Under the pieces are notes generated by a model that searched no databases, was not told the DNA's origin, and saw nothing but the letters and a program-made list of their open reading frames with translations. This document shows, piece by piece, positions 1 through 42,853 of a DNA stretch of 42,853 bases. The DNA comes from Planobispora longispora (lineage in GTDB: Bacteria; Actinomycetota; Actinomycetes; Streptosporangiales; Streptosporangiaceae), in assembly GCF_016863135.1 (NCBI RefSeq), contig NZ_BOOH01000059.1:1-42853 (forward strand). The letters are read 5' to 3'. Within the stretch, counting starts at the first letter, position 1. Every line of letters starts with the position of its first letter. The translations under genes were made by a program, and so were the position numbers.

Positions 1-8
1 TTTTTTTG

Positions 9-44
9 AAAAGGGGTCGCCCCGTTGGGGCGGCCCCTTTTTTT
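9..44. terminator. Strong intrinsic terminator at left edge
   Basis: An 11-bp GC-rich stem (13-23 pairs with 27-37, one G-T wobble, 3-base loop) is flanked by AAAA at 9-12 and seven T at 38-44. Rightward it is a textbook intrinsic terminator, probably for a gene ending left of the window. Leftward the flanking A run gives four U, so it may also end the AraC-type gene that finishes at 124. Confidence 0.85.
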
Positions 45-123
45 GTTTTCTCGGTGTGTTTCTTCGGAGTCTTTTCTGGAGGCTTTTCCGGGACGGGTTC
101 CCGGCGCCCGTCAGGCTCTGCTC

Positions 124-1119
124 CTACCGATCAGAGGGCTTCGCGCTGCGGAAGGAGCGCCGGTAGCTGTCAGGCGCGACTCCGACGATCCGTTTGAACT
201 GGCGCCGGAGCGTCGTGGCGGTGCCCATGCCGGTGGCGAGGGCGACCGCCTCGATGCTCTCGTCCGTGGTCTCCAGCAGCTCCTGGGCGTGGCGTACGCG
301 CTGGGTCAGGAGCCAGCGGAGCGGTGTCTGCCCGGTCACCGCCCGGAACTGCCTTCCGAGGTGGCGGGGGCTCATGTTCGCCTTCCGCGCCATGTCCGTC
401 ACCGTCAGCGGCTGGTCCAGCCGTTGCCGGACCCACGTGAGCAGGTCGGCGAGCAGGTGGTCGCCGGTGACCTGGATCGGCGTGGCCACGAACTGGGCCT
501 GGCCGCCGAGCCGGTGCGGCGGCGTGACGAGGCGGCGGGCGACCGCGTTGGCGACGGCGGCGCCGTGGTCGAGGTGGATCAGGTGTATGCAGAGGTCGAC
601 GGCGGCGGCCTTCCCCGCGGCGGTGAGCACGCTGCCGTTGTCCGTGTACAGCACGTCCGGGTCCACGACGGCCAGCGGATGGCGGGCGGACAGCTCCGCG
701 GTGTGAGCCCAGTGGGTGGTGGCTCGCCGCCCGTCCAGGAGGCCGGCGGCGCCGAGCGTGAACGCCCCGGTGCAGAGGGAGGCGATCCGGGCGCCCGACT
801 CGTGGGCCGCCCGTACGGCTCCGATCAGTTCCGGCGGCGGCGGGACGTCGATGTCCGCGCACGCGGGCACGATCACGGTGTCGGCGTTGACCAGGCGCTC
901 CAGCCCGTGCTCGGGCTCGACCGTGAACGGGCCGACCCGCGCCGGTCCGGGACCGCAGAGCAGCACGTCGTACCAGCCCGCCGTGGCTTCGCGCGGGGGC
1001 GTGCCGAAGATCTCGCAGGCCACCGCCAGTTCGAAGTGCAGCAGGTGGCCGGCGGTCGCCAGTGCGACGGTATGCATGTCCGAAAGTGTACGCATGATGT
1101 CGTTCCAGACTCTCACCAT
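124..1119 (-). CDS. GlxA-family AraC-type transcriptional regulator
   Basis: The protein of about 331 residues has a DJ-1/PfpI (class I amidotransferase-like) domain followed by a C-terminal AraC HTH domain, the GlxA architecture. The sensor half shows SLCTGAFTLGAAGLLDG, the nucleophile-elbow region typical of the family. The C-terminal 100 residues show two helix-turn-helix units (LTVTDMARKANMSPRHLGRQ, then SIEAVALATGMGTATTLRRQ). Such proteins are DNA-binding regulators with unknown or metabolite ligands, not proteases. It is divergent from the reductase at 1175 and probably controls it. Start is uncertain: in-frame ATGs also exist at 1095 and 1077, and the one at 1077 (MHTVALATAG) matches the family's usual N-terminus best. 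Confidence 0.88.
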   Translation of the reverse strand: MVRVWNDIMRTLSDMHTVALATAGHLLHFELAVACEIFGTPPREATAGWYDVLLCGPGPARVGPFTVEPEHGLERLVNADTVIVPACADIDVPPPPELIGAVRAAHESGARIASLCTGAFTLGAAGLLDGRRATTHWAHTAELSARHPLAVVDPDVLYTDNGSVLTAAGKAAAVDLCIHLIHLDHGAAVANAVARRLVTPPHRLGGQAQFVATPIQVTGDHLLADLLTWVRQRLDQPLTVTDMARKANMSPRHLGRQFRAVTGQTPLRWLLTQRVRHAQELLETTDESIEAVALATGMGTATTLRRQFKRIVGVAPDSYRRSFRSAKPSDR

Positions 1120-1129
1120 GAGGCTTCCC

Positions 1130-1172
1130 GATCGGAGAGAGTGAACTCGTCAGAACAGCGAGATCGGAGAGA
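1130..1172. promoter_or_regulatory. Direct-repeat candidate operator for the AraC-type regulator
   Basis: The 55-bp divergent gap holds an exact 11-bp direct repeat, GATCGGAGAGA, at 1130-1140 and 1162-1172, 32 bp apart (about three helical turns). AraC-family dimers commonly bind direct repeats on one face of the helix. The right copy also contains the GGAGAG ribosome-binding site of the gene at 1175, so part of the match may be SD conservation. Confidence 0.4.
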
Positions 1173-1174
1173 CC

Positions 1175-2206
1175 ATGGGTGCAGCGGAAACGGTGGCGGT
1201 CTACGGGGCGACCGGGCACACGGGGCGGTTCGTCGTCGCCGAACTGCTCCGCCGGGGCTTCGTCCCCGTCCTCGTCGGCCGTGACGCGGCTCGCCTGGAG
1301 ATGCTGGCCAAGGAGCCGGGAGGTGCGGCGGCGCGGCCGGCCACGGTGGACGACCCGGCCTCCCTGGATCGGGCCCTCGCCGGAGCGGCGGCCGTCGTCA
1401 ACTGCGCCGGGCCGTTCGCGGTGACGGGAGGCCCCGTGGTGGAGGCGGCCTTGCGTGCGGGGATTCCGTACGTCGACGTCGCGGCGGAGATCGAGGCGAA
1501 CGCCGCGATGTTCGCCGACTACGCCGAAGCGGCCCGGGAGGCGGGCGTCCCCGTGGTTCCGGCGATGGCCTTCTACGGTGGGCTGGGCGATCTGCTGGTG
1601 ACCGCCGCCATGGGGGAGTGGGCCGCCGCGGACGTCGTGCACGTCGCGTACGGGTTGAGCAGCTGGCATCCCACGGAGGGCACCCGGGCGGCCGGTGAGG
1701 TGTCCCACCGGCGCCGTTCGGGCCGCCGGGTGCGGTTCGCCGGCGGCGCGCTGGAGTACCACGACGACAAGGTGTCGGAGCAGGACTGGCTCTTCCCCGA
1801 ACCACTGGGCCGGCGAACGGTGATCGCGGAGTTCACCATGGCGGACGTCGTCACCGTCCCCAGTCACGTGGCCGTGCCCGAGGTCCGCACCTACATGACC
1901 GTCGAGGCCGCGAGGGACCTGTCGGGGAAGGACACGCCCGCGCCGGAGGCGGTCGACGCCCTGGGGCGTTCGGACCAGACATTCGTCGTCGACGTCGTGG
2001 TCTGCGCGGACGGCGTCGAGCGCCGTGCCACGGCCCGCGGCCGGGACATCTACGCGATCACCGCGCCACTGGCGGTGGAGGCCGTCCAGCGGATCCTGGC
2101 GGGGCGCACGCTGACGACGGGTGTGGCCTCGGCCGGCGCCGTGTTCGACGCGGCGGACTTCCTCCGGGCGCTGGCCCCGCACCTGTCGGTCGAGCTCCCG
2201 CGCTGA
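1175..2206 (+). CDS. Saccharopine dehydrogenase-like NAD(P)-binding reductase
   Basis: This 343-residue protein begins with a Rossmann nucleotide-binding motif (VAVYGATGHTGRFVVAELL) followed by NCAGPFAVTGGPVVEAAL and the YVDVAAE strand, the signature of the saccharopine dehydrogenase NADP-binding family. That family includes trans-acting enoyl reductases and short oxidoreductases of unknown substrate. At this length it lacks the larger C-terminal lyase-type domain of true saccharopine dehydrogenase, so lysine metabolism is not implied. The start is supported by GGAGAG six bases upstream of ATG. It is divergent from the GlxA-type regulator, its likely controller. Fold assignment is firm; substrate unknown. 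Confidence 0.85.
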   Translation: MGAAETVAVYGATGHTGRFVVAELLRRGFVPVLVGRDAARLEMLAKEPGGAAARPATVDDPASLDRALAGAAAVVNCAGPFAVTGGPVVEAALRAGIPYVDVAAEIEANAAMFADYAEAAREAGVPVVPAMAFYGGLGDLLVTAAMGEWAAADVVHVAYGLSSWHPTEGTRAAGEVSHRRRSGRRVRFAGGALEYHDDKVSEQDWLFPEPLGRRTVIAEFTMADVVTVPSHVAVPEVRTYMTVEAARDLSGKDTPAPEAVDALGRSDQTFVVDVVVCADGVERRATARGRDIYAITAPLAVEAVQRILAGRTLTTGVASAGAVFDAADFLRALAPHLSVELPR

Positions 2207-2223
2207 ACGGCCCCGGCCGGGGC

Positions 2224-3195
2224 TCACCGGAGCAGCCGCAGCAGGTCCCACTCGGTCTCGCAGACGCGGCGGCCGATCGCGGCGAGCTCGACCGACCGGG
2301 AGCCGCCGTTCAGGTGCCGCATGGCCTGCATGATGCAGATGACCCCCCATTTGAGCACGCCGAAGGTCTCCCACCAGCGCAGCGCGTCCGGGTCCACCCG
2401 GTGCCCGGAGGCCTTCTCGTAGGACTCGACGAGTTCTCCGTACCCCCCGAACCCGCCGACCGGCAGGGGCGAGCCGAACCGCCACGCCTTCACGCACAAC
2501 CACCCGAGGTCCTCCAGGGGGTCCCCCGCGTGGGCCAGCTCCCAGTCGAGCACCGCCTCGACGCCGCCGGGCCCGATGACGAGGTTCCCGTTGCGGAAGT
2601 CGCCGTGCACGACGGCGGTCCGGTGGCTCGCGGGCCGGGAGGCGGCCAGGCGGCGCAAGGCCAGTTCGAAGACCGGATGCGGCTGCCCGGTCAGGTCCAG
2701 CAGGTCGCGCCAGGCCGCCAGCGGATCATCCGGTACGGCCTGCGGCCCGCCCGGCCCCGGAGCCTGGGGCAGGCAGGAGAGCGGCATCCGGTGGATCGCG
2801 GCCAGGATCTCCCCGCACTGGGCCGCCAGCCGGGGGCGCGCGGCGGCGAACGCCTCGTCGCGGAGGATCTTCCTGGGAATCGTCTCCCCGGCCACCCTGG
2901 TCATCAGGATGTGCGCGTCCCCGGCCGCCAGGATCCGGGGCACCGGCACGCCGCCCGCGGCGGCGGCCCGCATCAGCGCGGCCTCTCCGGCCAGCCCGAT
3001 CCCGGCCCCCGGCGAGGAGCCGGGAGGGTCGAGGCGCAGGATCAGCTCGTGGGCGGCGCCGGAGGGATCCACCGCGTCGAGGGCCCACGTCTCCCGGGAC
3101 GCCCCGCCCGGCAGGCGGGCGCCCGCCGTGACCGTCGTCCCCGGGCCGAGCGCCCGGGCGAGGATCTCGTCTCTGTCCGTCTCGTCGCTGCCCAT
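2224..3195 (-). CDS. APH-family kinase, LvaA/ACAD10-11 kinase-like
   Basis: A 323-residue aminoglycoside-phosphotransferase-fold kinase. The catalytic loop VVHGDFRNGNLV and the metal-binding motif AVLDWELAHAGDPLEDLGWL are intact, with N-terminal nucleotide-binding strands before them. The DWELAxxGDPxxDLGW form is typical of kinases paired with acyl-CoA dehydrogenases (the kinase domain of ACAD10/11 and bacterial LvaA), which phosphorylate 4-hydroxyacyl-CoA, rather than of antibiotic kinases. It lies 64 bp downstream of the acyl-CoA dehydrogenase on the same strand, so they are probably co-transcribed. The DUF6285-like partner is divergent. Family and context support the role; the substrate chain length is unknown. 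Confidence 0.85.
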   Translation of the reverse strand: MGSDETDRDEILARALGPGTTVTAGARLPGGASRETWALDAVDPSGAAHELILRLDPPGSSPGAGIGLAGEAALMRAAAAGGVPVPRILAAGDAHILMTRVAGETIPRKILRDEAFAAARPRLAAQCGEILAAIHRMPLSCLPQAPGPGGPQAVPDDPLAAWRDLLDLTGQPHPVFELALRRLAASRPASHRTAVVHGDFRNGNLVIGPGGVEAVLDWELAHAGDPLEDLGWLCVKAWRFGSPLPVGGFGGYGELVESYEKASGHRVDPDALRWWETFGVLKWGVICIMQAMRHLNGGSRSVELAAIGRRVCETEWDLLRLLR

Positions 3196-3259
3196 GGGGC
3201 CTCTCTGCCGTGCGGCGTCCGCCCGCCGTCCCTCGTCACCGGTTCCCGTCGGGCCCGCC

Positions 3260-4450
3260 CTACCGGAGGCCGAACTCCCAGTTGCCGCCGGCGGCGTACC
3301 GGCCGAGGATCCGGCGGCCCACCGTGTCGATGTGCACCTCGTCCGGACCGTCGTAGATGCGCCCGGCGCGGGCGTGCCGGTACATCCGGTCCAGGGGGGT
3401 GTCGGGCGTCAGGCCCGCGGCGCCGTACACCTGGATGGCCCGGTCGATCACGTTGTGCAGCATCCGCGCGCCGACGACCTTGATGGCGCCGATCTCCACC
3501 CGCGCCTGCTCGCCCCGGTCGATCGCCTGGGCCGCGTGCAGGGTCAGCAGCCGGGCCGACTGGATCTCGGCGTAGGAGTCGAACACGTGCTGGCGCATCA
3601 GCTGCTTGTCCGCCAGCGGGCGGCCGAACGCGGTGCGCTCGTGCAGGCGCCGGCACATCAGGTCGAAGGCGCGCTGGGCCTGCCCGAGCCAGCGCATGCA
3701 GTGGAAGATCCGGCCCGGGCCCAGCCGCCGCTGGGCGATGACGAACCCCTGGCCGCGCGGGCCGAGCAGGTTGCCGGCGGGGACGCGGACGTCCTGGTAG
3801 AGGACCTCGCAGTGGCCGCCGTCGAGGCCGAGCACCGGCGTGTCCCGGACGATCGTGTAGCCGGGCGTGTCGGTCGGCACCAGGATCATGGAGAAGGCCA
3901 GGTGCGGCGGGGCGTCCGGCTCGGTGCGGCACATGACGGTCGTGTACGCGGCCCGGTTCGCGCCGGTGGTGAACCACTTGTGGCCGTTGATCACCCATTC
4001 GCCGCCGTCCAGCACCGCAGAGGTCTGCAGCTGGGTGGGGTCGCTGCTGGAGACGCCGGGTTCGGTCATCGCGAAGCTCGGCCAGATCTCCGCCCGGACC
4101 AGGGGCTCGAGGAACCGCTCGCGCTGCTCGGGCCCGGCGAACCGGTGGAGCATCAGCGAGTCCTGCAGCGTGAACGTGCCCAGCGCCAGCTGGCCGAACT
4201 CGCTGCGCCCCTGGACCTCGTTGACGTAGACGTAGTCGAGGAACGGCAGGCCCCCGCCGCCCAGCTCCGCGGGGTGGCCCAGAGCCCACAGACCCTCCTT
4301 CTTGGCCTCCTCCTGAAGCCCGCGCAGGGCCGCCTGGGCCTCGGCTCCGCCCCGGTGCAGGACATCTTCGGCGGGCTCGACCCGCTCGGTCATGAACGCG
4401 TGGACGGCGTCGCGGAGCGGACGCACGCTGTCGGGAACGGCGAAGGTCAT
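3260..4450 (-). CDS. Acyl-CoA dehydrogenase, LvaC/ACAD11-like
   Basis: A 396-residue acyl-CoA dehydrogenase-fold flavoprotein of normal length. Recognisable elements are the FAD/substrate segment FAMTEPGVSSSDPTQ, the WVINGHKWFTTGA strand, RTAFGRPLADKQ, and a C-terminal YDGPDEVHIDTVGRRIL. The DGPDEVH form is characteristic of the ACAD10/11-LvaC branch, whereas classical enzymes have YEGT-type sequences. In that branch the enzyme removes phosphate from 4-phosphoacyl-CoA and isomerises the product toward beta-oxidation. It is the first gene of a leftward pair with the kinase, divergent from the DUF6285-like gene. No strong SD precedes the ATG at 4450. Confidence 0.88.
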   Translation of the reverse strand: MTFAVPDSVRPLRDAVHAFMTERVEPAEDVLHRGGAEAQAALRGLQEEAKKEGLWALGHPAELGGGGLPFLDYVYVNEVQGRSEFGQLALGTFTLQDSLMLHRFAGPEQRERFLEPLVRAEIWPSFAMTEPGVSSSDPTQLQTSAVLDGGEWVINGHKWFTTGANRAAYTTVMCRTEPDAPPHLAFSMILVPTDTPGYTIVRDTPVLGLDGGHCEVLYQDVRVPAGNLLGPRGQGFVIAQRRLGPGRIFHCMRWLGQAQRAFDLMCRRLHERTAFGRPLADKQLMRQHVFDSYAEIQSARLLTLHAAQAIDRGEQARVEIGAIKVVGARMLHNVIDRAIQVYGAAGLTPDTPLDRMYRHARAGRIYDGPDEVHIDTVGRRILGRYAAGGNWEFGLR

Positions 4451-4502
4451 GCAAGGATCTCATCCGAGATTCGTTGCCGAGTCAACGGGTAAGGAGTCAC
4501 TT
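4451..4502. promoter_or_regulatory. Shared divergent promoter with two inverted repeats
   Basis: This 52-bp gap must hold promoters for both the kinase/dehydrogenase pair and the DUF6285-like gene. It contains ATCTC-N4-GAGAT at 4457-4470 and CGTTG-N6-CAACG at 4472-4487, adjacent candidate operators, followed by the SD AAGGAG near 4490 for the rightward gene. No regulator gene is adjacent. Confidence 0.4.
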
Positions 4503-4910
4503 ATGCCGCAGAGCGCGCCGCCGCCCACGCCACCCGGCCCGTCGCCGTCGTCCGCGCCTTCTGACCCATTGCCGGCCGGCCCGCATGACGTCCCGTCGGC
4601 GGCGCGGCTCGTCGCCGCGGTCCGCGACTTCCTGGAGAGCGATGTGCTTCCCGCCGTCGAGGGCAGGGTCCGCTTCCACACCCGGGTCGCCGTCAACGTG
4701 CTCGGCATGGTCGAGCGGGAGCTCGACCTCGGGCCGGAGCAGGCGGCCGCGCACGCGGCCCGCCTCGGCGGGCTCGGCTTCGCCTCCGACGCCGAGCTCG
4801 CCGCCGCCGTCCGCGGGGGCCTGGACCATCCCGCGCTCGTCGCCGCCCTGACCGAGGCCGTCCGGGACAAGCTCGCGGTGGCGAACCCGGCCTACCTCGA
4901 CCGCGAGTGA
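4503..4910 (+). CDS. DUF6285-like small protein, LvaB-like
   Basis: The 135-residue product has a Pro/Ser-rich, probably disordered N-terminus (about residues 1-30) followed by a helical domain with FLESDVLPAVEGRVRFHTRVAVNVLGMVERELDLG. The pattern FLxxxVxPAxxGRxxFHxRVAxNxLxxxxREL is the hallmark of DUF6285, found next to APH-type kinases and acyl-CoA dehydrogenases. In Pseudomonas putida the equivalent LvaB assists the LvaA kinase in 4-hydroxyvaleryl-CoA phosphorylation. The start at 4503 is fixed by AAGGAG eight bases upstream. The protein is divergent from its presumed partners rather than in one operon with them. The family assignment is from memory of the motif. Confidence 0.75.
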   Translation: MPQSAPPPTPPGPSPSSAPSDPLPAGPHDVPSAARLVAAVRDFLESDVLPAVEGRVRFHTRVAVNVLGMVERELDLGPEQAAAHAARLGGLGFASDAELAAAVRGGLDHPALVAALTEAVRDKLAVANPAYLDRE

Positions 4911-4980
4911 GCCGCGGCGGGCGGACGGCGGCGCCGGAAGTCTCCCGCCCGCCGGTGCGACCCCGCCTGCCGGTGCGACC

Positions 4981-5040
4981 CCGCGTCACGCGGTACGGCC
5001 CCGCGTCACGCGGTACGGCCCCGCGTCACGCGGTACGGCC
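4981..5040. repeat. Three exact 20-bp tandem repeats
   Basis: The unit ccgcgtcacgcggtacggcc occurs three times with no mismatch and no spacer. Each unit contains the palindrome CCGCGT-C-ACGCGG. It lies between the convergent DUF6285-like and symporter genes, immediately upstream of a hairpin whose left arm uses the end of the third unit. Confidence 0.95.
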
Positions 5041-5079
5041 CGCGTCCTCCGCCGCGGAGCGGGAGACGCGGGCCGTACC
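5032..5079. terminator. Bidirectional hairpin between convergent genes
   Basis: GGTACGGCCCGCGT at 5032-5045 is perfectly complementary to ACGCGGGCCGTACC at 5066-5079; the 20-base loop itself holds CTCCGC-C-GCGGAG, extending the fold. It sits between the ends of the genes at 4910 and 5098. There is no T run, as is common for actinobacterial terminators. Confidence 0.65.
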
Positions 5080-5097
5080 CGGTGCCGGTGCGGAGGG

Positions 5098-6720
5098 TCA
5101 GTGGGTCTTGGGTGATCCCGGGGTGAGATCGAGGTCCTTGATCCGGGGGTCGCCCTCGTCGGCGAGGTAGTGGTCGGGGTGGGTGGCGTCGTCGCCGTCG
5201 GCCATCTTCATCGCCCGGGCGATCACCGTGCCGAGCGCGGCGACGGCCAGGTTCACGGCCAGGGCCAGGATGCCCGCGTAGATGGTCATCTTGGTGTCCA
5301 GGCCCAGCTTCTCCAGCGGGAACGCCGATCCGGCGAAGTGCAGCTTGCCGGTGACCGGGTTGCCGATGTTGTAGAGCAGGACCATGCCCGCGGTCATGCC
5401 CGCGATCCAGCCGGCGATCAGGCCGCCGCGGTGGAACCAGCGGGTGTACAGGCCCAGCGCCACCGCCGGGAGCGTCTGCAGGATGATGACGCCGCCGATG
5501 AGCTGCAGGTCGATGGAGAAGCCGGTGTCCAGGAACAGGATGCAGGCCACCGCGCCGACCTTGACCAGCAGGGAAGTGATCTTGGAGACGCGGGCCTCGT
5601 CGGCGTCGTTCGCGTTCCGGTTGATGTACTCCTTGTAGATGTTGCGGGTGAACAGGTTCGCCGCGGCGATCGACATGATCGCGGCGGGGACCAGCGCGCC
5701 GATGCCGACCGCGGCGTAGGCCACGCCGGTGAACCAGTCGGGGAACATCTGGTCGAACAGCCGCGGCACGATCGTGTTGTTGTCCTTGCCGATCGGCGTG
5801 GTCCCGGCTGCGATGGCCATGTAGCCCAGCAGCGCGATCAGGCCGAGCAGCAGGCTGTAGGCCGGGAGCGCGGACATGTTCCGCTTGATCACGTCCCGGT
5901 TCCGGGAGGCCAGCACGCCGGTGATGCTGTGCGGGTAGAGGAACAGCGCCAGCGCCGAGCCGAAGGCCAGCGTGATGTACTGCAGCTGGTTGTTGGCGTT
6001 GAGCAGGATGCCGTCGCCCGGCGCGGGGGACGCGGCGAACTTCTCCTGGGCCTTGTCGAAGATGACGTCCCAGCCGCCCAGCTTCGCCGGGATGATGATG
6101 ATCGCGGCCAGGATCACGATGTAGATCAGCGTGTCCTTGACGAAGGCGATCAGCGCCGGGGCGCGCAGGCCCGACTGGTAGGTGTAGGCGGCCAGGATCG
6201 CGAACGCGATGATGATCGGCAGGTGGCCGGCCATGCCGGTGCCGGTCACGCCCATCGACTTCAGCACCGCCTCGATGCCGACCAGCTGCAGCGCGATGTA
6301 CGGCATGGTCGCCACGATGCCGGTGATCGCCACCAGCAGCGCCAGCGTGGGCGAGCCGAAGCGGGCGCGGACGAAGTCGGCCGGGGTGACGAAGCCGTGG
6401 ATGTGCGAGACCGACCAGAGCCGGATGAGCACCAGGAACACCATCGGGTAGATCACGATGGTGTACGGCACCGCGAAGAAGCCCATCGCGCCCGCGCTCC
6501 AGAGCAGGGCGGGCACGGCGACGAAGGTGTAGGCGGTGTAGAGGTCGCCGCCGACCAGGAACCAGGTGATCCACGAGCCGAAGTTGCGCCCGCCCAGGCC
6601 CCACTCGTCCAGGCTGGCCAGGTCGGTCGGGCGCCGCCAGCGCGCGGCGACGAATCCCATGCCGCTGACCAGCAGGAACAGGGCGGTGAAGATGATGATC
6701 TCGGTGAGGTGCTGTTCCAT
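5098..6720 (-). CDS. Sodium:solute symporter, MctP/monocarboxylate type
   Basis: A 540-residue SSSF-family transporter with about 13 hydrophobic segments. The N-terminus (a TM helix, then a cytoplasmic GVAARWRRPTDL-like stretch and EWGLGGRNFGSWITWFLVGGDLYTAYTF) has the GGR-F--W-----GAD-YTA pattern of monocarboxylate/pantothenate-type symporters, and ALVPAAIMSIAAANLFTRNIYKEYI marks the central family motif. These proteins import pyruvate, lactate, acetate, propionate or similar acids with Na+. It starts four bases after the stop of the DUF3311 gene, so the two form one operon. The C-terminal tail is acidic and cytoplasmic. Substrate is inferred from the subfamily only. Confidence 0.88.
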   Translation of the reverse strand: MEQHLTEIIIFTALFLLVSGMGFVAARWRRPTDLASLDEWGLGGRNFGSWITWFLVGGDLYTAYTFVAVPALLWSAGAMGFFAVPYTIVIYPMVFLVLIRLWSVSHIHGFVTPADFVRARFGSPTLALLVAITGIVATMPYIALQLVGIEAVLKSMGVTGTGMAGHLPIIIAFAILAAYTYQSGLRAPALIAFVKDTLIYIVILAAIIIIPAKLGGWDVIFDKAQEKFAASPAPGDGILLNANNQLQYITLAFGSALALFLYPHSITGVLASRNRDVIKRNMSALPAYSLLLGLIALLGYMAIAAGTTPIGKDNNTIVPRLFDQMFPDWFTGVAYAAVGIGALVPAAIMSIAAANLFTRNIYKEYINRNANDADEARVSKITSLLVKVGAVACILFLDTGFSIDLQLIGGVIILQTLPAVALGLYTRWFHRGGLIAGWIAGMTAGMVLLYNIGNPVTGKLHFAGSAFPLEKLGLDTKMTIYAGILALAVNLAVAALGTVIARAMKMADGDDATHPDHYLADEGDPRIKDLDLTPGSPKTH

Positions 6721-6724
6721 GGCG

Positions 6725-6937
6725 TCAGCGCCTCCGCTTGGTCATCTGGTAGACGATCGTGGTGCAGGTGACGCCGACCGCGATGAAGACCAGCTGGAGC
6801 CAGTAGAACATCGGGAAACCGAACAGCCGGGGCTCGTCGGAGTTGAACAGGAAGGGCAGCAGGGGCAGGACGATCGGAACGAGGAGCAGCCAGTTCCACG
6901 GGCTGCGGTCGCTCCGGTCCCCATTCGGTATGGTCAA
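6725..6937 (-). CDS. DUF3311 small membrane protein, symporter partner
   Basis: A 70-residue protein with two TM helices (WNWLLLVPIVLPLLPFLF and FYWLQLVFIAVGVTCTTIVY) and a basic end (TKRRR), matching DUF3311. These proteins are typically encoded just before an SSSF symporter and probably act as a small accessory subunit, as in other SSS-family operons. The start appears to be TTG at 6937, supported by GGGAG about eight bases upstream; no in-frame ATG fits. It is followed four bases later by the symporter. A 9-bp hairpin (6960-6982) lies just upstream. Confidence 0.8.
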   Translation of the reverse strand: MTIPNGDRSDRSPWNWLLLVPIVLPLLPFLFNSDEPRLFGFPMFYWLQLVFIAVGVTCTTIVYQMTKRRR

Positions 6938-6959
6938 CGCGGTCTCCCGGGTATGGAAG

Positions 6960-6982
6960 GGGCCGACCGGGCGGGTCGGCCC
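6960..6982 (-). promoter_or_regulatory. Hairpin in the 5' region of the symporter operon
   Basis: GGGCCGACC at 6960-6968 pairs perfectly with GGTCGGCCC at 6974-6982 across a 5-base loop, 22 bp upstream of the DUF3311 start. It could be an operator or an mRNA leader stem. The rest of 6983-7152 shows no gene; it holds only CCGGGA-CT-TCCCGG at 7091-7104 and the repeat at 7115. Confidence 0.4.
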
Positions 6983-7114
6983 GTGCGGATTGACCGGCAG
7001 AGTAATCAGGGGTCGATTGCGTTGTGGTCACCGATCGCCGAGCGGGCCGGTTGATGCGGCGAACGGTCGCCCGGCCGCCCGCCGGGGCTCCCGGGACTTC
7101 CCGGTCGGGCGGCG

Positions 7115-7181
7115 TCCGGGCGAAGGACGGGCTCGCCGGCGGCCGCTGCCCGCTACGGCCGGGGGATCCGGGCGAAGGACG
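7115..7181. repeat. 15-bp exact direct repeat at the 3' end of the HxlR gene
   Basis: TCCGGGCGAAGGACG is found at 7115-7129 and 7167-7181. The right copy encodes the C-terminal SFARIP residues of the HxlR-type protein and the left copy lies beyond its stop, which suggests a small local duplication. Confidence 0.7.
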
Positions 7182-7827
7182 ACAGCCTGAACCAGGCGGG
7201 CACGGCCCGGCGCAGCTGCTGAGGGCCGTGCACCCGCACCGCGTGCGAGCGCAGGGCCTCGGGCCAGCCGAGGTCGCCGCGCCAGACCTGGATCATCCGG
7301 CGCAGTCCCGCGGTGATCGTCACCGTCGGCGGGTAGCCGGGGTCGTCGTCGCAGACGTCGGCGTCGCCGGAGGCGATGACCAGCCACCAGTCGCGGGTCT
7401 GGGGGTCGACGTCCGGGAAGCTGAACTGCACCACCGTGCGGCCCGGCGGCAGGGCGTCGTGATCGACGTTGCGGTGCATGTCCCACAGCAGCAGCTGCGG
7501 GTCGAGGTCCTCCTCGCCGATCTCGGGGATCCAGCGGATGCCCCAGGCGCCCAGCGCCTCGACGATCGGCTGCAGTTCGCGGCCGGCGGGGGTGAGCGTG
7601 TAGAGCACCCGGCCGCCGTCGGGGCGTCGTTCCAGGATGCCCGCCCGCACCAGCCGGTTCAGCCGCTTCGACAGCAGGGACGGGGACATCTTCGGCACCC
7701 CCCGGCGCAGCTCGTTGAAGTGGCGGCTCCCGGTGACCAGCTCACGGACGACGAGCAGCGTCCAGCGCTCGTCGAGCAGCTCCATCGCCTTGGCGACGGG
7801 GCAGAACTGTCCGTAGGAAGATCCCAT
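7153..7827 (-). CDS. HxlR-type winged-helix regulator with C-terminal extension
   Basis: Residues 1-100 form an HxlR (MarR-like) winged helix: CPVAKAMELLDERWTLLVVREL, FNELRRGVPKMSPSLLSKRL and a wing with GGRVLYTLTPAGREL. HxlR proteins are usually 110-130 residues, but this one has 224. The extra C-terminal domain (from DPQLLLWDMHRNV on, with WWLVIASGDADVCDDDPG) resembles the SCP2-like ligand-binding extension seen in some actinobacterial HxlR proteins. It is divergent from the acyl-CoA dehydrogenase-like gene at 7915 and probably regulates it. The ATG at 7827 lies six bases after the -10 hexamer TAGCCT (7834-7839), so the mRNA is probably leaderless. Confidence 0.85.
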   Translation of the reverse strand: MGSSYGQFCPVAKAMELLDERWTLLVVRELVTGSRHFNELRRGVPKMSPSLLSKRLNRLVRAGILERRPDGGRVLYTLTPAGRELQPIVEALGAWGIRWIPEIGEEDLDPQLLLWDMHRNVDHDALPPGRTVVQFSFPDVDPQTRDWWLVIASGDADVCDDDPGYPPTVTITAGLRRMIQVWRGDLGWPEALRSHAVRVHGPQQLRRAVPAWFRLSSFARIPRP

Positions 7828-7914
7828 GCCGTCAGGCTAGCCGCGCTCCGGCGCTCCGGGCAGATACACATCTTGTACTAGGAGAGGGTGACCTGGCGTT
7901 TCTACCGTGGCTTC
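7828..7914. promoter_or_regulatory. Divergent promoter region, HxlR gene / flavoenzyme gene
   Basis: Leftward -10 TAGCCT (7834-7839) and rightward -10 TACCGT (7903-7908) each stand six bases before their ATG, a leaderless layout for both genes. Between them is AGATACACATCTTGTACTAG (7863-7882), an imperfect inverted AGTACA-like sequence that may be the HxlR operator. Confidence 0.5.
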
Positions 7915-9069
7915 ATGACCATCACAGTGAACGCGGTTCCCACCGACGACGACATCATCGCACTGGCCGCCGAGGTCGGCCTGCGCTGCGCGCCGAGCGA
8001 GGCGCGGCACGACCGCGAGGCGACGTTCGTGACCGAGGCCTACGCGGAGATGCGCGAATCCGGATATCTGAAGCTGGCGGTCCCCGCCGAGTTCGGCGGC
8101 CTGGGCGCCGGCCTGCGCCAGGTCGTGCTGGCCGAGGGCGAGCTGGCCCGCCGGGCGGGGTCGGCCGCGCTCGCCGCGGCGATGCACCTCTACCTCACCC
8201 TCGTGCAGTGCTGGCGGCACCGCCGGGGCGCGCCCGACGCCGAGGGGGCGCTGCGCCGCGTCGCCGCGGACGGGCTGATCATGGCCACCAGCGGCGGATC
8301 GGACTGGGTGTGCCCGACCACGACGGCCGTCGAGGCCGACGGGGGCTTCCGGTTCACCGGACGCAAGAGATTCTGCTCGCAGGCTCCGGTCGCCACGGTC
8401 CTGTCGACCTCCGCCGTGCTCGGCGAGCCCGGCCCGGACGCCGAGGTGCTGCACGCGACGGTGCCGCTGTCCAGCCCGGGCGTGTCGCTGGTCGAGACCT
8501 GGGACACCCTCGGCATGCGCGGCACCGCCAGCCACGACGTCGTGTTCGACGACGTGTTCGTCCCGGCGGAGAAGGTCGTCGGCCGGCGGCCGTACGGCAG
8601 GCTCACCGGGCCGCTGCTGGTCGCGGCGATCCACTTCGCGCCCGTGGTGGGCGCGGTCTACCTGGGCATCGCGCGGGGCGCCTGCGACGAGGCGCTGCGG
8701 GCCCTGGCCGCGCGCGGGCAGGATCCGGACCCCGCGGCGGTCCGGCAGATCGGGGAGATGACCGCCCGGCTGCGGGTGGCCCGGTGGGCGCTGCTGGCCG
8801 CCGTCGAGGAGACGGGCGAGGACCCTCCGGCGGACGAGCGGACCCTGGTCACGCTGATGGTGGCCAAGCGGCACGCCGTACGCGAGGCGAAGGCGGTCGT
8901 CGATCTCGCCCTCGACACCGTGGGCGGGCCCGCCTTCTTCCGCGCCTCCCCGCTGGAGCGGGCCTACCGTGACGTCCGGGGCGGACCGTTCCACCCGCTC
9001 ACCCCGGAGGCGACGCTGGCGCTGGCCGGGACCGACGCCCTGGCCGCGTGGCGGCTGCGGTCGGGGTGA
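7915..9069 (+). CDS. Acyl-CoA dehydrogenase-like flavoprotein (HsaA/DszC-like)
   Basis: A 384-residue acyl-CoA dehydrogenase-fold protein: an N-terminal helical domain with LAVPAEFGGLGAGLRQVVLAE, a middle beta domain with ATSGGSDWVCPTTT, FTGRKRFCSQAP and WDTLGMRGTASHDVVFDDVFVP, and a C-terminal helical bundle ending in AYRDVRGGPFHPLTPEATL. The C-terminus lacks the Y-E-G-T-type motif of true dehydrogenases, and GTASHDVVFDDVFVP followed by a PFHPL-type end is shared with flavin-dependent monooxygenase-type relatives, so oxidation or monooxygenation of an unknown substrate are both possible. ATG 7915 was chosen over GTG 7888 because it lies six bases after a -10 hexamer TACCGT. The HxlR gene is divergent. 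Confidence 0.8.
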   Translation: MTITVNAVPTDDDIIALAAEVGLRCAPSEARHDREATFVTEAYAEMRESGYLKLAVPAEFGGLGAGLRQVVLAEGELARRAGSAALAAAMHLYLTLVQCWRHRRGAPDAEGALRRVAADGLIMATSGGSDWVCPTTTAVEADGGFRFTGRKRFCSQAPVATVLSTSAVLGEPGPDAEVLHATVPLSSPGVSLVETWDTLGMRGTASHDVVFDDVFVPAEKVVGRRPYGRLTGPLLVAAIHFAPVVGAVYLGIARGACDEALRALAARGQDPDPAAVRQIGEMTARLRVARWALLAAVEETGEDPPADERTLVTLMVAKRHAVREAKAVVDLALDTVGGPAFFRASPLERAYRDVRGGPFHPLTPEATLALAGTDALAAWRLRSG

Positions 9070-9078
9070 CGTCCCCGG

Positions 9079-9136
9079 GCGGCCGGTCCTCAGCCGCCTC
9101 CGGAGACGCGGCCGGTCCTCAGCCGCTCCCGGAGAT
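9079..9136. repeat. 29-bp tandem duplication spanning a stop codon
   Basis: The 19-base core gcggccggtcctcagccgc is exact at 9079-9097 and 9108-9126, and each copy is followed by a near-identical TCCGGAGA stretch, making a 29-bp unit repeated twice. The right copy contains the stop codon and last codons of the leftward gene ending at 9119; the left copy is a downstream duplicate. Confidence 0.85.
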
Positions 9137-9760
9137 GTCGTCGACGATGTCGCGGCTGCCGTACCCCTCGGGAGCGGCCACTTCGACGACCGGTTCGGGC
9201 CGGTCGTCGAACTCCAGGCGGAGCGCTCTCGACATGGTGGCGTGCATCTCGTACAGGCAGGTGATGTAGGTGAGCTCCAGGATCTCCTCGTCGGTCAGGT
9301 GGACCCTCAGCACCGCGAAGATCTCGTCGTGCACCCGGCCGCCGTCCAGCACCAGCCCGTCGGTGTAGGCGAGCACGGCCCGCTCCAGCTCGTTGAAGCA
9401 CGCGCTGACCTGCCAGTGCGCGACCGCCTGGACCTTCTCGTCGGGGACCCCGATCGCCCGCAGCTGCTTGCAGTGCTGGGAGAAGACGAACTGGCTGCCC
9501 CGCGCCCATCCGGCCCGCGCCTGGCCCAGCTCGCGCAGGACCGGGTCGAGCCCGGCCTCGCGGTAGAGCTGGAAGCCCTTCACGCAGTGCTTGAGGATCA
9601 CCGGGTGCAGCGCGAAGACCGTCCACCAGTCGCCGGGGGAGCCCGTCGCGGTGCCGGGCTCGGCGACCGGGTCGCGGTCCGGGCCGAAGAGGCGGTCGTA
9701 GAAGAACAGGGTCAGCGGGTCGGTGACCTGGTCGCGGGGGACCTGGCGCAGTCGCGGCAT
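9119..9760 (-). CDS. Carboxymuconolactone decarboxylase (AhpD-fold) family protein
   Basis: A 213-residue all-helical AhpD-like protein. The family core is visible in ALHPVILKHCVKGFQLYRE, FVFSQHCKQLRAIGVPDEKVQAV and FNELERAVLAYTDGLV, then LTDEEILELTYITCLYEMHATMSRALRLE. It lacks a CxxC redox pair, so peroxidase activity of AhpD type is unlikely; the family includes decarboxylases and many uncharacterised proteins of aromatic or steroid catabolism. Its ATG shares one base with the TGA of the VOC gene (TGATG), so the two are translationally coupled. A 29-bp duplication overlaps its stop. Confidence 0.8.
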   Translation of the reverse strand: MPRLRQVPRDQVTDPLTLFFYDRLFGPDRDPVAEPGTATGSPGDWWTVFALHPVILKHCVKGFQLYREAGLDPVLRELGQARAGWARGSQFVFSQHCKQLRAIGVPDEKVQAVAHWQVSACFNELERAVLAYTDGLVLDGGRVHDEIFAVLRVHLTDEEILELTYITCLYEMHATMSRALRLEFDDRPEPVVEVAAPEGYGSRDIVDDISGSG

Positions 9761-10329
9761 CACACGGTCCGCTCGGCGGCGGTCTTCGGCTCGTGCCGTA
9801 CGTCCTCGGGACGGTCGAGCGCCCGCGTCCACGCCGCGAACTCCACCAGGATCCCGTCGGGGTCCTTGAAGTAGATCGACCGGACGAACACGCCCTCCTG
9901 CATCTTCGGCGCCACGCCGAACTCGCTGTCGTCGTGGTTGAGGATCACCCCGACGTCCACGCCCTTGGCGATGAGCTTGTCCCGGTACTCCTCGATCTTC
10001 TCGGGCGCGACGTCGAAGGCGATGTGGTTCATCGACCCGACCGCCGACAGCAGCTCGCCCCGGTCGGGCAGGTTCTTGGGCGCCGAGACGCCGGGGACCG
10101 GCTCGGGGGCGTCGGGGAACCAGAAGAACGCCAGCGCGTTGCCGCCGCCGCAGTCGAAGAAGAAGTGCTGGCCCCAGCCCATCGGCAGCTCGATCGTCTT
10201 GATCAGCGGCATGCCCAGGACGCCGGAGTAGAAGTCGACGGTCTGCTTCATGTCGGAGCACACCAGCGCGAGGTGGTTGACCCCTCGCAGCTCGAATTCG
10301 GTGTTGTCGGCCACGGTCTCCCCATTCAT
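9760..10329 (-). CDS. VOC-family dioxygenase/glyoxalase-like protein
   Basis: A 189-residue vicinal-oxygen-chelate protein with two beta-alpha-beta-beta-beta modules. The likely metal ligands are the His of GVNHLALVCSDM, the His of SMNHIAFDV and the Glu of DPDGILVEFAAW, arranged as in extradiol dioxygenases and glyoxalase I. DFYSGVLGMPLIKTIELP and SIYFKDPDGI are typical VOC segments. It is the first gene of a coupled pair with the AhpD-like protein. Together with the neighbouring flavoenzyme this hints at catabolism of a cyclic or aromatic compound (inference). A 16-bp palindrome lies two bases upstream of the start codon. Confidence 0.85.
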   Translation of the reverse strand: MNGETVADNTEFELRGVNHLALVCSDMKQTVDFYSGVLGMPLIKTIELPMGWGQHFFFDCGGGNALAFFWFPDAPEPVPGVSAPKNLPDRGELLSAVGSMNHIAFDVAPEKIEEYRDKLIAKGVDVGVILNHDDSEFGVAPKMQEGVFVRSIYFKDPDGILVEFAAWTRALDRPEDVRHEPKTAAERTV

Positions 10330-10331
10330 CG

Positions 10332-10347
10332 AAGTAATGAATTACTT
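10332..10347. promoter_or_regulatory. Perfect AT-rich palindrome at the VOC promoter
   Basis: AAGTAAT-GA-ATTACTT is a perfect two-fold palindrome with 7-bp arms in DNA that is otherwise very GC-rich, directly before the VOC start codon. It has the look of a TetR or MarR operator that would block the -10/start region. No TetR/MarR gene is adjacent. Confidence 0.65.
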
Positions 10348-10479
10348 ATCACACGGGGCGGACGGGCCCCATGGGCCGCGAGGTCAGAAAACGGGGCGGC
10401 TCAGGGCGCGGGCAGGGTGAACCGGATTCCATCGAAAACATGACACTGGATGTCCTCTTTTCCCGGAAGCATCGTGGTC

Positions 10480-11394
10480 ATGGAAACGACGCTGAAGGGA
10501 AAGGTCGCCCTGGTCGCCGGGGCGACACGGGGAACGGGACGGGCCATCGCCGTGGAACTGGGCGCGGCCGGCGCCACGGTCTACTGCACCGGCCGCAGCA
10601 CGCGCGAGGGGCGCTCGGAGATGGACCGGCCGGAGACCATCGAGGAGACCGCCGAGCGGGTGACGGAGGCCGGCGGAGAGGGCATCGCCGTCCGGGTGGA
10701 CCACCTGGACCCCGAACAGGTCAGGACGCTGGTGGAGCGGATCGACCACGAGCACGGCCGGCTCGACGTCCTGGTCAACGACATCTGGGGCGGCGACCAT
10801 CTCACCGCCTGGAACACCCCGGTCTGGAAGCACCCCCTGGACGACGGCCTGCGCATGCTCCGGCTGGGGATCGACACCCACCTCATCACCAGCCACCACG
10901 CCCTGCCCCTGCTGACCAGGGAGCCGGGCGGCCTGCTCGTCGAGATCACCGACGGGACCCTGGAGTACAACGCCGGCAACTACCGGCTGTGCGCCTTCTT
11001 CGACCTGGTCAAGGTCGCGGTGAACCGGCTGGGGTTCTCCATGGCCCACGAACTGCGCCCGCACGGCTGCACCGCGGTCTCCCTGACGCCCGGATGGCTC
11101 CGCTCGGAGTCGATGCTGGAGGGCTTCGGCGTCACGGAGGAGAACTGGCGCGACGCCATCGCCAAGCAGCCGGACTTCGTGATCTCGGAGTCGCCGGCCT
11201 TCACCGGCCGCGCGGTGGCCGCGCTGGCCGCCGATCCGGAACGGGACCGCTGGTCGGGGCAGTCGCTCTCCAGCGGGCAGCTCGCCAAGGAGTACGGCTT
11301 CACCGACGTCGACGGCAGCCGGCCGGACGCCTGGGGCTACATCGCGGCCAAGGAGGGCGCGGCCGGTCCCGTCGACGCCGACGACTACCGCTGA
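10480..11394 (+). CDS. Short-chain dehydrogenase-like protein, catalytic Tyr replaced by Phe
   Basis: A 304-residue SDR of the DHRS1-like branch. The cofactor site is VALVAGATRGTGRAIA (residues 9-24) with CTGRS after beta-2 and NDIWGG (100-105) in place of NAG. LVEITDGT and the Lys at 178 are present, but the catalytic Tyr of YxxxK reads Phe (F174-D-L-V-K178, in CAFFDLVKVAVNRL); relatives normally have FYDLAK. Activity may be lost or changed. ATG 10480 is preferred over 10450 because the SDR fold begins there; neither has a strong SD. It is divergent from the VOC pair, across a 150-bp gap holding the palindrome at 10332. Confidence 0.85.
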   Translation: METTLKGKVALVAGATRGTGRAIAVELGAAGATVYCTGRSTREGRSEMDRPETIEETAERVTEAGGEGIAVRVDHLDPEQVRTLVERIDHEHGRLDVLVNDIWGGDHLTAWNTPVWKHPLDDGLRMLRLGIDTHLITSHHALPLLTREPGGLLVEITDGTLEYNAGNYRLCAFFDLVKVAVNRLGFSMAHELRPHGCTAVSLTPGWLRSESMLEGFGVTEENWRDAIAKQPDFVISESPAFTGRAVAALAADPERDRWSGQSLSSGQLAKEYGFTDVDGSRPDAWGYIAAKEGAAGPVDADDYR

Positions 11395-11439
11395 CACCGG
11401 GGCCCGGCCGGGTCACCGGCCCGGCCGGGCGAGCGGAGG

Positions 11440-12387
11440 TCAGCCGTACAGGGCGTTCATGCGGGCGGCGGCCTCGGCCATGAGGGCGCGCAGCTCGGGC
11501 GGGTCCAGGACCTCCGCGTCCGGGCCGAAGCGCAGCACCTGGCCGTGGGCGACCTGCCAGGACTCGACGGGCAGCCGGACGGTGACCCAGCCCTGCCCGT
11601 CGGGCGCCCCCGCGGAGGCGAGCGCGTCGTCGAGGGCCGCCGGGTCGGCGACGAAGCGCAGCATGCGCTGCCCGTACGGGCTGAGCCGCAGGGTGACGCG
11701 CTCCCTCAGCAGCGAGCGGATGAACTCCGCGGCCCGCTCGGCCCAGAAGGCCGCCAGGTCGAAGTCCCGGTCGCGCTCGAAGCGCCGGTCGAGATGGGGG
11801 ACGACGTCGCCGAAGCGGTCCACCCGGTAGATCGCCGTGCGGGTGGCGAGGTACCAGACCCCGCCCTTGAGCACCAGCCCGTACGGCTCCAGCGTGCGCT
11901 CGGCCTCGCGGTAGCGGGCGGTCACCGGGTGGTCGCCCCACACCGCCCTGGCCAGCGGGGTCAGGGCCGCCGGCGGGGGGTTCTCGCTGGCGAACCAGCC
12001 GGGGGCGTCGAGGTGGAAGCGCTGCGCGGCCGTGGCGGGGGCGTCGCGCAGGCTGGGGGAGAGCGCCGCGGCGGCCTTCAGCCTGGCGGTGGCCGCGACC
12101 TCGCCCAGGCCCATCTCGCGCAGCGCGCCGGGCACCCCGGACAGGAACAGCGCCTCCGCCTCGGCCCGGTCCAGGCCGGTCAGGCGCGTGCGGTAGCCGT
12201 CCAGCAGCCGGTAGCCGCCGCCGCGCCCCCGGTCGGCGTAGACCGGGACGCCCGCCTCCGACAGGGCGAGCACGTCCCGGTGCACGGTCCGCTCGGAGAC
12301 CTCCAGCTCCCGCGCCAGCTCGGCGGCGGTCATGCCGCCGCGTGACTGCAGCAGCAGGATCAACGACATCAACCTGGCCGCGCGCAC
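11440..12387 (-). CDS. YafY-type HTH / WYL-domain transcriptional regulator
   Basis: A 315-residue regulator with an N-terminal winged HTH (GGMTAAELARELEVSERTVHRDVLALSEAG, wing GRGGGYRLLDGY) and a C-terminal WYL domain (LVLKGGVWYLATR, then YRVDRFGDVVP) plus the WCX extension. WYL domains sense nucleic-acid or other ligands; in actinobacteria such proteins (e.g. PafBC, DriD-like) are often transcriptional activators. It lies 37 bp after the CocE-type gene on the same strand but seems to have its own promoter: the GTG start is six bases after TAGGGT (12394-12399), a leaderless layout. Targets unknown. Confidence 0.88.
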   Translation of the reverse strand: MRAARLMSLILLLQSRGGMTAAELARELEVSERTVHRDVLALSEAGVPVYADRGRGGGYRLLDGYRTRLTGLDRAEAEALFLSGVPGALREMGLGEVAATARLKAAAALSPSLRDAPATAAQRFHLDAPGWFASENPPPAALTPLARAVWGDHPVTARYREAERTLEPYGLVLKGGVWYLATRTAIYRVDRFGDVVPHLDRRFERDRDFDLAAFWAERAAEFIRSLLRERVTLRLSPYGQRMLRFVADPAALDDALASAGAPDGQGWVTVRLPVESWQVAHGQVLRFGPDAEVLDPPELRALMAEAAARMNALYG

Positions 12388-12393
12388 CCGTCG

Positions 12394-12399
12394 ACCCTA
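12394..12399 (-). promoter_or_regulatory. -10 hexamer of the WYL regulator, leaderless layout
   Basis: Leftward TAGGGT sits six bases from GTG 12387, and there is no SD between. No convincing -35 is visible. Confidence 0.45.
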
Positions 12400-12424
12400 G
12401 CGCCCGGGCCCGTCCGGAGCGGGG

Positions 12425-14032
12425 TCAGGGCGAGACCAGGGGCAGGATGACCGCCGAGGGCCGCGACGGGTCGTGGAAGACCTCCTGCCGGGCGGCGACC
12501 ATCGCGCTGCCCGTGCCGAGCGGGTCGCCGGTGCCGAGATTGCGGGCGATGCGGGGATAGGCCCCGCCGGCCACGTGGACCCGGATGCGGTGGCCGCGGC
12601 GGAAGCGGTGGCCGATCGGCCACAGGTCCACCTCGACCCGGCGCACCCCGTCGGCGCCGGCCACGGGCGCCCCCGGGGTGAGCCGCCGCACCCCCTCGCA
12701 CACGTTGTAGGACGCCCCGTCCGGGTGCACGTCGCAGACCCGCACGACCACGTCGGCGTGCTCGGTGCTGGAGCGCAGGTAGATCTCCGCGCGGACCGGC
12801 CCGATCATCTCGGTGTCCCGGCGCAGCTCGGGACCGGTGTAGACGAGCACGTCGCGCCTGGCCTCCAGCCGCCTGTTGTCGCGCGGCTCGGAGTTGCCCA
12901 GCAGCACCGGCCCGCCCAGCGACGGGGTCGGGTGCGCGGGGTCGTAGCGGTAGCGGTCCGGCTCCGACTCCACCGGGTTCTCCGGGGCGAGCCCGGAATC
13001 CGGTCGCAGGTGCCAGCGCTGCTCCCGCATGCCGGGCACCGGCCAGTCCGGGTAGTCGCGCCACTCCCCGGCGCCGGTGACGTAGATCCGGACCGGCTGC
13101 TCCCGCAGGCCCGACGGGTCGCCCATCAGGTGGGCCCGGAACCACGCGAGCGCGTCGGCGCCGGCCGCCCGCATCTGCCGCATGTCCGCGTGGTACCACG
13201 GCCCGATCGTCAGGTGCGGACGCCGCCCCGCGGCCCGCATCGCCACGTAGTCCTTGACCTGCCACGGCAGGAAGATGTCGTACCAGCCGCCGACCATGGT
13301 GACCTCGGCGCCGACCTCGCCCACCGAGGCGGAGAAGTCGCGCCGGCCCCAGTAGGCGGCGGGTTCGGCGTGGTGGGCCAGCAGGTCCTGGAAGAACGGC
13401 ATGCCCCGGCCCGCCGACAGGACGTCCAGCTCCGTCAGGGGCCGCCCGGACAGCGCGGCCCGCCGGGTCCGGCGCGGGGCCAGCAGCGCTCCGGCGCCGC
13501 CGAGCGGGCTGCCCATCGAGGCGGTCAGCGTGGTCCAGATCAGAGAGGACTCCAGCGCGAACGCCCCGCCGACGTAGGCGGCGTCGCGGAACTGGGACGC
13601 GGTCACCGAGGTGGCCATGGCCTTCAGGTCCGGCCCGGCGAACGGGGCGACCGCCCACTGGGTGTAGCCGAGGTAGGAGGGGCCCTGCATGGCCAGGCTC
13701 CCGCCGTACCAGGGCTGCTTGCGCAGCCAGGTGAGCGTGGCCATGCCGTCCTCGTGCTCGTCGCCGAGCGGGTCGAGCACGCCGCCCGAGCCGAAGCCGC
13801 CCCGGCAGCTCTGCATCACGACCTGGAAGCCCCGGCGGGCGAACGCGCGGCCGTACATGTAGCCGAACACCCCGCGCCTGCCGTACGGCGAGCGGACCAG
13901 GATGGTGGGCGGGCGCACGGCGCCGGCCGGGACGTAGCGGTCGGCCAGGAGGGTGACCCCGTCCGGCATCGGGACCGGCAGGTCCCGCTGGACCGTCACC
14001 CGGTGGGCGGTCCGCGGCCACGCGATCGCCAT
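12425..14032 (-). CDS. CocE/NonD-family alpha/beta hydrolase (peptidase S15 type)
   Basis: A 535-residue hydrolase of the X-Pro dipeptidyl-peptidase S15 / cocaine-esterase family. The N-terminal catalytic domain shows PMPDGVTLLADRYVP, the oxyanion region RSPYGRRGVFGYMYGRAFARRG and the nucleophile elbow MQGPSYLGYTQWAVA (Ser in GPSYLG). The C-terminal half (from about residue 320) is the jelly-roll XPP domain (PVLLGNSEPRDNRR, LRSSTEHADVVVRVCDVHPDG). No signal peptide is visible, so it is probably cytoplasmic, acting on esters or acyl-amides. The start is supported by GAGGAGGAG just upstream of ATG. A TTAC-TG-GTAA palindrome lies upstream. Confidence 0.88.
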   Translation of the reverse strand: MAIAWPRTAHRVTVQRDLPVPMPDGVTLLADRYVPAGAVRPPTILVRSPYGRRGVFGYMYGRAFARRGFQVVMQSCRGGFGSGGVLDPLGDEHEDGMATLTWLRKQPWYGGSLAMQGPSYLGYTQWAVAPFAGPDLKAMATSVTASQFRDAAYVGGAFALESSLIWTTLTASMGSPLGGAGALLAPRRTRRAALSGRPLTELDVLSAGRGMPFFQDLLAHHAEPAAYWGRRDFSASVGEVGAEVTMVGGWYDIFLPWQVKDYVAMRAAGRRPHLTIGPWYHADMRQMRAAGADALAWFRAHLMGDPSGLREQPVRIYVTGAGEWRDYPDWPVPGMREQRWHLRPDSGLAPENPVESEPDRYRYDPAHPTPSLGGPVLLGNSEPRDNRRLEARRDVLVYTGPELRRDTEMIGPVRAEIYLRSSTEHADVVVRVCDVHPDGASYNVCEGVRRLTPGAPVAGADGVRRVEVDLWPIGHRFRRGHRIRVHVAGGAYPRIARNLGTGDPLGTGSAMVAARQEVFHDPSRPSAVILPLVSP

Positions 14033-14056
14033 GTCTCCTCCTCGCGCGCTTCCTAC

Positions 14057-14066
14057 TTACTGGTAA
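14057..14066. promoter_or_regulatory. Small palindrome upstream of the CocE-type gene
   Basis: TTAC-TG-GTAA lies 24 bp upstream of the hydrolase start, in an AT-richer patch. It is a possible TetR-type operator; only four-base arms, so weak. The rest of the 205-bp divergent gap (14033-14237) has no gene; TGTCG-CGACA at 14229-14238 touches the SGNH start codon. Confidence 0.3.
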
Positions 14067-14237
14067 CAGAATCATGCTCGCTTTGGCCAGCGCCCGCGGT
14101 GTGATGAGTGTCATTTTTCGCTTTTAGTTAGGCCATTACCGTCAAGCGCCGCCCGGCGTCCCGGGTTCCGGCCGCGCGCGGTCCGCGGGCTTATTACGGT
14201 CGCGTAGGGGGCGGTCGGCGCGGCAGACTGTCGCGAC

Positions 14238-14999
14238 ATGTCAGTGATCACCTCGTATGTCGCTCTTGGGGACAGCTTCACCGAGGGCTTGAACGACCAC
14301 ATCTCCGGCGACCGCTACCGGGGCTGGGCCGACCGGCTGGCGGAGCGGCTGGCCGCCGACGCGCCGGAGCTGCGCTACGCCAACCTCGCGGTCCGGGGCC
14401 GCCTCATCCGGCAGATCCTGGACGAGCAGGTTCCGCAGGCCGAGGAACTCGCGCCCGACCTGATCTCGTTGTGCGCCGGAGGCAACGACATCCTGCGCCC
14501 GGGCGGCGACCCCGACGCGATCGCCGGGCTGCTGGACACCGCCGTGGGCCGGCTGCGCGGCACCGGCGCCCGGGTCATGGTCTTCACCGGCTTCGACCTC
14601 CGGCAGGTCCCGGTGATGCGCCTGGTCCACCAGAAGATCGCGATCTACAACCTGCACATCCACGACATCGCGCGCCGCCACGGGTGCACGCTCGTGGACC
14701 TGTGGGCGATGGGCGTGCTGCGCGACCGCCGGGCGTGGAGCGACGACCGGCTCCACCTGTCGGCCGACGGCCACCGCAGGATCGCGCTGCGCGCCGCCGA
14801 GGCCCTCGGGCTGGCGGCGGAGGAGGACTGGCGGGAGCCGTACCCGCCGCTGGTCCCGGCGGTGTGGACCGAGGCGCGCAAGGAGGACCTGCGCTGGGCG
14901 CGGACCTTCCTGGGGCCCTGGATCAACCGGCGCCTGCACGGCCGTTCCTCCGGCGACGGCCTCAACGCCAAGCGGCCCGACCTGACCCCCCTGGGCTGA
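14238..14999 (+). CDS. SGNH/GDSL-family hydrolase
   Basis: A 253-residue SGNH esterase/lipase. The four conserved blocks are present: YVALGDSFTEG (nucleophile Ser), the Gly of YANLAVRGRLI, CAGGNDIL (Asn) and DRLHLSADGHRRIA (Asp/His). The EPYPPLVP segment and basic C-terminus are typical of the short cytoplasmic actinobacterial members. No signal peptide is seen, so it is probably intracellular. Substrate is unknown; family members act on acetyl groups, lipids or small esters. It is divergent from the CocE-type hydrolase; no clear SD precedes the ATG. Confidence 0.9.
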   Translation: MSVITSYVALGDSFTEGLNDHISGDRYRGWADRLAERLAADAPELRYANLAVRGRLIRQILDEQVPQAEELAPDLISLCAGGNDILRPGGDPDAIAGLLDTAVGRLRGTGARVMVFTGFDLRQVPVMRLVHQKIAIYNLHIHDIARRHGCTLVDLWAMGVLRDRRAWSDDRLHLSADGHRRIALRAAEALGLAAEEDWREPYPPLVPAVWTEARKEDLRWARTFLGPWINRRLHGRSSGDGLNAKRPDLTPLG

Positions 15000-15051
15000 G
15001 GCTCCGGCGGCGAGGACCCGGCCGCGGCGGGGCCGCCCGCGTGGCGACCCC

Positions 15052-16236
15052 TCACCCGCGGACGAGGCCCAGCGGGTAGTCCTCGAGGGCGATGGAGTCG
15101 GCGACCTTGGTGGTCATCCGGTTGATGATCCCCTTGCCCGACAGGTGGGAGAGCATCCGGAAGCTCAGGTCGCGCATCCGGATCTGGGAGCGCTTCCGCG
15201 GCACCAGGAACCTGTCGGCTCCCTCGGCCTGCTTCTGGCAGGCGGCGGCGTAGGGCCGCATCCGCCGCTCGTAGCGGGCGAAGGCGGTCCGGTGATCGCC
15301 GCGGGCCGCGGCCAGCTCGCCGGCCAGGACGTAGGCGCCGACGACGGCCAGGCCGGTGCCCATGCCGCCGGGGCCGGGACCGTGGGCGGCGTCGCCGAGC
15401 AGCACGACCCGGCCGGCGGAGTAGCGCTCCAGGCGGAGCTGGGCGGCGGAGTCGAAGAAGAAGTCGGGGGCCCGCTCCATAGCCTCCAGCAGCTCGGGGA
15501 CGTGCCAGCCCTCTCCGGCGAAGACGCCGGAGAGCAGGCGGCGCTGCGCGGCGGGGTCGCGGTGGTCGACGTCGAGGACCGGGGAGGCGAAGTCGAGGGT
15601 GCCCACGGTCCGGTCGCCGTAGTCGTAGACGCCCGCGCACTTGCCGGGGACGCTGAACATCAGCCCGCGGCCGCGCAGGCCGGGGCGGGCCGGGACGGAG
15701 AAGCTCGCGCCGTACAGCCCCAGGTGGCGCAGCTCGCCCGCGCCGTCCGGGCCGAACGCCAGCCCGCGCACGGCGGAGCGGATGCCGTCGGCGCCGACGA
15801 CCAGGTCGAAGCCGCGGGAGGCGCCGCGCTCGAAGGTCACCCGTACCCTCTCGGAGGTCTGGGCCAGGGAGGTGATCGAGTCGTCGAAGACGTACTCGAC
15901 GTCGTCCCGGGTCGCCTCGTAGAGGATGCGGCTCAGGTCGCCGCGGAAGATCTCGAGCTCGCCGCTCATGAACGCGGCGGACATGTGCGCCCGGGGTCTC
16001 CCGGCGGCGTCGACGAAGGTGACCCCGTCGATGCGGGTCCGCCGGCGGCGGATCTCCTCCAGCAGTCCCATCCGCTCCAGCACGCCCAGGTGGGCGCGGC
16101 CCCGGAAGTCGACGGCCTGGCCGCCCGGACGGAGGGCGGGGGCCCGCTCGACCACGGTGACGCGGCAGCCGGTACGGCACAGCCAGCGGGCCAGGGCGGG
16201 ACCGGCGATGCCGCCGCCGGAGATGAGCGCGTCCAT
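15052..16236 (-). CDS. FAD-dependent monooxygenase (PHBH/UbiH class)
   Basis: A 394-residue class A flavin monooxygenase. It has the N-terminal dinucleotide motif ALISGGGIAGPALARWLC with RVTVVERA, the DG motif (VVGADGIRSAVRGLAFG) and the second FAD motif VVLLGDAAHGPGPGGMGTGLAVVGA. These enzymes hydroxylate aromatic or polyketide compounds, or inactivate antibiotics such as tetracycline or rifampicin; the substrate cannot be told from sequence. ATG 16236 is chosen over the upstream in-frame start because of GAGGGAG about six bases before it and the FAD motif beginning there. It is divergent from the GntR-TetR regulator, with a 26-bp palindrome 22 bp upstream. Confidence 0.9.
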   Translation of the reverse strand: MDALISGGGIAGPALARWLCRTGCRVTVVERAPALRPGGQAVDFRGRAHLGVLERMGLLEEIRRRRTRIDGVTFVDAAGRPRAHMSAAFMSGELEIFRGDLSRILYEATRDDVEYVFDDSITSLAQTSERVRVTFERGASRGFDLVVGADGIRSAVRGLAFGPDGAGELRHLGLYGASFSVPARPGLRGRGLMFSVPGKCAGVYDYGDRTVGTLDFASPVLDVDHRDPAAQRRLLSGVFAGEGWHVPELLEAMERAPDFFFDSAAQLRLERYSAGRVVLLGDAAHGPGPGGMGTGLAVVGAYVLAGELAAARGDHRTAFARYERRMRPYAAACQKQAEGADRFLVPRKRSQIRMRDLSFRMLSHLSGKGIINRMTTKVADSIALEDYPLGLVRG

Positions 16237-16257
16237 CGCGACTCCCTCGATACGACT

Positions 16258-16283
16258 GTACGGTGTACTGATGTACAGAGTAC
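16258..16283. promoter_or_regulatory. 26-bp TetR-like palindrome upstream of the monooxygenase
   Basis: GTAC-GG-TGTAC at 16258-16268 mirrors GTACA-GA-GTAC at 16273-16283 around a TGAT centre; 9 of 11 positions match. Its size and form suit a TetR operator, and it sits just upstream of the monooxygenase SD. Confidence 0.65.
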
Positions 16284-16314
16284 GCACTGAAGACCCGCAG
16301 ATGAATAGGGATAT

Positions 16315-16353
16315 TTGAATTGGTTGACTAGTGCACTGCTATAGTGCACTAGT
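16315..16353 (+). promoter_or_regulatory. Promoter and perfect 27-bp palindrome before the GntR-TetR gene
   Basis: ACTAGTGCACT (16327-16337) and AGTGCACTAGT (16343-16353) form a perfect 11-5-11 inverted repeat ending at the base before the GTG start. A -10 TATAGT (16340-16345) lies inside it with TTGAAT (16315-16320) as a possible -35, and transcription would begin near the GTG, so the mRNA is probably leaderless. Bound repressor would cover both -10 and start. The GTGCAC core fits GntR-type sites. Confidence 0.7.
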
Positions 16354-17304
16354 GTGACCCCGCCCTACCTGCGCATCGTGGCCGACATCCGGCGCCGGAT
16401 CGACTCCGGGGAGCTGCGGCCCGGCGACCGCGTGCCCTCCACCCGGCAGATCACCCAGCGGTGGGGGGTGGCGATGGCCACCGCCAGCAAGGTCCTGGCC
16501 GAGCTGCGCCGCCGGGAACTGGTGCGGGCCGTGCCCGGCGTCGGCACCGTGGTGGCCGCCCCGGCGGTCCCTTCCGTTCCCGTTCCCGCTCCCACCGCCC
16601 GCCGGGACCGGTCCGGCGGGCCCGTGACGGCGCGGAACGGCGGGGACGAGGACGAACGGGAGGGTGTCGTCCGCGCCGCCGTGCGGATCGCCGACGCCGA
16701 GGGGATCGCGGCGCTGTCGATGCGCCGCCTCGCCACCGAACTCGGTGTCGCCACCATGTCGCTCTACCGGCACGTGCGTGACAAGGACGAGCTGGTCCTG
16801 CTCATGACCGACCTGGCCTACGGCGAGGACGAACTGCCCGACCCGCCGCCCCCGGGCTGGCGCGCCCAGCTGGAGTTCCTCGCCCGCCTGCAGTGGGAGC
16901 TCTACCGCCGCCACCCCTGGCTGGCGCAGGTCGCCTCCTTCACCCGCCCGATGTTGGTGCCCAACGCGATGGCCCACACCGAGTGGGCGATGCGCGCGGT
17001 CTCCGGGCTCGGCCTCGACGCGAACACGACGCTGCACATCGGCACCGTCCTGACCGCCTACGTCCGGGGCATCGCCGTCAATCTGGAACCCGAGGCCGAG
17101 GCCCGGCAGGACACGGGCGTCGACGAGGACGAGTGGATCAGGACACAGGAACCGTCCTTCGCGGAGGTGTTCGCCTCCGGCCGGTTCCCCGTGCTGGCCC
17201 ACGCCTTCACCCAGCCCGGCCTCGACTTCGACCTGGACACGCTCTTCTCGTTCGGGCTGCGCGGCCTCCTCGACGGCCTGGCCGTACTGATCGGGCGGAC
17301 CTGA
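16354..17304 (+). CDS. GntR-TetR double-HTH transcriptional regulator
   Basis: This 316-residue protein carries two different DNA-binding domains. Residues 1-70 form a GntR winged helix (YLRIVADIRRRIDSGELRPG, RVPSTRQITQRWGVAMATAS, wing ELVRAVPGVGTVVAA). After a Pro/Arg linker (about 70-105), residues 106-155 form a TetR HTH (AVRIADAEGIAALSMRRLAT, ELGVATMSLYRHVRDKDEL). The remainder is a TetR C-terminal ligand domain (GWRAQLEFLARLQWELYRRHPW). Only the TetR part could dimerise and bind ligand, as the usual GntR effector domain is missing. It faces the FAD monooxygenase, and the gap carries one TetR-like and one GntR-like palindrome. GTG 16354 is supported by a -10 hexamer at leaderless distance. 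Confidence 0.9.
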   Translation: MTPPYLRIVADIRRRIDSGELRPGDRVPSTRQITQRWGVAMATASKVLAELRRRELVRAVPGVGTVVAAPAVPSVPVPAPTARRDRSGGPVTARNGGDEDEREGVVRAAVRIADAEGIAALSMRRLATELGVATMSLYRHVRDKDELVLLMTDLAYGEDELPDPPPPGWRAQLEFLARLQWELYRRHPWLAQVASFTRPMLVPNAMAHTEWAMRAVSGLGLDANTTLHIGTVLTAYVRGIAVNLEPEAEARQDTGVDEDEWIRTQEPSFAEVFASGRFPVLAHAFTQPGLDFDLDTLFSFGLRGLLDGLAVLIGRT

Positions 17305-17331
17305 CCGCGCGCCGCTCCCGGCCGGTTCACG

Positions 17332-17361
17332 TTGCCTGATCACGTCGGGCACCGGTACGCT
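17332..17361 (+). promoter_or_regulatory. Promoter of the Trp leader / anthranilate synthase operon
   Basis: TTGCCT (17332-17337) and TACGCT (17356-17361) with an 18-base spacer are the best promoter match here. Transcription would start at about 17368, which makes the leader peptide ATG at 17369 leaderless. Confidence 0.55.
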
Positions 17362-17368
17362 GACGCAC

Positions 17369-17410
17369 ATGCGATCCTCCGATACCCTTCAGTGGTGGCG
17401 CCGCTTCTAG
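17369..17410 (+). CDS. trpL: Tryptophan operon leader peptide
   Basis: A 13-codon ORF encodes MRSSDTLQWWRRF, with two consecutive Trp codons (17393-17398), followed by TAG. It is too short for standard ORF calling. It precedes a pair of mutually exclusive hairpins and a terminator upstream of the fused anthranilate synthase gene, so it is the Trp-sensing leader of a ribosome-mediated attenuator. When charged tRNA-Trp is scarce, the ribosome stalls on the two Trp codons, blocks the first hairpin and frees the antiterminator. The ATG probably sits at the 5' end of the mRNA. The peptide itself needs no function. Confidence 0.9.
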   Translation: MRSSDTLQWWRRF

Positions 17411-17468
17411 GCGGCGCGGGTTTCGCATACGCGATCAGACGGACGGCCGCCCCGGGAGGCGGCCTTTT
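17398..17468 (+). promoter_or_regulatory. Trp transcription attenuator (leader, antiterminator, terminator)
   Basis: Hairpin 1:2 pairs GCGCCGC (17398-17404) with GCGGCGC (17411-17417). The antiterminator 2:3 would pair GGCGGC (17410-17415) with GCCGCC (17446-17451). The terminator 3:4 pairs GGCCGCC (17445-17451) with GGCGGCC (17458-17464), followed by TTTT. Segments 2 and 3 are each shared by two alternative stems, the defining logic of attenuation. The Trp codons directly precede segment 1. Confidence 0.85.
17445..17468 (+). terminator. Attenuator terminator hairpin
   Basis: A perfect 7-bp GC stem with a 6-base loop and TTTT at 17465-17468, 50 bases upstream of the anthranilate synthase start. 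Confidence 0.85.
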
Positions 17469-17518
17469 CTGCGTCCGCCCCCCTGGGCGTCAGGGAATCG
17501 ACAAGGGGCGAGACAGCA

Positions 17519-19675
17519 GTGGAGACGAGCGGATATACCACCGCCGGTGGCATCGGGGTCGAGGTCGCCACGGCCGATGTGCCGGAGACCATCCTCGACG
17601 ACGTCGTCAGCGCGCTGGGCGAGCGGCGCGGCGGGGTCCTCTCCTCCGGGATGGAATATCCCGGCCGCTACAGCCGATGGCATCTCGCCTACGTCGACCC
17701 CTGCCTGGAGATCGTGGCCCGGGGGCGCCGGATCTCCGCCCGCGCGCTGAACGCCCGGGGCCGGGTCGTGCTGCCCGCCGTCGCCTCCTGCCTGCTCGCC
17801 GCCGGCGAGCCCACCGGGGAGCCGACGGCCGACCACGTCGAGGTGCACGTCGCCGAGTCCGGCGAGATCCTCCCCGAGGAGATGCGCAGCCGCCGCCCCA
17901 CGGTCTTCACCGCGATCCGCGAGGTGATCGCCGCGTTCAAGGGCGTCGACGACCACCTGGGCCTGTACGGCTCCTTCGGCTACGACCTGGCCTTCCAGTT
18001 CGAGCCGATCCGGCAGGTGCTGACCCGGCCCGGCGACCAGCGCGACCTGGTGCTGCACCTGCCCGACCGGATCATGGTGATCGACCGCAAGCGGGAGACC
18101 AGCAAGGAGTACCGCTACGAGTTCACCGTGGGCGGCGCCTCCACGCACGGCCTGCCCCGCGAGGGCGAGAGCGTCCCGCTGCCCGCGGCCCCCGCCGAGA
18201 TCCCGGCCGACCCGGTCAGGGGCGCCTACGCCAAGGTCGTGGCCGCGGCCAAGGAGAAGTTCGTCCGCGGCGACCTGTTCGAGGTCGTCCCCGGCCAGGT
18301 CTTCCACGCCGCCTGCACCGACCCGGCCGCCTTCTACCGGGGCCTGCGCAAGGCCAATCCGGCGCCCTACGAGTTCCTGTTCAACCTCGGCGAGGGCGAG
18401 CACCTGGTCGGCGCCTCCCCGGAGATGTACGTCCGGGTCAGCGGCGACCGGGTCGAGACCTGCCCGATCTCGGGCACCATCGCCCGCGGCGGCAACCCCG
18501 TCGAGGACGCCGATGCGATCCGCACCCTCCTGTCCAGCGTCAAGGAGGAGTCGGAGCTGACCATGTGCACCGACGTGGACCGCAACGACAAGTCCCGCAT
18601 CTGCGTGCCCGGCAGCGTCCAGGTCATCGGCCGCCGACAGATCGAGATGTACTCCCGGCTGATCCACACCGTGGACCACATCGAGGGCCGCCTGCGGCCG
18701 GAGTTCGACGCGCTGGACGCCTTCCTCACCCACATGTGGGCCGTCACGGTCACCGGGGCGCCCAAGAGCTGGGCGATGCAGTTCATCGAGGACCACGAGG
18801 CCACCACCCGCCGCTGGTACGGCGGCGCGGTCGGCTACATCGGCTTCGACGGCTCGATGAACACCGGCCTGACCCTGCGCACCGCGCAGATCAGGAACGG
18901 CGTCGCCACCGTGCGGGCCGGAGCCACGCTGCTGTTCGACTCCGACCCCGACGCCGAGGAGCGCGAGACCGAGCTCAAGGCCAGCGCCCTGCTCGGCGCG
19001 CTGGCCGCGGTGGGGAGGAACGAGGCCGCGGCCGAGGAGGCGGCGGAGCCCGCGTCCCCGGGAGAGCTGCCGGGCGAGGGCATGAAGGTCCTCCTCGTCG
19101 ACCACGAGGACTCCTTCGTCAACACCCTGGCCGACTACTTCCGCCAGCAGGGCGCCGAGGTCGTCACCCTCCGGCACGGCTTCCCGATCGGGATGCTCGA
19201 CGAGATCGCGCCGTCGCTCGTGGTGCTCTCGCCCGGTCCCGGCTGGCCGTCGGACTTCGGCCTGCCCGCCCTGGTCGGCGAGCTCTACGCCCGGCGCCTG
19301 CCGGTCTTCGGCGTCTGCCTGGGCCTGCAGGGCATGGTCGAGCAGGCGGGCGGCGCGCTGGAGCTGCTGTCCTACCCCGAGCACGGCAAGCGCGGGCAGG
19401 TCAAGCGGATGGGCGACAGCGCGCTGCTGGAGGGGCTCCCCGACGAGTTCACCGCCGCCCGCTACCACTCGCTCCACGCCAAGCAGCCCGGGGTCGTCGG
19501 CTTCGCCTCCACCGCCCTCACCCCGGACGGCGCGGTCATGGCGATCGAGGACGTGGAACGGCGCCGCTTCGCCGTGCAGTTCCACCCCGAGTCCATCCTC
19601 ACCGCCGAGGGCGGCGCCGGAGCGAAGATCATCGCCAACGTCCTGCGGCTCTCCCGGGGCGAAACGACAGTGTGA
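17519..19675 (+). CDS. trpE(G): Fused anthranilate synthase TrpE-TrpG
   Basis: A 718-residue protein joining both subunits of anthranilate synthase, which converts chorismate and glutamine to anthranilate, the first step of tryptophan synthesis. The TrpE part (residues 1 to about 505) has CPISGTIARGG, LTMCTDVDRNDKSRIC, VTVTGAPKSWAMQFIEDHE and WYGGAVGYIGFDGSMNTGLT. The TrpG part begins near M522 (KVLLVDHEDSFVNTLADYF) with triad Cys600 (GVCLGLQG), His689 and Glu691 (FHPES). The TVTGAPKxWAMQFIE form matches the monofunctional fused enzymes of rhizobia and actinomycetes more than PhzE. GTG start with upstream AAGGGG. No other trp gene is nearby. Control is by the attenuator. Confidence 0.93.
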   Translation: METSGYTTAGGIGVEVATADVPETILDDVVSALGERRGGVLSSGMEYPGRYSRWHLAYVDPCLEIVARGRRISARALNARGRVVLPAVASCLLAAGEPTGEPTADHVEVHVAESGEILPEEMRSRRPTVFTAIREVIAAFKGVDDHLGLYGSFGYDLAFQFEPIRQVLTRPGDQRDLVLHLPDRIMVIDRKRETSKEYRYEFTVGGASTHGLPREGESVPLPAAPAEIPADPVRGAYAKVVAAAKEKFVRGDLFEVVPGQVFHAACTDPAAFYRGLRKANPAPYEFLFNLGEGEHLVGASPEMYVRVSGDRVETCPISGTIARGGNPVEDADAIRTLLSSVKEESELTMCTDVDRNDKSRICVPGSVQVIGRRQIEMYSRLIHTVDHIEGRLRPEFDALDAFLTHMWAVTVTGAPKSWAMQFIEDHEATTRRWYGGAVGYIGFDGSMNTGLTLRTAQIRNGVATVRAGATLLFDSDPDAEERETELKASALLGALAAVGRNEAAAEEAAEPASPGELPGEGMKVLLVDHEDSFVNTLADYFRQQGAEVVTLRHGFPIGMLDEIAPSLVVLSPGPGWPSDFGLPALVGELYARRLPVFGVCLGLQGMVEQAGGALELLSYPEHGKRGQVKRMGDSALLEGLPDEFTAARYHSLHAKQPGVVGFASTALTPDGAVMAIEDVERRRFAVQFHPESILTAEGGAGAKIIANVLRLSRGETTV

Positions 19676-19713
19676 TCACGTTCCGTAGCCGTAGAGTGCT
19701 CCTGCCGTGAGAT

Positions 19714-19745
19714 CGCGGGCGGGCCGGTTCGCCGGCCCGCCCGCG
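19714..19745. terminator. Hairpin after the anthranilate synthase gene
   Basis: A perfect 14-bp GC stem (19714-19727 with 19732-19745) closes a TTCG tetraloop. No T run follows. It lies 38 bases after the stop and before the amidohydrolase SD, so it probably ends the Trp transcript. Confidence 0.75.
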
Positions 19746-19774
19746 GTCGTGTGAGACGTGTGAGAGGAGCCCCG

Positions 19775-20959
19775 ATGCGACCGGACGACACTCTGTCCGC
19801 CGGCCTCCCGGAGCAGCTGCCCGATCCCGTCCGGGAGGCCCTGCTGGCGCCGCTGGTGGACCACCACTGCCACGGCGTGCGCCGTGACGACCTGGTGCGG
19901 GCCCAGTTCGAGCCGCTGATCAGCGAGTCGGGCGCTCCCGCCCCGCCCGGGACCACCCATTTCGACACCCCTCTCGGCATGGCGATCCGCCGCTGGTGCG
20001 CCCCGGTCCTCGACCTGGCCCCGCACGCGCCCGCCGCGGTCTACCTGGCCCGCCGCTCCGAGCTGGGGCCGGCGGAGGTCAACCGGCGGCTGCTGGGCGC
20101 GGCCGGGGTCGCGGCCTTCCTGGTGGACGCGGGGGCGGACGCCGGGCGCGGCGGGGCCGAGCTGCTCTCGGCCGCCGAGCTGGGCAGGCTGGGCGGGACG
20201 GCGGCCGACGAGATCGCCCGGATCGAGCAGATCGAGGAGGACGTGGCCGGGGCCGCCTCCTCCGGGGTCTCCTACATCGCGGACCTGGAGACCGAGCTCG
20301 CCGCCCGGGCCGCCCGGGCCGCCGGCCTCGCCTCGGTCGTCGCCCACCGGTGCGGCCTGGACCTCGACCCGGCCCGGCCGAGCCGGGGCTCGGTGATCGC
20401 GGCGGCCAACCGGCGGCTGGCCGATCCCAAGGAACTCCTCACCGACCCGGTGCTCCTGCGCCACCTGCTCTGGACGGCCGTGGACGCGGCCCGGGAGCGG
20501 AGCCTGCCGCTGCGGTTCCACACCGGCCAGGGCGGGCCCGTCGGCGACCCGCACCGCGCCGACCCGGCGCTGCTGGCGGGCTTCGTCCGGGCGCTCCAGC
20601 CGATCGGCGTGCCGGTCGTGCTGCTGGGCTGCTACCCGTTCCACCGCCAGGCGGCCCGCCTCGCCGCCGTCTTCCCGCACGTCTACGTGGACGCCGGTCC
20701 CGCGCTCCCGGTCACCGCGGCCGGGTCGGCCGCCGTCATGGCGGAGCTGCTGGAGCTCGTCCCCTTCCACAAGCAGCTGTTCGGCTCCGGCGCCCGCGGG
20801 GTCGCCGAGACCTGTCACCTGGGCGCGCTCTACCACCGGCGCGCCCTGGCCGGGGTCCTCGCGGAGCGGCTGGCCGCCGGAGAGTGGAACGCCTCCGACG
20901 CGGCGCGGGTGGCCCACATGATCGGGTCCGGCAACGCCCGGCGCCTCTACCGGCTGTGA
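19775..20959 (+). CDS. Amidohydrolase family protein (amidohydro_2)
   Basis: A 394-residue TIM-barrel metal-dependent hydrolase. The N-terminal metal site is LVDHHCHGV (HxH type); further conserved pieces are LRFHTGQGGPVGDPHRADPALL (barrel His), VLLGCYPFHRQAARLA and FGSGARGVAETCHLGALYHRRAL, which replaces the usual GTDxP end. The layout resembles the FluG N-terminal/nodulin-like amidohydrolase branch. Reaction unknown; decarboxylation or amide hydrolysis are possible. ATG 19775 is supported by AGAGGAG; an upstream in-frame start at 19751 lacks this. The spacing after the Trp terminator suggests a separate transcription unit. Confidence 0.82.
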   Translation: MRPDDTLSAGLPEQLPDPVREALLAPLVDHHCHGVRRDDLVRAQFEPLISESGAPAPPGTTHFDTPLGMAIRRWCAPVLDLAPHAPAAVYLARRSELGPAEVNRRLLGAAGVAAFLVDAGADAGRGGAELLSAAELGRLGGTAADEIARIEQIEEDVAGAASSGVSYIADLETELAARAARAAGLASVVAHRCGLDLDPARPSRGSVIAAANRRLADPKELLTDPVLLRHLLWTAVDAARERSLPLRFHTGQGGPVGDPHRADPALLAGFVRALQPIGVPVVLLGCYPFHRQAARLAAVFPHVYVDAGPALPVTAAGSAAVMAELLELVPFHKQLFGSGARGVAETCHLGALYHRRALAGVLAERLAAGEWNASDAARVAHMIGSGNARRLYRL

Positions 20960-20967
20960 TCGGATCT

Positions 20968-20984
20968 CCTCCTCCAGGAGGAGG
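20968..20984. repeat. SD-like palindrome between amidohydrolase and ABC genes
   Basis: CCTCCTCC-A-GGAGGAGG is a perfect 8-1-8 inverted repeat directly after the amidohydrolase stop. It may serve as a terminator stem or operator; its SD-like right half is 33 bases from the next start, too far for initiation there. Confidence 0.5.
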
Positions 20985-21004
20985 CGTGAGCTGCGGGGCG
21001 TTCG

Positions 21005-21010
21005 GATAAT
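21005..21010 (+). promoter_or_regulatory. -10 hexamer of the ABC transporter genes
   Basis: GATAAT lies seven bases before ATG 21018 with no SD between, consistent with a leaderless start. No good -35 is seen. Confidence 0.4.
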
Positions 21011-21017
21011 CCAAGTG

Positions 21018-21908
21018 ATGACTGCCATCGAGATCCGAAATCTGGCCAAGGCGTTCGGTCCGGTGAGAGCCGTCGACGATGTCTCCTTCTCCGTCGCGGC
21101 CGGCACGATCACCGGCTACCTCGGGCCGAACGGGGCGGGCAAGACCACCACGCTGCGCTGCCTGCTCGGGCTCGTCACCGCCGACGGCGGCACCGCCCTC
21201 GTCGACGGCCGGCCGTACACCGCCCTGGAGCGGCCGCTCACCGAGGTCGGCGCGGTGCTCGAAGCCACCAGCTTCCATCCCGGCCGCACCGCCCGCGACC
21301 ACCTGCGGGTGATCTGCACCGCCGCCGGGCTGCCCGCGAGCCGCGCGGACGAGGCGCTGGAACAGGTCGGGCTGGCCGACGCGGCCCGCAAGCGCGTCGG
21401 CGGCTTCTCCCTCGGCATGCGCCAGCGCCTGGCCCTGGGCACCGCGACGCTCGGCCACCCGCGCGTGCTCATCCTCGACGAGCCGGCAAACGGCCTCGAC
21501 CCCGCCGGGATCGAGTGGCTCCGCGGATTCCTGCGCAACCTCGCGCACGAGCGGGGCGTGGCCGTGCTGGTCTCCAGCCACGTGCTCGCCGAGGTCCAGC
21601 AGACCGTCGACAACGTGGTCATCATCGCCCGCGGCCGGCTCGTCCACCAGGGCTCCCTGGCCGAGCTGACCGGCAACGGCGAGCGTCCGGTCCGGGTCCA
21701 CGCCGCCGAGGCCGACCGCCTCGTGCCGGCGCTGGAGGCCAAGGGCGCCCGGGTGGAGCGGCCCGGCGACGGGGTGCTGCGGGTGTACGGCGTCGACGCC
21801 GAGGCCGTCGGCCAGACCGTGCTGGACGAGCGGGTGCTGGTCACCGAGCTGGTGCGGGAGCGCTCGGACCTGCAGGAGATCTTCATGGAACTGACCAGAG
21901 AGGCGTGA
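21018..21908 (+). CDS. ABC transporter ATP-binding protein (ABC-2 export type)
   Basis: A 296-residue ATPase of the drug/export (DrrA/CcmA-like) class. Walker A is GPNGAGKTT (about residues 36-44), the Q-loop region follows, the signature is FSLGMRQRLALG, Walker B is VLILDEPANGLDP, and the switch His is in SSHVLAEVQQ. The C-terminal ~80 residues (RPVRVHAAEADRLVPALEAKGARVE) form the usual DUF4162-like domain. It is followed three bases later by its membrane subunit, so the complex is a two-gene exporter, probably a homodimer of each. Substrate unknown: antibiotic, lipid or peptide. Confidence 0.93.
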   Translation: MTAIEIRNLAKAFGPVRAVDDVSFSVAAGTITGYLGPNGAGKTTTLRCLLGLVTADGGTALVDGRPYTALERPLTEVGAVLEATSFHPGRTARDHLRVICTAAGLPASRADEALEQVGLADAARKRVGGFSLGMRQRLALGTATLGHPRVLILDEPANGLDPAGIEWLRGFLRNLAHERGVAVLVSSHVLAEVQQTVDNVVIIARGRLVHQGSLAELTGNGERPVRVHAAEADRLVPALEAKGARVERPGDGVLRVYGVDAEAVGQTVLDERVLVTELVRERSDLQEIFMELTREA

Positions 21909-21911
21909 GCG

Positions 21912-22694
21912 GTGGCACTGGTCCGTTCCGAGCTGCAGAAGCTGTTCACCACCCGGCTGTGGTGGATCATGCTCCTCGTCATGCTCCTGTTCACCGGGAT
22001 CACCCTGGCCGTGACGATCGGGTTCGCCGGGGTGGAGGGCGGCCAGGGCGCCCCGGCCCTGCCGGGCAGGGAGACCCTGGAGTTCCAGCAGGCGGCCTGG
22101 ACCGCCGGCGCCGGATCGTCGATCTTCGTGATGGTCCTCGGCATCATCATGATGACCGGCGAGTACCGCTACCAGACGATCACCACCACCTTCCTCACCA
22201 CGCCCCGGCGCGGCCGGGTCGTGACAGCGAAGCTGATCGCCGGGCTGCTGGTGGGCGTGCTGTTCGGCCTCGCCTCCCTGCTGCTCACCGCCGCGGCGGT
22301 GATCCCGGCCGTGCTGATCGCCGGGGGTGAGGTCGCCCTGCTCGACGGCGGGATCCCCCGGATCATGCTCGGCGTGGTGGCCACCTCGGCGCTGTACGCG
22401 CTGTTCGGGATCGGCCTGGGCGCGCTGGTCCGCAACCAGATCGCGGCCATCGTCGGCGCGATCGTCTGGGTCTTCGTCATCGAGGCGCTGCTCACGGCGA
22501 TCCCCGCGCTGCAGGGAGTGGGCAAGTTCACTCCGTCCGGGGCGGCGCAGAGCCTGATCGCCGTCCAGATCGACACCGGGTTCGGCCAGGCCGACCTGCT
22601 GCCCGCCTGGGCGGGCGCCTCGGTGCTCGTGGCCTACGCCCTGGTCTTCGCCGTCGTCGCCTCGCTCACCACGGTCCGGCGCGACATCACCTGA
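21912..22694 (+). CDS. ABC-2 type permease
   Basis: A 260-residue membrane protein with six hydrophobic segments, beginning VRSELQKLFTTRLWWIMLLVMLLFTG, the standard N-terminus of ABC-2 permeases paired with the preceding ATPase. The large first extracytoplasmic loop, the central GEYRYQTITTTFLTTPRRGRV cytoplasmic coupling segment and the C-terminal TM plus RRDIT tail all fit. GTG start three bases after the ATPase stop, so translation is coupled. Confidence 0.88.
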   Translation: MALVRSELQKLFTTRLWWIMLLVMLLFTGITLAVTIGFAGVEGGQGAPALPGRETLEFQQAAWTAGAGSSIFVMVLGIIMMTGEYRYQTITTTFLTTPRRGRVVTAKLIAGLLVGVLFGLASLLLTAAAVIPAVLIAGGEVALLDGGIPRIMLGVVATSALYALFGIGLGALVRNQIAAIVGAIVWVFVIEALLTAIPALQGVGKFTPSGAAQSLIAVQIDTGFGQADLLPAWAGASVLVAYALVFAVVASLTTVRRDIT

Positions 22695-22855
22695 ACGGGC
22701 CGTACGGCGACGTCGCCGAGGTAAGGCACCTGCCGACAGATATGTCCCGGCACAGCGGAAGTGACTCTTTGCTTAGCCTTTATCACTGATGGTTGCCGGT
22801 GATCGGCGCTAGGCTTTGCTGCGGCCCCGATCCCGACACCGGAAGGTTTCCCGCC

Positions 22856-24490
22856 GTGGACGAAAGTCAGCCGCGTTTTCTCGACGACGTGACCGTGGAA
22901 CTGGTCAAGCACAGCGCCTCGGACACCGACGTGCTCTGGGCGGCCCGGGTGTCCACCGCGGGGGAGCAGTCCCTGGACGAGATCGGCAAGGACCCCGAGC
23001 GGTCCAAGGGGCTGATCAACTACCTGATGCGCGACCGGCACGGCAGCCCGTTCGAGCACAACTCGATGACCTTCTTCGTCAGCGCCCCGATCTTCGTCTT
23101 CCGCGAGTTCCACCGGCACCGGGTGGGGTGGTGTCTGGCGGGTGACTCGGAGATCACTCTCGTGAGCGAGAGAGGTCACGTCCGCAGGCGGACGATCGCC
23201 GAGTTGTATCGGCTCTGGCACCACGGTGTAGAGGACACGATTCCCCGGTCCGGCGGAGGCGTGACGTGGCACGCGAAGGCGGGGAAGTGGAATGCTCAGG
23301 TTAAGTGTGCGGGTCGGATGCACTACCTGGGATCGCATGAGACAAGAGAGTCGGCCGAGAGGGCGGTGGCCGCGTTCAGGGCGGCGAATCCCTCCAAGAG
23401 GTTGAGAAAACTCGACTCAGTCCGCCGCAACCATGTGCGTTGCTATGACGAGACGACTCTGCTGGCGTCACGGGCGAAAATCGTGGACGTCATGGAGTCC
23501 GGTGCCAAACGGCTGATCCGCCTGACCACAGCCGGCGGTAAGTCCCTGAGGTGCTCCGTCGACCATGCGGTGCTCACTCCGGATGGCTGGCGCAAGGCCG
23601 GTGAACTGAGAGCCGGGGACGCTCTCATGGTCGCCGGAACCGCCCCGCGCCCGTCTGAGGCTCTGGTTCCTCCGTCGCTGCGACGCGGCATCGGCGTCTG
23701 GACTTCCATGCAACGGGGGCGGCTCATCAAGGAGACCGACACCTGCTATCTGTGCTCCGGTAGTTTCCAGCGGGAAGACCTTACTCTTGATCATGTCATT
23801 CCGGTGGCTGCCGATCTGCTGAAAGCGCTCGATGAGCGCAACCTGGCACCCGCGTGCCGGCCGTGTCACCGAAAGAGGACGGATTCCGAGCAGGCCCTGG
23901 CGAAACGGGGCGGAAAAGTCTCGGTCGCGAAGCCCGATCCGATCGTCTCGGTCGAAGAGGACGGCGAGGAGATGACCTACGACCTGTCGGTCGAAGGTCC
24001 GTGGCACAACTTCCTCGCCAACGGGATCGTGGTCCACAACTCGTACAACGAGGAAAGTGGGAGATACCGCGAGCTTCAGCCTAATTTCTACATTCCGGGC
24101 GAGGAGCGGAAGCTCGTCCAGGAGGGGCGGCCGGGCAAGTACGTCTTCGTCGAGGGCACCGAGGAGCAGCACAAGACGGTGACCGAGGCGATGGAGGCGG
24201 CCTACCGGCAGTCGTACGCCGCCTACCAGGAGATGCTGGAGGCCGGGATCGCCCGCGAGGTGGCCAGGGCCGTACTGCCGGTCGGGCTGTTCTCGTCGAT
24301 GTACGCCACCTGCAACGCCCGCTCGCTGATGCACTTCCTGTCCCTGCGGACCAAGAACGAGCAGGCGAAGGTGCCGTCGTTCCCGCAGCGGGAGATCGAG
24401 ATGGTGGCCGAGAAGATGGAGGCCGCCTGGGCGGGGCTGATGCCGCTCACCCACGCGGCGTTCGTGGCCAACGGCCGCGTCGCCCCCTGA
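22856..24490 (+). CDS. thyX: Flavin-dependent thymidylate synthase with in-frame intein
   Basis: A 544-residue precursor. The exteins total 241 residues, the normal ThyX length, and make dTMP from dUMP using FAD, NADPH and methylenetetrahydrofolate. The extein shows STAGEQSLDEIGKD, MRDRHGSPFEHNSMTFF, the ThyX motif RHRVGW and, after the intein, SYNEESGRYREL, then FSSMYATCNARSLMHFLSLR. The intein (residues 93-395) interrupts the motif between Trp and Ser, so splicing is needed to rebuild the active site. GTG 22856 is chosen over TTG 22793: GGAAGG lies nine bases upstream and family length fits. Apparently not in an operon with the ABC genes (161-bp gap); a possible -10 TAGGCT is at 22810-22815. 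If no thyA exists, splicing is essential for growth. Confidence 0.93.
   Translation: MDESQPRFLDDVTVELVKHSASDTDVLWAARVSTAGEQSLDEIGKDPERSKGLINYLMRDRHGSPFEHNSMTFFVSAPIFVFREFHRHRVGWCLAGDSEITLVSERGHVRRRTIAELYRLWHHGVEDTIPRSGGGVTWHAKAGKWNAQVKCAGRMHYLGSHETRESAERAVAAFRAANPSKRLRKLDSVRRNHVRCYDETTLLASRAKIVDVMESGAKRLIRLTTAGGKSLRCSVDHAVLTPDGWRKAGELRAGDALMVAGTAPRPSEALVPPSLRRGIGVWTSMQRGRLIKETDTCYLCSGSFQREDLTLDHVIPVAADLLKALDERNLAPACRPCHRKRTDSEQALAKRGGKVSVAKPDPIVSVEEDGEEMTYDLSVEGPWHNFLANGIVVHNSYNEESGRYRELQPNFYIPGEERKLVQEGRPGKYVFVEGTEEQHKTVTEAMEAAYRQSYAAYQEMLEAGIAREVARAVLPVGLFSSMYATCNARSLMHFLSLRTKNEQAKVPSFPQREIEMVAEKMEAAWAGLMPLTHAAFVANGRVAP
23132..24040 (+). mobile_element. Intein with AP2-like and HNH homing domains inside ThyX
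   Basis: A 303-residue in-frame insertion. Block A begins with Cys1 (CLAGDSEITLV); block B has the conserved His145 (LRCSVDHAVLTPDGW); blocks F/G are YDLSVEGPWHNFLANGIVVHN, ending His-Asn, followed by Ser as +1 extein residue. All splicing residues are present. An HNH nuclease with zinc-type cysteines lies at about 205-248 (CYLCSG, LTLDHVIP, CRPCH). Residues 41-88 (GVTWHAKAGKWNAQVKCAG, MHYLGSHETRESAERAV) read as an AP2 DNA-binding domain. The AP2 part lies between blocks A and B, away from the HNH. The insert is clearly less GC-rich than the flanks, so it was acquired. Confidence 0.92.
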
Positions 24491-24512
24491 CGGTCACCCG
24501 GTCATCCGGCGC

Positions 24513-24565
24513 GCGGCCGTGGAATCCGCGGCCTCGGGCCCTGCGGCCCCGGACTCCACGGCCGC
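24513..24565. terminator. Long imperfect hairpin downstream of thyX
   Basis: 24513-24527 pairs with 24551-24565 at 14 of 15 positions across a 23-base GC-rich loop. It lies between the convergent thyX and beta-propeller genes and probably terminates both. Confidence 0.65.
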
Positions 24566-24588
24566 CGGACGCCTTCCCCGTGCGGGAG

Positions 24589-24621
24589 CCCCGGGGACCG
24601 GATGATCTCCGGTCCCCGGGG
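24589..24621. terminator. Second hairpin between thyX and beta-propeller genes
   Basis: CCCCGGGGACCGGA (24589-24602) pairs perfectly with its complement at 24608-24621 around a TGATC loop. No T run. With the preceding hairpin it fills the 169-bp convergent gap. Confidence 0.7.
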
Positions 24622-24659
24622 GTGGGAGGCGCGCCCGATCCCCGGCCGGGGCGGTGGGG

Positions 24660-25739
24660 TCAGAGCAGCGCCGCGCGGACGCTCAGCACGTCGGGCAGGT
24701 GCCGGGCGATCAGGGACCAGGTCTCGCCGTCGTCGCGGGAGCCGTACACCTCGCCGTCGCGGGTGCCGAAGAAGACGCCCGCGGAAGAGGCGGTCATCGC
24801 GTCGCGCAGCACGCTGGCGTGGACCGGGTCCTCCGGCAGGCCCTTGCTCAGCGGCTGCCAGGACCCGCCCGCGTCGTCGCTGCGGAAGACCCGGCAGCGG
24901 TGCTCGACGGGGGTGCGGTCCATGTCGGCCTGGAGCGGGAAGACGTAGACCGTGTCGGGCCGGTCGGGGTGGACGACGATGGGGAAGCCGAAGTCGGAGG
25001 GGAGCGAGTCGCCGATGGAGGTCCAGGAGCCGCCGAAGTCGTCGCTGCGGTAGACGCCGAAGTGGTGCTGGAGGAAGAGGCGCTCAGGCCGGGACGGGTG
25101 CACGGCGACCTTGTGCACGCACTGGCCGAACTCCGGGTACTGCGACCCCTCGGGCAGGAACAGCGCGCGGATCCCCTGGTTGGCGGCCTCCCAGGAGGCG
25201 CCCGCGTCGGTGCTGCGGTAGAAGCCGCCGGTGGAGACGGCCACGCCGATGCTCTTCGGGTCGGTCGGGTGGGGCAGCACGGTGTGCATGCAGAGCCCGC
25301 CGCCGCCGGGCTGCCACTGGGCGCGGTGCGGGTGGTTCCACAACCCCTCGACGAGGGAGTAGGTGACGCCGCCGTCCTCGGAGCGGAACAGCGCGCCCGG
25401 CTCGGTGCCGGCCCAGACCACGTCCGGCTCGCTCGGGGAGGGCGTCAGCTGCCAGACCCGGGTCAGTGCCGCGCCGGTCTCCTCGGGGAAGGCGATGGGA
25501 GGCGCCTCGGCCTCCTGCCAGGTCGCGCCGAGGTCGTCCGACCACATCACGGACGGGCCGAAGTGGCCGTATTCGATTCCGGCCAGGAGGCGGGGGACGG
25601 GCCCGCGGGTGTCGATGGCCACCGAGGGGACCCCGATGGTGGAGAAATGGACCGGCTCGACCTCGAACGGGCCGCCTCCGGTGGAGCGGGCAAGGAACAG
25701 GCCTTTGCGGGTGCCGACTGCCAGGAGTGCGTCGCGCAT
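24660..25739 (-). CDS. BNR/Asp-box beta-propeller protein (WD40/YVTN/BNR-like)
   Basis: A 359-residue beta-propeller made of at least six Asp-box repeats, SxDxGxxW: SDDLGATW, SEDGGVTY, STDAGASW, SDDFGGSW, SDDAGGSW and SRDDGETW. Databases often call such proteins exo-alpha-sialidase, but the sialidase Arg triad and FRIP-type motif are not seen, so catalytic activity is doubtful. There is no signal peptide or TM segment, so it is probably cytoplasmic. It starts with MRDALLAVGTRKGLF after an SD GAAGGGAG. It lies 129 bp downstream of the flavohemoglobin gene on the same strand. Function unknown. Confidence 0.85.
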   Translation of the reverse strand: MRDALLAVGTRKGLFLARSTGGGPFEVEPVHFSTIGVPSVAIDTRGPVPRLLAGIEYGHFGPSVMWSDDLGATWQEAEAPPIAFPEETGAALTRVWQLTPSPSEPDVVWAGTEPGALFRSEDGGVTYSLVEGLWNHPHRAQWQPGGGGLCMHTVLPHPTDPKSIGVAVSTGGFYRSTDAGASWEAANQGIRALFLPEGSQYPEFGQCVHKVAVHPSRPERLFLQHHFGVYRSDDFGGSWTSIGDSLPSDFGFPIVVHPDRPDTVYVFPLQADMDRTPVEHRCRVFRSDDAGGSWQPLSKGLPEDPVHASVLRDAMTASSAGVFFGTRDGEVYGSRDDGETWSLIARHLPDVLSVRAALL

Positions 25740-25868
25740 GCTCTTCTCCCTTCAATCCGGCTTCCCATGCTTCCACGCCGGCGTGCGGTTCGCACGCATT
25801 ACCTGATACGCGGCGTGTGTTCGAACGATTCTTCGGGAGGGGGTCGGGGGAGGGGGCCCCGAGAGGTG
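25740..25868 (-). promoter_or_regulatory. Upstream region of the beta-propeller gene
   Basis: This 129-bp gap holds an inverted repeat GCGTGCG-GTT-CGCACGC at 25781-25797 and no gene. The repeat could be an operator for the leftward gene or a terminator for the flavohemoglobin gene. Confidence 0.4.
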
Positions 25869-26984
25869 TCAGAACTCGCCCAATGCGATGTCCCTGCGGA
25901 TGTTGGCCAGCGGGACCCCGCTCCACAGGAGCCGGCGGACCGTCTCGTTGACCATGGGGGGCGGGCCGCAGACGTAGACGTCGTGCTCGGCCCACGAGTG
26001 GAAGCGCTCCATGACCTCGGGGACCCGGCCGCGCATCCCGTCGTACCCCGGGTCGTCGGAGACGACGGGCAGGACCCGCAGCCAGGGGAAGCTCGACTCC
26101 ATCCGGATCAGGTCCGGAAGGTCGTAGAGCTCGTGCGTGTGGCGGACCCCGAACAGCAGGTGGACGTTGGGCCGCCGGCCCGAGGAGATCACGTGCTCGA
26201 TGATCGCCTTGAGCGGGGCCAGCCCGGTGCCGCCCGCCACGCACAACATGTCGCGGCCGGTGTCGGCGGGGGTCATCATGCCGACCGGGGGGCCGAGCAT
26301 GACGGTGTCGCCGATCCGGGTGTGGTCGACCAGCGCGGTCGAGACCCAGCCGCCCGGGACGGACCGGACGTGCAGGCGGATGGTGTTGTCCTCGCGGGGC
26401 GCGTTGGCGATGGAGAACGTCCGCCAGACGCGGGGCCAGCGCGCGGTCTGCACGTTGACGTACTGCCCCGGCAGGAACGGCATCCGCTGGCTGGGACGCA
26501 AGGTGATCACCGCGATGTCCCTGGTGCGGCGTTCGTGGTCGATCACCTCGGCCAGCCACCAGGCGGGGGAGACCCCCGCGTCGGCCTCGGCCGACTCGAT
26601 CATGGCGTTGGCGGCGGCGGTGTAGGCGGCGACCCACGCCGACTCGATCTCAGAGCTCCAGACCTCGGCGGCGAAGCGTCTGACCGTCGCCAGCAGCGCG
26701 TTCCCGACGGCGGTGTAGTGTTCGGCGATCACTCCGTACTTGCGGTGGTCGCGGCCGAGCTGCCCGAGGAACGCCTCCAGGCTGTCCGGGCTGTCGAGGC
26801 TCCAGACGATCCTGGTGAGCGCGCTGAACAGGCGGTCGCGCTGGACGTCCATGGCCGGCGGGAACATCCCCCGCAGATGGGGGCTCTCCGCGAACAGACG
26901 GCCGTAGAAGTATGCCGCGGCCTTGTCCGCGACGGGCTCGATGACGGCGAAGCTCTCCTTGACGAGATGCGGATTCAAAGACAT
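25869..26984 (-). CDS. Flavohemoglobin-like protein (globin + FAD/NAD reductase)
   Basis: A 371-residue two-part protein. The globin domain (1-135) has B10 Tyr (AAYFYGRLFAESPHLRGMFP) and proximal His in LGRDHRKYGVIAEHYTAVG, with the Tyr ten residues on and the Glu of MIESAEAD that sharpen the proximal site in Hmp. The reductase part (about 150-371) has RTFSIAN (FAD, Phe for the usual Tyr of RxYS), GGTGLAPLKAII (NAD(P)) and CGPPPMV. Such proteins usually dioxygenate nitric oxide to nitrate. It is slightly shorter than Hmp (about 396). NO detoxification is inferred. The 5' region has GGCTGG-N8-CCAGCC at 27005-27024. Confidence 0.88.
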   Translation of the reverse strand: MSLNPHLVKESFAVIEPVADKAAAYFYGRLFAESPHLRGMFPPAMDVQRDRLFSALTRIVWSLDSPDSLEAFLGQLGRDHRKYGVIAEHYTAVGNALLATVRRFAAEVWSSEIESAWVAAYTAAANAMIESAEADAGVSPAWWLAEVIDHERRTRDIAVITLRPSQRMPFLPGQYVNVQTARWPRVWRTFSIANAPREDNTIRLHVRSVPGGWVSTALVDHTRIGDTVMLGPPVGMMTPADTGRDMLCVAGGTGLAPLKAIIEHVISSGRRPNVHLLFGVRHTHELYDLPDLIRMESSFPWLRVLPVVSDDPGYDGMRGRVPEVMERFHSWAEHDVYVCGPPPMVNETVRRLLWSGVPLANIRRDIALGEF

Positions 26985-27329
26985 GTACCAGAACCCACCT
27001 AATTGGCTGGATTGATGCCCAGCCTCGCAGATCCACCTCCCTGACAGCTCCGGGTGATAAGCATCCGGTAGCCCCGGCTCACCGGAACGCTCGAATTTGA
27101 GTCTTCCATCACTATCTGAGCGTCACAACCGATTCCCTCCAATATGGTGCGAGATCAAACTCTCTGTAGTCGGGCAGTTATTTTTGGTAATCAAGGCTCT
27201 AGCGGCGGGTGCTTGATAAGTGAATAGAAATCACATTCGGGCTAATGGTTGGATTTACTTAGTTTTGAAAACCATTGTCAGCATTGTCGGTCGCCGTCCG
27301 CCCGTCGCCCGCTCCCGCTCCGATCGCCG

Positions 27330-27355
27330 CCCGGCCGGGAATCCCGGCCGGGAAT
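27330..27355. repeat. 13-bp tandem repeat
   Basis: CCCGGCCGGGAAT occurs twice head to tail with no mismatch. Each unit contains the palindrome CCCGGCCGGG, so it can form stems on either copy or between them. Confidence 0.8.
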
Positions 27356-27447
27356 CGGCGTCCGGGGGCGCAACCTCGTCCCGCTGCCGATCGGGGTCGG
27401 TTCCCGACGAGATGACACTGATACTTGGGTTACGTGACATGGGGGAA

Positions 27448-27461
27448 ATGGCGTACGCCAT
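27448..27461. promoter_or_regulatory. Perfect 14-bp palindrome upstream of the amidotransferase-like gene
   Basis: ATGGCGT-ACGCCAT is a perfect palindrome about 75 bp upstream of the start at 27537, a possible operator. Confidence 0.4.
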
Positions 27462-27536
27462 GATGGGATTGCTATTGGAGGGAGGGGTGCCGCCGGCACC
27501 GGTGGCACGACCTTGCGCACGGCCCCTGGAGATCGC

Positions 27537-28223
27537 ATGTCCCGACCCCTGATCGGTATCACCTCCTACCTCGAAGCCGCCCGATGGGGCACCTGGGTCC
27601 GGGAGGCCGTTCTGTCCCCTCCGGCGTACGCCCGCGCGGTCGAGAAGGCGGGCGGCGCCCCGGTCCTGCTGCCGCCGCTCGGCCTGTCCGCGACCGGCGA
27701 CTACGCGCGCGGCCTGTCCGGCCTCATCCTGGCCGGCGGCGTCGAGCTCGATCCCGGCCTGTACGGCGCGGCCCCCGAGGAGCGGGCCGAGGAGCCCCAG
27801 CACCACCGCGACCGCTTCGAGCTGGCCCTGGCCCGCGCGGCCGTGGAGGCCGACCTGCCGCTGCTGGCCGTCGCCCGGGGCATGCACGTCCTCAACGTCT
27901 CCCAGGGCGGCTCGCTGATCCCCTGGCTGCCCGACGTGGTCGACCACGACCGGCACGCGGAGGGCGGCCGCGTCCACACCGTCCAGATCAGCGTCTCCAG
28001 CAAGCTGGGCAAGGCGCTCGGCGACCAGGCCGAGGTGACCGCGCCGCACCGGCAGGCCGTCAAGCGGCTCGGCACCGGCCTGCTCGCCGTGGCCTGGGCC
28101 GACGACCAGATCGTGGAGGGCATCGAGCTCCAGGGCCACCGGTTCTGCGTGGGCGTCCAGTGGCATCCCGAGCGCGGTGCGGACAACCGGCTCGTCGAGG
28201 CGCTGGTCGAGGCGGCCCGCTGA
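27537..28223 (+). CDS. PuuD-like class I amidotransferase, nucleophile Cys replaced
   Basis: A 228-residue protein of the gamma-glutamyl-GABA hydrolase family (peptidase C26). It starts RPLIGITSYLEAA and has LILAGGVELDPGLYG, GMHVLNVSQGG, APHRQAVKRLG and the C-terminal VQWHPE (His/Glu of the triad). However, the nucleophile motif, normally GICRG, reads A111-V-A113-R-G, so the catalytic Cys is Ala. It should be inactive as a glutaminase or hydrolase of this type, perhaps a binding or regulatory protein. ATG 27537 is supported by GGAG seven bases upstream. An unrelated esterase gene follows 111 bp on. Confidence 0.85.
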   Translation: MSRPLIGITSYLEAARWGTWVREAVLSPPAYARAVEKAGGAPVLLPPLGLSATGDYARGLSGLILAGGVELDPGLYGAAPEERAEEPQHHRDRFELALARAAVEADLPLLAVARGMHVLNVSQGGSLIPWLPDVVDHDRHAEGGRVHTVQISVSSKLGKALGDQAEVTAPHRQAVKRLGTGLLAVAWADDQIVEGIELQGHRFCVGVQWHPERGADNRLVEALVEAAR

Positions 28224-28322
28224 CCGCGGCGACCGGGCGGAGGTGTCCGCCGGGCGTCGGCGGCGGGACGTCCGGCGGGCGTCGGCGCGGGGGCGCCCGC
28301 CGTCCCGGGCGCTCGTGACGGG

Positions 28323-28328
28323 TATGGT
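28323..28328 (+). promoter_or_regulatory. -10 hexamer of the HSL-type esterase gene
   Basis: TATGGT stands exactly six bases before ATG 28335, with no SD, indicating a leaderless start. Confidence 0.5.
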
Positions 28329-28334
28329 GCGATC

Positions 28335-29249
28335 ATGGCTCTGCACCCCCAGGCCGAGGCCTACCTGAAGCTCTTCCCCACCGATCTCGGCACCCCGCTG
28401 TCCGAGCTCACCCCCCGGATGATCGCCGAGATGCGGACCCTGGACGGGTTCGCCGAGCAGCGCGGCCCGGCCGTGCCGCTGCCGGTCGTGCGGGACGACA
28501 CCGCCGGCGGCGTGCCGGTCCGGATCTACCGGCCCGAGGAGGACGGCCGTCCCCTGCCCGCGATCGTCTACTTCCACGGCGGCGGGTGGGTCTTCGGCAG
28601 CGTCGCCCGCAACGACGCCCTCGCCCGCGACCTGGCCGCGCGCAACGGGGCGGTGGTGGTCTCGGTGGACTACCGGCTCGCCCCCGAGCACCCCTTTCCG
28701 GCCGCGGCCGACGACGCGTGGAGCGCGGTGCGGGACGTCTTCGCCCGGCCCGAGGCGTACGGCGCCGACCCGCGGCGGATCGCGGTCTGCGGCGACAGCG
28801 CCGGCGGGAACGTCGCGGCCGTCGCCGCCTGGCTGGCCAGGGACGCCGGGCTCCGCCTGGCCCACCAGCTGCTGGTCTACCCGGTGCTCGACGTGGCGAT
28901 GGACACCCCGAGCTACCGCGCCTACGCCACCGGGTTCGGCCTCGGCGCCGACGAGATGGCCTGGTTCGCCGCGCAGTACGGCGGGGATCCCGCCGATCCC
29001 CGGCTGGCCCCGCTCCGCCTGGCCGACAAGGCGGGCCTCGCCCCCGCGACGGTGATCACCGCCGAGTGCGACCCGCTGTGCGACGAGGGCGAGAGCTACG
29101 CCGCCCAGCTCGCCGCGGCCGGGGTCCCGGTGGAACTGCGGCGCTACGCCGGGGCCATCCACGGCTTCTTCGGCCTGCCCGGCTTCTTCGACCAGGCGGT
29201 CGAGGCGCGCGAGTACGCCGCCGCGCGGCTGAAGGAGGCGTTCAAGTGA
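28335..29249 (+). CDS. HSL-family alpha/beta hydrolase (esterase)
   Basis: A 304-residue hormone-sensitive-lipase-type esterase. The oxyanion motif is [11 protein letters not shown], the nucleophile elbow [13 protein letters not shown], and the Asp and His of the triad lie in [13 protein letters not shown] and [17 protein letters not shown]-terminal helices ([18 protein letters not shown]) form a cap. Cytoplasmic, acting on short-chain esters. The short gap of 46 bp to the crotonase gene suggests co-transcription. Confidence 0.93.
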
Positions 29250-29295
29250 AGGGTGTCCGGGCGGACGGCGTTCATCGGACGAAGGGCGGGCTCAG

Positions 29296-30078
29296 GTGAA
29301 GGGCTACGAGAAGCTGAAGGTCGACTGGGCGGCCGACGGGGTGCTCCGGATCGTGATCAGCGAGCCGCGCAGGCTGAACGCGGTGGACATGACCGGCCAC
29401 CGCGAACTGGCCGAGATCTGGCGCGAAGCGGACCGCGACGACGCCGTGCGCGCCGTCGTCATCCGGGGGGAGGGGGAGGCGTTCTCCGCGGGCGGCGACC
29501 TGTCGATGATCGAGGAGATGATGCGCGACCACGCCACGCGCATGCGCGTCTTCACCGAGGCCCGCGACATCGTCTACAACGTGCTCAACTGCTCCAAGCC
29601 GATCGTCTCGGCGATCCAGGGCCCGGCGGTCGGCGCCGGGCTCGCGGTCGCGCTGCTGGCCGACATCTCGGTCGCCGGGCGGAACGCGAAGATCATCGAC
29701 GGGCACACCCGGCTCGGCGTCGCGGCGGGCGACCACGCGGCGATCGTCTGGCCGCTCCTGTGCGGCCTGGCCAAGGCCAAGTACCACCTGCTGCTGTGCG
29801 AGCCGGTCACCGGCGCGCAGGCCGAGGCGATGGGCCTGGTCAGTCTCTGCGTCGACGACGACCAGGTGCACGAGAGGGCCCTGGAGATCGCCTCCCGCCT
29901 GGCGGCGGGGTCGGCCGAGGCGATCCGCCTGACCAAATACTCCCTGAACAACTGGCTCCGGATGGCCGGGCCGTCCTTCGACGCCTCCCTGGCGATGGAG
30001 TTCCTCGGCTTCACCGGCCCGGACGTGACCGAGGGCGTGCGGGCCGTACGGGAGAAGCGTCCCCCGCGCTTCACCTGA
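29296..30078 (+). CDS. Crotonase-fold protein lacking both hydratase glutamates
   Basis: A 260-residue enoyl-CoA hydratase/isomerase family member. The fold is clear: [39 protein letters not shown] (oxyanion hole), [23 protein letters not shown] and [27 protein letters not shown]. The two acid/base glutamates of classical hydratase are replaced: Ala117 in [11 protein letters not shown] and His137 in DGHTRLG. Asp146 in the following [11 protein letters not shown] segment is typical of a related subgroup. It is thus more likely an isomerase, hydrolase or other crotonase than a hydratase. GTG start; weak SD; follows the esterase gene. Confidence 0.88.
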
Positions 30079-30096
30079 CGGCGGCCGGGCCGCGCC

Positions 30097-30567
30097 TCAG
30101 GGGTCGGGCAGGCGGTCGATCACCGAGTTCTGCACCCTCTGGAAGATCACGGAGGTGCGGAACCCGGAGATCTCGCGGCGCTGGCTGAGCTCGTCGAGCA
30201 GGAAGCCGTGCAGGTGGTCCAGGTCCTGCACGGCGACGTGGAGCAGGAAGTCGTCGCCGCCGGCCAGCACGAAGACGCTCAGCACCTGGGGCAGGCGGCT
30301 GACGGAGTCCTTGAACGTCTCGATCACGGTCCGGCTCAGCGGGCGGACCTGGACCGAGACCATGGCCTGGACGCTCCGGTTGAGCGCGGCGTGGTCGATG
30401 TCGGCGTGATAGCCGCGGATCACGCCCCGCCGGGTGAGCGCGCGGACCCGCTCCAGGCAGGTCGATGGGGCGACGCCCAGGGTGCGGGCGAGCTCGCGGT
30501 TCGACTGCCGCGCATCCGTCTGGAGAAGCCGGATGATTTCCGCATCAAGTTCATCCACGGCGGCCAT
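30097..30567 (-). CDS. Lrp/AsnC-family transcriptional regulator
   Basis: A 156-residue Lrp-type regulator. The HTH is [20 protein letters not shown] followed by [33 protein letters not shown], and the C-terminal RAM ligand domain runs from [13 protein letters not shown] with [22 protein letters not shown]. Such proteins sense amino acids as dimers or octamers. It is divergent from an APC amino acid permease, which it probably controls. The -10 hexamer TAGAAT lies inside a palindrome just upstream. Confidence 0.92.
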
Positions 30568-30574
30568 TCTGCCC

Positions 30575-30586
30575 TGATTCTAATCA
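30575..30586. promoter_or_regulatory. Lrp operator overlapping its own -10
   Basis: TGATT-CT-AATCA is a palindrome in the Lrp/APC gap, and the leftward -10 TAGAAT (30577-30582) lies within it nine bases from the Lrp start. Lrp binding would repress its own gene. The remaining gap to 30668 shows no other clear site. Confidence 0.55.
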
Positions 30587-30668
30587 TTCGTTCGGCTGAC
30601 CGCCCAATGAAGCGATCAGCTGGCTACCTTCTGCCCGTGTCACCGATCGATGTGAGAGCGGGTAGCCG

Positions 30669-32054
30669 ATGCCGAGGGCAGTGAGCGGTCAGGGAACCGG
30701 GTGGTCCGGGACGGCCTCCCCCGGGGAGTGCCGGGGGGGAGCCGAGGGCGGGGCCGCCACGGGATCGGGGGCCGCGGAGTCCGGGGCCGGGAGCGGGGGA
30801 GCGGGCACCGGAGGATCCCCCGCGCCGGGCGCCCGGCTCGGGACGGGGCAGGGGACGGCGCTGCTGCTGGGAGGGGTGCTCGGACCCGGCGTCCTCGCCC
30901 TGCCGCACCTGGCCGCGGCCGCCGCCGGACCGGCCTCGATCGTGGCGTGGGCCGCGCTGCTGGCGCTCAGCGTGCCGGTCGGGCTGACCTTCGCCGCGAT
31001 GGGCGGGCGCTTCCCCGACGGCGGCGGGGCGGCGACGTTCGCCGCGCGGGCCTTCGGCCCCCGGACGGCGGCGGTGACCGGCTGGTGGTTCTACTTCGCC
31101 ATCCCGGTCGGGGTGCCGGCCGGAGCCATGATCGGAGCCGGGTACGTCGCCTCCGCCCTGGGGCTGGGCGGCACCGGGGCGGTGGCGCTCACCTGCGGGC
31201 TGCTGGCCGCGGCGTTCGCCGCCAACCACGCCGGGCTGCGCTTCTCCGGAGGGGCGCAACTGCTCCTGGCCGCCCTGCTCGCCGCGCTCCTGGTCGCCGC
31301 CGTCGCGGCGGCCCTGCCCGCCGTACGGCCCGGCAACTTCACGCCGTTCGCCCCGCACGGCTGGGAAGGCGTCGCCCGGGCCGCCGGGGTGCTGTTCTTC
31401 GCCTTCGTCGGCTGGGAGGCGGCCAGCCACCTGTCGGCCGAGTTCGCCGACCCCCGCCGTCACCTGGTCCGCGCCACGGTCCTCACCCTGGCGGTCGTCG
31501 GCGTGCTCTACCTGGGGCTGGCCGTGGCCACCGTCGGCGTGCTCGGTCCCCGGGCGGCCACCTCGCCGGTCCCGCTGGCGCTGCTCCTCCAGGAGGGCGC
31601 GGGGAGCCTGGCCGGGCCGGTCACCGCCGGGGCGGCGGTGCTGCTGAGCTTCGGCGCGATCAACACCTACATCGCCGGGGGCGCCCGGCTCGGCGCCGCG
31701 CTGGCGCGCGACGGGGCCCTGCCCGCCCCCCTGGCCCGGGGCGCGGCCCCCGGCCAGGTGCCGCACCGCAGCCTCGCCCTGCTGGCCGTGCTCTCCGGCG
31801 CCCTGACCGTTGCGGCGGTGACCTCCGGGATCGGGCTGGACCCGCTCATGCGGGCCACCTCGGCCTGCCTGGCGGCGGTCACCGCGGTGGGCGTCGCCGC
31901 GGCGGCCCGGCTGCTGTCCGGGACCGGACGCCGGATCGCCGTCGTGGCCACGGCCTTCACCGCGGTGCTGCTCGCCGCCTGCGGGCCGTACCTGCTGGTG
32001 CCCGCCGGGCTGGCGGCGGGCGGCATGCTGATCTCCCGCGGGGGACGGAGGTGA
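30669..32054 (+). CDS. APC-family amino acid permease
   Basis: A 461-residue transporter. Residues 1-57 are a Gly/Ser/Ala-rich, hydrophilic, probably disordered extension; the membrane part follows from GQGTALLLGGVLGPGVLALPHLAAAAAGP, the unwound first TM helix of APC proteins (GxGxLxLP), with about 11-12 TM segments and YIAGGARLGAALARDGALP. It is closest to the YjeH-like (methionine/branched-chain amino acid) group, which includes exporters. The divergent Lrp regulator supports an amino-acid role. The N-terminal start is less certain; no SD precedes 30669 clearly. Confidence 0.88.
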   Translation: MPRAVSGQGTGWSGTASPGECRGGAEGGAATGSGAAESGAGSGGAGTGGSPAPGARLGTGQGTALLLGGVLGPGVLALPHLAAAAAGPASIVAWAALLALSVPVGLTFAAMGGRFPDGGGAATFAARAFGPRTAAVTGWWFYFAIPVGVPAGAMIGAGYVASALGLGGTGAVALTCGLLAAAFAANHAGLRFSGGAQLLLAALLAALLVAAVAAALPAVRPGNFTPFAPHGWEGVARAAGVLFFAFVGWEAASHLSAEFADPRRHLVRATVLTLAVVGVLYLGLAVATVGVLGPRAATSPVPLALLLQEGAGSLAGPVTAGAAVLLSFGAINTYIAGGARLGAALARDGALPAPLARGAAPGQVPHRSLALLAVLSGALTVAAVTSGIGLDPLMRATSACLAAVTAVGVAAAARLLSGTGRRIAVVATAFTAVLLAACGPYLLVPAGLAAGGMLISRGGRR

Positions 32055-32066
32055 CCGGCGGGAACG

Positions 32067-32483
32067 TCAGAAGAGTTTGCGCAGGGCCGCCAGGCCGGGC
32101 TCGAAGATGCCGCGAGTGAAGATCTTGGTCATCCTCGCCTCGTCGTCGGTCTCGAAGGCGGCCGACCACTCGACGAAGGACTGCCCGCTGTCGGTGACCG
32201 GCGCGACCCGGTAGGTGGCCCGGTAGTTGCGGACCGGCAGCGGGCACTCGAGGATCTCGTAGGTCGCCGTCCGGGAGGAGTCGTCGAGGACGAGCAGCCG
32301 TTCCCGGAACAGGCCGCCGGCGCCCTCGACGCGGCGGATCGCGCCGGGCTCGGCGGTCCCGCCCCCCTCGATCTCGCAGCTGGTGAGGCCGGGCAGCCAC
32401 TCCGCGAGGTTGCCGAAGTCCCGCAGGTAGTCCCAGACCTCGTCGGCCGGTGCGTTGATCACGGTGCTGGCGTAGGCGGACAT
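32067..32483 (-). CDS. SRPBCC (START-fold) family protein
   Basis: A 138-residue SRPBCC/polyketide-cyclase-type protein: INAPADEVWDYLRDFGNLAEWLPGL at the start, GAIRRVEGAGGLFRERLLVLD, YEILECPLPVRNYRATYRVAPV and SFVEWSAAFETD, ending in the long C-terminal helix. It forms a hydrophobic ligand-binding grip; function is unknown and may be lipid binding. ATG 32483 is chosen since GAAGGAG lies about six bases upstream. It follows the acyl-CoA dehydrogenase by 68 bp on the same strand, so a shared transcript is likely. Confidence 0.88.
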   Translation of the reverse strand: MSAYASTVINAPADEVWDYLRDFGNLAEWLPGLTSCEIEGGGTAEPGAIRRVEGAGGLFRERLLVLDDSSRTATYEILECPLPVRNYRATYRVAPVTDSGQSFVEWSAAFETDDEARMTKIFTRGIFEPGLAALRKLF

Positions 32484-32551
32484 GGACGCTCCTTCGCATT
32501 CGCTTCCGGACCAGCCCATGGTCCGCCCGCCGGGTCCGCGACGCAATCGGC

Positions 32552-33748
32552 TCAGAAGCTCCGGGGCAGCCCGAGCACCTGGGTGGCGAGATAGTTGAGC
32601 AGCAGTTCCTCGGTGACCGGGGCGACCTTGCCGATGCGGGCGTCGGCCAGCAGGCGGGCGACCGGATACTCCAGCGAGTAGGCCATGCCGCCGTGGGTCT
32701 GGAAGGCGTGGTCGGCCGCCTCCCAGGCCGCCTGGGAGGCGGTCAGCTTGGCGATGTTGGCCTCGGTGCCGCACGGCCGCTGGTTGTCGAAGAGCCAGGC
32801 GGCCTTGTAGAGCATCAGCCTGGCCAGCTCGATCTTGGCCTTGACCTGGGCGAGGGGGAAGGCGATGGCCTGGTTGGCGCCGATCGGGCGGCCGAAGACC
32901 TCGCGCTCCTTGGCGTACTGCACGGCCACCTTCAGCGCCACCTCGGCGCCGCCGAGGGCGGAGGCGGCCAGCAGGATGCGCTCGGGGTTGAGGATGTCCC
33001 ACAGCACCGCGGCGCCCCCGTCGACCTCGCCGACGACGTTGGCGGCCGGCACGCGCAGGTCGTCGATGAAGACCATGTTCGACGGGGTGGTGTTGGCGCC
33101 CATCTTGGGGATCGGCTGGAAGGAGAGCCGGCCGGCGGCCACCGCCTCGGGCACGTTCACCAGGAAGACGGTCATGCCGTGGGTGCGGGGCTTGGCCTCG
33201 GCGGCCGGGACGGTGCGGGTGACCAGGAGCATCCAGGTGGCGCGCTGCACGCCGGTGATCCAGATCTTCTGGCCCTTGACGACGTACTCGTCGCCGTCGC
33301 GCCGGGCGGAGGTGGAGATGCCCAGCGCGTTGGAGCCGGCGTCCGGCTCGGTCAGGGCGAAGCAGGTCTCGACCTCGCCGGTGGCGAGCTTGGGCAGCAG
33401 CTCCGCGCGCTGGCGGTCGCTCCCGTGCCGGGCCAGGGTCATCGCGCCGAAACCGGGGGTGAGGACGTAGGTGAACGCCGATCCTCCGGCGGAGCCGGAG
33501 GCGGAGAGGGTCTCGGTGGCCACGGCCAGTTCGAGCAGCCCCTGCCCGCCGCCGCCGTACTCCTCGGGGACGGCCAGGCCCAGCCAGCCCCCCTTGGCCA
33601 GCTCCGCCCACACCTCTTCCGGCCAGCGCTTGTCGGTCTCGCAACGCTGCCAGTAGTCCAGGTCGTAGCGTGAACAGATATCAGCTATGCCGCGCTGGAC
33701 GGCGAGGGCGCTCTCCGGAAGCGTGAAGTCCACCGTGATCAACTCCAT
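32552..33748 (-). CDS. Acyl-CoA dehydrogenase
   Basis: A 398-residue acyl-CoA dehydrogenase of standard length. FAD/substrate motifs are CFALTEPDAGSNALG, VVKGQKIWITGVQRATW, FGRPIGANQAIAFPLAQVKAKIELARLML, and the C-terminus has THGGMAYSLEYPVARLLADARIGKVAPVTEELLLNYLA. The variant VTEELLLNYLA end replaces the usual YEGTSEIQ segment, with a Glu still present. It probably oxidises a branched or short acyl-CoA. First gene of a leftward unit with the SRPBCC protein. Upstream lies a TTGCG-TG-CGCAA palindrome and a -10 TATTAT. Confidence 0.9.
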   Translation of the reverse strand: MELITVDFTLPESALAVQRGIADICSRYDLDYWQRCETDKRWPEEVWAELAKGGWLGLAVPEEYGGGGQGLLELAVATETLSASGSAGGSAFTYVLTPGFGAMTLARHGSDRQRAELLPKLATGEVETCFALTEPDAGSNALGISTSARRDGDEYVVKGQKIWITGVQRATWMLLVTRTVPAAEAKPRTHGMTVFLVNVPEAVAAGRLSFQPIPKMGANTTPSNMVFIDDLRVPAANVVGEVDGGAAVLWDILNPERILLAASALGGAEVALKVAVQYAKEREVFGRPIGANQAIAFPLAQVKAKIELARLMLYKAAWLFDNQRPCGTEANIAKLTASQAAWEAADHAFQTHGGMAYSLEYPVARLLADARIGKVAPVTEELLLNYLATQVLGLPRSF

Positions 33749-33753
33749 TCTCG

Positions 33754-33765
33754 TTGCGTGCGCAA
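33754..33765. promoter_or_regulatory. TTGCG-TG-CGCAA operator at the acyl-CoA dehydrogenase promoter
   Basis: A perfect 5-2-5 palindrome lies six bases upstream of the start codon and overlaps the expected transcription start downstream of a -10 TATTAT (leftward). Operators of this form are common for TetR-type fatty-acid and catabolic repressors. No regulator gene is adjacent. Confidence 0.5.
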
Positions 33766-33856
33766 TAATAGAATGAAGTTCGGTCGCGGGGCGAGGGTTC
33801 GGGCGGGGTTTCCGCCGGGCTCCGCCCGTCCCTCCCGGGGATCCCGCCCGGCGGGC

Positions 33857-34447
33857 CTACGGGCGGGGCCGGCGCGCGTGGTAGACGAAGGCCGGGGGAA
33901 GGTTGCCCCACACCGTGCGGCCCGTGACGACCTCCTCGAAGGTGTCGCGCATGCGCTGCCGGAAGCGCCGCGCCGGGGGGAACGGCTTGGCGAAGCTGTA
34001 GGCGAAGGTGGTGAACGCGGCGTTCGGGCCCAGGACCGCGGTCACCGCGTCCAGCAGGGAGGTCTGCGTCTCGCCGGAGAAAGCGGCCCAGGGGAGCCCG
34101 CTCACGATCACGTCGGCCCGGTCGAGGCCGCGCTCCCAGAGCAGCTGCGGCAGTTTCACCGCGTCGGCGACCGTGACGTCCACCCGCGGGTGGCGGGCGG
34201 ACAGGAAGTCCGCCAGCTTCGGGTTGATCTCGACCGCGAGATGGCGCCCCCGCCCGCGCAGGCGCCGCTGGATCTCGGCGGTGAACGCTCCCGTGCCGGG
34301 ACCGAGCTCCACGATCACGGGCTCGCCCCGCTGGGGGATCGGAGCGGTCACCATCTCGGCGAGCTTGCGCGAGCTCGGCGCCACCGCCCCGATGGTCCCG
34401 GGGGCGCGCATCCATTGCCCCAGGAAGAGCGTGGTGTCGTTGGTCAT
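33857..34447 (-). CDS. Class I methyltransferase, phospholipid N-methyltransferase-like
   Basis: A 196-residue SAM-dependent methyltransferase. The N-terminus LFLGQWMRAPGTIGAVAPSSRKLAEMV and motif I VIVELGPGTGAFT followed by LAVEINPKLADFL match the PmtA/KsgA-like family. Later motifs are DVIVSGLPWAAFS and FTTFAYSFAKPFPPARRFRQRM. Phosphatidylethanolamine N-methylation is the family's best-known activity, but a role in rRNA or lipid methylation is not settled by sequence. A -10-like TAACCT lies seven bases before its ATG. It is divergent from the two-component system. Confidence 0.85.
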   Translation of the reverse strand: MTNDTTLFLGQWMRAPGTIGAVAPSSRKLAEMVTAPIPQRGEPVIVELGPGTGAFTAEIQRRLRGRGRHLAVEINPKLADFLSARHPRVDVTVADAVKLPQLLWERGLDRADVIVSGLPWAAFSGETQTSLLDAVTAVLGPNAAFTTFAYSFAKPFPPARRFRQRMRDTFEEVVTGRTVWGNLPPAFVYHARRPRP

Positions 34448-34564
34448 GGAGTGAAGGTTAAGGTCTCTTTTCCTGGTTATGACCCAGCCGTATGGCCGAT
34501 CTTCCGGCCACTAGGAGGAGGCCGACCCCTCCCGGGGAAGGAGGGAGGCCCACGCGAGCCGGGA

Positions 34565-34570
34565 TACCTT
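34565..34570 (+). promoter_or_regulatory. -10 hexamer of the histidine kinase gene
   Basis: TACCTT is six bases before ATG 34577, with no SD; a leaderless start is likely. Confidence 0.45.
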
Positions 34571-34576
34571 TCGCCT

Positions 34577-36490
34577 ATGAAGTCCCGCGATCCGGCGTCG
34601 GGCGCGCCGCCCGTGCCGCCTTCCGGTCAATTACGGTCCCCCCTGCCGCCCTCCGGCCGGGAGCGCCCGGAGGCACCGGCACGGTCCGACGACCGGAGCT
34701 CGGCGGGGACCGCGGACCGGGGGACGAGATCGCGTCCGGTGCCCGGGGGTTTCCTGGCGTTCGCCGGGATCGGCCTCGGCCTGGTCATCTCGGGGAAGAC
34801 CGGCGGGTCCGCGCCCTGGCCGCTCGTGCTGGGCCTGTCGCTGCTCGCCGGGATCCCGATGGGGTTCGTCCGGCACGCGCCCCTGGCGGTCTGCCTCTAC
34901 CAGTCGGGCCTGCTGCTCCTGTGCGACCGGTTCGGCAGCTTCGCCGCCGACACGGTGCAGACCCTGCTCCCGGTCGCCGTGGGAATCCTCGCCTACCGCG
35001 GCCCCTGGAGGTGGATCGTTCCCGGAGCGGTGCTGGCGGGGGCCGCCACCGCCGTCAACCTCGCCGACCCGGGGACCGCGTTCACGACCGGCTTCTGGTA
35101 CTTCCCGGTCGGGATGGTCGCCGTCCCCGTCATCGTCGGCCGCTACCTGCGCAACCCCATCGAGCCCGTGGGCGACGTCGGGCGCTGGCCCGCCCTCGAC
35201 CTGCTCCTGGCCGGCGGCGGGGTGGCCTTCATGGTCCTGGACACCTGGACGAAGTGGAACGACGGCCCGTGGCCCGTCTGGGCGGTGGGCTGGTTCGTGA
35301 TCGGCTGCGGGCTCACCGCCGGGCTGGTCCGCAGGCTGCCGGGCACGGCGTTCGCCCTGCAGGGCGTGCTGGTGCTCCTGGCCGGTCAGGACGCGGGCTT
35401 CGCCGCGAACTCGCTCCAGGGGCTCTTCCTGGTGACCCTCGGCGTGTTCGCCACGCGCGCCTCGTGGTCCTGGACCGCCGTCGCCTACCTCCTGGCCGTC
35501 GGGGTGACCGCGCTGAACATCGTCGGCGACAAGCTGTCGGAGGTGACCCCGACCCGGGTCGCCGCGCTGCTGGCCATGGTGGCCGCGCCGATCATCATCG
35601 GCCGCTACGTCGGCGTCCGCAAGGACGCGGCCGACCTGCAACTGGCCATGGCCGAGGAGGCCAGGCAGCTGTCCGCCGAGCGCGCCCGGGCCGACCTGCT
35701 GGCCGAGCGCGAGCGGATCGCCCGCGACGTCCACGACATCGTCGCCCACCACGTCGGCGCCATGGTGCTGCGGGCCGGCGCCGCCCAGTACGCCGCGCCG
35801 TCGGGACCGGTCGCCGAGGCGCTCTCCGACATCCGCACGACCGGGCACCAGGTCCTGGAGGACCTGCGCGGCCTGCTCTACGTGCTCCGCGACCCGGAAC
35901 TGGCCCACCTGCCCGTCGCCGCCCCCGAGGCGGTGGTCCGCGACGCGGTGGAACGGATGAACGCCGCCGGTCTCGACGTCGAGCTCCGCGCCGCCCCCGA
36001 GGCCGAGCTCGTCCCCCTGGTGACCCGCGCCTCGGCCGCCAGGATCGTCCAGGAGGGCCTGACCAACGTGCTCAAGCACTCAGGGCCGGGCACCCCCGCG
36101 GTGGTGGAGCTGAGGGTGACCGGGGACGCGCTCGAGGTGGACGTGTCCAGCGGCCCGCCGCCCGGCGACGCGTCCGGTTCGGGCACCCCGTCCCCGGCCG
36201 GGCCCCGCGACGCGCTGCCCTCCTCGGGACAGGGCATCGCGGGCATGCGCGAGCGCGCCCGGGCGCTGGGCGGGGACCTGTCCGCCGGTCCCGACGGGGC
36301 CGGCGGCTGGCGGCTGGCCGCGACGCTCCCGCTGGAGCGCGCCGGCCAGTCGTGCGGCATGACGCTGCAGCGCAGGATCCTGCCCCGGCGGCGGGAGGAA
36401 GAGAAGGGGGACAAGGGGGACATGAGAGGAGACGTCGTGAGGACGTGCGACCAGCCGGGGACCGAGCGGCCGGTGGAGGGGCTCCGGTGA
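34577..36490 (+). CDS. NarL-type sensor histidine kinase
   Basis: A 637-residue kinase. After about 55 Pro/Ser-rich residues come about ten TM segments (57-345). The DHp (HisKA_3) helix has the phospho-acceptor His386 in RIARDVHDIVAHHVG. The GHKL ATPase domain follows with RIVQEGLTNVLKHS (N box) and GQGIAGMRERARALGG (G box). It ends with an unusual basic/acidic tail of about 50 residues (RRILPRRREEEKGDKGDM) after the expected C-terminus. Its stop overlaps the response-regulator GTG by four bases (GTGA). Signal unknown; the many TM segments suggest a membrane-linked signal such as lipid, peptide or cell-wall stress. Confidence 0.9.
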   Translation: MKSRDPASGAPPVPPSGQLRSPLPPSGRERPEAPARSDDRSSAGTADRGTRSRPVPGGFLAFAGIGLGLVISGKTGGSAPWPLVLGLSLLAGIPMGFVRHAPLAVCLYQSGLLLLCDRFGSFAADTVQTLLPVAVGILAYRGPWRWIVPGAVLAGAATAVNLADPGTAFTTGFWYFPVGMVAVPVIVGRYLRNPIEPVGDVGRWPALDLLLAGGGVAFMVLDTWTKWNDGPWPVWAVGWFVIGCGLTAGLVRRLPGTAFALQGVLVLLAGQDAGFAANSLQGLFLVTLGVFATRASWSWTAVAYLLAVGVTALNIVGDKLSEVTPTRVAALLAMVAAPIIIGRYVGVRKDAADLQLAMAEEARQLSAERARADLLAERERIARDVHDIVAHHVGAMVLRAGAAQYAAPSGPVAEALSDIRTTGHQVLEDLRGLLYVLRDPELAHLPVAAPEAVVRDAVERMNAAGLDVELRAAPEAELVPLVTRASAARIVQEGLTNVLKHSGPGTPAVVELRVTGDALEVDVSSGPPPGDASGSGTPSPAGPRDALPSSGQGIAGMRERARALGGDLSAGPDGAGGWRLAATLPLERAGQSCGMTLQRRILPRRREEEKGDKGDMRGDVVRTCDQPGTERPVEGLR

Positions 36491-37188
36491 TCCGGGTCGT
36501 CATCGCCGACGACCAGGCCCTGGTCCGCGCGGGCGTGCGGATGCTGCTGGAGGCCGCCGGGGAGATGGAGGTGTGCGGCGAGGCGGTCGACGGGTCGCAG
36601 GCCCTGCAGCTGGCGGAACGGCTCCGTCCCGACGTGCTGCTGATGGACCTGCGCATGCCCGTGATGGACGGGCTGGAGGCGTCCCGGCGGATCCTCGGCG
36701 CCTGGCCCGCCGCGCGGATCGTGATCCTCACCACCTTCGCCGAGGACGAGAACGTCTACGCCGCCCTGCGCGCCGGGGCGATCGGCTTCCTGGTCAAGGA
36801 CGACGAACCGGAGCGGATGGTCGACGCCGTGCGCCGGGCCGCGTCCGGGGAGCCGCTGCTCGCCCCCTCGGTGCTGCGCCGCGTGGTGGAGCGGGCCCTG
36901 GCGGCGGAGGAGCAGGAGACCCCGCGCGTCCCGGCCCGGCTCACCGAGCGGGAGCTGGAGGTGCTGGCCCTGGTCGGGACGGGGCTGTCCAACGCCGAGA
37001 TCGCCGACGCCCTGCACGTCGGCGTGACCACCGTCAAGACCCACGTCTCCACCGCCATGGACAAGCTGGGACTGCGAAACCGAATCCAGGCGGCGGTGGT
37101 CGCCCACCGGATCGGGCTGGTCGACGCGGGGTTCCGGCCGGTGCGGAATCCCCCGAGGGGCGGACCGGCGGGTCAGCCCGCAGGCTGA
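36487..37188 (+). CDS. NarL/FixJ-type response regulator
   Basis: A 233-residue response regulator. The receiver domain has the acidic pair Asp8/Asp9, phospho-acceptor Asp54 (LLMDLRMPVMDG), Thr in ILTTFAED and Lys in FLVKDDEPE. The LuxR-type HTH (LTERELEVLALVGTGLSNAE, TTVKTHVSTAMDKLGLRNR) follows. GTG start overlaps the kinase stop, with GGAGGGG as SD. The kinase is its cognate partner. Targets unknown; the downstream small membrane gene may be one. Confidence 0.95.
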   Translation: MIRVVIADDQALVRAGVRMLLEAAGEMEVCGEAVDGSQALQLAERLRPDVLLMDLRMPVMDGLEASRRILGAWPAARIVILTTFAEDENVYAALRAGAIGFLVKDDEPERMVDAVRRAASGEPLLAPSVLRRVVERALAAEEQETPRVPARLTERELEVLALVGTGLSNAEIADALHVGVTTVKTHVSTAMDKLGLRNRIQAAVVAHRIGLVDAGFRPVRNPPRGGPAGQPAG

Positions 37189-37256
37189 CGACGCGGCGGG
37201 CCGCCGGCGGACACGATGTGTGCTCCCAACGCTCACCGCAAGGAAGGACACGTCCC

Positions 37257-37685
37257 ATGCAGGAGGTCGTCACCGCAGGTTCCGCAGGTTCCGCCGGACA
37301 GGGCCGCCCCGTCTCCACCGGGCTCCTGTACGGCCTGCGCATCCTGGTCGTCGCCCAGGCGGCCGGGCTGATCGTCGCGGCCTCGTTCGCCGGCCAGGCC
37401 GTCAACGGCGATCAGTCCCTGTCCGACACCCACGTGTGGGCGGGCATGGTGGTGCACCTGATCGCCCTGCTGCAGATCGTGGCCGCCGTGCTCGTCTGGC
37501 GGCCGGGCCGCGGCGCGGGCTGGCCCGCGCTCGCCAGCCTGGGCCTGTTCCTGATCGGCATGGGCCAGCACTTCAGCTGGGAGATGCTGGGCACCCACGT
37601 GCCCAGCGGCCTGACCCTGTTCGGGCTCACCGTGGCCGTGCTCATCTGGGCCTGGTCGCCCCGCGCCGCCGTGCGCCGCTCCTGA
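37257..37685 (+). CDS. Small four-TM membrane protein
   Basis: A 142-residue protein with about four TM segments (residues 24-45, 60-82, 88-108, 116-135) and a Gly/Ser-rich N-terminus. It resembles DUF6220-like actinobacterial membrane proteins, with conserved HVWAGMVVHLIALLQIV and GQHFSWEMLGTHVPSG; I do not recognise a function. ATG 37257 has SD AAGGAAGG. It is 68 bp after the response regulator and probably belongs to that transcript. Confidence 0.7.
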   Translation: MQEVVTAGSAGSAGQGRPVSTGLLYGLRILVVAQAAGLIVAASFAGQAVNGDQSLSDTHVWAGMVVHLIALLQIVAAVLVWRPGRGAGWPALASLGLFLIGMGQHFSWEMLGTHVPSGLTLFGLTVAVLIWAWSPRAAVRRS

Positions 37686-37697
37686 GAGTCCCGGAGG

Positions 37698-37724
37698 CCG
37701 GGGCCCGCGGAAGGGACCCCGGCG
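37698..37724. terminator. Hairpin between convergent small membrane gene and thiC
   Basis: GCCGGGG (37698-37704) pairs with CCCCGGC (37718-37724) over a 13-base loop, in the 52-bp convergent gap. There is no T run. Confidence 0.5.
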
Positions 37725-37737
37725 CCCGGCGGCCGGG

Positions 37738-39624
<1,887 letters not shown>

Positions 39625-39641
39625 TCACCACCCCCCGAGCC

Positions 39642-39659
39642 GCGACGCGTTGGCGTCGC
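39642..39659. promoter_or_regulatory. Inverted repeat upstream of the phosphatidyltransferase gene
   Basis: GCGACGC-GTTG-GCGTCGC is a perfect 7-4-7 inverted repeat in the 117-bp gap between the divergent thiC riboswitch and the rightward operon. It overlaps a possible -35 TTGGCG (39650-39655) with TAGTGT (39671-39676) as -10, spacing 15, so promoter assignment is weak. Confidence 0.4.
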
Positions 39660-39706
39660 CATCAACGCAGTAGTGTCACTATCAGGTACGGGAGGGAGAC
39701 AAACGG

Positions 39707-40297
39707 GTGAATGTGGAAGTGCCGGGGGCCGAGGATCGGATCTGGACGGTTCCCAACGCGCTGAGCCTGGCCAGGCTTCTCGGCGTGCCGGCCTTCCTCT
39801 GGCTCGTGCTGGGCCCGAAGGCCGACGGCTGGGCGGTCGCGCTGCTGATGCTCGCCGGGTTCTCCGACTGGCTCGACGGCAAGCTCGCCAGGGCGTGGAA
39901 CCAGACCAGCAAGCTCGGCAGGCTGCTCGACCCGCTGGCCGACCGGCTCTACATCCTGGCCACCCTGCTCGGTCTGGCCCTGCGCGACATCATCCCCTGG
40001 TGGCTGGCACTGATCATCCCGCTCCGGGACGTGATGCTCCTCGGCATCCCGCCGATCCTGCGCCGCCTCGGGTACGGCCCGGCGCTCCCGGTGCACTTCA
40101 TGGGCAAGGCCGCCACGGCCAACCTGCTCTACTCCTTCCCCCTTCTCTTCCTGGCCCACCACGACGCGTGGTACGGCGACCCGGCCCGGATCGTCGGCTG
40201 GTCGCTGGCGATCTGGGGCGTCGGGCTGTACTGGTGGTCCGGGGTGCTGTATTGGGTACAGGTGCGGCAACTCCTTAAAGGAGCCAAAACGCCGTAA
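39707..40297 (+). CDS. CDP-alcohol phosphatidyltransferase, candidate cardiolipin synthase
   Basis: A 196-residue membrane protein with about five TM segments. The full catalytic motif D-x2-DG-x2-AR-x8-G-x3-D-x3-D is present (SDWLDGKLARAWNQTSKLG, then RLLDPLADR). It transfers a phosphatidyl group from CDP-diacylglycerol to an alcohol. In Streptomyces coelicolor a similar protein beside the same ManC-like gene is the eukaryote-type cardiolipin synthase (recalled, not checked), which suggests cardiolipin synthesis. GTG start with GGAGGGAG about nine bases upstream. Ten bases separate it from the nucleotidyltransferase gene, so they are an operon. Confidence 0.9.
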   Translation: MNVEVPGAEDRIWTVPNALSLARLLGVPAFLWLVLGPKADGWAVALLMLAGFSDWLDGKLARAWNQTSKLGRLLDPLADRLYILATLLGLALRDIIPWWLALIIPLRDVMLLGIPPILRRLGYGPALPVHFMGKAATANLLYSFPLLFLAHHDAWYGDPARIVGWSLAIWGVGLYWWSGVLYWVQVRQLLKGAKTP

Positions 40298-40307
40298 GAG
40301 GTGATTT

Positions 40308-42809
40308 GTGAAGGCCGTCGTGATGGCGGGCGGTGAGGGGACGCGGCTCCGGCCGATGACCGCGAACCAGCCCAAGCCCCTGCTCCCAGTGGTCAACCGG
40401 CCGATCATGGAGCATGTGCTGCGCCTGCTGAAACGGCACGGGTTCACCGAGACCGTGGTGACCGTGCAGTTCCTGGCCGCCCTGGTCCGCAACTACTTCG
40501 GCGACGGCGACGAGCTCGGCATGAACCTGTACTACGCCACGGAGGAGAGGCCGCTCGGCACCGCCGGGAGCGTCAAGAACGCCGCCGACCGTCTCCGCGA
40601 CGAGCCCTTCCTGGTCATCTCCGGCGACGCGCTCACCGACATCGACCTGACCGACATGATCGACTTCCATCGGGAGAACGGCGCCCTGGTCACCATCGGG
40701 CTCAAACGCGTGCCCAACCCGCTGGAGTTCGGCATCGTCATCGTGGACGAGCAGGGCCGGGTGGAGCGGTTCCTGGAGAAGCCCACCTGGGGCCAGGTCT
40801 TCTCCGACACGGTCAACACCGGCGTCTACGTGATGGAGCCCGAAGTCCTCGACGAGGTCACCGCCGCCGGGCCGGTCGACTGGTCGGCGGACGTGTTCCC
40901 GAAGCTGCTGGAGCGGGGCGCCGCGCTCTTCGGCTACGTGGCCGACGGCTACTGGGAGGACGTCGGCACCCACGAGAGCTACCTGAGGGTCCAGGCCGAC
41001 GTGCTGTCCGGCCGGGTCAAGGTGGACATCGGGGCCTTCGAGCTCTCACCCGGCGTCTGGGTGGCCGAGGGCGCCGTGGTGGACCCCGACGCGATCCTCA
41101 AGGGCCCCCTCTACGTCGGCGACTACGCCAAGGTCGAGGCGGGGGCCGAGCTGCGGGAGTACACCGTGCTCGGCAGCAACGTGGTGGTCCGCGAGGGCGC
41201 CTTCCTGCACCGCGCCGTCGTCCACGACAACGTCTACGTCGGGCCGAGCACCAACCTGCGCGGCTGCGTGATCGGCAAGAACACCGACCTGATGACGGGC
41301 GCCCGGGTCGAGGAGAACGCCGTCGTCGGGGACGAGTGCATCATCGAGGCCGAGGCGTACGTCTCCTCCGGAGTCAAGATCTACCCGTTCAAGACCGTCG
41401 AGGCCGGGGCGCTGGTCAACACCAGCGTCATCTGGGAGTCCCGGGGGCAGCGCAACCTGTTCGGCCCGCGCGGCGTCTCCGGGCTGGTCAACGTGGAGAT
41501 CACTCCCGAGCTGTGCGTACGGCTGGCCAGCGCCTACGCCACCACCCTGAAGAAGGGCACCTCGGTCGTCACCTCCCGTGACTCCTCCCGGGCCGCCCGG
41601 GCCCTGAAACGGGCCGTGATCAGCGCCCTGAACGCCAGCGCCATCGACGTGCTCGACCTGGAGGCCGTCCCGCTGCCGGTCTCCCGCTTCCACACCGCCA
41701 AGGACAGGGCCGTCGGCGGGATCGCCCTGCGCACCACCTCCGGCGACCCGCAGAGCGTGGACATCGTCTTCATGGACGAGAGCGGCGCCGACCTGTCCCA
41801 GTCCGCCCAGCGGAGGCTGGAGCGGGTCTTCTCCCGCCAGGAGTTCCGCCGCGCCTTCCCCGGTGAGATCGCCGAGCTCAGCTTCCCCCCGCGGGTGATC
41901 GAGGACTACACGAACGAGCTGCTGCGCTGCGTGAACATGAGCGGGGTGCGCGACGCCGACATGAAGGTCGTGGTCGACTGCGCGGGCGGCACTTCGGCGC
42001 TGGTGCTGCCGAGCCTCCTCGGCCGGGTCGGGGTGGACGTGCTGACCGTCAACAACCGCCTGGACGAGGCCTCGCCCACCGAGACCTTCGCCGAGCGCCG
42101 CCGCGACCTGCAGCGCCTGTCGGAGCTCGTCAGCTCCTCCAGGGCGGCGTTCGGGGTGCGGTTCGACCCGGTGGGGGAGCGGGTCGCGCTGGTCAACGAG
42201 GCGGGCCAGCTGATCAGCGAGGAACGCGCCCTGCTGGTCGTGCTGGACCTCGTCGCGGCCGAGCGCCGGGGCGGCCGGGTGGCGCTGCCGGTGACCACCA
42301 CCCGCGTGGCCGAGCAGGTCTGCCGGTTCCACGGCGTCCAGGTCGAGTGGACCTCCACCGCGATCGACGCGCTCACCTCCGCCTCGCGGGGGCAGGACAT
42401 GGTCTTCGCCGGGGACGGGCGCGGCGGGTTCATCGTGCCGGAGTTCGGGCCCGCGGTGGACGGGCTGGCGGTGTTCCTGCGCCTGCTGGGGCTGGTCGCC
42501 AGGACCAGGCTCTCGCTCAGCCAGATCGACGCCAGGATCCCGGCGGCCAGGCTGCTGCGCCGTACGGTGCCGACGCCCTGGGCGGCCAAGGGGGCGGTGA
42601 TGCGGTCGGTCATCGAGGCCGCCGAGGGCTACCGGATCGACACCACGGACGGCGTGCGGGTCGTCGCCGACGACGGAAGCTGGGCGCTGGTGCTGCCCGA
42701 CCCCGCCGAGGCCGTCACCCATCTGTGGGCGGAGGCCTCCGACGCGGACTCCGCCCAGGCCCTCCTCGAACGCTGGGCCCAGGTCGTGGAGGACGCCGCC
42801 GGCACCTGA
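40308..42809 (+). CDS. ManC-like nucleotidyltransferase with degenerate phosphomannomutase domain
   Basis: An 833-residue three-part protein. Residues 1-235 are a sugar-1-phosphate nucleotidyltransferase ([46 protein letters not shown]), probably making GDP-mannose. About 250-375 is a left-handed beta-helix of hexapeptide repeats. Residues 385-833 match the alpha-D-phosphohexomutase fold, but the active-site TASHNP reads [10 protein letters not shown] and the metal loop DxDGDR reads FDPVGER, so the mutase is probably inactive. Length and layout match the actinobacterial ManC-like family. GTG start, SD AGAGGTG. Operon with the phosphatidyltransferase, which suggests a link to mannosylated lipids. 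Confidence 0.9.
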
Positions 42810-42853
42810 GTCCCCGGGCTCATGGCGACGGGTGAGGACGTGACGACGGCCGC

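Follow-up and report, generated by a model that had tools for sequence, protein, structure and literature searches.

A ThyX intein from Planobispora longispora with AP2-like and HNH domains in separate insertions

Inteins of groups 1 and 2 in ThyX (TdS) have been described from Streptomyces and mycobacteriophages, and the accessible part of that work reports incongruence of the TdS intein tree and transfer (PMC5050341, mBio 2016). A two-site layout is not among the features described in this part, and the term AP2 does not occur in the paper's main text. These inteins occupy the same host protein and the same TdS-a site as the intein analysed here, and the AP2+HNH clade considered below very probably corresponds to "group 2", which is widespread in Streptomyces. 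In the available portion of another paper, every intein nuclease domain is placed at the C35 site, a restriction called puzzling there; inteins with a nuclease at another position "should exist" according to its authors, who argue that N35, the site related to C35 by symmetry, is sterically barred (PMC6801210).

As far as the accessible text goes, inteins have been proposed to take accessory DNA-binding domains from genes such as transcription factors, and the DNA recognition region of PI-SceI is given as an insertion into the HINT fold (PMC8966425). In the available part of a further paper, the yeast proteins WHO and HO are intein derivatives that stand alone without exteins and carry an additional DNA-binding domain; WHO is located downstream of the gene it targets, and cutting has been demonstrated in yeast (PMC7282813). 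In the open-access literature searched, judged by titles and the openings of abstracts, we found no paper on AP2 in inteins.

The thyX locus and its intein

The window, that is, the whole 42,853-nucleotide stretch of P. longispora DNA that was analysed, contains a thyX gene with an in-frame intein, organised as follows.

22856..24490, + strand: thyX with in-frame intein (TIGR02170, 1.2e-56), putative GTG start at 22856
22856..23131, + strand: N-extein, ending in RHRVGW (PF02511 positions 1-79)
23132..24040, + strand: intein of 303 amino acids, Cys1 to Asn303 (HINT fold match to the NpuDnaB intein 4o1r, TM 0.87 by target length)
23132..23242, + strand: N-terminal splicing part with block A, residues 1-37 (alignment, AlphaFold2 model)
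23252..23386, + strand: predicted AP2 domain, residues 41-85, between helix 22-31 and strand 101-105 (Pfam, phrog_99, AlphaFold2 model)
23432..23647, + strand: splicing part with block B, residues 101-172, His145 codon at 23564-23566 (profiles, alignment)
23648..23743, + strand: helical lead-in to HNH, residues 173-204 (model, alignment)
23744..23884, + strand: HNH nuclease, residues 205-251 (PF01844, 7.8e-9)
23936..24040, + strand: C-terminal splicing part with blocks F and G, residues 269-303 (TIGR01443, 3.5e-6)
24041..24490, + strand: C-extein, starting SYNEESGRY (splice-junction alignment)

The open reading frame list gives 22793-24490 (+) with a TTG start at 22793; the likely start is the GTG at 22856, which has GGAAGG upstream. 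The host protein scores 191.6 bits with TIGR02170 (cut-off 87.9) and is thus a ThyX. As the original prediction had it, the intein splits the ThyX motif between RHRVGW and SYNEESGRY and retains all splicing residues: it runs from Cys1 (23132) through His145 to His302-Asn303 (24040) and is followed by a +1 serine. Intein-free alleles agree with these ends. In two genomes of the same genus (G507, locus L099; G482, locus L101) the empty site is seamless, ThyX reads unbroken through the RHRxGW/SYNEESGRY motif, and 135/150 and 143/150 flanking bases, respectively, are identical to the window.

The residues that characterise class 1 inteins (Cys1 or Ser1, a block B histidine, a His-Asn end and a +1 Cys, Ser or Thr) are therefore all present, and Cys1, His145, His302 and Asn303 are kept in 68/68 distinct actinobacterial, phage and viral-contig ThyX inteins, a count from which 7 distant rows of 75 were excluded. 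Intein_splicing (PF14890) matches at 3.8e-15 in Pfam. The AlphaFold2 model of the whole intein, built from 50 aligned sequences (mean pLDDT 87.3, pTM 0.57; 60 and 68 in the linkers flanking AP2), has the HINT fold (Foldseek E 8.9e-10 against 4o1r) and was placed by Foldseek among mini-inteins. We take the insert to be a class 1 intein in ThyX which, judging by its intact residues, should splice.

A search for ThyA (PF00303), positive in 9/14 known genomes used as a control, gave nothing in the window's genome, which is 99.96% complete, leaving the window's thyX as the sole thymidylate synthase gene identified. The original prediction that ThyX can be the only dTMP source fits this genome. Its further suggestion that splicing would gate thymidine supply is no more than a corollary of the missing thyA; there is no sign of regulated splicing, and the splicing residues are canonical.

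The HNH domain lies between blocks B and F, where it had been predicted (at residues 205-250), and matches PF01844 with 36 bits, above the cut-off of 21.4. Its eight key residues (C205, C208, D220, H221, N237, C242, C245 and H246), which we take to be the catalytic and zinc-binding residues, are intact in the window; the last HNH histidine is lost in 4/51 AP2 inteins. LAGLIDADG is absent among the Pfam matches up to E 10 on the window, the nuclease being HNH instead.

The AP2-like domain had been predicted at residues 41-88 between blocks A and B. Profiles and model place it at residues 41-85, where an AP2 domain is weakly recognised in the single sequence and clearly at the family level. Pfam AP2 (residues 43-81) gives E 0.0081 for the whole intein and 0.00042-0.0005 for the segment alone, in both cases under the curated limit (15.9-21 bits against 33.3 for PF00847). 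Across the family, AP2 is matched (E <= 1) by 18/18 intein segments, the window's included, with a best value of 9.6e-8, and no other Pfam family is matched by more than one of the 18. Searched against the PDB, a mixed profile of 41 rows (31 inteins and 10 phage AP2 proteins) matches WRI1, a plant factor, at 1.8e-11, with ERF1 following at 0.02, and window residues 43-84 match positions 217-257 of the phage HNH family phrog_99 at 1.6e-7. The model shows a three-stranded sheet (41-47, 52-59 and 62-69) plus a helix (72-85), and the first four Foldseek matches to this piece alone are plant AP2 domains (probability 0.89-0.99, E at least 0.08).

Foldseek matches to the piece also include dsRBD folds. 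Together with the low single-sequence score, this could mean that the stretch mimics AP2 by its strand-strand-strand-helix shape only, being for example arm-type or dsRBD-like. Of the three matches to an intein-AP2 profile in 392 genomes, two are the window and a Streptomycetaceae ThyX intein (G334), and the third, weak at 2.1e-4, is an ORF (L238) that we read as integrase-like, which would fit such mimicry. A likeness in shape only is very improbable given the 18 concordant segments, the WRI1 and ERF1 matches and the motif GVTWHKKAGKWxAQ...YLGLxE, common to the intein AP2 and phage HNH-AP2 proteins. PF00847 itself gave 1 match (L257) over 296 phylum genomes; because the window's own AP2 fell below the limit, AP2 in other inteins may likewise have escaped it.

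If AP2 is part of the nuclease, as we infer, nuclease parts are not confined to the C35 site. We considered the N35 site for AP2, since the insert comes after residue 37, and rejected it: the loop that corresponds to C35 in the model comprises residues 106-110 and joins strand 101-105 to strand 111-133. AP2 precedes strand 101-105 in the model, following helix 22-31, and its position is therefore read as a third site, neither C35 nor N35.

Relatives with and without AP2

The layout had been thought unusual, and a common occurrence in actinobacterial ThyX inteins would have spoken against that view. In nature this is the case, the layout not being rare: once identical sequences were removed, 51 distinct AP2+HNH ThyX inteins, the window's included, were collected. 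Full-length intein matches occur in 21/394 Streptomycetaceae genomes, in 4/297 genomes of the window's family and in 2/396 of a phylum-wide sample, the last two counts including the window. Scanning named genome contigs turned up 68 loci, 39 of which (L124-L162) hold AP2+HNH inteins; the remainder are mini-inteins, the HNH-only intein L163, cyanobacterial and other distant inteins, and partial matches. Identity to the window intein is 90% in Planobispora siamensis, 87% in Planomonospora parontospora and 50% in Nocardia jiangxiensis, and AP2+HNH ThyX inteins also occur in Streptomyces and Kitasatospora. Three plasmid records have a partial match. In N. jiangxiensis (L162) the insertion lies two codons further downstream, and this locus is identical to one (L239) in a predicted IMG/VR viral contig of 110,945 bases.

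AP2 is absent from 10/10 phage, viral-contig and group 1 ThyX inteins compared. Mycobacteriophage inteins (3 read of 15 full-length records) have HNH and no AP2 at the same site, as do group 1 inteins from Streptosporangiaceae and one Streptomycetaceae genome (G966); one group 1 member (L039) has lost HNH too. A relic of a group 1 HNH intein with one TGA (L038, G432:C7:105028-105480) adjoins a thyX that has no intein; PF02511 matches only once in that genome.

Within the AP2 clade (58 rows, Nocardia included), 51 inteins have both domains, 6 have neither, 1 has HNH only and 0 have AP2 only. The HNH-only member (L163, Actinacidiphila oryziradicis) keeps its nuclease without AP2, so AP2 is not obligatory. 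Deletion edges of three of the six mini-inteins (L164, L166 and L084) are unlike those of the others (L165, L168 and L169), and the most parsimonious history within the clade has three changes of AP2 and two of HNH. Fisher's test of co-loss on the 58 related rows gives 1.7e-7, and a tree-aware comparison, with 2-3 independent pairs, a sign test p of 0.5. Since the rows are related and the independent events few, we keep the co-loss as a pattern and not as a test. The pattern suggests that AP2 and HNH work as one unit.

AP2 might instead serve splicing or regulation, either by stabilising the HINT fold or through DNA binding that switches splicing and ThyX supply. Its position in the N-terminal splicing half, a family-wide conservation equal to that of the splicing parts and a genome without ThyA would suit such a role. 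We regard it as unlikely, as Cys1, His145, His302 and Asn303 are kept in all six mini-inteins and in L163, none of which has AP2, as AP2 is missing from the ten phage, viral-contig and group 1 rows, and as the splice-dead derivative described below retains most of the AP2 signature.

AP2 is not the only domain found in this loop. In a ThyX intein from an Actinomycetota MAG (L177:1179-2408), HTH_38 is matched at 6.9e-9, above the cut-off, by residues 40-69 in the A-B loop, and a further HTH and HNH lie between B and F. A second intein (L179:1501-2724) is built like it, with an HTH in the A-B loop at 3.2e-5, under the cut-off, and Pfam found no domain in the similar insert of a third (L190). In the intein tree, where AP2 was labelled by insert length, L177 and L190 carry that label wrongly, their 48-residue A-B inserts being without AP2; the count of 51 leaves out L177, and L190 was never counted. 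An HNH intein is also present in a protein of phage Rctr197k (L092:2177-3976) annotated only as a putative HNH endonuclease; we presume its flanks to be ThyX-like from their appearance.

Small proteins carry the nearest AP2 domains in viral contigs (identity of up to 62% across 34 residues), and a loose HNH pattern was present in 20/22 inspected ORFs, 22 of the 44 viral-contig AP2 loci having been inspected. The closest of these (L192), the only one scanned with Pfam, has HNH_3 plus AP2. Going by the shared motif and the phrog_99 match, the intein AP2 resembles that of phage free-standing HNH-AP2 nucleases, a likeness new here, and the simplest inference is that it was acquired from this phage pool.

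Selection, mobility and a stand-alone derivative

Over 243 pairs of more than 80% identity, dN/dS is 0.099 for AP2, 0.116 for HNH, 0.114 for the N-terminal and 0.133 for the C-terminal splicing part, and 0.19-0.21 for the stretches either side of HNH. Between the window and its four nearest relatives, dN/dS of AP2 is 0.13-0.24, above that of the N-terminal splicing part (0.07-0.12).

Distribution is patchy. The intein is present in 2/4 sampled genomes of the genus, and the nearest host protein to the window's ThyX is intein-free (G507, 97%). The intein tree conflicts with the host ThyX tree: two sister ThyX proteins (L125 and L036; SH-aLRT 98, a starred value from a quick tree) carry an AP2 intein and a group 1 intein, respectively. 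Such a conflict shows intein gain, loss or exchange and is compatible with either direction. Intein GC3 is below extein GC3 in 37/39 cases. Unusual codons directly after the intein (GAAAGTGGGAGATAC) were at one point read as a homing tract; almost identical codons occur in L101, an allele of the same genus that has no intein, and co-conversion was therefore dropped. No co-conversion tract was seen beside the window intein.

These data bear on the possibility that homing has ceased and that AP2 and HNH are decaying remnants in a fixed, vertically inherited passenger. Mini-inteins and losses of the HNH histidine do exist, and the lower intein GC3 and lack of a conversion tract would also be expected of a passenger. 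Against this, dN/dS is about 0.10 for AP2 and 0.12 for HNH, the window keeps all eight key residues of HNH, two of four genomes of the genus have the intein and two do not, and intein and host trees conflict. We consider a passenger quite unlikely, and a mobile intein remains the preferred reading.

A stand-alone AP2+HNH intein derivative was found in a Streptomycetaceae genome (G1007; L260:4311-5351, - strand). This ORF, which has no exteins, spans 346 codons; counted from a GTG that follows AGGAGG, the number is 339. Beside it, on the opposite strand, lies an intein-free thyX, the only PF02511 match in the genome, which we read as another ThyX subtype; the ORF sits between genes that we read as dapA-like and dapB-like.

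The splicing residues of the derivative are lost (C1R, H145S, H302K and N303G). Of the near-invariant columns (the same in at least 48 of 51 inteins), it keeps 46/49 in AP2, lead-in and HNH (14/16, 13/14 and 19/19) and 39/68 in the splicing parts (28/45 and 11/23; Fisher p 6e-6 with columns treated as independent). Its nuclease-to-splicing identity ratio of 1.19 exceeds that of all 51 inteins (mean 0.92, SD 0.053, maximum 1.02). pN/pS is 0.50 for AP2 and 0.51 for the splicing parts, and lower, at 0.37, for HNH. Pfam reports HNH and, at E 0.1, no AP2; phrog_99 matches the AP2 stretch at 3.7e-6. A search of 184 genomes of its genus, a set overlapping the 394 Streptomycetaceae genomes of the intein search, returned the ORF itself and four ThyX inteins with no second copy, and a search of plasmids gave no match. 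The ORF thus has the traits of WHO and HO: no exteins, splicing residues lost, nuclease kept.

A proposed two-part homing endonuclease and its wider meaning

Directly observed anatomy, conservation, patchy presence, conflict between intein and host trees and patterns of decay lead us to regard the element as, with high probability, a mobile intein with a homing endonuclease divided between two separate insertions, AP2 and HNH. The HINT fold would self-splice after translation, restoring ThyX, and the free intein would act as a homing endonuclease. HNH, placed where intein nucleases usually lie, ahead of the final 35 residues, would cut intein-free thyX at the conserved RHRxGW/SYNEESGRY codons; AP2, in its separate insertion after residue 37, would bind part of the same target and add specificity or affinity. 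An older HNH intein that lacked AP2 probably acquired the domain from an HNH-AP2 nuclease of the phage type.

The window intein resembles PI-SceI in combining HINT, a nuclease and an accessory DNA-binding domain. The nuclease is LAGLIDADG in PI-SceI and HNH here, and the accessory domain of the window intein has the AP2 fold. We understand the DNA recognition region of PI-SceI to be located after block B, whereas AP2 in the window lies between A and B. Free-standing phage HNH_3-AP2 proteins of the phrog_99 type share with it an AP2 motif (GVSWHKKAGKWxAQI...YLGLF) joined to HNH. The phage protein is one continuous chain with AP2 after HNH_3 (L192), whereas in the window intein AP2 comes first, the HNH is of the PF01844 type and splicing parts lie between the two. 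The G1007 ORF, known from one bacterial sequence, resembles WHO in placement, lying beside a thyX as WHO lies near its target gene, but carries HNH and AP2 where WHO and HO have LAGLIDADG and a zinc finger.

A broader reading, on which we are evenly divided, is that inteins have, in the helix-to-strand loop between A and B, a second place where DNA-binding domains can dock repeatedly, distinct from C35 and N35 and taking AP2 in actinomycetes or HTH in L177 and L179. With the HNH at C35 the docked domain would form one two-part homing endonuclease, which at least once would have escaped from its intein and persisted next to thyX on its own, as a bacterial equivalent of WHO and HO.

The two-site architecture of these ThyX inteins, with its putative endonuclease, is real, widespread and apparently undescribed. 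New here are the absence of AP2 from the ten phage, viral-contig and group 1 ThyX inteins compared, the dN/dS of about 0.10 for AP2, the finding that 0/51 AP2 inteins lack HNH, and the HTH in the same A-B loop; new also is the stand-alone, splice-dead derivative beside thyX, with its better-kept nuclease-region columns. AP2-less phage and group 1 inteins, AP2+HNH inteins, an AP2-less HNH intein (L163), mini-inteins and a splice-dead derivative with both domains form a natural series. This series can test the single-site C35 puzzle, as posed in the accessible part of PMC6801210, and the acquisition of accessory domains, as proposed in that of PMC8966425. With no other thymidylate synthase gene identified beside thyX, standard laboratory strains that require thymidine should allow splicing and the function of the nuclease to be read out.
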